Positions 1 to 33,450 of a stretch of DNA of 33,450 nt are shown piece after piece. Source of the stretch: a virus; IMG/VR virus record IMGVR_UViG_3300033233_000114, positions 1 through 33,450 of that record, one strand, 5' to 3'. A program made the translations under genes and the position numbers. Under the pieces are notes generated by a model. The model saw nothing but the letters and a program-made list of their open reading frames with translations, was not told the DNA's origin and ran no database searches. How positions within the stretch are numbered: the first letter of the stretch is position 1; each line of letters opens with the position of its first letter.

Positions 1-127
1 CGCCGACGCTACCACCAGCCAATACCAACCCGGGGAGAAAGTCATGGAATTAGAGGTCAAAGTAGAAAAAGGACTGGTGATTTTTGGAGAGAAGCAGATC
101 ACTCCAGCATTGTTTTGGGCAGAGGGA
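1..127. repeat. 127-bp terminal direct repeat, left copy
   Basis: Bases 1-127 are identical to 33324-33450. An exact repeat of 127 bases at both ends is the usual sign of a circular contig closed by a k=127 assembler, so the unique genome is 33323 bp. It is less likely to be a true short terminal repeat of virion DNA. The copy contains the 3' half of a hairpin (see 33311-33343) and the start of the gene at 44. Confidence 0.95.
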
Positions 128-355
128 GGCAAAGAGGTGGCCATGGCCGGTTACAAAGACGAGATCGAGAGCTATCAACTGGTGGCCAGGACATCGGGCC
201 GGAAGGTGGCGACCGGCTTTGAGATGCGGGATATCCCATGCACCAAAACCACCGACTACCGAAAGGGAGAAGTGGTGATCATCCGCAACGACACCGGAGA
301 GATGGTCGAGACTCGCAAAATCAGAGATAGCGAGAGGCAGATGGATTTGTTGTAA
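44..355 (+). CDS. hypothetical protein, last gene of the early rightward operon
   Basis: This 103-residue protein is not one I recognise. It is soluble-looking, charged and mostly beta-like, with a single cysteine near residue 66 and no membrane segment. The ATG at 44 follows a GGGGAG ribosome binding site by 6 bases. Because the genome is circular, the gene lies about 60 bp downstream of the recT-like gene, across a strong hairpin, so it probably belongs to the recombination operon. Alternatively it is the cargo of the first cassette, since an attC-like site begins 34 bases after its stop. No cassette start box (GTTGGGC expected) is visible upstream, which favours a phage gene. Confidence 0.75.
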   Translation: MELEVKVEKGLVIFGEKQITPALFWAEGGKEVAMAGYKDEIESYQLVARTSGRKVATGFEMRDIPCTKTTDYRKGEVVIIRNDTGEMVETRKIRDSERQMDLL

Positions 356-364
356 CCGATAAAA

Positions 365-391
365 GGCGGAAGGGCATTTAACCCTTCCGCC
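365..391 (+). terminator. strong hairpin after gene 44-355, possible terminator
   Basis: A perfect 10-bp inverted repeat (GGCGGAAGGG, 7-nt loop, CCCTTCCGCC) starts 9 bases after the stop codon. No T tract follows, so it may be Rho-assisted or an RNA-stabilising hairpin. Its right arm overlaps the first three bases of the R'' box of the first attC-like site (389-395), so it marks the junction between phage operon and cassette array. Confidence 0.5.
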
Positions 392-508
392 CAACGAAAA
401 GTTGAGCAGCAGGCCCACCAACACTGAACAGGAGAAATGAAGATGGAACAACCACCGAACGCCGCAGCGCCCGCATACGGCCTGTCTGACTCGAACTCGG
501 GGTTAGGC
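389..508 (+). other. attC-like recombination site 1
   Basis: R'' GCCCAAC (389-395), a 4-nt spacer and L'' AGTTGAG (400-406) face L' CTC-G-AACT (490-497), a 4-nt spacer and R' GTTAGGC (502-508). The stem extends inward: GAGCAGCAGGCC on the left pairs with GGCCTG-T-CTG-A-CTC on the right. The site is therefore a 16-bp imperfect palindrome with three single unpaired bases, all on the right arm. This is the asymmetry by which integron integrases choose the strand of folded attC sites. Its length of 120 nt is within the usual range. The large terminal segment contains a short ORF (437-553). Confidence 0.85.
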
Positions 509-553
509 GTTTTGCGAAATGGGGGAGAGGACGATGCTCTGCGAAAGATGTGA
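437..553 (+). CDS. possible short ORF inside attC-like site 1
   Basis: A 38-codon frame runs from ATG 437 (or ATG 443, better spaced from GGAG at 431-434) to TGA 551-553. It overlaps the start of the next gene (ATG 534). The product is Ala/Pro/Gly-rich and of no recognisable family. Much of it is encoded by attC palindrome, so it may have no function as a protein. Its position, starting in the attC loop and ending just past the next start codon, would suit translational coupling into the following cassette gene. Low confidence. Confidence 0.25.
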   Translation: MKMEQPPNAAAPAYGLSDSNSGLGVLRNGGEDDALRKM

Positions 554-674
554 AAAGAACGAAGCAACAGACCCGCATGAATGCCCGTACCAGCAGGAAA
601 TAAATGAAGACCAGAATCCCGAGTATTGTACCTGCTGCGAAGATTGTCAACAGACTTGCAGGGATGATATTTAA
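534..674 (+). CDS. small cysteine-rich (zinc-binding-type) phage protein
   Basis: The product is 46 residues with nine cysteines: CERC near the N terminus, then a lone Cys in HECPY, then YCTCCEDC and QTC near the C terminus. This spacing looks like a metal-binding fold. Similar small Cys-rich proteins of unknown role are common in phages (family recollection, not a search). A strong GGAGAGG ribosome binding site precedes ATG 534. The gene is the cargo of a cassette that starts at R' GTTAGGC (502) and ends at attC-like site 2. The cassette's R'' box (GCCCAAC) matches the complement of its start box at all but one position. Confidence 0.8.
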   Translation: MLCERCEKNEATDPHECPYQQEINEDQNPEYCTCCEDCQQTCRDDI

Positions 675-686
675 TGCAGTTTTTCA

Positions 687-774
687 GCCCAACGCCGCCA
701 ATAACCAGCGGCCCACGGATTACCAAAAACCACGCGGACGGTCTAGCCGTCTGCGTTAATTGGCTTTGTTATGC
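687..774 (+). other. attC-like recombination site 2
   Basis: R'' GCCCAAC (687-693), a 3-nt spacer and L'' GCCAATAAC (697-705) face L' GTTAATTGGC (755-764), spacer TTT and R' GTTATGC (768-774). Read inward, the left arm GCCAATAACCAGCGG equals the complement of the right arm except for three single extra bases on the right, the same layout as site 1. An inner hairpin GACGG-TCTAG-CCGTC forms the terminal structure. The length is 88 nt. Confidence 0.88.
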
Positions 775-798
775 CGCGTATGCCCAGGAGGGAACAAA

Positions 799-1002
799 AT
801 GCACGAATATATGGAACGCATCAACAAGGCTTTGGCTAATGGTGTTCTTGATGCTGGATCGGTGGCCCATGCCCAAGTCGGCCATGATTTATCCTGCGAT
901 ATTTATACCGGCGGGGAGTGCCATTGCGACCCTGAGATCACGATTGAAACCGATAAAGGGAAATTGCGCGTTACGAGCGCCGGAATTTTGGAAGCGGCAT
1001 AA
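799..1002 (+). CDS. hypothetical cassette protein, 67 aa
   Basis: I do not recognise this 67-residue protein. The N-terminal half is helical (MHEYMERINKAL). A C-H-C cluster near residues 34-44 (SCDIYTGGECHC) could bind metal, and the rest looks like a beta hairpin. AGGAGG at 790-795 precedes ATG 799, which decides this start over an earlier ATG at 760 that lies inside attC site 2. The stop TAA (1000-1002) lies inside the R'' box GCATAAC of the next attC. That box is the exact complement of this cassette's start box GTTATGC (768-774). Confidence 0.75.
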   Translation: MHEYMERINKALANGVLDAGSVAHAQVGHDLSCDIYTGGECHCDPEITIETDKGKLRVTSAGILEAA

Positions 1003-1118
1003 CGATAAAGCTAAGACGCGCTCCTGGCGCGGCTACTGAGGAGATAACTACGATGGACATGCAGAGCAACCTAAGCCGAACCACGGCGCAAGCGTCGTTT
1101 TTAAGCGCCTTGTTATCT
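997..1118 (+). other. attC-like recombination site 3
   Basis: R'' GCATAAC (997-1003) and L'' GCTAAGACG (1010-1018) face L' CGTTTTTAAGC (1096-1106) and R' GTTATCT (1112-1118). GCTAA on the left pairs with TTAAGC on the right with one unpaired base; the rest of the L arm pairs less perfectly than in sites 1 and 2. The length is 122 nt. The terminal segment carries a strong ribosome binding site (GAGGAG, 1037-1042) and ATG 1053. Confidence 0.75.
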
Positions 1119-1376
1119 GATTTTTTTGATGTTTTCTCTGACTGGGAAAGCGATTGGGAGATTGAGGGATCACTGGCCGATGACGAACCGGATGGCGGGA
1201 TTAACGAATATGAAGCGTCGGTCAGACACCGGCATTTGATGAAGGAGCCATGCTACTTCCGGTGCCGTGATGATGGCAAAGGCGGTTTTGAGTTTGAATA
1301 CCATGAAGACTGCTGGGAACCGGTGGCCAAAGAGCAGGTTTGGAGGGCGTTGTGGTTTGATGCCATGGACAGATAA
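1053..1376 (+). CDS. hypothetical acidic cassette protein
   Basis: The protein has up to 107 residues and is very acidic and Trp-rich in its first half (FSDWESDWEIEG), with two late cysteines (PCYFRCRDDG). I do not recognise it. The start is uncertain. ATG 1053 has an excellent GAGGAG ribosome binding site, but both lie inside attC site 3, so the first 19-20 residues would be encoded by recombination-site DNA. A TTG at 1110 overlapping R' would give an 88-residue protein, but without a good ribosome binding site. The stop TAA (1374-1376) lies in R'' AGATAAC, which exactly complements the cassette start box GTTATCT. Confidence 0.7.
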   Translation: MDMQSNLSRTTAQASFLSALLSDFFDVFSDWESDWEIEGSLADDEPDGGINEYEASVRHRHLMKEPCYFRCRDDGKGGFEFEYHEDCWEPVAKEQVWRALWFDAMDR

Positions 1377-1393
1377 CGCCTTGATAACCCGAC
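1371..1393 (+). other. attC-like site 4, left half only
   Basis: R'' AGATAAC (1371-1377) is followed by GCC and a possible L'' arm. No matching L'/R' arm is found before the Lar-like gene at 1519. The expected partner would contain GGTTATCAA plus a GTTNNNN box. The site is therefore truncated. The following cassette also lacks its start box (GTTAACT expected), as if one deletion or rearrangement removed both ends. Confidence 0.55.
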
Positions 1394-1400
1394 CGGGCCA

Positions 1401-1518
1401 ATGAAGCCGCCCGGAAGGCTACAACCCCATCAAGTGCGGGGCTGGGGTTTACGCCGACAAGATGGCCGACCTTGAGAACGAATATCCCGAGTTCGCAGAG
1501 ATGGCGGAGGCTGAGTAA
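1401..1518 (+). pseudogene. small phage ORF broken by a +1 frameshift
   Basis: ATG 1401 opens MKPP, and one base later the frame continues PEGYNPIKCGAGVYADK and on to an acidic C terminus ending EMAEAE before TAA 1516-1518. The 118-nt span is one base too long for a single frame. An extra C in the CCGCCC run (about 1407-1412) explains it. The stop directly abuts the ATG of the Lar-like gene, so the two were once translated together. This is either a real lesion or an assembly error. I do not know the function; removing the extra base would give a 38-residue protein. Confidence 0.5.
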
Positions 1519-1728
1519 ATGGAAACAGTGGATATGCTAAAACCCTGCCCGTTTTGTGGGTGCGATATGAAAATAGTGCCGGATATAGGGGACTACCCGG
1601 AACGCATTATGGTTACTGACTACCACGCAGAAACTTGCATTTTTAAAGACGAGGAATGCTTGTCATACCAAGCACATTACGAGGGATCGGCAGCGTTTTC
1701 ACTGAAATGGAACAGGAGACCGGGATGA
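1519..1728 (+). CDS. Lar-family restriction alleviation protein
   Basis: This 69-residue protein has the hallmarks of the Lar family: an N-terminal zinc knuckle LKPCPFCGCDM, a second Cys pair (ETCIFKDEEC) and a C-terminal W-N-R-R motif (KWNRRPG). In enterobacterial prophages Lar relieves type I restriction by boosting host modification (family knowledge); here the target is unknown. Its ATG abuts the stop of the broken ORF upstream, and its TGA overlaps the next ATG (ATGA at 1725-1728), so it is part of a two-gene cassette. It sits with two DNA methylase genes, which fits a protective role against host restriction. Confidence 0.8.
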   Translation: METVDMLKPCPFCGCDMKIVPDIGDYPERIMVTDYHAETCIFKDEECLSYQAHYEGSAAFSLKWNRRPG

Positions 1729-1919
1729 ACCACGGAGGAAAGCGAGAGCCGCGGCCTGGCAAGAAGCTGGGCGCACCGCCCGGGGCACGAACCGACACGG
1801 TAAAGCTCGGAATCAGCATCAGCAAGAGAAATGCCGACAGGCTGAAGGCCAATAAGAAAAAAGGAATTTCCCGCCTGATAGACCTGGCCCTTGACGCCTG
1901 GTTTGATCGGGAAAGTTAA
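1725..1919 (+). CDS. small basic DNA-binding-like protein (ribbon-helix-helix type?)
   Basis: The product is 64 residues. The N-terminal half is disordered and rich in Lys, Arg, Gly and Pro. The C-terminal half reads VKLGISISKRNADRLK, then KKKGISRLIDLALDAWF. A short beta strand followed by two helices is the outline of ribbon-helix-helix proteins, so it may be a small regulator or antitoxin-like DNA binder; this is inference. The start overlaps the Lar-like stop by four bases. The stop TAA (1917-1919) lies inside the R'' box of attC site 5, as with other cassette genes here. Confidence 0.7.
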   Translation: MNHGGKREPRPGKKLGAPPGARTDTVKLGISISKRNADRLKANKKKGISRLIDLALDAWFDRES

Positions 1920-2001
1920 CGTCTTTTATAAGCTGCCAGCCCCTGAGCATCCAGAAGTTTGAACAGCCTTTATTCTGGACTGCTTGATAAATTTGTTAGC
2001 G
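1914..2001 (+). other. attC-like recombination site 5
   Basis: R'' AGTTAAC (1914-1920) and L'' TTTATAAGC (1925-1933) face L' GCTT-G-ATAAA (1982-1991, one unpaired G), spacer TTT and R' GTTAGCG (1995-2001). An inner stem CCAGAA/TTCTGG (1951-1956 with 1973-1978) makes the terminal structure. The length is 88 nt. The TTT spacer before R' is shared with sites 2 and 6. Confidence 0.87.
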
Positions 2002-2018
2002 GTTTTTAGGAGGTTGTT

Positions 2019-2990
2019 TTGAATGAGTTGGCTTTATTCGCAGGCGCTGGTGGCGGAATACTTGGAGGGCAATTGCTCGGCTGGCGCACTGTCTGCGCTG
2101 TCGAATGCAACCCCTACGCCGCAAGCGTACTGTGCGCCAGACAAAATGACGGACTTCTCCCGCCCTTCCCGGTTTGGGATGACGTTTGCACCTTTGACGG
2201 AACCCCTTGGCGTGGGATTGTTGACGTGGTTTCTGGCGGATTTCCCTGCCAGGACATCAGCGCCGCTGGCAAGGGCGCAGGGATCGACGGCGAGAGAAGC
2301 GGCTTGTGGGGGCAAATGGCCCGGATTATTGGCGAGGTACGACCGGGGAAGGTCTTTGTGGAAAACTCCCCAATGCTCACTCTTCGGGGGCTTGGTAGAG
2401 TTCTCGGCGACCTGGCCGCGCTGGGGTACGATGCGGAATGGGGAGTGCTGGGCGCGGAAGATGTGGGAGCGCCACACCGCCGGGAACGAATATGGATTAT
2501 GGGCCACACCCAGAGCCTCGGCGAACGAAAACCGGCAGACCAAACCAACGCCCTCGCAACTGGCCGGGAAACACGGCTTGAGCTTGTGCGCCCAGGCCAA
2601 CACGCCGGAAATGTGGCCAACCCCGAACGTCCCGAACGGCGGGAGAAGTACAGCGCATGTGACGGACTGGCGGGGAAAAACGGCCTACCACAACGGGAAG
2701 AAGGTGCAAGTGGGGCTGGAAAGTGCGGTGAAACGGTTCCCGACCCCGACGAAGCGCGACCACAAGGGTGGGGCCGACTGGAACAAGCGAACCAGAGATG
2801 GGAAGAAACGCCCGGAATCAGATATGACCTTGCCGGATGTGGTGGAAATGGCTGGTGGGCATCTGAACCCGCAGTGGGTCGAGTGGTTGATGGGCTGGCC
2901 GCTCGGGTGGACAGACTTACAGCCCTTGGAAATGGGCAAGTGCCAGCATGTGCGGCTGAAGCGTACCGCCGGTTGACCTTGTACCGCTAA
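2019..2990 (+). CDS. C5-cytosine DNA methyltransferase (Dcm type)
   Basis: This 323-residue enzyme would transfer a methyl group from SAM to cytosine C5 in phage DNA. The motifs appear in order: motif I LALFAGAGGGILGG (about 3-17), motif IV GGFPCQDIS with the catalytic Cys (about 73-81), motif VI VENSP (about 113), motif VIII PHRRERIWI (about 151-160), and motif X LGNGQVPACAAEA near the end. Residues about 165-290 look poorly constrained. The start is TTG 2019, five bases after AGGAGG (2009-2013 region). The stop lies in R'' of attC site 6. Four bases after the TTG, ATG 2023 opens a second long frame (2023-2976). It is cassette cargo, probably protecting against host restriction. Confidence 0.88.
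   Translation: MNELALFAGAGGGILGGQLLGWRTVCAVECNPYAASVLCARQNDGLLPPFPVWDDVCTFDGTPWRGIVDVVSGGFPCQDISAAGKGAGIDGERSGLWGQMARIIGEVRPGKVFVENSPMLTLRGLGRVLGDLAALGYDAEWGVLGAEDVGAPHRRERIWIMGHTQSLGERKPADQTNALATGRETRLELVRPGQHAGNVANPERPERREKYSACDGLAGKNGLPQREEGASGAGKCGETVPDPDEARPQGWGRLEQANQRWEETPGIRYDLAGCGGNGWWASEPAVGRVVDGLAARVDRLTALGNGQVPACAAEAYRRLTLYR
2023..2976 (+). CDS. overlapping out-of-frame protein nested in the cytosine methylase gene
   Basis: A 317-codon frame runs almost the full length of the methylase gene, shifted by one base. Its ATG 2023 has the better start codon for the shared AGGAGG site (nine-base spacing). It is not random-looking. It carries three W/F-x-TP blocks (LWATPRAS, MWPTPNVPNG, FPTPTKRDHKGG) and a C-terminal block LNPQWVEWLMGWPLGWTDL. 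I recall that block from phage proteins annotated as hypothetical or methylase-associated, but did not search. The W/F-x-TP blocks fall where the methylase frame is least constrained, suggesting that selection alternates between frames. The function is unknown. It could still be a passive open frame in GC-rich DNA. Confidence 0.6.
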   Translation: MSWLYSQALVAEYLEGNCSAGALSALSNATPTPQAYCAPDKMTDFSRPSRFGMTFAPLTEPLGVGLLTWFLADFPARTSAPLARAQGSTAREAACGGKWPGLLARYDRGRSLWKTPQCSLFGGLVEFSATWPRWGTMRNGECWARKMWERHTAGNEYGLWATPRASANENRQTKPTPSQLAGKHGLSLCAQANTPEMWPTPNVPNGGRSTAHVTDWRGKTAYHNGKKVQVGLESAVKRFPTPTKRDHKGGADWNKRTRDGKKRPESDMTLPDVVEMAGGHLNPQWVEWLMGWPLGWTDLQPLEMGKCQHVRLKRTAG

Positions 2991-3070
2991 CGGCTTTTAT
3001 CACCGGAGCCGCCCCGGTGTAAAATAATGGCGCAAACGTTCCCGGCTTCCGGTGAATAAATTTGTTGTGC
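2985..3070 (+). other. attC-like recombination site 6
   Basis: R'' CGCTAAC (2985-2991) and L'' TTTATCACCGGAGCC (2996-3010) face L' GGCTTCCGGTGAATAAA (3044-3060), spacer TTT and R' GTTGTGC (3064-3070). The arms are fully complementary over 15 bp except for two single unpaired bases on the right (a T near 3048 and an A near 3056). The length is 86 nt. R'' is the exact complement of this cassette's start box GTTAGCG (1995-2001). Confidence 0.9.
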
Positions 3071-3082
3071 GAGGGTGTAGGC

Positions 3083-3581
3083 ATGGATGCTCGTTTTGAC
3101 CGACAAGAAAAGAGGGAAGTCCAGACCTTGTTTGGCCTGAAAACCCTGGAAGGTAAAGACGAATGGCTGACACCTCCGCAGATAATTAAGACGGTTGGCC
3201 CTTTTGACCTCGACCCTTGCGCCCCGATAAACCGCCCCTGGGAAATGGCGGCTAACCACTACACCGTGATTGACAACGGGCTAAATATGCCATGGGCGGG
3301 CCGGGTTTGGTGCAACCCGCCCTATGGGACGCAAACCGGCCTATGGCTGGCAAAACGCGCTGACCTTTGCCCGCACTGAGACAAAGGCTTTTTTTGACGC
3401 TGTGTGGGACAAGGCGGACGCTGTTTTCTTTTTCCGTGGGCGGATAAAGTTCTATCACGTTTCTGGCAGGGAAGGTGGCAGCGCAGGAGCGCCAAGCATT
3501 TTGATTGCCTACGGTAGAGACAACGCTGACCGGTTGCTGAACGCCAAACTGGACGGCAAGGGAATTAGATTAAAGGCTTGA
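3083..3581 (+). pseudogene. phage Dam-type N6-adenine methyltransferase, frameshifted
   Basis: The first frame (ATG 3083 to TGA 3377-3379) encodes the N-terminal half of a phage DNA N-6-adenine methyltransferase: EWLTPPQII, FDLDPCAP, and the catalytic-type NPPY in VWCNPPYGTQTGLWLAK. The second frame, entered near 3350, carries the C-terminal half: ALTFARTETKAFFDAVWDKADAVFFFRGRIKFYH and GAPSILIAYG, to TGA 3579-3581. Relatives normally have a short linker (several residues) between LAK and the alanine-rich strand, so the lesion looks like a small out-of-frame deletion. The two halves might be made separately, but loss of function is likelier. The ATG at 3083 is preferred over an upstream TTG. 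Confidence 0.75.
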
Positions 3582-3582
3582 A

Positions 3583-3600
3583 GCACAACAGTATATTAGA
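3583..3600 (+). other. attC-like site 7, R'' box only
   Basis: GCACAAC (3583-3589) directly follows the Dam-type gene and is the exact complement of that cassette's start box GTTGTGC (3064-3070). No matching L' or R' arm is found downstream, so the array ends in a truncated attC. The junction with the convergent lysis operon lies within the next 200 bases. Confidence 0.6.
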
Positions 3601-3812
3601 CCGCTCTGGCCATATTCGGAAACATTATGCGACAAACTCAGAAACAGAAAGACCGCCAGCGAAAGAAGGCCCAGTCCGGGGTAAGGGCGAGACTCCAGAA
3701 GATACTGGACTCCCCCGCCCCGGATTACCCTACCGACAGGAGCAAACCTCCGGGCCATCTTCCGATGAGCAATCTTTTCGGAATCGGCCCGGAGTTGCTC
3801 CATTGTGTAGGA
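3601..3812. other. convergent junction, coding status unclear
   Basis: This stretch lies between the truncated attC and the end of the lysis operon. Two frames compete. Minus strand 3803-3570 gives 77 residues with a basic N terminus and one hydrophobic segment (LGLLSLAVFLFLSL); it would be the last gene of the lysis operon and could be a small membrane lysis protein. Plus strand 3627-3893 gives 88 residues with a very basic N terminus (KQKDRQRKKAQ), but it has no ribosome binding site and runs into the holin-like gene. Neither is supported well enough to call. I see no clear bidirectional terminator. Confidence 0.35.
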
Positions 3813-3998
3813 TTACTGTTCAACCGTGCCGCCCGTGACGTTTTTATCTTTCGCCAGATAGCCGAGTGCGGCAAGGCCAGCGGACACGGCTAAATCACGA
3901 GAGCTGATCTGACTTACTTGGCCGCCCATTACCAGCGGCATCAACAGGTTTGCAACAGCGGCCAGCATACCGGCCAGGGTAGTTTTCCAGTTTTTCAT
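3813..3998 (-). CDS. small membrane protein, holin-like
   Basis: The product is 61 residues: a short basic start (MKNWKTT), a hydrophobic stretch LAGMLAAVANLLMPLVMGG, a polar turn, a second weaker apolar helix (LAVSAGLAALGYLA) and a charged tail KDKNVTGG. Small proteins beginning MKNWKTTLAG and ending near KDKNVTGG recur next to endolysins in phages (recollection), and holin is a reasonable inference. Its start overlaps the endolysin stop by four bases (ATGA). It is the last confident gene of the leftward late operon. Confidence 0.7.
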   Translation of the reverse strand: MKNWKTTLAGMLAAVANLLMPLVMGGQVSQISSRDLAVSAGLAALGYLAKDKNVTGGTVEQ

Positions 3999-4441
3999 AC
4001 AATCTCCTTCTTATAGACAGTTTTACCGCCTTCCTTGACGGCTGATAGCACCTCACCGCGAGGGGCCGTTTTTGCTAATCCCAAATGAACCCATCCGGTT
4101 TCTCCGAACTCGTAGATAATTTGGTCAAAATTGGTCAACATGGTTTGCAGGATCTCACAAACCCGGTTGTTGCTGAAATCGTCAACCGTGAAATCAGCGG
4201 CCAGGGCGAAGCGGTGCGAACTGGTAGGCGACCCACCCACCGCCTGATTGACCTCTGGTGAACGGTAGCAACTTGTCACCCTCACAGGGCGACCGAAACG
4301 AGTCCTGATTGTCTCCAGAGTCGCCGCCATCAGTTTTGCGTTGCTCATCAGTTCGGGCGGGATCTCGTTTGACAGACCCATCCTGATTGCTGTAGATGAT
4401 CGCTCAAATTCTTCGGTGCTGAAATGTTCCGTGAGTTTCAT
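3995..4441 (-). CDS. endolysin, peptidase M15 type (D-Ala-D-Ala/L-Ala-D-Glu peptidase fold)
   Basis: This 148-residue zinc peptidase would cut the peptide stems of host murein at lysis. It starts FSTEEFERSSTA, typical of the M15_3 family. The zinc-site motifs are SSHRFALAADF (His and Asp about residues 76-84) and WVHLG (His about 117), preceded by VTSCYRSPEVNQAVGG. No signal peptide or cell-wall-binding domain is visible, so release through the neighbouring holin-like protein is expected. ATG 4441 is preferred over GTG 4444, and it shares its A with the stop of the preceding small gene. Confidence 0.9.
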   Translation of the reverse strand: MKLTEHFSTEEFERSSTAIRMGLSNEIPPELMSNAKLMAATLETIRTRFGRPVRVTSCYRSPEVNQAVGGSPTSSHRFALAADFTVDDFSNNRVCEILQTMLTNFDQIIYEFGETGWVHLGLAKTAPRGEVLSAVKEGGKTVYKKEIV

Positions 4442-4578
4442 CACGCCACCTCGTCGCCATTTTCGTCAAACTCAGCGGGCCAGAACTCATGCAGCAGATC
4501 CGCCCACGGTTGAGATTCAGCTGAGTTTTTTAACTTTGCCCCGCGCACTTGTTTTTTGATCAAGATTATTTTTCCCAT
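4441..4578 (-). CDS. hypothetical 45-aa protein in lysis cassette
   Basis: This 45-residue protein has a basic N-terminal third (MGKIILIKKQVRGAKLK) and an acidic, Trp-containing C-terminal part (PWADLLHEFWPAEFDENGDEV). The reading frame exactly fills the gap between its neighbours: TAATG overlap at the start (4578) and TGATG overlap at the end (4441). That tight coupling is the main evidence that it is real. No family is recognised; a lysis accessory or regulatory role is only a guess from position. Confidence 0.6.
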   Translation of the reverse strand: MGKIILIKKQVRGAKLKNSAESQPWADLLHEFWPAEFDENGDEVA

Positions 4579-4781
4579 TACGCCACCTCATCCATAGTTA
4601 AAGCCCCGACCACGCACCCGTGCATGGCTTCGGTGATCCGCTCCCAATCGACATCTGGGTTGTAGGGGTTGGCGAAGATCGAGCCGCGCTTTGCAACTTC
4701 AGCGCGGAGCCCGGGGAGGAGTTTGTCACACTCGCCACATCCGGTGCAGGAGTGACCGATCTTGATGGCGAGGACGGTCAT
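4578..4781 (-). CDS. mini-ferredoxin-like iron-sulfur protein
   Basis: The product is 67 residues with SCTGCGECDKLLPG near the N terminus (Cys about 12, 15 and 18) and GCVVGALTMDE near the C terminus (Cys about 56). Single-cluster [4Fe-4S] ferredoxins use CxxCxxC plus one distal Cys usually followed by Pro. All four ligands are present here, although the distal C-P is C-V and the second-cluster Cys is replaced by Leu (LLPG). A bound cluster is inferred, not shown. The gene is coupled to both neighbours (ATGA and TAATG overlaps) within the lysis cassette. An alternative is a zinc-binding protein of unrelated fold. Confidence 0.6.
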   Translation of the reverse strand: MTVLAIKIGHSCTGCGECDKLLPGLRAEVAKRGSIFANPYNPDVDWERITEAMHGCVVGALTMDEVA

Positions 4782-5230
4782 TTTTCCCCCCGCATCTGCC
4801 GCCCCAGGTTATCGAAGCAGTCGATCAGCAGCCGCTTAGTCTCGGCAACCTCAGCCCGAATGGCGTCAACCACTCTTTGAGTCTCGGCCCGGTCGGTCTT
4901 CCCGTCGTTTTTTACCTCGCCAATCTGCCGCAAAAGTTCGGCGTGGCGCTCTTTGCCATTCGCCCCGCAGATCGTGCAGGAGTCCTGAAAGATGACCCGC
5001 TTGAAGGTCTCCGTTGTTTCTGCCTTATGAGTGGCGATGGCGGAGTTGATCTCGGTTTTCCATTCTTTCGAGGTGCCAGCGTGTTCGGCCTTGTACTCGG
5101 CAAACTGCTCCTTAAAGGCCAGTAGCTCTTGCTTCAGTAGCGCCTGACCAATCCTGATCCCCATGTACCCGGACCCGGCAGGGACTACCACACCAATGAC
5201 CAGCGTTATCCCCACCTGTGCTACGTCCAT
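4778..5230 (-). CDS. membrane-anchored coiled-coil protein (holin/spanin candidate)
   Basis: The product is 150 residues. An N-terminal membrane segment (about 6-28, VGITLVIGVVVPAGSGYMGI) is followed by a long charged coiled coil (about 33-75), then CTICGANGKERH (CxxC with a downstream His, possibly metal-binding) and a second coiled coil to the C terminus. One membrane anchor plus periplasmic or cytoplasmic coils recalls i-spanins and XhlA-type lysis accessories, but the CTIC block is not typical of either. It is the first gene of the lysis cassette, 41 bases after the fibre gene, with a purine-rich ribosome binding site. Confidence 0.65.
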   Translation of the reverse strand: MDVAQVGITLVIGVVVPAGSGYMGIRIGQALLKQELLAFKEQFAEYKAEHAGTSKEWKTEINSAIATHKAETTETFKRVIFQDSCTICGANGKERHAELLRQIGEVKNDGKTDRAETQRVVDAIRAEVAETKRLLIDCFDNLGRQMRGEK

Positions 5231-5271
5231 CCTCTTCCCCCGCTTATTTTAGATTTCAGCAAAAAACTAAA

Positions 5272-8200
5272 TTAGTAAACATAACAGCTCGATCCGGTGT
5301 AGATCGTCCCGGTCTGTCCTGCGGTTGATGCCGATGCCATTACAGCTACCGTCCCGGCAGTCGATCCGTTCTTTATCGTTCCGGAAATATTAAACAGTAT
5401 GGGAGTGGTAAGGACGGAAGACGTAACAGATGTACTCGTCGCGGTGGCAGAAAAAGCACCCGCCCCGGTTATAACCTCAGTAGCGTATGCCGTAGACCGG
5501 TATGAATAACCCACCGAAACCGCCGTTGGGCTGGCGGGGCCGTTGACGTTGAACCGTAGGAGTGAGGTGGCCGTATTAAGTGTGTTTAGATTGCAATCAA
5601 AGGTCATTTCCTGGTTGGCGGCAATGCTCCATGTTAACCCGGTGACATTGGCGGCGGTGGTGCTGCTGGTGGTGACGTTTGAGGTCGCCACTTTGTACAC
5701 CGCGCCGACGGCGCTACCGGAGGGATGCACATGGTCGGCCCTGGCTGCGTACTGTGATGTCCCACGCGCAGCGGTTCCATCGGCTGCCGGGGTGCTAGTT
5801 GTATCGGGATTGTTAGTCGCGGTGATATGCCAGCCCGCTGAGCCGTAAACAAGGTTGATCCCCTTGCCCTTGGATGAGATACCAGTAGTGGCCGGGCTAA
5901 AAGCGTAGGTGGTGGCCCCATCCACAAAGGCGGCAGATGGGGTAATGATCAATCCGTCGTTGGTGTTACCCTGAGCCTTCCATACCAGTTCCAACTCTTG
6001 GCCCGCCGTACCCGCCGCCAGGGTGCAGTTGTCCTGATCGGAGTCGCCGTCGCTAGTTAATTCGATGATCTTGGCGGTCAGAGGGATAGCCGCGCCGGTA
6101 TGTGAGCAGGTTACGGCTCCAGGGGTTGATACCTCAGCCCCGGTGGTGGTAGTAGCCGGGACTGATAAAATGCCAGTTGAAGGGTTATAACTGAACGCCG
6201 TCGCCGTGCTGCTGGCCTGGTTGCTAGTGGTATTGGCCGCTGATAGCATTGGATAAAATGCGGAGTTGGTCGTGACTGCCCCGGTGTTGGCCAGGGCAGC
6301 AGCACTCCCGGCGCTGCCGCTGGCATTGCTGTAGTCGTTAGCCATGAGGGTTTTGGTGGTCGTCGGGAAAGTGTAGGTCTGGCCAGCGGTGCCGGTGAAG
6401 GTCGAAGAGCCAGCGGTTAAGGTGTGGCCGTTGTAGGTCTTGCCGGTCAGGGCCGAAGCAATCTTGCCATCAGCAATGGCCGTGGCGTTCCAGGTGCCGG
6501 TCGCAATGGTGCCGGTTGAGGTAATGGCGGTGTTGCCGGTCCAGGTCGAAAGAGCGGTGTTTTCCACATTGTTTAGAGACAGGTCGCTTTTCAGCGTTGC
6601 GACCGATACCGCAGTCGGCACCGCCGTACCTGCCGTGGTGTTGCCCAGGTAGGTTTTCGTGGCGATGGTGGCAATATCCCCCAAAGCAACCGCCCCGAAT
6701 GCGGGATTACCCGCAGCGTTGCCGTGGAGTACGGTGCTGGTGGTTCCCTGGTTGGCAAAATCAGCCGAAGATAGGCCGAGAGTGATATTGCTGGAGAGCG
6801 CCTTGCCGTTAACGGTGGTATCGGTCCCGACTTTACCATTTGCCAGGTCATAGGCCGACTTAACCGCCGTGCTACTAGCTGCCGTTGTACTGCTGGTAGT
6901 GCTGGTGCTGTCTGAAATTGCAGTAATGTTGAGCGAGGTTCCCCACGCTGCGCCGGTTGATACCGCCACTCCCGAACCAGGGTAGACCATCCCGCCCGCG
7001 CCAGGCGCTACCCATGACCGGGTCCCGCCCGTAGTCGATGACAGCACATACCCATTGGTTCCGGGATTGCCAAGAGCCGCCTCGTAGTTTGTCCCAGCTA
7101 CGAAATTAGCGGCCCGGTAGTCGCTGGCATAGGTGGTGTTAGTCGCGTTGTCGCCGGTATTCGCGCCGCTAACAGTCGTGGTGCCGGTAACCGCCAGGGT
7201 CGGGGTTGCAGCCCCGGTGATATCCACTGAATTGAATTTTTGAGCAGTCACCGCGCCGGTAAAAGTGGCTGATCCGGTCGACGACAACGTTAATTGAGGA
7301 GTTGATGAGCCGCCTGCGGCAAACCTAATATCCCCAGTAGCCGTGTCGTTTTGCAGGACGATATTTCCCGAAGTGGTGTTGAAAAAACCCAGATCATTTG
7401 CGCCGATGGCGTGCCAGCCAGTATACCCGCTGCTGGCCTTGTACAACTGCCCGTATGCCGCGGTATCTGCCTGCACGAACACTGCCGCCGTCGAGACGGC
7501 GGCTGCTGAAGTATTATGAACCCTAATTCCCTGGTTACCGGATACCGAAGTATCAACATTTAGTATGTCAGTTGGAGCAGAGTTGCCGATTCCAACTTTC
7601 CCGCTTACGGTAAGGTTCCCAGACCCAGCGTCCGGGGATAGATACCCTACTGCCAACCCCCCGGTCGAACCAATCCGCATACGTTCGACGGAGTTGGTGT
7701 AAAATAGCGCGGGGTGATTAGTTAAACTGCCTTGGCCAAAAGTAGTCCCACCCCCGGCTATACCAAAAACCGTTTGAATGGTTGGATTATCTACACGGAA
7801 CAATCGGTTTACCCCCGCCACAGTCGTTACGCTATGCACCGCTTCTGCTGGAGCTGCCGTGCCAATACCCAGCCGGGTATTGACCTCGTCGTAGGTAGAG
7901 TTTGCGCCCAGATTGATCTTACCCTTGGTGCCGTTCGAGGTGCTGGACAGCGTGAGGTTTTCCCCCGCAGCCGTCCCGCCAACAATCGTCTGGCCACCAG
8001 CCGCGCCAGCCGGATTAAAATCAGTGTCAGGTGACCACTCAGCGTCAGTCTCACCCGCGTTCACTCGCAGATGTTGGAGAGTTTTGCCGGTCATGGCCGG
8101 AAGGATAGCAACTGCCGTATGCCCATGATTCCCCGCCGCCGCAGTGGTGCTAGTGCTGCCAAGATTAACCCCGATGGCATCTGCCCCAACATTGATTGTG

Positions 8201-8574
8201 CCAATGGTCCCAGCAGACCCGGTATGGCTGACGATGTTAAGGGTAGGGTCAATGCTAGCCGTGCCGGTCTGGGTCATACCGTTCCCAGCGGTGACACTGG
8301 TTACGGTGCCTGTGCCGCTCCCCGCCGCGTTGGTCTGCGCCCAAGTTCCAGACGGATTGAGGACATACTGTGCATACGGCGCATCAATGTTCTCCCGTAG
8401 TGTGCCAATCTTAACCCCTGTTGGGTTGGCATCGGCAGTCAAGCAAGATACCCTGTCCCCAGACTTTGGGGTGCAAGATCCAAAAGAAGGGGAAACCAGC
8501 CAGGCCATTAACACAATTGATAAGATAACCGTGGCCATGGTCACCAGGGCTATTTTGAGATATTCTTTTCGCAT
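5272..8574 (-). CDS. large tail fibre/adhesin with signal-peptide-like N terminus
   Basis: The protein has about 1100 residues, rich in Ser, Thr, Ala and Gly with repetitive beta-type sequence. Fibre hallmarks include LNNVENTALSTWTGNTAI with GTWNATAI (about 680-710) and RGTSQYAARADHVHP (about 950), common in phage tail fibres. The C-terminal 130 residues look like a receptor-binding beta domain. Start ATG 8574 is chosen because AAGGAG lies seven bases upstream; a longer frame to 8604 has no such site. The N terminus is MRKEYLKIALVTMATVILS, then apolar to about residue 26, then SPSFGSC, which looks like a signal peptide or membrane anchor and is odd for a virion fibre. Single-frame length argues against error. 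Confidence 0.85.
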   Translation of the reverse strand: MRKEYLKIALVTMATVILSIVLMAWLVSPSFGSCTPKSGDRVSCLTADANPTGVKIGTLRENIDAPYAQYVLNPSGTWAQTNAAGSGTGTVTSVTAGNGMTQTGTASIDPTLNIVSHTGSAGTIGTINVGADAIGVNLGSTSTTAAAGNHGHTAVAILPAMTGKTLQHLRVNAGETDAEWSPDTDFNPAGAAGGQTIVGGTAAGENLTLSSTSNGTKGKINLGANSTYDEVNTRLGIGTAAPAEAVHSVTTVAGVNRLFRVDNPTIQTVFGIAGGGTTFGQGSLTNHPALFYTNSVERMRIGSTGGLAVGYLSPDAGSGNLTVSGKVGIGNSAPTDILNVDTSVSGNQGIRVHNTSAAAVSTAAVFVQADTAAYGQLYKASSGYTGWHAIGANDLGFFNTTSGNIVLQNDTATGDIRFAAGGSSTPQLTLSSTGSATFTGAVTAQKFNSVDITGAATPTLAVTGTTTVSGANTGDNATNTTYASDYRAANFVAGTNYEAALGNPGTNGYVLSSTTGGTRSWVAPGAGGMVYPGSGVAVSTGAAWGTSLNITAISDSTSTTSSTTAASSTAVKSAYDLANGKVGTDTTVNGKALSSNITLGLSSADFANQGTTSTVLHGNAAGNPAFGAVALGDIATIATKTYLGNTTAGTAVPTAVSVATLKSDLSLNNVENTALSTWTGNTAITSTGTIATGTWNATAIADGKIASALTGKTYNGHTLTAGSSTFTGTAGQTYTFPTTTKTLMANDYSNASGSAGSAAALANTGAVTTNSAFYPMLSAANTTSNQASSTATAFSYNPSTGILSVPATTTTGAEVSTPGAVTCSHTGAAIPLTAKIIELTSDGDSDQDNCTLAAGTAGQELELVWKAQGNTNDGLIITPSAAFVDGATTYAFSPATTGISSKGKGINLVYGSAGWHITATNNPDTTSTPAADGTAARGTSQYAARADHVHPSGSAVGAVYKVATSNVTTSSTTAANVTGLTWSIAANQEMTFDCNLNTLNTATSLLRFNVNGPASPTAVSVGYSYRSTAYATEVITGAGAFSATATSTSVTSSVLTTPILFNISGTIKNGSTAGTVAVMASASTAGQTGTIYTGSSCYVY

Positions 8575-8584
8575 TTTTTGCTCC

Positions 8585-10408
8585 TTATTCAACCGTTGAC
8601 CCAACGGAAATCGAGGTTCCGTTGGGGAATTTTATAAAGACTTCAGTTATCTTGTCCGGGGTGGTTCCGGTGACAGTGTAGTAGTAGGTCGGGATGGTGA
8701 CGGTGCCGGGATCACCAAGAGGAATACCAGTATCTCCACCAGCTCCTGCCACGATGATCTTCCGATAGACAGTAAACATCGAAACCAGTGCGCCACCAGT
8801 GCATCCCAGTTTCGGGCCGGTAGAGTTAGCGGCGGTAATCTCGCACTCAAACATGCCAGGAAGACCGGGTATATCTTGCCCAATGCCCAGAGGTGCGGAG
8901 GAAACTCCCCCGATAGAGGCGGTGATTGCATTGACCTGGTCGTCTGCTACAGGGCGTTTCCAGCGAAGGAGGTAGGTGTCTCCTGGGACTACGGTCATCG
9001 GAGCTGCGCTTGATTCAATCAAATAGTCTTCCAACACGGGATGAAACGTCGCCAGCCCTCCTGTGACAGCCCCCTCGTCGATGTACCAATTAGCAGCATC
9101 GGCGAACATTGGGTCATATATTTTTTGGATTATTTCATAATCCCCGGACGATCTACGCAGCATAGCGCCAAAGTTAGTACCGGCATGGTCACCTAGGATA
9201 ATCCCCGCGTGTTCCGGGGAAATCAAGCATTGAGTCAGACTTCCGTAAACTACTGCCCCACCTAGCGCGGATACTATTGCCAGGTTCCCCGTACACCTAC
9301 GAATACCGCCGCCGGTAGAACCGGAATACGTCTGAGTTTCCCCCTCCAGCTCGCCTTGAGTGCAACAGGGCCAATCAGTCGCCCACGCATTCTCCGTCAT
9401 GCACACCCAATTGTTTCCCTCGCCCCATTGAGCGCGATACCCCGATTTTTGCAACACCGCCCACGGCCATTCATATTCTCCGGATCTAGCATCATGATGA
9501 GTTAGGTGAGTGATTTCGCCCGTGGGGTGTCCTAATTTACCCACCGCTTTTCGCATTGCGTCAGGGGAGGAACTCCCGCCGCTAACAGAGTTGGGGTCAA
9601 TACCCAATACTCCTGGCGACACACTGAGGATCGTTGCCCCGTAGACTACTCCCATAGTATCCGTCGCGGTTACATAGACGGTCTGCCCAACCATGAAACC
9701 AGCAGAGACAAAACGATCGTCTGAGTCGAGTATCTGGTCGTTTATGAGAGGATTTTCGTTGGCGATAACCGATATCGACGCCCCGGTGATGGTTGGTTCT
9801 GCGCCAACCTCCAAGCGGCAACTGTACGGGATGAACGGGATATCCTGATACCCAACAGAAAAATCATCATGTGACGAATATTGACCAGTGTCCTGAGTCC
9901 GATAAACCCGGCATAGCGCCGCCCGCCAGTCATAATCGCAGTTGATCTTCCTTGTGAGCCAATGTCGCCGGATAATCGATCCTGTCTGAGACAGATGGCC
10001 CTGAAATCCCCTGGTATAAAAAAGGTTGTTGGCGGGAACCCAATGTATAATATCGTTCGGGTATTGCGATGAAGATGCTTCGAGTTCAAACGAAGACGTT
10101 GTTTTAGCAGTAAGAGTAAGGGTTTCTGCTTCGCCGGTGCAAATACCATCGGGATAGGGGTCACCAACCTGGGGCCCGGTCCACCCAGGGATGATAAATT
10201 TAGCCTGATAGGTCATCTGGTATTTATCGCCAACAACCAGGCCGCCAGCGGTGGCGAGGGCCATCAGGTTGGTGTAGGTGGATAGGGGATGGGTGGTGAT
10301 GCCAAGACCTCCGGGGCCAACTGGTCCACGCGCCCCCGATTCGGTAAGGTGAAAAACAAAAGGCTCTTCGGTCAGGTCAAAACTGCTTGTTTCAGTGATT
10401 GTCATCAT
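8585..10408 (-). CDS. tail fibre/tip-associated structural protein
   Basis: The product is about 607 residues, starting at ATG 10408 one base after the stop of the preceding gene (a longer in-frame start exists but lies inside that gene). The N-terminal part FDLTEEPFVFHLTESGARGPVGPGGLG links a short beta strand to a collagen-like Gly-x-Pro stretch, a frequent joint in tail fibres. The middle and end are beta-rich with several Cys (MTENAWATDWPCCTQGE), without a recognised enzymatic motif. Receptor binding or fibre connection is inferred from position between the BppU-like protein and the large fibre. Confidence 0.75.
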   Translation of the reverse strand: MMTITETSSFDLTEEPFVFHLTESGARGPVGPGGLGITTHPLSTYTNLMALATAGGLVVGDKYQMTYQAKFIIPGWTGPQVGDPYPDGICTGEAETLTLTAKTTSSFELEASSSQYPNDIIHWVPANNLFYTRGFQGHLSQTGSIIRRHWLTRKINCDYDWRAALCRVYRTQDTGQYSSHDDFSVGYQDIPFIPYSCRLEVGAEPTITGASISVIANENPLINDQILDSDDRFVSAGFMVGQTVYVTATDTMGVVYGATILSVSPGVLGIDPNSVSGGSSSPDAMRKAVGKLGHPTGEITHLTHHDARSGEYEWPWAVLQKSGYRAQWGEGNNWVCMTENAWATDWPCCTQGELEGETQTYSGSTGGGIRRCTGNLAIVSALGGAVVYGSLTQCLISPEHAGIILGDHAGTNFGAMLRRSSGDYEIIQKIYDPMFADAANWYIDEGAVTGGLATFHPVLEDYLIESSAAPMTVVPGDTYLLRWKRPVADDQVNAITASIGGVSSAPLGIGQDIPGLPGMFECEITAANSTGPKLGCTGGALVSMFTVYRKIIVAGAGGDTGIPLGDPGTVTIPTYYYTVTGTTPDKITEVFIKFPNGTSISVGSTVE

Positions 10409-10409
10409 G

Positions 10410-10754
10410 TCAGGTGCTCGTCGCCGAAGGTTCAACGGTGACTGTCCCGGTGAGCATTTTAGCACTCAACCCGCCGACTGTATAAAACTGGTCCCACACC
10501 GCAGAAGTCACAGGCAGCGCGGCTATTTCGGCCTTGGTGATTGACCGGGTGTATTTGCCATCAGTCCCATCAGTTACCAGCCCGAAAGCAAACGCGGCCA
10601 TTGCTGTTTCTGCTTGGCTGTAGCTGGTTTTTATATCCGCCTTCAGCGTCCACCCGGAAATGTCAACGGCAACCCCGTTATCTGTGATCGTCCCGGTGAC
10701 GCTGTAATCCTCGGACTGTTTTAGGACTATGTTTAAAACTGGAGTTGCTGCCAT
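10410..10754 (-). CDS. BppU-N-like baseplate/fibre adaptor protein
   Basis: The product is 114 residues. The pattern FVLKQ-like start (LNIVLKQSEDYSVTGTITDNG), then VDISGWTLKADIKTS and a final YTVGGLSAKMLTGTVTV, follows the beta-sandwich of the N-terminal domain of phage upper baseplate proteins (BppU_N family outline). It probably docks fibres to the tail tip. It abuts the next fibre gene and follows the preceding tail gene by 19 bases. Confidence 0.6.
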   Translation of the reverse strand: MAATPVLNIVLKQSEDYSVTGTITDNGVAVDISGWTLKADIKTSYSQAETAMAAFAFGLVTDGTDGKYTRSITKAEIAALPVTSAVWDQFYTVGGLSAKMLTGTVTVEPSATST

Positions 10755-10773
10755 TTTGTTCCTCGCGTCAGAA

Positions 10774-11793
10774 TTAAATTAGCGACACTGGCCCGGAAAC
10801 CGAAACCCCTTGAAAAACAACGCCCCATGCTCCAGCCGCAGAATCAAAAAATTGATTGTATAAAACAAGATCCCCGTTGCTATCCGTCGGGGCGACGAGC
10901 ACTACCGAGACATGTTCTGTGGTCCCGGTAGTGCTCATCCCCCCTGCCGTGCTATAATACGACCCACTCCGGATGCGCCCGCTAAAGTTCGTTCCGCTGG
11001 GGATGCTCCCAACCTTTATCCGACCGGTTAACCTCACAAAGCAGTTTTTAAACGGCGTATTATGTGTGGTTGTCGCCGACGTGCAGTCTACATAGCCAAA
11101 AGAACCTGTCCCGGTTCCTATTGCAGTTAGTCCGGGGGGGGGAGCTGCCTGGTGGCTTTCTACAGGGTTCCCGGAAATTTCGTCAAACCATATAGTTGTA
11201 GAGCTGCCGGGGTTGGTATCTGTATATCCTCCCACCAGACCGACCGTGTAGTACCGAGCCCCGCTTGGTGGAATAGCCTGCCCGATAAGCCGAGACGCAG
11301 ACGTCGGCCCAGCGGTTGACGAATAAACGATAGTAGACGCACTCCCCCCCCCTAGTGGCGTCAAACTCGCATCGTACCAATACAAAATCACCTGGCATTT
11401 GGCCCCAACCTGCGAGACCTTGTGCAAAAAGCTGAATGTCACCGGAGATAACGAGCAGGGCACATAATCAGATTCAACCAACCCTCCGCCGTTACTCGCC
11501 CCGCCAGGATGCACCATCTTAATGGACTTGGCGCCCTCAAGCGGAGAGGTGGTTTCAAGCGCCACCGTTCCGCCTGGGTAGGTGGTCGCGTGGTTGTCGG
11601 TAAAGGACCAGCCGTCCGGCACCCCGTCGGCATCGGAATCAATCTCGAAATTACCGTTTGCAAGCCCAGTTGACGCAACAGCCGCCGTTGTCCCGTAGAG
11701 GTACATCAGCGAGTCCCTGATTTTGGTCAGTAGCGGGTTTGTAACTGCTTTCCCTACTGCAATCTCTGTGCTTAAAGGCGGATCCCATGCCAT
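10774..11793 (-). CDS. tail-tip protein with carbohydrate-binding-like module
   Basis: The product is 339 residues. The first 35 residues (WDPPLSTEIAVGKAVTNPLLTKIRDSL) resemble an attachment segment found in phage tip proteins. About residues 44-205 form a jelly-roll-like module: NGNFEIDSDADGVPDGW at the start, a D-x-D-x-D calcium-type loop, and IWFDEI near its end, as in carbohydrate-binding modules. The C-terminal 110 residues are another beta domain. A role in host-surface contact is inferred. It lies four bases after the hub gene. Confidence 0.7.
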   Translation of the reverse strand: MAWDPPLSTEIAVGKAVTNPLLTKIRDSLMYLYGTTAAVASTGLANGNFEIDSDADGVPDGWSFTDNHATTYPGGTVALETTSPLEGAKSIKMVHPGGASNGGGLVESDYVPCSLSPVTFSFLHKVSQVGAKCQVILYWYDASLTPLGGGSASTIVYSSTAGPTSASRLIGQAIPPSGARYYTVGLVGGYTDTNPGSSTTIWFDEISGNPVESHQAAPPPGLTAIGTGTGSFGYVDCTSATTTHNTPFKNCFVRLTGRIKVGSIPSGTNFSGRIRSGSYYSTAGGMSTTGTTEHVSVVLVAPTDSNGDLVLYNQFFDSAAGAWGVVFQGVSVSGPVSLI

Positions 11794-11797
11794 ACAA

Positions 11798-13885
11798 TCA
11801 CCAAATATAATAACCTGTTGACCCGTCCGGCATTATGCCGTGTGTGTCGGATATGTAGCCGTATTCTTTTTCCGCTGCCGTGGCCGCTATGTAGTCCGGA
11901 TGGTCGGTGTCTGATATGATGCAAATCTTTTGCTTCGGTAGCTCTTTCAGGGTCAGGGTTATTTTACCCAGTTTCTTGGCCCTGGCAATGACGATATGAT
12001 TTGAGGTAATATTCCTGCCGTCAGCCGCCAGCCGCTCATCGGTATTGAGCGCAACTGAATCGCCGGTTTTAATCCCCTCGTCTTTGAGTTCAACCGCTGC
12101 CGTGATGATGGGCCTGGCCTCGCGCCGGTTCATCAGCCGCCGTCTTACCAACCCAGTCGCGTAGACCTCGGCAAGCTCTGGGTTCAGCCATCTTTTAGCC
12201 AGCCAGCGGTTGTAAATAACATCGGGCACCGAGTCGTTAAAACCGTTCGCGCCCTCGGCGTCAACATCAAGGGCAATATCCAACTCCGCGTAGCTGTCGG
12301 CCTTCGCAAGTTCGCCAGTTGCAGACTTGTCCCAGTACATCAAGGCTCGTGTGCGGCGCTCGGTTTCGTTGTAATCTGTTGACCCGGATTTTACTATGAT
12401 ATTCGCGGTATCGGTAAGCGTGTTATAGGTGCGGTCGGGGTCGTTGCCCATGTTCCGGCGCACGCTGATTTTCTGGTTTTCGTCCTGCCATATATGCAGG
12501 TCAAGGATGTTGGCGACCTCCCAGAAAAGGTCGGATGCTTTCAGCCCGTCGGCGTCGATGATGACCGCCGAAAAGTCCAGATCCTCTTCGGGCCAGGATT
12601 GCCATTTGGTCCACTCAGCCGTGAGAAAATCGGTTGCATAGCTGCCCCCGGCCATATCCCATATGGTCTTGAGGTGGGTAAAGGGGTTATCAGGAGCAAA
12701 ATATTTAACCAGCGTCGCCGTGGCATTGGCGTCATGGGCAACTGCGACAGTCTCAAACATCCCCCGCGTGAGAGTCAGCAACTGATTGGCCGGGGCCGAC
12801 ATGCTGCCGTAATAAATTACCTCATCGTCGATCTGGATATACCCAGTGGAGTCGATTTGCACCCCATCGGCTTTGAGCAAGGAGGTTAAAATCAGGCTGG
12901 TATCATTGTTGTCAATCGCGCTCAGGAGTTTGGTTTTGATCTTATCCGGAACGGTCAGCGCGTCCAACCCTATAAGGGTATCAACGCAATCAATCGACAC
13001 CTGCCCCGATGAGATTGTGATATTATCGACCACCCCCTGCCATCGTTGGGTAAAGTTCGCTTCTGGTTCGCCGATGTACCCCTCATAAACTTTAACCGGC
13101 CTGCCCTTGTAATTGGGGTTCCTGGCAATCAGCTTTTTCCAATACTCCCCTTGAGCGGTTCGGGTGGCTCGGTAAGGGTCGGTGGTATCGGCCCCGGTCA
13201 GCTCGTCCACCATGCCGATTTTGACCCGGCCCTTGACGGTAATCTGGCGCTCGATCTTGGTTGGTAAATACCCAACTGACATGACATAAGGTAGCACCCC
13301 AGAAAATGGAATGGCTGCGTCGTTGCTGGTGTATTTTAGGTTAACGGTGGTCTTGGCGAAGTTCGCCCGGTCTCGGCAGTTGAAAAATGTGTTGTAGCAC
13401 TCCGTTCCGGCCACGGACAGGCGCACGCTCACGGCATCAACCGACCCGACAAAATCAGCATCGGCACGCAATCCAGCGTTGGCCCCGCTGGTGTTGGTGA
13501 TTGCCTGAGTGTAGGTTCCGCTGGAGCTGCGACTTGTCCCGGTTCCGTTTCCGGCGAATGCCGCTATCGTCCCGGCTGTGCGGGTGACGGTGTAGGTGAT
13601 GACATAAGAGCCAGAGCCAACAACGGCCTGGGAAAGCTCAGACGCTGCCGACTGGCTCCCGTCGCTGCTGGCCAGCTCCAACCCTGAAGAGATTGTCCAC
13701 CCCGTGCCTTTTGTCCAATCGGTATCGGTGTTAAAATAGCCGTTGGCGATAAGCTCAGGGCTGCCAAGGGCCAGGTGCGCCGTGCAAGCTCCAGTCCCGA
13801 AGGTCAACGAGCATTTATCTAGGGTCAGCACAACAAGGGTGCAGGGCTGCCGAGATATGGCTGCTGTCTTCGCCGCGTAGGTCAC
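11798..13885 (-). CDS. tail hub/tip protein with inserted jelly-roll module
   Basis: This 695-residue protein is probably the central tail-tip (hub) protein that opens the tail at the host surface. The N-terminal block CSLTFGTGAC (about 26-36) and the later block TECYNTFFNCRDRANF (about 161-177) look like two halves of one Cys-paired motif seen undivided in related tip proteins (recollection). Between them sits about 115 residues starting LIANGYFNTDTDWTKGTGW and ending VDAVSVRLS, a carbohydrate-binding-like jelly roll. The remaining 500 residues contain hub-like beta domains (WQGVVDNITISSGQVSI, WLNPELAEVYATGLV). It overlaps the upstream gene by four bases. Confidence 0.75.
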   Translation of the reverse strand: MTYAAKTAAISRQPCTLVVLTLDKCSLTFGTGACTAHLALGSPELIANGYFNTDTDWTKGTGWTISSGLELASSDGSQSAASELSQAVVGSGSYVITYTVTRTAGTIAAFAGNGTGTSRSSSGTYTQAITNTSGANAGLRADADFVGSVDAVSVRLSVAGTECYNTFFNCRDRANFAKTTVNLKYTSNDAAIPFSGVLPYVMSVGYLPTKIERQITVKGRVKIGMVDELTGADTTDPYRATRTAQGEYWKKLIARNPNYKGRPVKVYEGYIGEPEANFTQRWQGVVDNITISSGQVSIDCVDTLIGLDALTVPDKIKTKLLSAIDNNDTSLILTSLLKADGVQIDSTGYIQIDDEVIYYGSMSAPANQLLTLTRGMFETVAVAHDANATATLVKYFAPDNPFTHLKTIWDMAGGSYATDFLTAEWTKWQSWPEEDLDFSAVIIDADGLKASDLFWEVANILDLHIWQDENQKISVRRNMGNDPDRTYNTLTDTANIIVKSGSTDYNETERRTRALMYWDKSATGELAKADSYAELDIALDVDAEGANGFNDSVPDVIYNRWLAKRWLNPELAEVYATGLVRRRLMNRREARPIITAAVELKDEGIKTGDSVALNTDERLAADGRNITSNHIVIARAKKLGKITLTLKELPKQKICIISDTDHPDYIAATAAEKEYGYISDTHGIMPDGSTGYYIW

Positions 13886-14655
13886 TCGGCAACCCCCTGG
13901 AATTTAAGGCGCAATGTGTCCGCATTGGTGGTGTCGCTCTGGGGTACGGCCAGCGTAAAATTGTCGGGGAATCGGACAAAATAAATCTTACCGGCCCACT
14001 GGCTGAAATTAGGTACCCAAAAAAAAGGCTTGAGCCGCCGCCCGTGGTTGTCCCAAAATGTTTTGAAATCCCCGTCCACAAAGCTCATCGGCGGCCAGGT
14101 GAAGCCCACGTCAACGGAAATCGGAGAATAGTAGCTGGTGACCCCCAGCAGGTGACCGCCCTTGCTTGTCTCTGCCGTGGCGTTGACGCTCTCCGAAAGC
14201 GGGGTAAACGGGGAATCAGGGAACACCGGGAAATCCATGGCCGCGCCGATCATCGCAACGGCCATCTCTGGCGCAATCGCGTCGGTCACAATCTTAATCC
14301 GCCAGTACCGCACCGAGACTTGAGCGAAGGTTTTGAAAATAACAAAGTCAGTGGTTGGGACAAAACCGGCAACCCTCTCTGTTTGCTCTCCCGCCCACGC
14401 GCCCGTAGCCGATGATTCAAGGCTCACGGTGGCCGCCGCCGTCCCGAGGTTGTGCTTGTAGATCGCCAGCGAGTCAACAGCAACAGCGGCCCCGGCATCC
14501 ATGGTGATATAGCGTGTCCCAAAGCTCGCCGCTCTCCAGTAGGTGTAGGGCCGGAGATCATAGAGATAATCGACCGAGTAATCACCCGCCGCCGTATTGG
14601 TAGCCGTCACCCCGGAGGCCAGCACGTTGCTATAGAGGATCATCGGCTCTGTCAT
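13882..14655 (-). CDS. distal-tail-like protein with discoidin-like domain
   Basis: The product is 257 residues. The N-terminal 135 residues (SVDYLYDLRPYTYWRAA ... YITMDAGAAVAVDSLAIY ... VRYWRIKI) have the outline of an F5/8 discoidin-type jelly roll. The C-terminal half (SVDVGFTWPPMSFVDGDFKTFWDNHG, KPFFWVPNF) resembles phage distal tail/minor tail proteins that bridge tube and hub. The order tape measure, this gene, hub matches siphovirus tails. It overlaps both neighbours by four bases. Confidence 0.65.
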   Translation of the reverse strand: MTEPMILYSNVLASGVTATNTAAGDYSVDYLYDLRPYTYWRAASFGTRYITMDAGAAVAVDSLAIYKHNLGTAAATVSLESSATGAWAGEQTERVAGFVPTTDFVIFKTFAQVSVRYWRIKIVTDAIAPEMAVAMIGAAMDFPVFPDSPFTPLSESVNATAETSKGGHLLGVTSYYSPISVDVGFTWPPMSFVDGDFKTFWDNHGRRLKPFFWVPNFSQWAGKIYFVRFPDNFTLAVPQSDTTNADTLRLKFQGVAE

Positions 14656-16631
14656 GCTGTCACCCCGTCAAGTCTGGCCCGTTCTAACGGGATTATCAGG
14701 TCGCGCGCAAATGCGTCCTGGTCAACGATGTTGCCTAAAACTGTGATGTTGTAGCTGACAGACCGTTGCGCGTCCGTGAATATCGGTGATGGTTGCAAAG
14801 CCTGGTTAACCCCGGTTGAGGTCGTATCAATCGGGACTATCGCGCCCGAAGAAGCACTAACCCCGCCCCCACCTCCCTTATACTTTTGTGACCGGATTTG
14901 CTGTACCTGCGCCATACCTGCGGCGATAACAGCGGCGGCGGCAACTGCGCCCCACGGCCAGCCGTATTGTCCATACGCCTTAGTGGCGCCCATCGCCGTA
15001 TTGATGATGGCGTTGGCGGTGTTGTAATCCTGGTTCTTTTTGAAATCTTTTTCGTTTGACAGGTCAAGCCCGGCAGACAACGCCCCAAACACATTATTGG
15101 TCAGATTCTGGATTAAATCCATCTTCTGCTGGCGGTCGCGCACCTCATTGGCTGCGTTCTGTTTTTTCTTCGCCGTCTCCCTGTCTGATATAGCAATCGC
15201 CCTTGCGCTGGCGGCCTGTTCTGATTCGATCCTTTTTTGGATCAACCCCTCCTGCCCCGCCCTTTCCTCATCCCATATCTGCAATTTCAGGTCGGTGGCC
15301 TGCTGCTCTGAGATAATCCCCTGGTCCCTGGCGTCGTTTGCCATCTGCTGCCAACGCAAGGCGGCGTTGGTGAGTAGCTCTTCCTCGCTCATCAGGTATT
15401 GTTCGAGGTCGGCCAGGCTCCCGGTTGCGGCCATCCATATCGGCCCCATATCTGGCGCGGCTGCCCCTGCGGTGTGGCCTGTGATGCCTTCCTCAAACAT
15501 CGGGAAAGAGGTTTTCCCGCCCAACCCGCCCAGCTCAGGGACTACTGTCGGTCGGCCAGGCATCCCCATTTCCCCAACCCGGCCAAGCGTCATCTGGGCC
15601 GGTGGCCGTGGGGTCTTTGCAAGTTCTGCCGCCGCTACTTCCGCAAGAGCTCCGCCGAATGTTGCCGCCGCTGGCTCCAAAACCGCCTTGATAACCCCGC
15701 TTGGCACAGCCGTATTGGCGTTGTTTACTCCAGCCCAATCAGCGTTTGCAGGGGCGAACCCGGTCGCAACCTTTGCGGCTGCAATTCCAACCGCCTGATT
15801 GAGCTTGATATACCAATCAGCCAGCGTCCCGATGGCCGTTCCCATCGCGTAGATCCCGGCCAGGTTGTCTTTGTCCCGCATTCCTGCGGTCAACACGCCA
15901 AGGGTTTTGGTTAACGCGCTGCCTTCTGAGACTCCCCGGCCAAACTCTTCTGACATTTCCCCCAAGTAGTTTTTAGCCTGGACCATCGCCCCAGATAACC
16001 CGGTTGCCGTTGCAGCACCACCAAATTCCTTAGTCAGTTCTGCAATAATGAGCCTTTGCGCCTCGGCTACATGGCCGGTTTCCTGGAGGCTCTTGATAAC
16101 CTCTTTCTGGGCCTCGGTAAACGACACGCCTACCCGCTGGAGTGCGCTAATCCCCTGCGCCGGGTCATTGAGCGCCTTGCCTACCTGGATTGCAGCAGAC
16201 TTTAAATCAATCTCCCCACCGCTGCCCTGTGCCATCGCTGCGGCAAGGTCAAGGATTGCCCTCTGCGCCCCCTCAAACTCTGGCCCTTTGATGCTGGTGA
16301 AAGTCAGCAGGAGGTTTTGCATTTCGGTGATGGTGTCATCACCGAATATGGTCACGCTTTGCAGGGATGCGGCGAGGTCTTGCAGTTGTTTCGAGGTAGT
16401 CCAGGCAGCGGCCCCGGTGGTCTTGAGACGGTTTTCCTGCTGGATGATGGCCTGCTCTTGTTTGGCCCATGCGTCCAGGCCCTGCTTGGTCACCAGCGCG
16501 CCGAGAGCAAGGGCGACGGCCCCGGCCTCCATTGCCAGCCCTTTGAGGTTGGCCTTGGCTGAGTCCGTCCCGGCCTTGGTGTTGTCCTTGGCCGTGAGGT
16601 CTATTTCCATGCTGCGGGTTACATCAGCCAT
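14652..16631 (-). CDS. tail tape measure protein
   Basis: The product is 659 residues, mostly alpha-helical. It begins with a typical tape-measure start (MEIDLTAKDNTKAGTDSAKANLKGL), followed by MTKQGLDAWAKQEQAI-like coils and a helical core (residues 90-240, SAAIQVGKALNDPAQG, LQRVGVSFTEAQKE). Late in the protein is an Ala-rich apolar segment (WPWGAVAAAAVIAAGMAQ, about 560-580), then a Gly-rich patch. It sets tail length: at about 1.5 angstrom per residue a tail near 100 nm is expected, consistent with a siphovirus. The start overlaps the chaperone GT reading frame by eight bases. Confidence 0.9.
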   Translation of the reverse strand: MADVTRSMEIDLTAKDNTKAGTDSAKANLKGLAMEAGAVALALGALVTKQGLDAWAKQEQAIIQQENRLKTTGAAAWTTSKQLQDLAASLQSVTIFGDDTITEMQNLLLTFTSIKGPEFEGAQRAILDLAAAMAQGSGGEIDLKSAAIQVGKALNDPAQGISALQRVGVSFTEAQKEVIKSLQETGHVAEAQRLIIAELTKEFGGAATATGLSGAMVQAKNYLGEMSEEFGRGVSEGSALTKTLGVLTAGMRDKDNLAGIYAMGTAIGTLADWYIKLNQAVGIAAAKVATGFAPANADWAGVNNANTAVPSGVIKAVLEPAAATFGGALAEVAAAELAKTPRPPAQMTLGRVGEMGMPGRPTVVPELGGLGGKTSFPMFEEGITGHTAGAAAPDMGPIWMAATGSLADLEQYLMSEEELLTNAALRWQQMANDARDQGIISEQQATDLKLQIWDEERAGQEGLIQKRIESEQAASARAIAISDRETAKKKQNAANEVRDRQQKMDLIQNLTNNVFGALSAGLDLSNEKDFKKNQDYNTANAIINTAMGATKAYGQYGWPWGAVAAAAVIAAGMAQVQQIRSQKYKGGGGGVSASSGAIVPIDTTSTGVNQALQPSPIFTDAQRSVSYNITVLGNIVDQDAFARDLIIPLERARLDGVTA

Positions 16632-17402
16632 TCTTGCGCGTCTCCATCTGTACCCGCTGATTCTCGGCCCGTGCCGACCTTACAATTCTCACGGCCTGCT
16701 TATACCAATCCGGCTGGTCAACAAACGTCCCGGCATAGGGAAGGTGGAGGATATTGCAATCTCCATCTGTGGTATCGTTGACCATTTGCAGTATCTTCCA
16801 TGTTTTCCCGGTGATGCAGCCAACCGGGCAGGCGTAGAACTTCACGTCCTGGATCTTTTGGAAAGTCCTTATCCGGCTGTCAACCGTCAGCCAGTCGGCC
16901 TTTAAAACTATCTCCTGCTGCATCCCGGCCCGGTTCCGGCAGTTCCGGGCCACTTTCTTTTTCTCCGTGCATTTCGCGCAATCATAAGGCTCTCTGCCGG
17001 GGTCTGATATGTACAGCGAGTACCAAACCCCGGCGATTAGTTTTTTACTTCATTTTCAACCAGGAACTGCGTGGAGTAGACCGCCCTGGTGATCCAAGCC
17101 ACAATCTCACGCGGCCCACTGGCGCAAAGCTCGTCAAAGCTCGTCAACGGCTTCCCTCCCACTGTCAGCCCCTCGATCCGGTCAACGTGCTCGCCGATTA
17201 CCTTTTTGTTGTTGTCGTGGCTCATCTGCATGGCAACATCAATGGAGAAATTGAGCCGCGCCACCGCGTCAGTATGCACCGCCGCGTCGAACTCGTCTTG
17301 CGTGATGCCCTTGAGGTACAGGGCAAATGGTGTCTCACTGCCCTTGTTCCCCAAAACGTCGGGGATGCACTTGTAAACATGGTCGTGACCTGGAAAATCC
17401 AT
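16624..17402 (-). CDS. tail assembly chaperone GT, made by -1 ribosomal frameshift
   Basis: Reading of the G frame (17402 to 17040) shifts back one base at A-AAA-AAC and continues from CTA at 17040 to the stop at 16624-16626, giving about 259 residues. The added T domain (138 residues) begins LIAGVWYSLYISDPGRE and contains two Cys pairs (DCAKC and CPVGC). In lambda-like siphoviruses a G/GT pair loads the tape measure and recruits tail tube subunits. The position between tail tube and tape measure genes is exactly that of G/GT. A GTG at 16953 could in principle start the T part alone, but the frameshift signal makes the fusion more likely. Confidence 0.85.
16996..17046 (-). promoter_or_regulatory. 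programmed -1 frameshift signal
   Basis: On the minus strand, the slippery heptamer A-AAA-AAC (17046 to 17040) precedes the G stop TAA. After a 5-nt spacer a 14-bp stem follows (17034-17021 paired with 17009-16996, two G-U pairs, 11-nt loop). Heptamer type, spacer length and stem strength all match known -1 sites, and the shifted frame is open for 138 codons. Confidence 0.9.
17037..17402 (-). CDS. tail assembly chaperone G
   Basis: The product is 121 residues, mixed alpha/beta and soluble (residues TPFALYLKGITQDEFDAAV, VDRIEGLTVGGKPLTSFDEL). It lies directly downstream of the tail tube gene and ends in the slippery site that produces GT. This context, more than sequence similarity, identifies it as the abundant short chaperone of the pair. 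The short form is made when ribosomes do not slip, and should be the major product. Confidence 0.8.
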   Translation of the reverse strand: MDFPGHDHVYKCIPDVLGNKGSETPFALYLKGITQDEFDAAVHTDAVARLNFSIDVAMQMSHDNNKKVIGEHVDRIEGLTVGGKPLTSFDELCASGPREIVAWITRAVYSTQFLVENEVKN

Positions 17403-17416
17403 ACGGTAAAACCTCC

Positions 17417-18505
17417 TTAATAAGCTGTAGCCTTGTCAACGGTATAAACCGCCACCGGGTATTTGGTGGTGGCATTGTAGAGACTGGACAGGGTGAAATT
17501 GATGGTCGGCTGGGTGCCGTCGCTCTTCCGGGCCGGAGTGTCCGGGTTTATAAGCGCATTTGCCAAGTCGATCTTTGTCGAATAGGTGGCCGTCGCAGCT
17601 CCGGCAAGATCTCCGGAGTCCATAACCACGAGAAGGCTTGAGGTGGTCGGGCCGCCGAAAACGTTTTTGAACTGGTCGGCAGAACTGAACCCGGATGAGG
17701 GGTCTTCGTAGTCGGTCGGGCAGGTTGCCTCAACCTTGAACTGAGCGGCCCGGAAAGTCTTGTTCGGCCCGAGTACCCCATCCATTACGGTTTTATCATC
17801 GTTGCCGCTGGTGATGGTGATGGTAAACGAGTCGGGCCGGAATGCTGGCATAGACCCTGGCCCTATGGCGGTATAACCCGGGCCGGTGCCGGTGCGGCTG
17901 ATCCCCGCCCCGATGTAGAGCAAACAATCATCGGTGGAGAAAGGCGCGGCGACCGGGAACGATGCCCCGGCGGTAGCCGTCTGGTCGGCGGCGCCGATAA
18001 ATTGGGCTGGCCCCTGTACCTCGATGGTCAATTTTACATCGTCCGTCCCTTCGCCCTTGATGGCAATGGACTTAACCCGGCCTCCGCCGTAATACTGGGC
18101 CTTGGTGGTGCCGCCCTCGTCGGTGTTGGCGACCAAGCCAATGGCCTTATTGGCCAGCTCCGCGCCAGTGCCATAGAGGTTCGCCAGCGGGTAGATGATC
18201 CCCTCTTTCGCGCTGGTGTCCAGGGTGGTCCGGGTTCCGGCCTTGCCCATCAGGTGCTTAAAAAATAGTCCGGTTTCGATCCCTGGATAGTAGGCGCACT
18301 CGATGGACATTGACCACTGGCCAGAGCGCCGCACCACTGAGCTATCACCGAGGGCGGTATCTGCCCCCCTAAATTCCTTCCGCGCCTGGTCGTCATATTT
18401 AACGGTCGGTTGGATGTTGTTCATTACCGGCAGAAACAGATATCCGCTGCCGGGGTCGGTGCCTCTGGTCGTTTCCTCGACAATTGCGAGATACTGGATT
18501 GCCAT
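17417..18505 (-). CDS. major tail tube protein
   Basis: The product is 362 residues. The N-terminal sequence IVEETTRGTDPGSGYLFLPV and the beta-rich pattern (WSMSIECAYYPGIETGLFFKHLMG, VKSIAIKGEGTDDVKLTIEVQG, FTITITSGND) match phage tail tube proteins that assemble as hexameric rings. At 362 residues it is longer than many tubes (150-250), which suggests a second domain exposed on the tail surface in the C-terminal third. It follows a small coupled gene by a few bases and precedes the G/GT pair. Confidence 0.8.
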   Translation of the reverse strand: MAIQYLAIVEETTRGTDPGSGYLFLPVMNNIQPTVKYDDQARKEFRGADTALGDSSVVRRSGQWSMSIECAYYPGIETGLFFKHLMGKAGTRTTLDTSAKEGIIYPLANLYGTGAELANKAIGLVANTDEGGTTKAQYYGGGRVKSIAIKGEGTDDVKLTIEVQGPAQFIGAADQTATAGASFPVAAPFSTDDCLLYIGAGISRTGTGPGYTAIGPGSMPAFRPDSFTITITSGNDDKTVMDGVLGPNKTFRAAQFKVEATCPTDYEDPSSGFSSADQFKNVFGGPTTSSLLVVMDSGDLAGAATATYSTKIDLANALINPDTPARKSDGTQPTINFTLSSLYNATTKYPVAVYTVDKATAY

Positions 18506-18508
18506 GTC

Positions 18509-18655
18509 TTATTTCTCCTTCTGGTCTTTGGCTTTTTTGGCCACGCCGTTTGCAATAAACGCCGCGCCGTCGTCTTTTGATACGTCAATAACTTGGCCCT
18601 TTTCTACCAGGCCATAACCCACGGTGTGCCGCTTTTCTACAAACTCAACTCGCAT
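18509..18655 (-). CDS. small protein between neck and tail tube genes
   Basis: The product is 48 residues: MRVEFVEKRHTVGYGLVEKGQ, then DVSKDDGAAFIANGVAKKA and a Lys-rich tail. The start ATG 18655 overlaps the end of the previous gene by 11 bases (stop at 18645), indicating coupling. The sequence has the look of small beta-barrel proteins found between head and tail genes of many phages. The function is unknown. Confidence 0.65.
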   Translation of the reverse strand: MRVEFVEKRHTVGYGLVEKGQVIDVSKDDGAAFIANGVAKKAKDQKEK

Positions 18656-19025
18656 AATAATGTACCTCAATCTCGCTGGTGAACACCGCGCCCTCGCGCC
18701 CCTGGTCGGCCTGCAAGAGCCACGGCCCGACAATCGTTGTCTGCGCGTTACCGGTCCGGCGACGGTCAGCGATGAGAGTTTCCGTGAGGGTATCAAGATA
18801 GGTGGAGATAACCCCTTGCGGCTGCTTGCGCTTCACTATCAATGTCAAAACCAACCGCTGCTTGACCTTCCTCGCCCCGTAGTGGTGCATTGTCTCGGAC
18901 TGGCCCATCCCGATTGCTATTGTGTAATCAGCGGTTCCGGGCTCCTGGTTTTCGGCCAGGGTCTTTAACCATTGGAGCTGACCCAGTGTCCGCGAAATGT
19001 CCTTTATAGCAAGGGAGAGGCTCAT
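18645..19025 (-). CDS. tail completion/neck protein (tail terminator-like)
   Basis: The product is 126 residues with alternating helix and beta strands: LAIKDISRTLGQLQWLKTL, YTIAIGMGQS, KQRLVLTLIVKR, LTETLIADRR and a final VFTSEIEVHYY. This layout and the place just upstream of the tail tube gene fit tail terminator or completion proteins that cap the tail before it joins the head. The family assignment is from context. The start overlaps the stop of the preceding gene at 19025. Confidence 0.6.
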   Translation of the reverse strand: MSLSLAIKDISRTLGQLQWLKTLAENQEPGTADYTIAIGMGQSETMHHYGARKVKQRLVLTLIVKRKQPQGVISTYLDTLTETLIADRRRTGNAQTTIVGPWLLQADQGREGAVFTSEIEVHYYAS

Positions 19026-19474
19026 TATTTCACCAAAAACGCTTGGCCGATTTGATGCTCTTCCGACTCGTCAATAACTCCCGATTCGTCGGTGTCGATG
19101 TCCAGCCGGGAGTCCTTGACCAATGCCATGCCCATACCCCAAAACTCCTGATAGATCGCCCACCACTTGCCGTCATCCTTGGAGTCAATCGCATAATCCC
19201 GGAACAGCAGGGCGGCGGTAAATGCCTTGACTGCCTGTTTGATCCGGTCAGCATTACGGGCAATCCCATCATCGCCAACAAGGTAGGCGTCCGCAGTGCT
19301 GTTAAACACCTGCGGCCAGGTTACACCCCGCTGATCCTCCAGAGCCCGTTTGACCTCGGCCAGGGCATACGCCATATAGTTGGTCAAGGTCTTACCGGTT
19401 GGCAGGTAGCTTGCTAAATCGCTCCTGATCTGCAACAACTCAGCCTCGGTCGGATATGCGTTGGTTTCAGCCAT
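19025..19474 (-). CDS. head-tail connector protein (adaptor-like)
   Basis: The product is 149 residues. Helical blocks TEAELLQIRSDLASYLP, LTNYMAYALAEVKRALEDQRG and DRIKQAVKAFTAALLFRDYAID resemble gp6/gp15-like connector proteins that bind the portal's underside. The acidic C-terminal part (DIDTDESGVIDESEEHQ) may be surface exposed. The start shares a base with the stop of the 45-residue gene upstream (TAATG at 19474). Confidence 0.6.
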   Translation of the reverse strand: MAETNAYPTEAELLQIRSDLASYLPTGKTLTNYMAYALAEVKRALEDQRGVTWPQVFNSTADAYLVGDDGIARNADRIKQAVKAFTAALLFRDYAIDSKDDGKWWAIYQEFWGMGMALVKDSRLDIDTDESGVIDESEEHQIGQAFLVK

Positions 19475-19611
19475 TATTTTGCCTTCTTGTCCTTCTTCTT
19501 CGGCTCAGCCCCGACAATCTCCGCGTCCTCTGGCACTTGCTCAGGGTCGCACAAATAAAAGCCCTGGTCGTTTCCTTCAGTGACCGGGCATTTAACTTTT
19601 ACCGTTTCCAT
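19474..19611 (-). CDS. hypothetical 45-aa protein after the capsid gene
   Basis: The product is 45 residues: METVKVKCPVTEGNDQGFYL, a short acidic middle, then a Lys-rich tail KKKDKKAK. AGGAGG at 19619-19624 lies six bases upstream of ATG 19611, and the stop overlaps the next start. It is the first gene after the capsid gene's hairpin, so its strong ribosome binding site may re-launch translation there. Two Cys (8, 21) are present; the family is unknown. Confidence 0.7.
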   Translation of the reverse strand: METVKVKCPVTEGNDQGFYLCDPEQVPEDAEIVGAEPKKKDKKAK

Positions 19612-19627
19612 CTCATCCCTCCTAAAA

Positions 19628-19657
19628 GGCGGCGCGGCCTATTTCATCCGCGCCGCC
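19628..19657 (-). terminator. hairpin with T run after the capsid gene
   Basis: A perfect 10-bp GC stem (GGCGGCGCGG/CCGCGCCGCC, 10-nt loop) is followed on the minus strand by TTTT. It lies 8 bases past the capsid stop and would partly terminate or stabilise the mRNA, giving more capsid than connector and tail proteins. Confidence 0.75.
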
Positions 19658-19664
19658 ATTATGG

Positions 19665-20840
19665 TTACTGACCGAGCAAAATCGCGGTGTGGGCGGGTTT
19701 GATGTTCTTCACGCCCCACGCACAACCCAACTCGTAATGTACCTGCCGATACTGGCGATAGACAGACACCTCAAACGACAGGCCAGACCTCGGGTCGGTT
19801 ACCGTCATCCGGTCGTCGGCCATGTCTCCGCCGTCTGGCAGGGCTGGCATCCGCTGGGCCAGGACGATTGCCGAAGGGGCAAAAGCCATGTTGCGGGTGG
19901 AGCTGCCGACGACGGTGATAGCGGTGGCAGAAGCGGCAACGGCAATCCGCAGACCAGGTGCGCCAATGGTGATAGTGTCACCAGCCGCAGGATTGGCCCC
20001 GGCGAATACGACAGAGACCACCACATACTTGTTGGTATCCCCGGCCAGGGTGATAACGTCGCCAGCGGCAACGACACCAGTACCGGCGGTAGCCAGGGTT
20101 AACACAGTGGCCCCGACAGCATAACCGGCGGTGTTGGTGGTAGCGGATGCCATCGCGCCCTTGGTGACCGCGTTTACCTGGGCCGACTCGGTGATGGCAA
20201 AACCGGCAGCGTTGAGCAAAACGCCCTGGCGCATCATGGTGGTATCACCAGCTATGTCATACCGGGATTGAAGGCCGATCAGATTAGCCCCGGCGGCGGT
20301 ATTGATAACCAAACGGTTACCGGTGGTCGGTGCGCCGTTGTCCTTAAGGATTTTTGCCACAAGCGCGGCCTCGGTAAAATCCCCAGCGGTGGCAAACGGG
20401 GTAACAGGAGTGGTCGCGTGTGCGCTGTATGCCCGGGAAAATGTCGTATGCAGAGCGCATAGGTCAGTCTCGATCTCGTTGGTCAGTGTGCGGATAGCCT
20501 GGGCAATTTGCATCTGCTGCATACTCAGCGAGCCAGGACCGCCATTGTTCATCTGCAAGGTTTCCTCGCCAGCCCAGCGGAACGGGACGGCGCGGCTCTT
20601 GGTAATCGCAAAGTTGGCGTTGGTGAAGGTCTGGTCGCCGGTATTCGGCGCGCTCACGCCTGGGGTAATGTCGGCAGCGGTGGACGCCGGGGCAATGGGG
20701 ACGCGCACGGTCTGGCCGATTGCGGCACGCTCTCCGGTAGCGTCACGGGTCACGCCGGGGATCATGCCCACCAGCTCACGGGATACCACATCAAGCGCGG
20801 TGTAAAGATCGGGAATCAAATTAGTTAAAGTATTTGCCAT
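19665..20840 (-). CDS. major capsid protein, P22-coat-like
   Basis: The product is 391 residues. The start ANTLTNLIPDLYTALDVVSRELVG, then GQTVRVPIAPAS and the end VSVYRQYRQVHYELGCAWGVKNIKPAH match P22 gp5-type coat proteins (family knowledge). About residues 220-305 form a Gly/Ala/Val-rich beta segment (GYAVGATVLTLATAG, GDVITLAGDTNKYVVVSVV) in the place of the insertion (I) domain. It assembles the icosahedral shell with the scaffold encoded just upstream (12 bases). P22-like coats occur in both podoviruses and siphoviruses; the tail genes here show the latter. Confidence 0.85.
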   Translation of the reverse strand: MANTLTNLIPDLYTALDVVSRELVGMIPGVTRDATGERAAIGQTVRVPIAPASTAADITPGVSAPNTGDQTFTNANFAITKSRAVPFRWAGEETLQMNNGGPGSLSMQQMQIAQAIRTLTNEIETDLCALHTTFSRAYSAHATTPVTPFATAGDFTEAALVAKILKDNGAPTTGNRLVINTAAGANLIGLQSRYDIAGDTTMMRQGVLLNAAGFAITESAQVNAVTKGAMASATTNTAGYAVGATVLTLATAGTGVVAAGDVITLAGDTNKYVVVSVVFAGANPAAGDTITIGAPGLRIAVAASATAITVVGSSTRNMAFAPSAIVLAQRMPALPDGGDMADDRMTVTDPRSGLSFEVSVYRQYRQVHYELGCAWGVKNIKPAHTAILLGQ

Positions 20841-20851
20841 GGTAATGCTCC

Positions 20852-21391
20852 TTAATCGGTGATTTTCCCGCCCTTGCTGATGTATTCAGCTTTTTTGGCA
20901 GGTGGTAGTAAGTCGAAATCGCTTCTTTTCATCTTCCCTTCTGCTCCGGGCTCCCCCGGGGTTCTCACGCCAGGCCCAGCGGCCCCCGTAAACAGGTTGG
21001 CGGTCTTGGCGGCGGCAATCCATTCAAGCTTTGCCGATACGTCCCCGCCAGGAACAAGCCCTCGCATCTTCTCAGGGATGGCGGCAATCTCAACTTCCAG
21101 AATCTTGTTGAGCGCCCCCTCCATCGCGACCATGCGTGCGGTAGCCCCGTCGTGTTCTCCCTTCAAACCTTCGTACAGGGTCTTAAACTCGCCTTTCTCG
21201 GCTGCGGCCTTCTCGGCCTCGGCCTTCTGCTTTGACTCAAACCCGGCCAACTGGTCGGCCAGCTCCTTCTCCCTGTGCCGCCGTTGGGCGTTCTCCAGGT
21301 TCAGGGCGGCGACCTGCTTCTTTAATTCTTCCGGGTTTGCTGCCACTAATGCCTGTGCTGCGTCGTGTGCGGCCTGTTCTTCTGGTGTCAT
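20852..21391 (-). CDS. capsid scaffolding protein
   Basis: The product is 179 residues and strongly charged. It has a long coiled coil (about 20-75, LKKQVAALNLENAQRRHREKELADQ), a middle segment LNKILEVEIAAIPEKMRGLVP and a basic C terminus (MKRSDFDLLPPAKKAEYI) of the kind that contacts the coat. This is the usual design of scaffolds that are released before DNA packaging. It lies directly upstream of the coat gene, as expected. A minor structural Gp20-like role is the alternative. Confidence 0.8.
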   Translation of the reverse strand: MTPEEQAAHDAAQALVAANPEELKKQVAALNLENAQRRHREKELADQLAGFESKQKAEAEKAAAEKGEFKTLYEGLKGEHDGATARMVAMEGALNKILEVEIAAIPEKMRGLVPGGDVSAKLEWIAAAKTANLFTGAAGPGVRTPGEPGAEGKMKRSDFDLLPPAKKAEYISKGGKITD

Positions 21392-21403
21392 CGGTAAAAC
21401 CTC

Positions 21404-21811
21404 TTATTTTAACCTGTTTTTCCTGGTCATCCATGCGTCAACGGTTTTCAATACCGCGTCGATGTCTGACTTTGAGAGGCCAAAGAAGATCCGGCCCCGC
21501 TCCTCGTTACCTAAAGCCTTGTTCGCTTCTTCTCCCGACAGGCTTATCTTGCCAGTTAGGTTTTTGGCGGTGGTCTGCATACTGCCCACCATCCGGCCAC
21601 TGAATGACAGGTTCGGCCAGGATGAGCGGCCTTTCTTCTGCCGGTATTCGGCATACTTCGCGCCGTACCCGATAAAACGCCGCTCTTGGTGATCCTGCCC
21701 CTTGCTCTCCGTCCGCACCCGGATAGACCTCCGCGCCTCGGTGGCTGCTGCTCGCCAAAAGGTTACGTCGGGCGGGGTGATGGTCAGGTCGGGGATGGTC
21801 GGCTCTGCCAT
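21404..21811 (-). CDS. virion morphogenesis-like protein
   Basis: The product is 135 residues from ATG 21811, which shares a base with the HNH gene's stop (TAATG); a longer in-frame start lies inside that gene and is rejected. Motifs YAEYRQKKGRSSWPNLSFSG and NEERGRIFFGLSKSDIDAVL resemble Mu gpG-like virion morphogenesis/tail completion proteins. It probably acts in head completion. Its coupling to the endonuclease gene suggests the endonuclease inserted without breaking the operon. Confidence 0.65.
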   Translation of the reverse strand: MAEPTIPDLTITPPDVTFWRAAATEARRSIRVRTESKGQDHQERRFIGYGAKYAEYRQKKGRSSWPNLSFSGRMVGSMQTTAKNLTGKISLSGEEANKALGNEERGRIFFGLSKSDIDAVLKTVDAWMTRKNRLK

Positions 21812-22347
21812 TACGCCCCCATGTGCCCCCATGTCTTTCCCCTGACCACATCGGAGATCGTCCGGCGATGGACACCAAACGCCGCGGCAATCTCCTGCCT
21901 TGAGCAACCAACTGCCGAAAACTCACGGATCCGCCTGACTTTATCGTTAGTAAGTTTTGCATGCTTATGGCTCTCGCCCTGTTGAGCCGTCCCGTCATCG
22001 ACCATAAAAGCGAAGTTGCACGACCGCGAACCATACCGCAGATTTTCAATCCGGTTGTTAGTCCTCCCGCCGTCTATGTGCATTACATCGCAACCTTCTG
22101 GCCGGGAGCCGATAAAAGCAGCGGCGACAAGAGCATGGACGTATATTGTTTTCTTGCCGCCCCTGGTCTTCCTGAGGTCAACGGAAGGGTACCCAGTAGT
22201 GGCAAGGCCGCATACCAGGATTTTCTCCGATGTGGCGCACTCTTTACCGTCTGACCTAATGCACGTCCGGGCCATGCTCTTTACCCTCCCAATATCTGAA
22301 ACTTGGTAGGCTCCTTCATACCCGCTAATATCTTTCCAGTTTTCCAT
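21811..22347 (-). CDS. HNH homing endonuclease with NUMOD4 and HTH domains
   Basis: The product is 178 residues. The N-terminal NUMOD4 motif WKDISGYEGAYQVSDIGRVKS is followed by the HNH core: VHALVAAAFIG, DVMHIDGGRTNNRIENLRYG. A C-terminal DNA-reading helix-turn-helix follows (HAKLTNDKVRRIREF ... SRQEIAAAFGVHRRTISDVVRG). It is a free-standing homing endonuclease, spreading by cutting phages that lack it. The ATG 22347 has AAGGGA nearby. It sits between the head morphogenesis gene, which ends prematurely at a TGA, and the morphogenesis-like gene. No intron features or second exon were found. Confidence 0.9.
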   Translation of the reverse strand: MENWKDISGYEGAYQVSDIGRVKSMARTCIRSDGKECATSEKILVCGLATTGYPSVDLRKTRGGKKTIYVHALVAAAFIGSRPEGCDVMHIDGGRTNNRIENLRYGSRSCNFAFMVDDGTAQQGESHKHAKLTNDKVRRIREFSAVGCSRQEIAAAFGVHRRTISDVVRGKTWGHMGA

Positions 22348-22361
22348 TTGGCTTTTCCCTT

Positions 22362-22380
22362 CGTCTCTACCCGAGAGACG
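22362..22380 (-). promoter_or_regulatory. hairpin between the MuF-type TGA and the HNH gene
   Basis: A perfect 7-bp stem CGTCTCT/AGAGACG with loop CGGGT starts 16 nt after the in-frame TGA (22397-22399). It has no T run, so it is not a terminator. The UGA-to-loop distance (23 nt) and a G among the first two loop bases meet rules proposed for bacterial SECIS elements. It may instead control HNH translation, since the ribosome binding site follows within a few bases. Confidence 0.5.
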
Positions 22381-22396
22381 GAAATAATTGGTGGCG

Positions 22397-23122
22397 TCAA
22401 TTCCAGCCGCCCGGAGTCCCGCCCCAATAACCCGCCGCCTGCCATTCTTCAGCCGTTCTAATAGGGTCGGCCAGCGCGTCCTGGCATTCGGCCCGGGTCG
22501 CTTGGTCGTCTGGCCCGACCACCTCCCATTTTTCGGCCCCTATGCTTTCCCCGGCCTCCCGCAACACCTCCCCCTGAAACGATAGAAGCGCCGTGTTGGC
22601 GTGGGTGTAGGCGTATTTGCTTAATGGGCTTCCGGCTTTGTCCAATCCGGTTGTGGCCTCGCGCACCTGATCGACAATCTGCTTAAACGGCTGGCCGGAA
22701 ATCACCGACTTGTATAGGCCAATCCGTAAATCGTCCATGGCCTTTTCACCGATAGCCGCGAACACCTCCAGGTCGACACGGGCCAAACCCTTGAAGGTAT
22801 CAACCGACACCGTTGAGTATTCCGGCTTCGGCAATGACCGTGAGGCAAACGCTTTCCCTACCGCTTCAGGCTGCGCCCCGTAGGTGGCGACGTAATCGGC
22901 GGCGAGGTCGTTATATCCTGACTCGTGCAATGCCTGGATAAAGGCAGGCCGGGAGTTAAGCACGGTTGCCGCGTCCATCTTCGCCTGCGCCCCTGTGCCT
23001 GCCTTTGCCCCGGCCATTATCGCCACCACCCCGCTTTCCAGGTTGCCCATTACCCGCACCAACGCCTCAGCGTATTTAGCGCTTGAGGTCTCGGCGAGCT
23101 TTAGCATGGCGGTGGTTGGCAT
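22397..23122 (-). CDS. MuF-type head morphogenesis protein, ending in TGA at a conserved Cys
   Basis: The product is 241 residues to the TGA at 22397-22399. It is a helical minor head protein: long helices to about residue 100, KAMDDLRIGLYKSVISGQPF, then the MuF-like end KWEVVGPDDQATRAECQDAL and YWGGTPGGWN. Family members continue N-C-R-H at this point. Here the codon for that Cys is TGA, and the same frame then reads RHQLFPSLG before TAG at 22367-22369. The C-terminal tail is therefore lost by mutation, read through, or decoded as selenocysteine. Start ATG 23122 shares a base with the stop of a possible 16-codon leader. Confidence 0.75.
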   Translation of the reverse strand: MPTTAMLKLAETSSAKYAEALVRVMGNLESGVVAIMAGAKAGTGAQAKMDAATVLNSRPAFIQALHESGYNDLAADYVATYGAQPEAVGKAFASRSLPKPEYSTVSVDTFKGLARVDLEVFAAIGEKAMDDLRIGLYKSVISGQPFKQIVDQVREATTGLDKAGSPLSKYAYTHANTALLSFQGEVLREAGESIGAEKWEVVGPDDQATRAECQDALADPIRTAEEWQAAGYWGGTPGGWN

Positions 23123-23172
23123 TATCTTTTATCCCAGCGGTAGACGAAGTTTATTTTATGTCGTAAAATCAT
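23122..23172 (-). CDS. possible 16-codon leader ORF
   Basis: ATG 23172 to TAA 23122 encodes MILRHKINFVYRWDKR. It fills the gap between portal and head morphogenesis gene, and its stop shares a base with the next start (TAATG). It may serve only to couple translation, since the downstream gene has a weak ribosome binding site. Confidence 0.3.
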   Translation of the reverse strand: MILRHKINFVYRWDKR

Positions 23173-23177
23173 AGCGC

Positions 23178-24575
23178 TTAAATTTGCCCATTTATGCCGT
23201 CAAAGGTCGGGATTTTGGCGGCGTTCGCGTCAATCTCGGCCTTTCTGGCTGCAATATCATCCTGGGTCAAGCTGGGATCGTCCTGCTTCCAGAGCATTTC
23301 CCGACTGACCGTCTTCGAGGCAAGCTGCATCTGGCGGATTTCCTCTTTCTCCTTCAGGTTGACGGGTAAATCTGGTTCGGGGAACTTGACCTTAAGCCGC
23401 GTCCCTGGCACCAACCCCAGACCGTGAGCCTCTGACAATGCGAGACATACCTGATAAAGCGCCTGCTCAAAAGTGTCGGCTGGCTTCTGGCGTTTCTTCC
23501 GAAGCTGCAACCCTGGCAGCTCTTCGACCACCAACTTAAACCCGGAGTCTGCCGAACCTTCGCCGGAAACCTTGATATTTACGCCCCATTCCTGGCCGAT
23601 GTTGTCGCGGAAAGATTCCAGCCAGTTGCTGAATGCCCCAATTGCGACCGAGATAGACGATGGCGATTTATACTCGAAAAAGATCACCTCGTCGGGGTGC
23701 TGCTGCTTAACCTTGATAATCGAATCCGGCCCGAATATAACCCCGTCGGGCACTTCGGCGTTGGTGATAATCTGCCCGAAGGACTGGTACCGTTGGTTAA
23801 ATTTCATCTCGGTATGAAACATATTGACCCCGAGATTGAAATTGATCAACTGCTCCCATTTGCGCTTACCCCAAAACCCAGACCGGGGCGGCTTAATGTC
23901 GTACAGCACAGCGCCGGGGGTGATCCCGTAAGGATGGGGCTTTGACTCAATCACGGTCGCCGCGCCGATGGTGGCATGTGCAGAGGCCACGGAGTTATTA
24001 CCCCCGGAAACCATCATCTGCACCTCTAAATCAACCACCTGCTTGGAGTCCCAATAGTGATAGATCATCCCGCCCTTAGGGCCTATACCGCCGCCGCAAT
24101 AAAGCAGGGATTCAAGGCGCTGGCTGGGCCGGTTCCACACACAATCGGCGTTATGCTGGCTCACCGCCGAAAAATAAACCGCGCCGGTCTCGTCGTTGTA
24201 CTGCGGGATGACAATGGCGGCGTTCAGTAACCGCGCCAGGAGGTCGGCGTCTTCCAGCACTTCATCGAGATTGCTGTTTTCAATGAGCGCGTTATATGAC
24301 TCGGTGGATGGCTCGTTGATCTCGCCATTTGCGCCCACCACAATCCTTTCCGGGTTTTGCTGGTAGGTCTGTGCCGACCGGTCAACGATCAGGCCGGTGA
24401 TGTTTTCCCAGAGGGGTAAAATCCCGCGCTGCTTCCAGTTTTTTATCCCACACCCGGGCGTGTTGAGATACTCCTCGAAATGTGGCAGTTGCTCGCCGTC
24501 CAAATAATCGACGGCCTGGCGTGCGGATGCCCGTTGGTAGCCCCGGAGATTGTCGAGTAGCGCTTGATAGTCCAT
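23178..24575 (-). CDS. portal protein
   Basis: The product is 465 residues. N-terminal DYLDGEQLPHFEEYL and WKQRGILPLWENITGLIVDRSAQ, a central WEQLINFNLGVNMFHTEMKFNQRYQSFGQ and a C-terminal Gln/Glu-rich helical tail (LKEKEEIRQMQLASKTVSREMLW) follow the SPP1 gp6-like/DUF1073-like portal pattern. It would form the dodecameric channel for DNA entry and exit. Its start overlaps the large terminase stop (TGATG), consistent with the terS-terL-portal order. Confidence 0.88.
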   Translation of the reverse strand: MDYQALLDNLRGYQRASARQAVDYLDGEQLPHFEEYLNTPGCGIKNWKQRGILPLWENITGLIVDRSAQTYQQNPERIVVGANGEINEPSTESYNALIENSNLDEVLEDADLLARLLNAAIVIPQYNDETGAVYFSAVSQHNADCVWNRPSQRLESLLYCGGGIGPKGGMIYHYWDSKQVVDLEVQMMVSGGNNSVASAHATIGAATVIESKPHPYGITPGAVLYDIKPPRSGFWGKRKWEQLINFNLGVNMFHTEMKFNQRYQSFGQIITNAEVPDGVIFGPDSIIKVKQQHPDEVIFFEYKSPSSISVAIGAFSNWLESFRDNIGQEWGVNIKVSGEGSADSGFKLVVEELPGLQLRKKRQKPADTFEQALYQVCLALSEAHGLGLVPGTRLKVKFPEPDLPVNLKEKEEIRQMQLASKTVSREMLWKQDDPSLTQDDIAARKAEIDANAAKIPTFDGINGQI

Positions 24576-25846
24576 CAGTTAACCTCAACCCGGCCCCGGC
24601 CATACATGGGGTATTCATAGCTGGCATAATAGCGAATCGCGCTGATAACGTGCTGCGCGTTGTTGGTTTCGTCTTCCTGGTAGGTGCTGCCCTTTTGGAA
24701 TTGCGCGGTTTTGAATCCCCTGGCGATAGTCGGGCATTTTGACTCGTTGACGTAGATATGCCGCCTGCCGTCTGCGGTCAAGATCCGGCTGCGGAGGCTG
24801 TTCTGGCCGTCCCTTATTGACCGAGTGGACGCGAACACGCGCCGCTCAACGATAAACCCCGCTTGCCTCAAAATGGCCTCAATCTCCAGATAGTTTGACA
24901 GCAACCCGTGTTTTTCCCCAACTCGCCCGGACGGGTCACCATACAACAAAACCTTGCACGCCCGGTGGTCCTTGTACCGCTCCACGAACTCGAGGGCGGC
25001 ATGGCGTGGGGTGGCGTGGTCAAGTATGATCTCATCAACCACATAGTCAGCGCCTCCCCTGGTCTGGATAATGGCCGAACTCATCGGAAAAAAGTTGAAA
25101 TCGTGACACCACCTAATCTCTCCGGGGATAAACCCTTCGCCGGTCGCGTTGCCATCGGTGGCGTAATCCTCGTAAATCCGACCGCTGGCAGTCTCAAAGC
25201 TGGCCTCGTACTCCTGGGCAAACAGTTTCGGCGACATACGCCGCTTTGCAGCTTCAATTACTTTGGGGTCAAGGATGTCAGATGACGGCCAGGAGTAAAA
25301 CTTCCAGTCCTTATCTGGCCCCTTGGCGTATTCGGCCAGGTCGTAAAAATGGTTCAGCCCGTCCGGCACCCCGGTGAACATGCACCAAGCGTCTAGGCCG
25401 GGAGTGTCTAGGGCTGGCATGATGTTCTCGTCGATGGCTGCCGCCTTAACGTCGGCGATTTCGTCCACGTTGCCACCGGCCCAGGGGATACCCTCAAACC
25501 GGCTGGGCTTGTCTAGCCCTATCAGGTGGATTTCCGAACCGCCAACTAAGCTCATCACGAGGTCAGACTCCGATTTTCCGGCGATAAACTGAGGCCGGAT
25601 AAATTTTTTCAGGTCGTCCCAATATATTTTCTTGACCTGCCCGTAGGTCGGAGCGGCGAGGAAATAAAGGCCAGGTGTCCCAAAGGCGGACGCTATCACA
25701 TGCCGCTTGGCCCGTTCCGTCTTCCCCGACCTTCTCCCCGCCGCCACAACCTTGAACCGCACCTTGTCGGTTATCATGGCGTCTTGAACTGGGTGGCTCT
25801 TGAGCGTGTACCATCTTGCCCCCATTGCCTCGGTTAAATCGATCAT
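24575..25846 (-). CDS. terminase large subunit
   Basis: This 423-residue packaging motor has an ATPase half with Walker A AAGRRSGKT (about 34-42), an adenine-type segment YFLAAPTYGQVKKIYW, and Walker B GGNVDE (about 123-128). The RNase-H-like nuclease half has the Asp-containing CHDFNFFPMSSAII, LLYGDPSG and a last acidic site DETNNAQHVISAIRYY. It would cut concatemers and pump DNA into the prohead through the portal. It overlaps terS by four bases and the portal by one. Confidence 0.93.
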   Translation of the reverse strand: MIDLTEAMGARWYTLKSHPVQDAMITDKVRFKVVAAGRRSGKTERAKRHVIASAFGTPGLYFLAAPTYGQVKKIYWDDLKKFIRPQFIAGKSESDLVMSLVGGSEIHLIGLDKPSRFEGIPWAGGNVDEIADVKAAAIDENIMPALDTPGLDAWCMFTGVPDGLNHFYDLAEYAKGPDKDWKFYSWPSSDILDPKVIEAAKRRMSPKLFAQEYEASFETASGRIYEDYATDGNATGEGFIPGEIRWCHDFNFFPMSSAIIQTRGGADYVVDEIILDHATPRHAALEFVERYKDHRACKVLLYGDPSGRVGEKHGLLSNYLEIEAILRQAGFIVERRVFASTRSIRDGQNSLRSRILTADGRRHIYVNESKCPTIARGFKTAQFQKGSTYQEDETNNAQHVISAIRYYASYEYPMYGRGRVEVN

Positions 25847-26286
25847 CGGAGAAGGGGGGCAAGTTTCCGCATAAGATCGGAGAGGTCATCATCCCCCCCG
25901 CCATCGGGTTTGTCTCGCCAGTTGGCCTTATCGCGATTTTTAAGCCAAAATATACAGGCGGTGGTGTCAGGTGGGTAATGCTTGGTAATCGGCGTGACCG
26001 TGATTTCCCCTTGGAAATTCGAGATATGACTGTCGGGGTGGCTATATCCGGTTGCGCGTTCAAACAGGCTCCTTACTACTCGCTTGTCGTGGTCTTCTTT
26101 GGAGTCCTTTAGGGACTGTAAAAAGTCCGGGTGGTTTTCTTTCCAATTATTCAGGGTTTTTTCTGTTACCCCAAAGAAGTCAGCTATTTGCTGGTCAGTG
26201 GCTCCCAAGGCGCAAAGCTTTTCGACTTGCCCACAATATTCAGCTCGATACTTGCTTGGTCTACCCACTTGCACAACCTCTTGCAC
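25843..26286 (-). CDS. terminase small subunit
   Basis: The product is up to 147 residues. The N-terminal DNA-binding domain is a classic small-terminase HTH: YCGQVEKLCALGATDQQIADFFGVTEKTLNNWKENHPDF split over two helices. A coiled oligomerisation part follows (SLKDSKEDHDKRVVRSLFERATGYSHPD), then an end region IFWLKNRDKANWRDK. It recognises the packaging site. The start is uncertain: GTG 26286 is the longest, but GTG 26268 (VGRPSKYRAEYC) is better spaced from AAGAGG and more typical of the family. Confidence 0.85.
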   Translation of the reverse strand: MQEVVQVGRPSKYRAEYCGQVEKLCALGATDQQIADFFGVTEKTLNNWKENHPDFLQSLKDSKEDHDKRVVRSLFERATGYSHPDSHISNFQGEITVTPITKHYPPDTTACIFWLKNRDKANWRDKPDGGGDDDLSDLMRKLAPLLR

Positions 26287-26298
26287 TACCTGGACAAC

Positions 26299-26337
26299 AA
26301 AAAAGCCGCCGCGCTGGGGTTAACCAGCGGCAACGGC
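26299..26337 (-). terminator. intrinsic terminator/attenuator upstream of terminase
   Basis: The minus-strand RNA folds as an 8-bp stem, one bulged C, a further 5 bp and a loop containing UUAA, followed by six U. It lies between the promoter at 26380-26408 and terS. The stop codon of a 13-residue leader ORF lies in its loop, so ribosomes could alter folding. Confidence 0.75.
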
Positions 26338-26361
26338 TCCATTTTGATTTATTTTCGCCAT
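26320..26361 (-). CDS. 13-residue leader peptide spanning the attenuator
   Basis: ATG 26361 to TAA 26322-26320 encodes MAKINQNGAVAAG, with AGGG about nine bases upstream. The last codons form the left arm of the terminator hairpin and the stop lies in its loop. A ribosome here would break the hairpin and favour read-through into terS. This is inferred; it may be a chance ORF. Confidence 0.4.
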   Translation of the reverse strand: MAKINQNGAVAAG

Positions 26362-26379
26362 AGTTTTTACCCTGTGGCG

Positions 26380-26408
26380 ATTGTATTAAGTTTTTTTATA
26401 TTTGCAAA
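26380..26408 (-). promoter_or_regulatory. putative sigma-70-type late promoter
   Basis: Minus strand -35 TTTGCA (26408-26403), 17-bp spacer, -10 TACAAT (26385-26380), in an AT-rich patch directly after the last early gene. Transcription would start near 26373 and run through the leader ORF and terminator into the late genes. Confidence 0.55.
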
Positions 26409-26414
26409 GTTTTT

Positions 26415-26555
26415 TTAATTTGGTGGGGTTTGATGCTGCTCCTGGCTGATTTTTTCCTCCATCTTAGCATGATCAGCATTGGCGCAGACCAGGGCGAAGA
26501 CGAAAAAAGCGAACATCATCATGGACACCATTTCACGGCAGGTTACAGTTTTCAT
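26415..26555 (-). CDS. 46-aa membrane or secreted peptide
   Basis: AAGGAG lies nine bases upstream of ATG 26555. The product starts MKTVTCREM, then has an apolar stretch MMMFAFFVFALVCANA (about 12-27), then a polar tail DHAKMEEKISQEQHQ. This is either a single-span membrane protein or a signal peptide cut after ANA. A small secreted or inner-membrane protein at the end of an early operon could act in superinfection exclusion or host take-over; that is a guess. Confidence 0.65.
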   Translation of the reverse strand: MKTVTCREMVSMMMFAFFVFALVCANADHAKMEEKISQEQHQTPPN

Positions 26556-26581
26556 TTTGCGTGTTCTCCTTGTTTGTTTTA

Positions 26582-26749
26582 TTACAATTTATTCCGGCAA
26601 GAGCAGCAATACTTCCGGGCAGGGAGTTTTCCCAGCCATTGAATCCGGAGGTAATGGGATTTTCCGCACATCGGGCATTTGCATTCGGTGCTTTCCCCAA
26701 AAGGGGAACTTTCGTTTTTACCAACCCTTTGCCCGATCGCTCTGGCCAT
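26582..26749 (-). CDS. 55-aa zinc-ribbon protein
   Basis: The product is 55 residues with a CKCPMCG knuckle (about 23-29) and a C-terminal YCCSCRNKL (about 47-55), an arrangement of two CxxC-type pairs about 20 residues apart typical of zinc ribbons. The start shares a base with the stop of the DUF736-like gene (TGATG at 26749). A DNA- or protein-binding role in early infection is likely but unspecified. Confidence 0.7.
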   Translation of the reverse strand: MARAIGQRVGKNESSPFGESTECKCPMCGKSHYLRIQWLGKLPARKYCCSCRNKL

Positions 26750-26997
26750 CAGTATGGCACCTCGTCGCCCACCAGTGGCGGATGCTCCTCGCGATCGGGC
26801 TCTTTGGGCTGCGCCAGGCTGGCCTTGAGCGAGAGAAACTTATTGCCGGTGGTCTTGGCAGTCCTCACCCAGGCGGCCAGCTCGTACTCCACCCCCTCGA
26901 TGTCAATCTTGCCTTTGTAATACGGCTTATTTCCACCCTCCTCGTAGCTTTTTGATTTGAACATTGCCCCACTATTTGTGTTGTCGTAGTCTGCCAT
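26749..26997 (-). CDS. DUF736-like small protein
   Basis: The product is 82 residues. NTNSGAMFKSKSYEEGGNKPYYKGKIDIEG, read in two blocks (SGAMFKSKSYEEGG; YYKGKIDIEGVEYELAAWV), and the pattern KTTGNKFLSLKASL match DUF736/phage single-strand-binding-like small proteins. The C terminus is acidic (EEHPPLVGDEVPY), as in ssDNA-binding proteins, though the fold is not proven. It overlaps the upstream gene by 26 bases and has an AAGGAG ribosome binding site. Confidence 0.65.
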   Translation of the reverse strand: MADYDNTNSGAMFKSKSYEEGGNKPYYKGKIDIEGVEYELAAWVRTAKTTGNKFLSLKASLAQPKEPDREEHPPLVGDEVPY

Positions 26998-27217
26998 CTT
27001 TCGGAATCTCCTTAATTTGCATGTAAACGGGAAACCCTTTTTCCCATATTTTGTAGTTCCACCACAGAACCAGATTTGACTTGCACCACCTGGTTCCCCG
27101 TGGGTTCTTTATTTTCCGGCTGTTGAGTTCAGATACCACGGTGGCCAACACCCCCGGGTCGCCGGTCAGCTTCGTCATCCATGGCAGGACAATATCGAAA
27201 GTTCCATCTCGCTTCAC
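26972..27217 (-). CDS. hypothetical 81-aa protein
   Basis: The start is GTG 27217, which overlaps the preceding stop (GTGA) and has AGGAGG eight bases upstream; the longer frame to 27310 is rejected. The product DGTFDIVLPWMTKLTGDPG, then ATVVSELNSRKIKNPRGTRWCKSNLVLWW, resembles the recombinase-type segment NxRxIxxPRGxxW of serine recombinases but lacks any catalytic domain. Basic and probably DNA-binding. Confidence 0.65.
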   Translation of the reverse strand: MKRDGTFDIVLPWMTKLTGDPGVLATVVSELNSRKIKNPRGTRWCKSNLVLWWNYKIWEKGFPVYMQIKEIPKDGRLRQHK

Positions 27218-27501
27218 TCTTTCCACCTCCTGTCGGTAGCGCAAGTCACGCTGATGGGCGTCTCTTTTTTGCCGGTGATGCTGGCCTGGATGGTCAACTC
27301 CCCTTTGCACCTGGTTGAGAGGTCGTTGATGAACTGGAGTTGACGCGCCTCGTTATCGGCGTTGATCAGGTCCGGTTTCTGCCAGGAGGAAATCAGCGAA
27401 ACTCCACAGGCCCAGCACGTCACGATTACCGCCGTGACAATTAACCCCCGGGAAAGCCATCTCCCGACATCAAGCCAGAATATCTTCCAGTCCACGCTCA
27501 T
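27214..27501 (-). CDS. single-span membrane protein
   Basis: The product is 95 residues. The N terminus is VDWKIFWLDVGRWLSRG, followed by a membrane helix LIVTAVIVTCWACGVSLIS (about 20-39) and a polar C-terminal domain with two Cys (RCKGELTIQ, VTCATDRR), which would be periplasmic and could form a disulfide. It overlaps RusA by four bases. The function is unknown. Confidence 0.7.
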   Translation of the reverse strand: MSVDWKIFWLDVGRWLSRGLIVTAVIVTCWACGVSLISSWQKPDLINADNEARQLQFINDLSTRCKGELTIQASITGKKETPISVTCATDRRWKE

Positions 27502-27914
27502 TCCCTCACCGCCACGACTACTGCCGTCCGGTCGGTAAGGTCATATCGTTTGTAGGAACGGATTTCGATTATCTGAGAATCGTCCTGGTAAACAACGCCG
27601 TTCATTCCGTCCATGATAGACTTGACGATGTTGTCAAGATCCGGCTTTTTGCATGGCCAGATACGATAATCAAGGGCCTCTAAGCGAAGCTTCTTGCTCA
27701 TCGACGCTGGCGGTGCCACATAGACCACCACGGACAAGACCAGAGGCCCGGTCAACGGCACCCGGGCCCCCATCTCATGCGCTGCCAGCATCTTCACCAT
27801 CGACTCAAAATTCACCGTACCCTCAGCGGTGTAGGCTTTGACAAACCCACCGACTTTAGTAAACCTTGGCCTCATCTTCCCTACCGGTTTGCCCGGTATC
27901 GTGAACTCGATCAT
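27498..27914 (-). CDS. RusA-type Holliday junction resolvase
   Basis: This 138-residue endonuclease resolves branched DNA during replication and recombination. The catalytic region reads KKPDLDNIVKSIMDGMNGVVYQDDSQI, read as KKPDLDNIVKSIMDGMNG and VVYQDDSQI, with the three essential Asp of the RusA family. The start IEFTIPGKPVGKMRPR is also typical. A strong GGAGAGG precedes ATG 27914. It works with the DnaB-type helicase and, perhaps, the RecE/RecT-like pair across the genome. Confidence 0.9.
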   Translation of the reverse strand: MIEFTIPGKPVGKMRPRFTKVGGFVKAYTAEGTVNFESMVKMLAAHEMGARVPLTGPLVLSVVVYVAPPASMSKKLRLEALDYRIWPCKKPDLDNIVKSIMDGMNGVVYQDDSQIIEIRSYKRYDLTDRTAVVVAVRE

Positions 27915-27917
27915 CTC

Positions 27918-28076
27918 TCACCTCTCCTGTTTTTTTGATGACTTGGGGCATCTCTTCAAAACCGCCAGGGCCACCCATTGGCTAGTGAATCCTTCCGGTG
28001 GATCAACCAAACATCCCGCCTCTCGGCTCAGAAGCTCGAACCGTTCGCACTTGTTTCCGACACATATTGCGTTCAT
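27918..28076 (-). CDS. small Cys-rich protein, 52 aa
   Basis: The product is 52 residues with CVGNKC near the N terminus, a Cys at 22 (EAGCLVDPP) and RCPKSSKK near the C terminus: four Cys, suggesting a zinc-binding site. ATG 28076 overlaps the stop of a 22-codon frame (ATGA). It ends 3 bases before RusA's start. The family is unknown. Confidence 0.65.
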   Translation of the reverse strand: MNAICVGNKCERFELLSREAGCLVDPPEGFTSQWVALAVLKRCPKSSKKQER

Positions 28077-28141
28077 AGATGCCTGAACTCATATTCTTCA
28101 AGGGCAGATTTTATAGACCCGTCTTCAAGCGTTGTCTGCAT
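28073..28141 (-). CDS. possible 22-codon linker ORF
   Basis: ATG 28141 to TGA 28073 encodes MQTTLEDGSIKSALEEYEF plus three residues. It overlaps the end of the helicase gene (28125) and the start of the 52-residue gene (ATGA). It is likely a coupling device or a chance frame. Confidence 0.25.
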   Translation of the reverse strand: MQTTLEDGSIKSALEEYEFRHL

Positions 28142-29357
28142 GGTTCACCTCTTCAAGCCTGGTAAAATTGTTTATAAATTCAAGGGTTTGGTGGCCGCAA
28201 GCTCCATGCCGGTTTTTTTCAATCGCAAAGGCCAGTAGATTTGCCGGTTGTCCTTGAGTCTTTTTGTATCTCCGAAGCATTACTCCGAGGTCCGCCACTG
28301 CCGCCAGTTCACCACCTCCCTTAAATTCTAAGTTGTCGTGATTGCCTTGGGCCGTGTTATTGCTCACCTGCGACAGACAGACAATGCAGGTTTTCAACTG
28401 CTTTGCAAGGCGCTGCAAACCTTTGGCAATGTTGTTGGTCTTCTCGTACTCCGTCCCGCTCCCCGCCCATGTCATGTTCTGCACGTAGTCAATAAACACC
28501 ACGTCAATTTTCCCGCCCATCGTGATTTGGCGAAGGCGCATTTCAATATCCTGGAATGAATAAATATCGTCAAAAAGAGAAATATCCTTTTCCGCCAGCC
28601 ATTTAAGCCGATCATCTACCTCTCCCCATCCGTCCCGCAGTTTTCCGGAAAGTATCAGATTTGAATGGAATCCGGTCATCCTGGCCAACATCCGCGCCGT
28701 GTTCTGCTCTTCCATCATTTCGGTTGAAACAATCGCCGCGCGGTAGTCTCCCAACTCAAACAACCGGCAAATCATATCGACCACGCAAGCGGTCTTCCCA
28801 GCGCTGGTCTTGGCCCCAATCATCCAAACATGCCCAGGCATATACCGGATGTATTTTGCGTCTAGGAACTTATAACCAGTTGGAATTCCGTAATCAGCAC
28901 CCTTGTTATCCTGCACCGTGCGCCGGAATCTTGACACTACATCGGCCATTTTCCAGCTTTTAGATTCACGCCCGATAGATTCACCGGCCAAAGCCAATAG
29001 CTCAGACGCCAGAGAATCAGCATCTAAGGCGCTTTTGCTTAACGCTAAGGCACGTTTTCGGATATTAGCGGCCCGTGCATCGTCGGCTATCGTTTTTGCG
29101 TCACGCGCCAAATTAGAGGGGAAAGAAGCGCCAGTGGTTAAACTAGACAGCCACCCCATATCAATCTGCCCGTGAAGGTGCTTCGCCGCAGATATTAAAT
29201 CAGGCGTCCCGCCGCCCTTGGTAATCTCGACCAGCGCCCCGTAGACTATCCCGCATTTAACGGCCCGGAAATCATCGGGCCTGATTATCTCGTAAACCTC
29301 GGCCAGCTTGTGCGGGTGGTTAAGTAGCCCGCCAATTAGTCCTTGCTCTACATCCAT
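28125..29357 (-). CDS. replicative DnaB-type helicase
   Basis: The product is 410 residues. An N-terminal DnaB-like domain (EQGLIGGLLNHPHKLAEVYEII) is followed by a RecA-like motor with Walker A GAKTSAGKTA (about 186-195), STEMMEEQNTARMLARM, Walker B VVFIDYVQNM (about 285-294), CIVCLSQVSNNT and the arginine-finger region AFAIEKNRHGACGHQTLEF. It would unwind the fork for phage replication. It overlaps the upstream replication protein, which probably loads it. Confidence 0.9.
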   Translation of the reverse strand: MDVEQGLIGGLLNHPHKLAEVYEIIRPDDFRAVKCGIVYGALVEITKGGGTPDLISAAKHLHGQIDMGWLSSLTTGASFPSNLARDAKTIADDARAANIRKRALALSKSALDADSLASELLALAGESIGRESKSWKMADVVSRFRRTVQDNKGADYGIPTGYKFLDAKYIRYMPGHVWMIGAKTSAGKTACVVDMICRLFELGDYRAAIVSTEMMEEQNTARMLARMTGFHSNLILSGKLRDGWGEVDDRLKWLAEKDISLFDDIYSFQDIEMRLRQITMGGKIDVVFIDYVQNMTWAGSGTEYEKTNNIAKGLQRLAKQLKTCIVCLSQVSNNTAQGNHDNLEFKGGGELAAVADLGVMLRRYKKTQGQPANLLAFAIEKNRHGACGHQTLEFINNFTRLEEVNHADNA

Positions 29358-30022
29358 TTTGATTCTCCGATATCAACCTCTGTTTCGTCTGCCCAACCCT
29401 TTGCTCTTAGCCATGTCGCCGGATAGGGGATAAACTGGCCGCCGTCCTTGAGCCAGTCGGGAGATTGCTTTTGCTTTTTTATGGCCCCCAAAAGTTCGGG
29501 GAAAAAGCCAGGGGTTATCTTTGCCGCCTTCCAAGCCTTTTCTGCGTCTCCCCTTTTTTTCTTCTTCGGATATTCTTTCCAGAAAATATCAAAAAGATTT
29601 TCTTTTGAAGGGACACTTACGGGCGGATTTTCGCCCATAGTCTTTTTCTCCTCTACTCTACTCTCCTCTACTCTACTCTGGTGCGTCAAGTTGACATGGG
29701 GTTCTGCCGAAACGGTTACCACCTGGTTGCCATCTGGTTGACAAGTGGTTGCCATTAGACGTAAGTCTATGAATTTCTGAATACTTGGAATTGTGTCAAG
29801 CTGGCATATTTTCATAATTACTCTGGGGTCTGCTGTAATCTCCCCGTTGTTGTCTGCTGCGACCATCCAGATCGACACCAGTTGCCCTTTCTCTGCATCC
29901 GTCAAGGCCGCCCACTTACTGCTGCTGAGCAAACTCCGATAAACCTTGATCCACGGTGGGGTACCTCGATCCTTCCTGAAGGTTTGCCAGCCTTCCCATT
30001 CGTGCATTTTTAGGGTTGCCAT
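29348..30022 (-). CDS. phage replication initiator/helicase-loader-like protein
   Basis: The product is 224 residues. An N-terminal winged-helix-like part (WIKVYRSLLSSSKWAALTDAEKGQLVSIWMVAADNNGEI, in blocks) is followed by a short hinge SRVEESRVEEKK and a C-terminal domain FDIFWKEYPKKKKRGDAEKAW with FIPYPATWLRAKGW. This is the usual replisome-organiser design: N-terminal origin binding, C-terminal helicase contact. The SRVEE pairs are encoded by a 15-bp tandem repeat. The start overlaps the regulator gene's end by 13 bases. Confidence 0.8.
   Translation of the reverse strand: MATLKMHEWEGWQTFRKDRGTPPWIKVYRSLLSSSKWAALTDAEKGQLVSIWMVAADNNGEITADPRVIMKICQLDTIPSIQKFIDLRLMATTCQPDGNQVVTVSAEPHVNLTHQSRVEESRVEEKKTMGENPPVSVPSKENLFDIFWKEYPKKKKRGDAEKAWKAAKITPGFFPELLGAIKKQKQSPDWLKDGGQFIPYPATWLRAKGWADETEVDIGESKWM
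29648..29677. repeat. 15-bp tandem repeat in the replication gene
   Basis: CTCCTCTACTCTACT occurs twice head-to-tail, encoding SRVEE twice on the minus strand. Repeats inside initiator genes can be origin iterons, but two copies are too few to claim that. Confidence 0.7.
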
Positions 30023-30231
30023 CTGGTTGTCACCTGGTTGTCAAGTGGTCGGTCTTTTTCCGTGACAGCCAAAATCTTGCTTTCCATCTCTCGACTAGCT
30101 GTTATCCCTCCTGACTCGTAAAGGCTGAGTGTCGAATTTGTCACTCCAATTACCGCCGACATCTCCTTTTGAGTAAAATCAAGAGAACGTCGATGCTTCC
30201 GCAATTTAATTCCTAAGTTTGTCCGTGCCAT
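30010..30231 (-). CDS. XRE-family HTH transcriptional regulator
   Basis: The product is 73 residues, almost entirely a Cro/C1-type HTH: LGIKLRKHRRSLDFTQKEMSAVIGVTNSTLSLYESGG, with recognition helix around NSTLSLYESG. A strong GGAGGGG precedes ATG 30231. It is the only regulator seen and is divergent from the recombination operon, so it could repress both directions from the intergenic palindrome. No CI-like protease-sensitive domain is present. Confidence 0.85.
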   Translation of the reverse strand: MARTNLGIKLRKHRRSLDFTQKEMSAVIGVTNSTLSLYESGGITASREMESKILAVTEKDRPLDNQVTTRWQP

Positions 30232-30259
30232 TTACCCCTCCATGTTTTGTTTGAAAACT

Positions 30260-30275
30260 GTGGTGATCCTACCAC
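30260..30275. promoter_or_regulatory. candidate operator overlapping leftward promoter
   Basis: The palindrome GTGGT-GATCCT-ACCAC (5-bp arms) overlaps a weak minus-strand -10 TAGGAT (30271-30266; -35 TTGCTT at 30294-30289, 17-bp spacer), upstream of the XRE gene. Autoregulation is inferred. Confidence 0.45.
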
Positions 30276-30327
30276 CCATAAAAACCCAAAGCAATCAAAA
30301 AATTTTTCATGTTTATCAATTTTATTG

Positions 30328-30356
30328 TTGACCATTCCCCCGCAAAAGGTTCTAAT
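30328..30356 (+). promoter_or_regulatory. strong sigma-70-type early rightward promoter
   Basis: -35 TTGACC (30328-30333), 17-bp spacer, -10 TCTAAT (30351-30356); each box is five of six to consensus. It would drive the plus-strand operon from 30399. Confidence 0.7.
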
Positions 30357-30398
30357 GGATTTGTCGCAAGGGTGAAAACAAAATCACGGAGAAACGAG

Positions 30399-30581
30399 AT
30401 GAGCAGAGACGGAAGAATCGCACGGTGCAGGATGTCCGGGAAGGATGTCGATAACGAGATGACAAACGAGATCGGCATGACCATCTGCCCGGGTTGCGGG
30501 AATTCTGTCACGCCGCTTATGGACAAAGAAACCGGGTTCCTTTATTTCCCGGGCCACATGGTGAGAGAGGGAGGAGAGTGA
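30399..30581 (+). CDS. small zinc-ribbon-like protein, 60 aa
   Basis: ATG 30399 is chosen because GGAGAAACG precedes it; a longer frame from 30309 would include the promoter. The product has Cys at 10, then CPGCGNSVTPL, then GFLYFPGHM. One clear CxxC pair is present; a second pair is missing, so full zinc binding is uncertain. First gene of the early rightward operon, stop overlapping the next start (TGATG). Confidence 0.7.
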   Translation: MSRDGRIARCRMSGKDVDNEMTNEIGMTICPGCGNSVTPLMDKETGFLYFPGHMVREGGE

Positions 30582-30778
30582 TGCTGAGAAAAGCCTTTTT
30601 GATTAACGAGGACTGGATGAAGACCTTCGGCTATGAGGGCATGGATAACCGGGTTGCTGTGCGCCGGTTTGACCTCAACAGCCGGACCGTGCTGGTCGAT
30701 AACCCCGCAGATCCCAAGTTTGGGAAGCAGTTGACAATCTCCATCGACCGGGGCCGGTTCGTGCAGGTGGGATTATGA
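30581..30778 (+). CDS. hypothetical 65-aa protein
   Basis: The product is 65 residues: MLRKAFLINEDWMKTFGYE, NRVAVRRFDLNSRTVLVDNP, KQLTISIDRGRFVQVGL. Mostly beta-like. The start shares a base with the previous stop and the stop overlaps the next start by four bases. I do not recognise it. Confidence 0.65.
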   Translation: MLRKAFLINEDWMKTFGYEGMDNRVAVRRFDLNSRTVLVDNPADPKFGKQLTISIDRGRFVQVGL

Positions 30779-30909
30779 TCGAGGAAGAGCTGAGAGAGGT
30801 TTTTGAAACCATGACGCGGGAACAGTTGGTTGAGGCCGCCGTGGCCCTGTCGATGGACGCTGACCGGCTCAGAAACGAGCTTGATGCAGCGCAGGGGGTG
30901 ATCAGATGA
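30775..30909 (+). CDS. short coiled-coil protein, 44 aa
   Basis: The product is 44 residues, almost wholly helical and acidic (IEEELREVFETMTREQLVEA, DADRLRNELDAAQGV). Overlaps both neighbours by four bases (ATGA at each end). Probably a small dimerising accessory protein; no family is recognised. Confidence 0.65.
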   Translation: MIEEELREVFETMTREQLVEAAVALSMDADRLRNELDAAQGVIR

Positions 30910-31088
30910 AATTTTCCATCATCTTATGCCAATGAAAAAGGCCATTCAGGCCCACCGGGGCCAAGCAGAATATCTGCCCCAGATGCACCGCAGATAGGAA
31001 AACAGTCAGAAAAATAAATAACCCCAGAAGGTTGGCGTTTTGGGTCTCTGGCCCAAAGACAATTGGGGCCGTATTCGCCAAAAGTGAC
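30906..31088 (+). CDS. zinc-ribbon protein with in-frame TGA at a cysteine position
   Basis: ATG 30906 overlaps the previous stop (ATGA) and has AGGGGG upstream, so translation should start here, yet TGA appears after nine codons (MKFSIILCQ, TGA 30933-30935). The same frame then reads KRPFRPTGAKQNICPRC, a clear zinc-ribbon second half, and continues to TGA 31086-31088. Cys at the TGA would complete C-Q-C-K-R-P-F before CPRC. Candidates are a nonsense mutation of TGC, read-through or selenocysteine. Otherwise the 220 bases before the exonuclease gene hold no gene. Confidence 0.55.
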
Positions 31089-31130
31089 GAGTTTGTGGTT
31101 GATTCTTTAACAAAATAGTGGAGATGAGAG

Positions 31131-31976
31131 ATGAGCTTCAGACCTGCAAATTTAGGCATCCAGCCGGAATGGATGACCAGCGAGAAATACCACGGCGGTG
31201 CCGGATTCTCCACCAGCAACATCAAAAAGCTGAAGGAGAAATCCCCGGGCCACATGATCTACGCCAAGGAGCATCCGACCGATCCCACTGAAGCCATGGG
31301 AGTTGGCCAGGCGTTCCACACCCTGACCCTGGAGCCTCAGTATTTCCACTCCCGGTTCCATGTCATCCCTGCCGGGTTTGACCGCAAGAGCAACGACCGC
31401 AAGGCGCAATACGCCGAGTGGGTCGCCACCGGAAAGATCATGATCAAAGAGGAGAAGCTGGCCGACGTCCGCGAGATGGTCAAGGCGGTTCACGCCCACC
31501 CGGCGGCGGCGGCCCTGCTGATCAAGATGGGTGCCGTCTATGAGCTCCCGGTATACTGGGAAGACCAGGAGACAGGCATCCTGTGCAAGTGCCGCCCGGA
31601 TATCATGATCAACAATTCCGGCCAGCGGTTCCTGGCCGACCTGAAGAAATGCCAGGACGCCTCACCAGAGGGTTTCACCCGGGCCTGCGGTAACTACCTC
31701 TACGATGTCCAGGCCGGGATGTACTTGGATGGATGCAGCGTGGCCACCGGTCAGGAGTTCGCCAGCTTTTCTTTTATCTGCTGCGAGGACGAGGCCCCTT
31801 ACGGTGTCGCCGTCTATGAGGCATCGGAGGAAATGGTGGCCCTGGGAAAGAGGATATTCCGCGAGGCCATGTCAACCATCGACGAGTGCATGTCAACCGG
31901 AGTCTGGCCGATGTACCCAGGCAAAGTGCAGACCATTGATCTTCCCCGGTGGAGGTATTTCGATGCGAAAGAGTAG
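31131..31976 (+). CDS. RecE-like exonuclease (PD-(D/E)XK, exodeoxyribonuclease VIII type)
   Basis: This 281-residue exonuclease would resect double-strand ends for annealing. The N-terminal motif TSEKYHGG ... TSNIKKLKEKSPGHMIY and GQAFHTLTLEP with the conserved His match the family. The catalytic core reads CRPDIMINNSGQRFLADLKKCQDASPEGF (in blocks: KCRPDIM, FLADLKKCQDAS), giving the D-x(n)-D-x-K of PD-(D/E)XK, followed by YLYDVQAGMYLDG. It is paired with a RecT-like gene 200 bp downstream, as in Rac prophage. Confidence 0.88.
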   Translation: MSFRPANLGIQPEWMTSEKYHGGAGFSTSNIKKLKEKSPGHMIYAKEHPTDPTEAMGVGQAFHTLTLEPQYFHSRFHVIPAGFDRKSNDRKAQYAEWVATGKIMIKEEKLADVREMVKAVHAHPAAAALLIKMGAVYELPVYWEDQETGILCKCRPDIMINNSGQRFLADLKKCQDASPEGFTRACGNYLYDVQAGMYLDGCSVATGQEFASFSFICCEDEAPYGVAVYEASEEMVALGKRIFREAMSTIDECMSTGVWPMYPGKVQTIDLPRWRYFDAKE

Positions 31977-32184
31977 GCGGCAATATCAGCCGGGCGACCG
32001 GGTGGAGGGGATTTTAAACCTCCTGGTGATCCTGGACAAAAAAGAGGCGGTGTTCTGGCGCGGGAAATACTACCACCCCGGGTGGGTAAGAAGTTGGCAG
32101 TTGGGAATGGTTTTGAGCTACCTAGACCAGGGCGAAATTTTTAGAGCCGTGAAAATCAACAAGGAGACGCGAGATGGGCAGTGA
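31963..32184 (+). CDS. small protein between exonuclease and annealing genes
   Basis: The product is 73 residues from ATG 31963 (GGAGG eight bases upstream), overlapping the exonuclease end by 14 bases and the RecT-like start by 11. MRKSRRQYQPGDRVEGI, LVILDKKEAVFWRGKYYHPG, WVRSW: basic start and a small beta-barrel-like core. Position suggests an accessory to the recombination pair. Confidence 0.7.
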   Translation: MRKSRRQYQPGDRVEGILNLLVILDKKEAVFWRGKYYHPGWVRSWQLGMVLSYLDQGEIFRAVKINKETRDGQ

Positions 32185-33304
32185 ATTAGCGGTAATTGAT
32201 GAGAAAGCAGGGGTAGCCACCACGGGGGGGAAAATCTCTCCGCTGATCCCTCAAGACCTGGCCGGGTTCTGGGCCATTGCAAAAATCATGGCCGAGGGCG
32301 GACTGATCCCCGACGCCTACAAGGGCAATATTGCTAAAACCATGTCAGCCATGATGCTGGGCGCCGAGATCGGCATAAGCCCTTTTCAGGCTGTGCAGTC
32401 CATCGCGGTGATCAACGGCAAACCGGGAATCTATGGCGATATGATGATTGCTCTGGTTCGTGGCAGCGGGTTGCTGGAATACTGCAACGAGAGTATCGAG
32501 CGGCCACCGGCTGGGTCGTCTGTCGATAACCTCATGGCCCGGTGTGAGGTCAAGCGTAAAGGGGAGCCTCTCCCGCAGGTCCGCACATTCAGCATTGAGG
32601 ATGCAAAGAAGGCGAAGCTCTGGGACAAGTCGGGGCCGTGGACACAATACCCGAAGAGGATGCTGGCCGCCCGGGCCAGATCGTATGCCCTGCGCGATGT
32701 CTTCCCTGATGTCCTGGCTGGATTCACCAGCCGCGAGGAACTGGAGGATGAATCAGTGCCCGTTCCGATGGTTGACACCATCCAGCACGCGGTAGATGTG
32801 GCCAGTGGCAATGTCCAGGACGCAGAGGTAATCTTGCCATGGCATGACAGCACCAGGTGGAAGTCGCTCAAGGCAGGTTTTGAGGAGTTCATCCTCGCCA
32901 ACGTCAACCGCCTGGGAGAGGTGCCAACCAACAAACTCAAGGACATGGAGGAGAAATGGAATCGCATCGTCAGACCCCACAAACCATGGCCGCTGTCAGC
33001 ACAGGCCCAAAGCGACCAGGAGAGCCATGCGGGTGCCGAGAATGCCAGTGGCACCGGAATTTCCAGCGGTCAGAATACTACCGAGCCAGTCTCTACCAGG
33101 CAGTCAGAGGACTCATCTACTGCGGCCCAGGACTCCCCCAAGGGTGAGGAGGTGCTTGATGACGATCCAATCAGCCAAATCAACCGGTGTGACGACCGGA
33201 TGGACCTGATGACCTGGGGCCGCGACAACGCTGCGCTGCTTGAAAATGAGGCGGTCTATGCTGCCTACGATGCTCGGATGGCCGAGATCGTGCTGCCGAA
33301 ATAA
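32174..33304 (+). CDS. RecT-like single-strand annealing protein
   Basis: This 376-residue protein would anneal complementary strands exposed by the exonuclease. Core features: LIPDAYKGNIAKTMSAMMLGAEIGISPFQAVQSIAVINGKPG in blocks (GAEIGISPFQAVQSI, NGKPGIYGDMMIALVRGSG), then TQYPKRMLAARARSYALRDVFPD, typical of RecT/phage annealing proteins. The C-terminal 130 residues, Ser/Thr/Glu-rich, look disordered and may bind a host SSB. AGGAG precedes ATG 32174. Confidence 0.88.
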   Translation: MGSELAVIDEKAGVATTGGKISPLIPQDLAGFWAIAKIMAEGGLIPDAYKGNIAKTMSAMMLGAEIGISPFQAVQSIAVINGKPGIYGDMMIALVRGSGLLEYCNESIERPPAGSSVDNLMARCEVKRKGEPLPQVRTFSIEDAKKAKLWDKSGPWTQYPKRMLAARARSYALRDVFPDVLAGFTSREELEDESVPVPMVDTIQHAVDVASGNVQDAEVILPWHDSTRWKSLKAGFEEFILANVNRLGEVPTNKLKDMEEKWNRIVRPHKPWPLSAQAQSDQESHAGAENASGTGISSGQNTTEPVSTRQSEDSSTAAQDSPKGEEVLDDDPISQINRCDDRMDLMTWGRDNAALLENEAVYAAYDARMAEIVLPK

Positions 33305-33310
33305 TCACCT

Positions 33311-33343
33311 GGCTGGTGGTCGTCGCCGACGCTACCACCAGCC
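33311..33343 (+). promoter_or_regulatory. hairpin between recT-like gene and gene 44-355
   Basis: Stem GGCTGGTGGT/ACCACCAGCC (10 bp, perfect) plus an inner CGTC-GCC-GACG stem, with a 2-base bulge. No T run. Its position 6 bases after the stop suggests mRNA stabilisation or pausing. Half lies in the terminal repeat. Confidence 0.6.
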
Positions 33344-33450
33344 AATACCAACCCGGGGAGAAAGTCATGGAATTAGAGGTCAAAGTAGAAAAAGGACTGG
33401 TGATTTTTGGAGAGAAGCAGATCACTCCAGCATTGTTTTGGGCAGAGGGA
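33324..33450. repeat. 127-bp terminal direct repeat, right copy
   Basis: Identical to bases 1-127. From 33367 it repeats the start of the hypothetical gene annotated at 44-355, which is therefore one gene, not two. Confidence 0.95.

Follow-up and report, generated by a model that had tools for sequence, protein, structure and literature searches.

A Gene-Cassette Array of Integron Type in a Tailed-Phage Genome, With Cassette Genes Inverted Relative to attC

Introduction

How does a row of integron-type gene cassettes come to lie in a tailed-phage genome, and by what means could its cassettes be gained, lost and expressed there? Integrons are bacterial gene-capture systems, of which phages are occasional carriers. 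The window analyzed here, the whole 33,450-nucleotide stretch of IMG/VR record IMGVR_UViG_3300033233_000114, is a circular record with a 127-bp terminal repeat that encodes terminase, capsid, and tail genes, and tailed-phage markers are present in this 33-kb genome (terminase, major head protein, tape measure, and lysis; phrog_2, phrog_283, tape-measure families, and phrog_894). A sequence-only reading had proposed a cassette array near its left end. The array is flanked by the last gene of a plus-strand exonuclease/RecT block on the left and by a converging minus-strand late block on the right (Table 1).

attC Sites and Cassettes in the Phage Genome

A covariance model (R1) was trained on 32 attC sites, drawn from bacterial integrons and one plasmid integron, and run across the whole window with filters off. 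The four top matches genome-wide were sites a2, a5, a1, and a4, each at E < 0.01, and the fifth site, a3, gave a weak match with correct ends, while the strongest match outside the array in the whole genome (13.8 bits) was a short chance hairpin. A strict-R-box version of a palindrome scan missed sites, and the relaxed version used instead recovered a1, a2, and a5, with none elsewhere and 0 in ten shuffles at an equal threshold; Rfam at the gathering threshold returned zero matches. The five complete sites and two half sites of the sequence-only reading were thus all recovered where it had placed them, by R1 or in the sequence itself.

Table 1. Features of the cassette array and its flanks (window coordinates).
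Feature	Coordinates	Strand	Evidence
Left flank, last gene of exonuclease/RecT block	44–355	+	phrog_12688, weak match, E 0.028
attC a1, GCCCAAC (389–395) left, GTTAGGC (502–508) right	389–508	-	R1 28.6 bits, E 7e-5; palindrome scan
Cassette 1, 46-aa cysteine-rich ORF	534–674	+	Sequence; below length limit of coding-strand caller, scored ambiguous
attC a2, GCCCAAC ... GTTATGC	687–774	-	R1 32.5 bits, E 8.5e-6; palindrome scan
Cassette 2, 80-aa hypothetical protein, stop within 997 box	760–1002	+	ORF and coding-strand call; no family matches
attC a3, weak, GCATAAC ... GTTATCT	997–1118	-	R1 10.3 bits, E 1.3, match 1000–1115; both R boxes fit cassette rule
Cassette 3, 107-aa hypothetical protein, start within a3, stop within 1371 box	1053–1376	+	ORF and coding-strand call
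Half site AGATAAC, closes cassette begun at a3 right box; following attC degenerate or lost	1371–1377		Sequence; no R1 match
Lar-like restriction-alleviation protein, cassette with decayed attC	1519–1728	+	PF14354 E 6.8e-6, 26.7 bits (below cut-off of 28.6); phrog_599 E 4.4e-7
87-aa ORF, stop within 1914 box	1656–1919	+	ORF; no family matches
attC a4, AGTTAAC ... GTTAGCG	1914–2001	-	R1 19.5 bits, E 0.0095
Cassette 4, C-5 cytosine DNA methyltransferase, stop within 2985 box	2019–2990	+	PF00145 E 8.6e-31; phrog_363 E 3e-66
attC a5, CGCTAAC ... GTTGTGC	2985–3070	-	R1 28.9 bits, E 5.8e-5 (match 2986–3070); palindrome scan
Cassette 5, Dam-type N6-adenine methyltransferase, frameshifted, overlapping frames 3062–3379 and 3324–3581	3062–3581	+	PF05869 E 4e-9; phrog_111, both pieces
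Half site GCACAAC, closes last cassette; array entry end in minus-strand polarity	3583–3589		Sequence
Right flank, endolysin (peptidase M15-like) in converging late block	3998–4444	-	phrog_894 E 6e-38

The cassette rule, by which the last R box of a cassette complements its first, had been claimed for these cassettes and can be read directly from the sequence. Four of the five pairs are exact (GTTATGC 768/GCATAAC 997, GTTATCT 1112/AGATAAC 1371, GTTAGCG 1995/CGCTAAC 2985, and GTTGTGC 3064/GCACAAC 3583) and the fifth (GTTAGGC 502/GCCCAAC 687) has one mismatch; given random pairing of about 12%, estimated by shuffling a larger viral set (22.8 of 192 pairs), four exact pairs in five correspond to p ~1e-3. 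In that viral set the rule holds for 144 of the 192 real pairs. The four stop codons said to lie inside left boxes do so, in the ORFs ending at 1002, 1376, 1919, and 2990. One point of the earlier interpretation is corrected: the interval 1371–1914 is a cassette that no longer has an intact attC, the site having degenerated or disappeared. R1 matches and cassette rule together support a genuine integron-type gene-cassette array carried by a phage. The sequence-only reading had named an absence of covariance matches at these coordinates as its refutation, and R1 did return matches there. Partial decay and inactivity of the array are possible, given the weakness of a3, the loss of one attC, and the frameshift in the last methyltransferase.

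The record contains no match to TIGR02249 or PF00589, and thus no integron integrase or other tyrosine recombinase, so that the array is classed as a CALIN, a cluster of at least two attC sites (here five) with no neighboring integron integrase; a complete integron, with intI and attI, is not formed in the window because the integrase is absent. Judging from the encoded proteins, the cargo is probably anti-restriction in the main, with two orphan methyltransferases and the Lar-like protein.

Comparable arrays have been published. Seventeen phage CALIN-type clusters, virulent phages included and methyltransferase cassettes among them, are described by Qi et al. (2023; PMC9892861), who showed that IntI1 recombined five of the six phage attC sites tested. 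The window resembles the phage CALINs TJE1, P12002L, H101, and MW202573 in being an integrase-less attC cluster with methyltransferase cassettes, and some of their attC sites are reported there to be functional (PMC9892861). R1 detected sites in TJE1, MW202573, and H101, and did not detect those of P12002L. The layout of MW202573 resembles that of the window, but comparison of terminase and endolysin did not support a kinship between the two.

Genes Are Inverted Relative to attC in Most Viral Arrays

All five attC sites of the window were matched on the minus strand and the ORFs lie on the plus strand; the sites are therefore oriented opposite to the genes, the methyltransferase included, and the canonical bacterial cassette form, with gene and attC on one strand, is not found here. 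The R-box rule is symmetric, and the sequence-only reading was for that reason blind to the inversion. Folding energies, whether RNA or DNA, did not distinguish the strands, so that the polarity call relies on the model and on the side of the bulges. Extra-helical bases lie on the 5′ arm of attC in 74 of 80 bacterial and 214 of 222 viral sites, the window's among them, which confirms the polarity independently. On this model-based orientation the strand expected to recombine would be the plus strand, contrary to the earlier proposal to fold the bottom strand.

A pattern scan of viral contigs found attC-like arrays to be numerous among the matches listed, and polarity was counted in viral and bacterial arrays with one pipeline, in which gene strand was assigned by codon scoring, longest-ORF calling having been dropped as ambiguous in GC-rich contigs. 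The viral set comprised 114 de-duplicated loci, 110 of them scorable. Inversion was found in 103 of these 110 (intervals over the 114 loci 302 anti, 18 sense), whereas only 1 of 30 bacterial integron loci was inverted and 29 were sense (intervals 7 anti, 95 sense; Fisher p = 3e-22). An independent viral batch gave 109 anti and 0 sense, and a Burkholderiales sister control 49 sense and 3 anti. The inversion is not universal, as seven viral loci are sense (TJE1, Rctr41k, and five more); by R1, the attC sites of MW202573 and H101 run opposite to the annotated genes of these phages, like those of the window. Among the homology-backed inverted cassettes elsewhere are some for methyltransferases (L180, L167, L168, and L050) and some for a DHH phosphoesterase (L166 and L396).

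Viral arrays share with sedentary chromosomal and mobile class 1 integrons the attC architecture, the R-box rule and, where intI is present, the intI-to-attC polarity; unlike them, they have inverted cassette genes co-directional with the viral integrase, and the window lacks intI. No earlier description of the gene inversion inside viral cassettes was found, and the sections consulted of Qi et al. (2023; PMC9892861) are silent on gene polarity relative to attC. The earlier remark that such an array is unusual in a phage holds only in part, given the 17 published clusters. What seems new is the inversion of the genes.

Viral Integrases and Cassette Mobility

An integron integrase, placed in the standard platform polarity, is present in many viral contigs with inverted arrays, and 9 of 50 attC-bearing records passed the integron-integrase cut-off. 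Twenty-four viral integrases form an exclusively viral clade (SH-aLRT 98) beside the Burkholderiales and IntI1 integrases. In a first tree the class 1 IntI1 fell inside the viral clade; a viral origin for it was rejected, as it moved out after 25 Burkholderiales integrases were added. Array genes are co-oriented with intI in 57 of 70 clear intervals.

Between related viral contigs, whole cassettes have been inserted precisely at the borders of attC sites. The contigs L396 and L397 show exact presence and absence of a cassette at attC ends, with hybrid attC footprints, and a methyltransferase cassette 99.81% identical between L166 and L167 belongs to an array in L167 but stands by itself at an ectopic, non-attC site in L166, for which a search for an empty-site counterpart found none. 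Cassette insertion at non-classical attG sites is attributed to Loot et al. (2024), as cited in PMC12901181. Insertion at attG sites reportedly follows the target rule G|WT, with which the ectopic cassette-flank junction of L166 (...G|ATATAA, minus strand) is compatible; unlike attG insertion as known, it involves a viral contig as target and a cassette of inverted polarity. The gain and loss of cassettes at G|TTRRRY points in relatives, proposed as a test by the sequence-only reading, is thus seen in other viral arrays. For the lineage of the window itself no cassette movement is shown, as close relatives were not returned: searches with its RecT-like protein and exonuclease gave one weak relative and none, respectively, and terminase relatives reached only ~55% at best.

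Origin and Polarity of the Array

We consider it very probable that the window array is a genuine CALIN of a distinct viral cassette class, with genes running opposite to their attC sites, served by an integrase acting in trans. An integrase provided by the host or by a co-infecting phage would move cassettes into and out of the genome, acting on the folded attC bottom strand, here the plus, coding strand; the array would have been filled from a viral, polarity-inverted cassette pool, and its genes would be expressed by read-through from the upstream plus-strand exonuclease/RecT block. The most likely cause of the inversion is the architecture of phage operons: because integrase and cassette genes point the same way in the viral contigs that have an integrase, a cassette entering at the usual integrase-proximal end can be transcribed with the phage operon only when its gene is inverted relative to attC.

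It is possible, though we think it doubtful, that the inversion is chiefly an effect of replication, the recombinogenic bottom strand being the coding strand and hence the lagging-strand template if replication follows the genes, which would keep the array highly recombinogenic. In the chromosomal integrons of Vibrio cholerae the leading-strand template carries the attC bottom strand, and experimental inversion of these integrons sharply increases excision (PMC11023631). Both plus-strand blocks of the window have a positive GC skew and the minus-strand blocks a negative one, as replication along the genes would have it, but skew tracks gene strand and so is unable to tell replication from transcription. 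The replication and operon explanations are not mutually exclusive.

That the array is instead a passive passenger, a piece of some bacterium's chromosomal integron acquired through illegitimate or homologous recombination, as suggested by Qi et al. (2023; PMC9892861), appears improbable. The absent integrase, the lost attC, and the frameshifted gene would all fit such a relic, and Vibrio phage p16, which holds a piece of its host's integron, has bacterial-type sense cassettes. A captured bacterial array should likewise be sense, however, and the window is inverted together with nearly all of the viral loci scored; several cassettes of such inverted arrays moreover encode PHROG phage families.

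Least credible, indeed very improbable, is that the hairpins are kept solely as terminators or RNA structures with their recombination role gone, for although the palindromes sit between co-directional genes and attC sites may hold weak terminators (PMC9892861), a terminator needs neither complementary R boxes on either side of a gene nor a polarity of extra-helical bases, and the L396/L397 difference falls exactly at attC ends.

Implications for Phage Gene Exchange

The opposite direction of viral and bacterial cassette genes suggests that viruses keep a separate pool of exchangeable genes. A broader reading, towards which we lean with some reserve, is that viruses run their own integron system, made up of a viral integrase clade acting partly in trans on integrase-less phages and an inverted cassette pool; the viral and bacterial pools would be largely isolated, since a cassette of one would go unexpressed in the other. 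If true, the near-uniform polarity reversal, the viral integrases, and the exchange of cassettes would imply that phages have a cassette economy to themselves, in which anti-restriction methyltransferases are part of the currency. Cassette birth, at which polarity must be fixed, the mixing of viral and bacterial pools, and the tuning of phage recombination rate by array orientation would each become testable questions, and gene-to-attC polarity would offer a simple discriminator of viral from bacterial arrays in metagenomes.

The array and its attC sites

The array lies in a circular viral record with a 127-bp terminal repeat, which encodes a terminase large subunit, major head protein, tape measure, DnaB-like helicase, exonuclease VIII, RecT-like protein and endolysin; a tyrosine recombinase was sought across the record and none was found. 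The array is bordered on the left by the end of a plus-strand exonuclease/RecT gene block and on the right by converging minus-strand late genes. Directly ahead of the first attC stands a GC-rich inverted repeat (GGAAGGG...CCCTTCC), perhaps the terminator of the upstream block.

An attC covariance model was made without window sequence: integron integrases were located in 80 bacterial genome contigs, adjoining attC sites were extracted by palindrome scan, and training used 32 aligned sites, the plasmid aadA1 site among them. The sequence-only reading had proposed five attC sites, and four of these came out as the top matches when the window was searched without filters (E 8.5e-6 to 0.0095, the model's E-values being rough); the remaining site was matched weakly (E 1.3), with its ends at the predicted positions. 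The cassette rule claimed there, that the terminal R boxes of a cassette are complementary, is borne out: of the five cassettes, four comply without a mismatch and the other has a single one.

Features of the window and of compared records
Feature	Record	Position	Strand	Remark
End of exonuclease/RecT gene block	window	44-355	plus	
Inverted repeat	window	365-388		
attC 1	window	389-508	minus	
attC 2	window	687-774	minus	
attC 3	window	997-1118	minus	weak match
attC 4	window	1914-2001	minus	
attC 5	window	2985-3070	minus	
C-5 methyltransferase	window	2019-2990	plus	
Overlapping frame	window	2023-2976	plus	317 aa, shifted
Overlapping frame	window	2034-2603	minus	189 aa
Dam-type methyltransferase	window	3062-3581	plus	frames 3062-3379 and 3324-3581
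Endolysin	window	3995-4444	minus	
Methyltransferase cassette	L167	2555-3606		in array
Copy of that cassette	L166	2531-3582		outside array
Phage integrase, ParB-like protein	L396	7374-9296		same strand
IntI-like integrase, attC-like sites and cassettes	L083	4680-5678, 6641-8813		four sites

The window's cassette load appears to be anti-restriction, comprising a C-5 methyltransferase, a Lar-like protein and, in the last cassette, a Dam-type methyltransferase frameshifted into two frames, either because the gene is broken or through an error in assembly. The C-5 methyltransferase gene is overlapped by unusually long open frames.

Polarity of attC sites and cassette genes

The strand of the attC sites was invisible to the earlier reading because reversing the sequence leaves the R-box rule unchanged. 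All five model matches fall on the minus strand of the window and all cassette ORFs on the plus strand, an arrangement here called inverted; bacterial reference arrays carry gene and attC on one strand (aadA1 +/+; Vibrio and Shewanella arrays -/-), the sense form. The polarity call rests not on the model alone but also on the side of the unpaired extra bases, which lie on the 5' arm (model orientation) in 74 of 80 sites from bacteria and 214 of 222 from viruses.

Viral arrays were gathered through methyltransferase and terminase relatives of the window, a scan of IMG/VR with an attC sequence pattern, and viral integron integrases; for the latter two only the matches listed were used, so that the resulting counts are samples. 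The pattern, derived from viral sites, is biased to one attC type and not to an orientation. Sites were called by the model, and gene strand by a score of codon usage and ribosome sites trained partly on the same contigs. With near-identical contigs merged, 302 viral intervals were inverted and 18 sense among the matches listed (loci, 103 and 7), whereas the same pipeline gave 95 sense and 7 inverted intervals in bacterial integrons (loci, 29 and 1; Fisher p = 2.7e-22 by locus, among the matches listed). Burkholderiales integrons, included in the bacterial set as a control close to the viral integrases, gave 49 sense and 3 inverted, and a batch kept out of the score set-up gave 109 inverted and 0 sense among the matches listed. 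Homology agrees on gene strand for C-5 methyltransferases (window, L167, L168, L180), N6/N4 methyltransferases (L180, L050), DHH phosphoesterase (L166, L396) and an exonuclease (L397).

The published phages MW202573 and H101 are, like the window, inverted relative to their annotated genes, while TJE1 is sense; all four are real viruses. Among the collected records, a terminase (PHROG 2) was present in 16 of 41 tested pattern-scan and related records and in 6 of 33 records, nearly all integrase-bearing, with a portal gene in two more. Many of the records are fragments, and some are likely bacterial or prophage contamination; two sense loci, L437 and L439, have Vibrio-like integrases.

Viral integron integrases

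The integron-integrase cut-off was passed by 9 of 50 attC-bearing records, the window not among them. Integrase-bearing viral contigs keep the standard attC-to-intI polarity, and their cassette genes are co-directional with intI and point towards it. In a quick tree including 25 Burkholderiales integrases, 24 viral integrases, a sample among the matches listed, group in a clade made up solely of viral sequences (SH-aLRT 98), whose sister is a Burkholderiales clade containing IntI1. These Burkholderiales integrases (genomes L474-L499) are proper neighbours of IntI1: 128 of 399 sampled genomes carry an integrase matching it at E<=1e-100, with up to 77% identity, near-identical copies aside. As inverted arrays also accompany viral integrases at other positions in the tree, the trait probably does not go back to one inheritance event.

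In viral contig L396, the gene directly after the phage integrase encodes a ParB-like protein of 640 aa, a possible sign of a plasmid-like or partition-linked phage lifestyle. The enrichment-culture phage Virus Rctr41k (L083, KX853513.1) has an IntI-like integrase, ~45% identical to IntI1, adjoining attC-like sites whose R boxes fit the cassette rule, and carries its cassettes in the sense form; Qi et al. (2023; PMC9892861) do not include it in their list of complete phage integrons.

Cassette movement between viral contigs

Contigs L396 and L397 are 99.9% identical over 4 kb and differ by whole cassettes: where L396 reads CTCCAAC..GTTATGC, cassette, GCATAAC..GTTGTGC, L397 has one hybrid site, CTCCAAC..GTTGTGC. 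A DHH phosphoesterase cassette common to L166, L319 and L396 coincides at both ends with attC ends, and full matches are seen in 144 of 192 adjacent viral box pairs, where shuffling gives 22.8. The L167 methyltransferase cassette recurs in L166 at 99.81% identity, alone at a non-attC site 4.4 kb outside that contig's own array; identity stops at the two ends of the cassette, beyond which the flanking sequences are unrelated. Its minus-strand target was probably G|ATATAA, which may be compatible with the attG-type insertion reportedly described by Loot et al. in 2024. An empty-site copy of this insertion was sought and not found, and a search for a close relative of the window's own lineage likewise yielded none.

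Earlier work (PMC9892861) already describes phage CALINs and methyltransferase cassettes, and shows that IntI1 recombines attC sites of phages. No description of reversed gene polarity, the viral integrase clade or phage-phage cassette exchange was found in the open-access literature, a search with preprints outside its scope, which is not proof of novelty.

Proposed working of inverted arrays

From what is demonstrated, namely site identity, polarity, the cassette rule and integrase absence, together with exchange in other viral arrays, a working may be proposed. A host or co-infecting phage would supply the integrase in trans, the enzyme would act on the folded attC bottom strand (the plus strand in the window), and the cassette genes would be transcribed by read-through from the upstream plus-strand block. 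The inversion fits the co-transcription of integrase and cassette genes in phage operons, under which a cassette inserted at the end nearest the integrase would be expressed only when inverted. A second idea, which would be compatible with the operon reading, is that inversion may put the bottom strand on the lagging-strand template and thereby increase recombination, as inverting the V. cholerae array does (PMC11023631).
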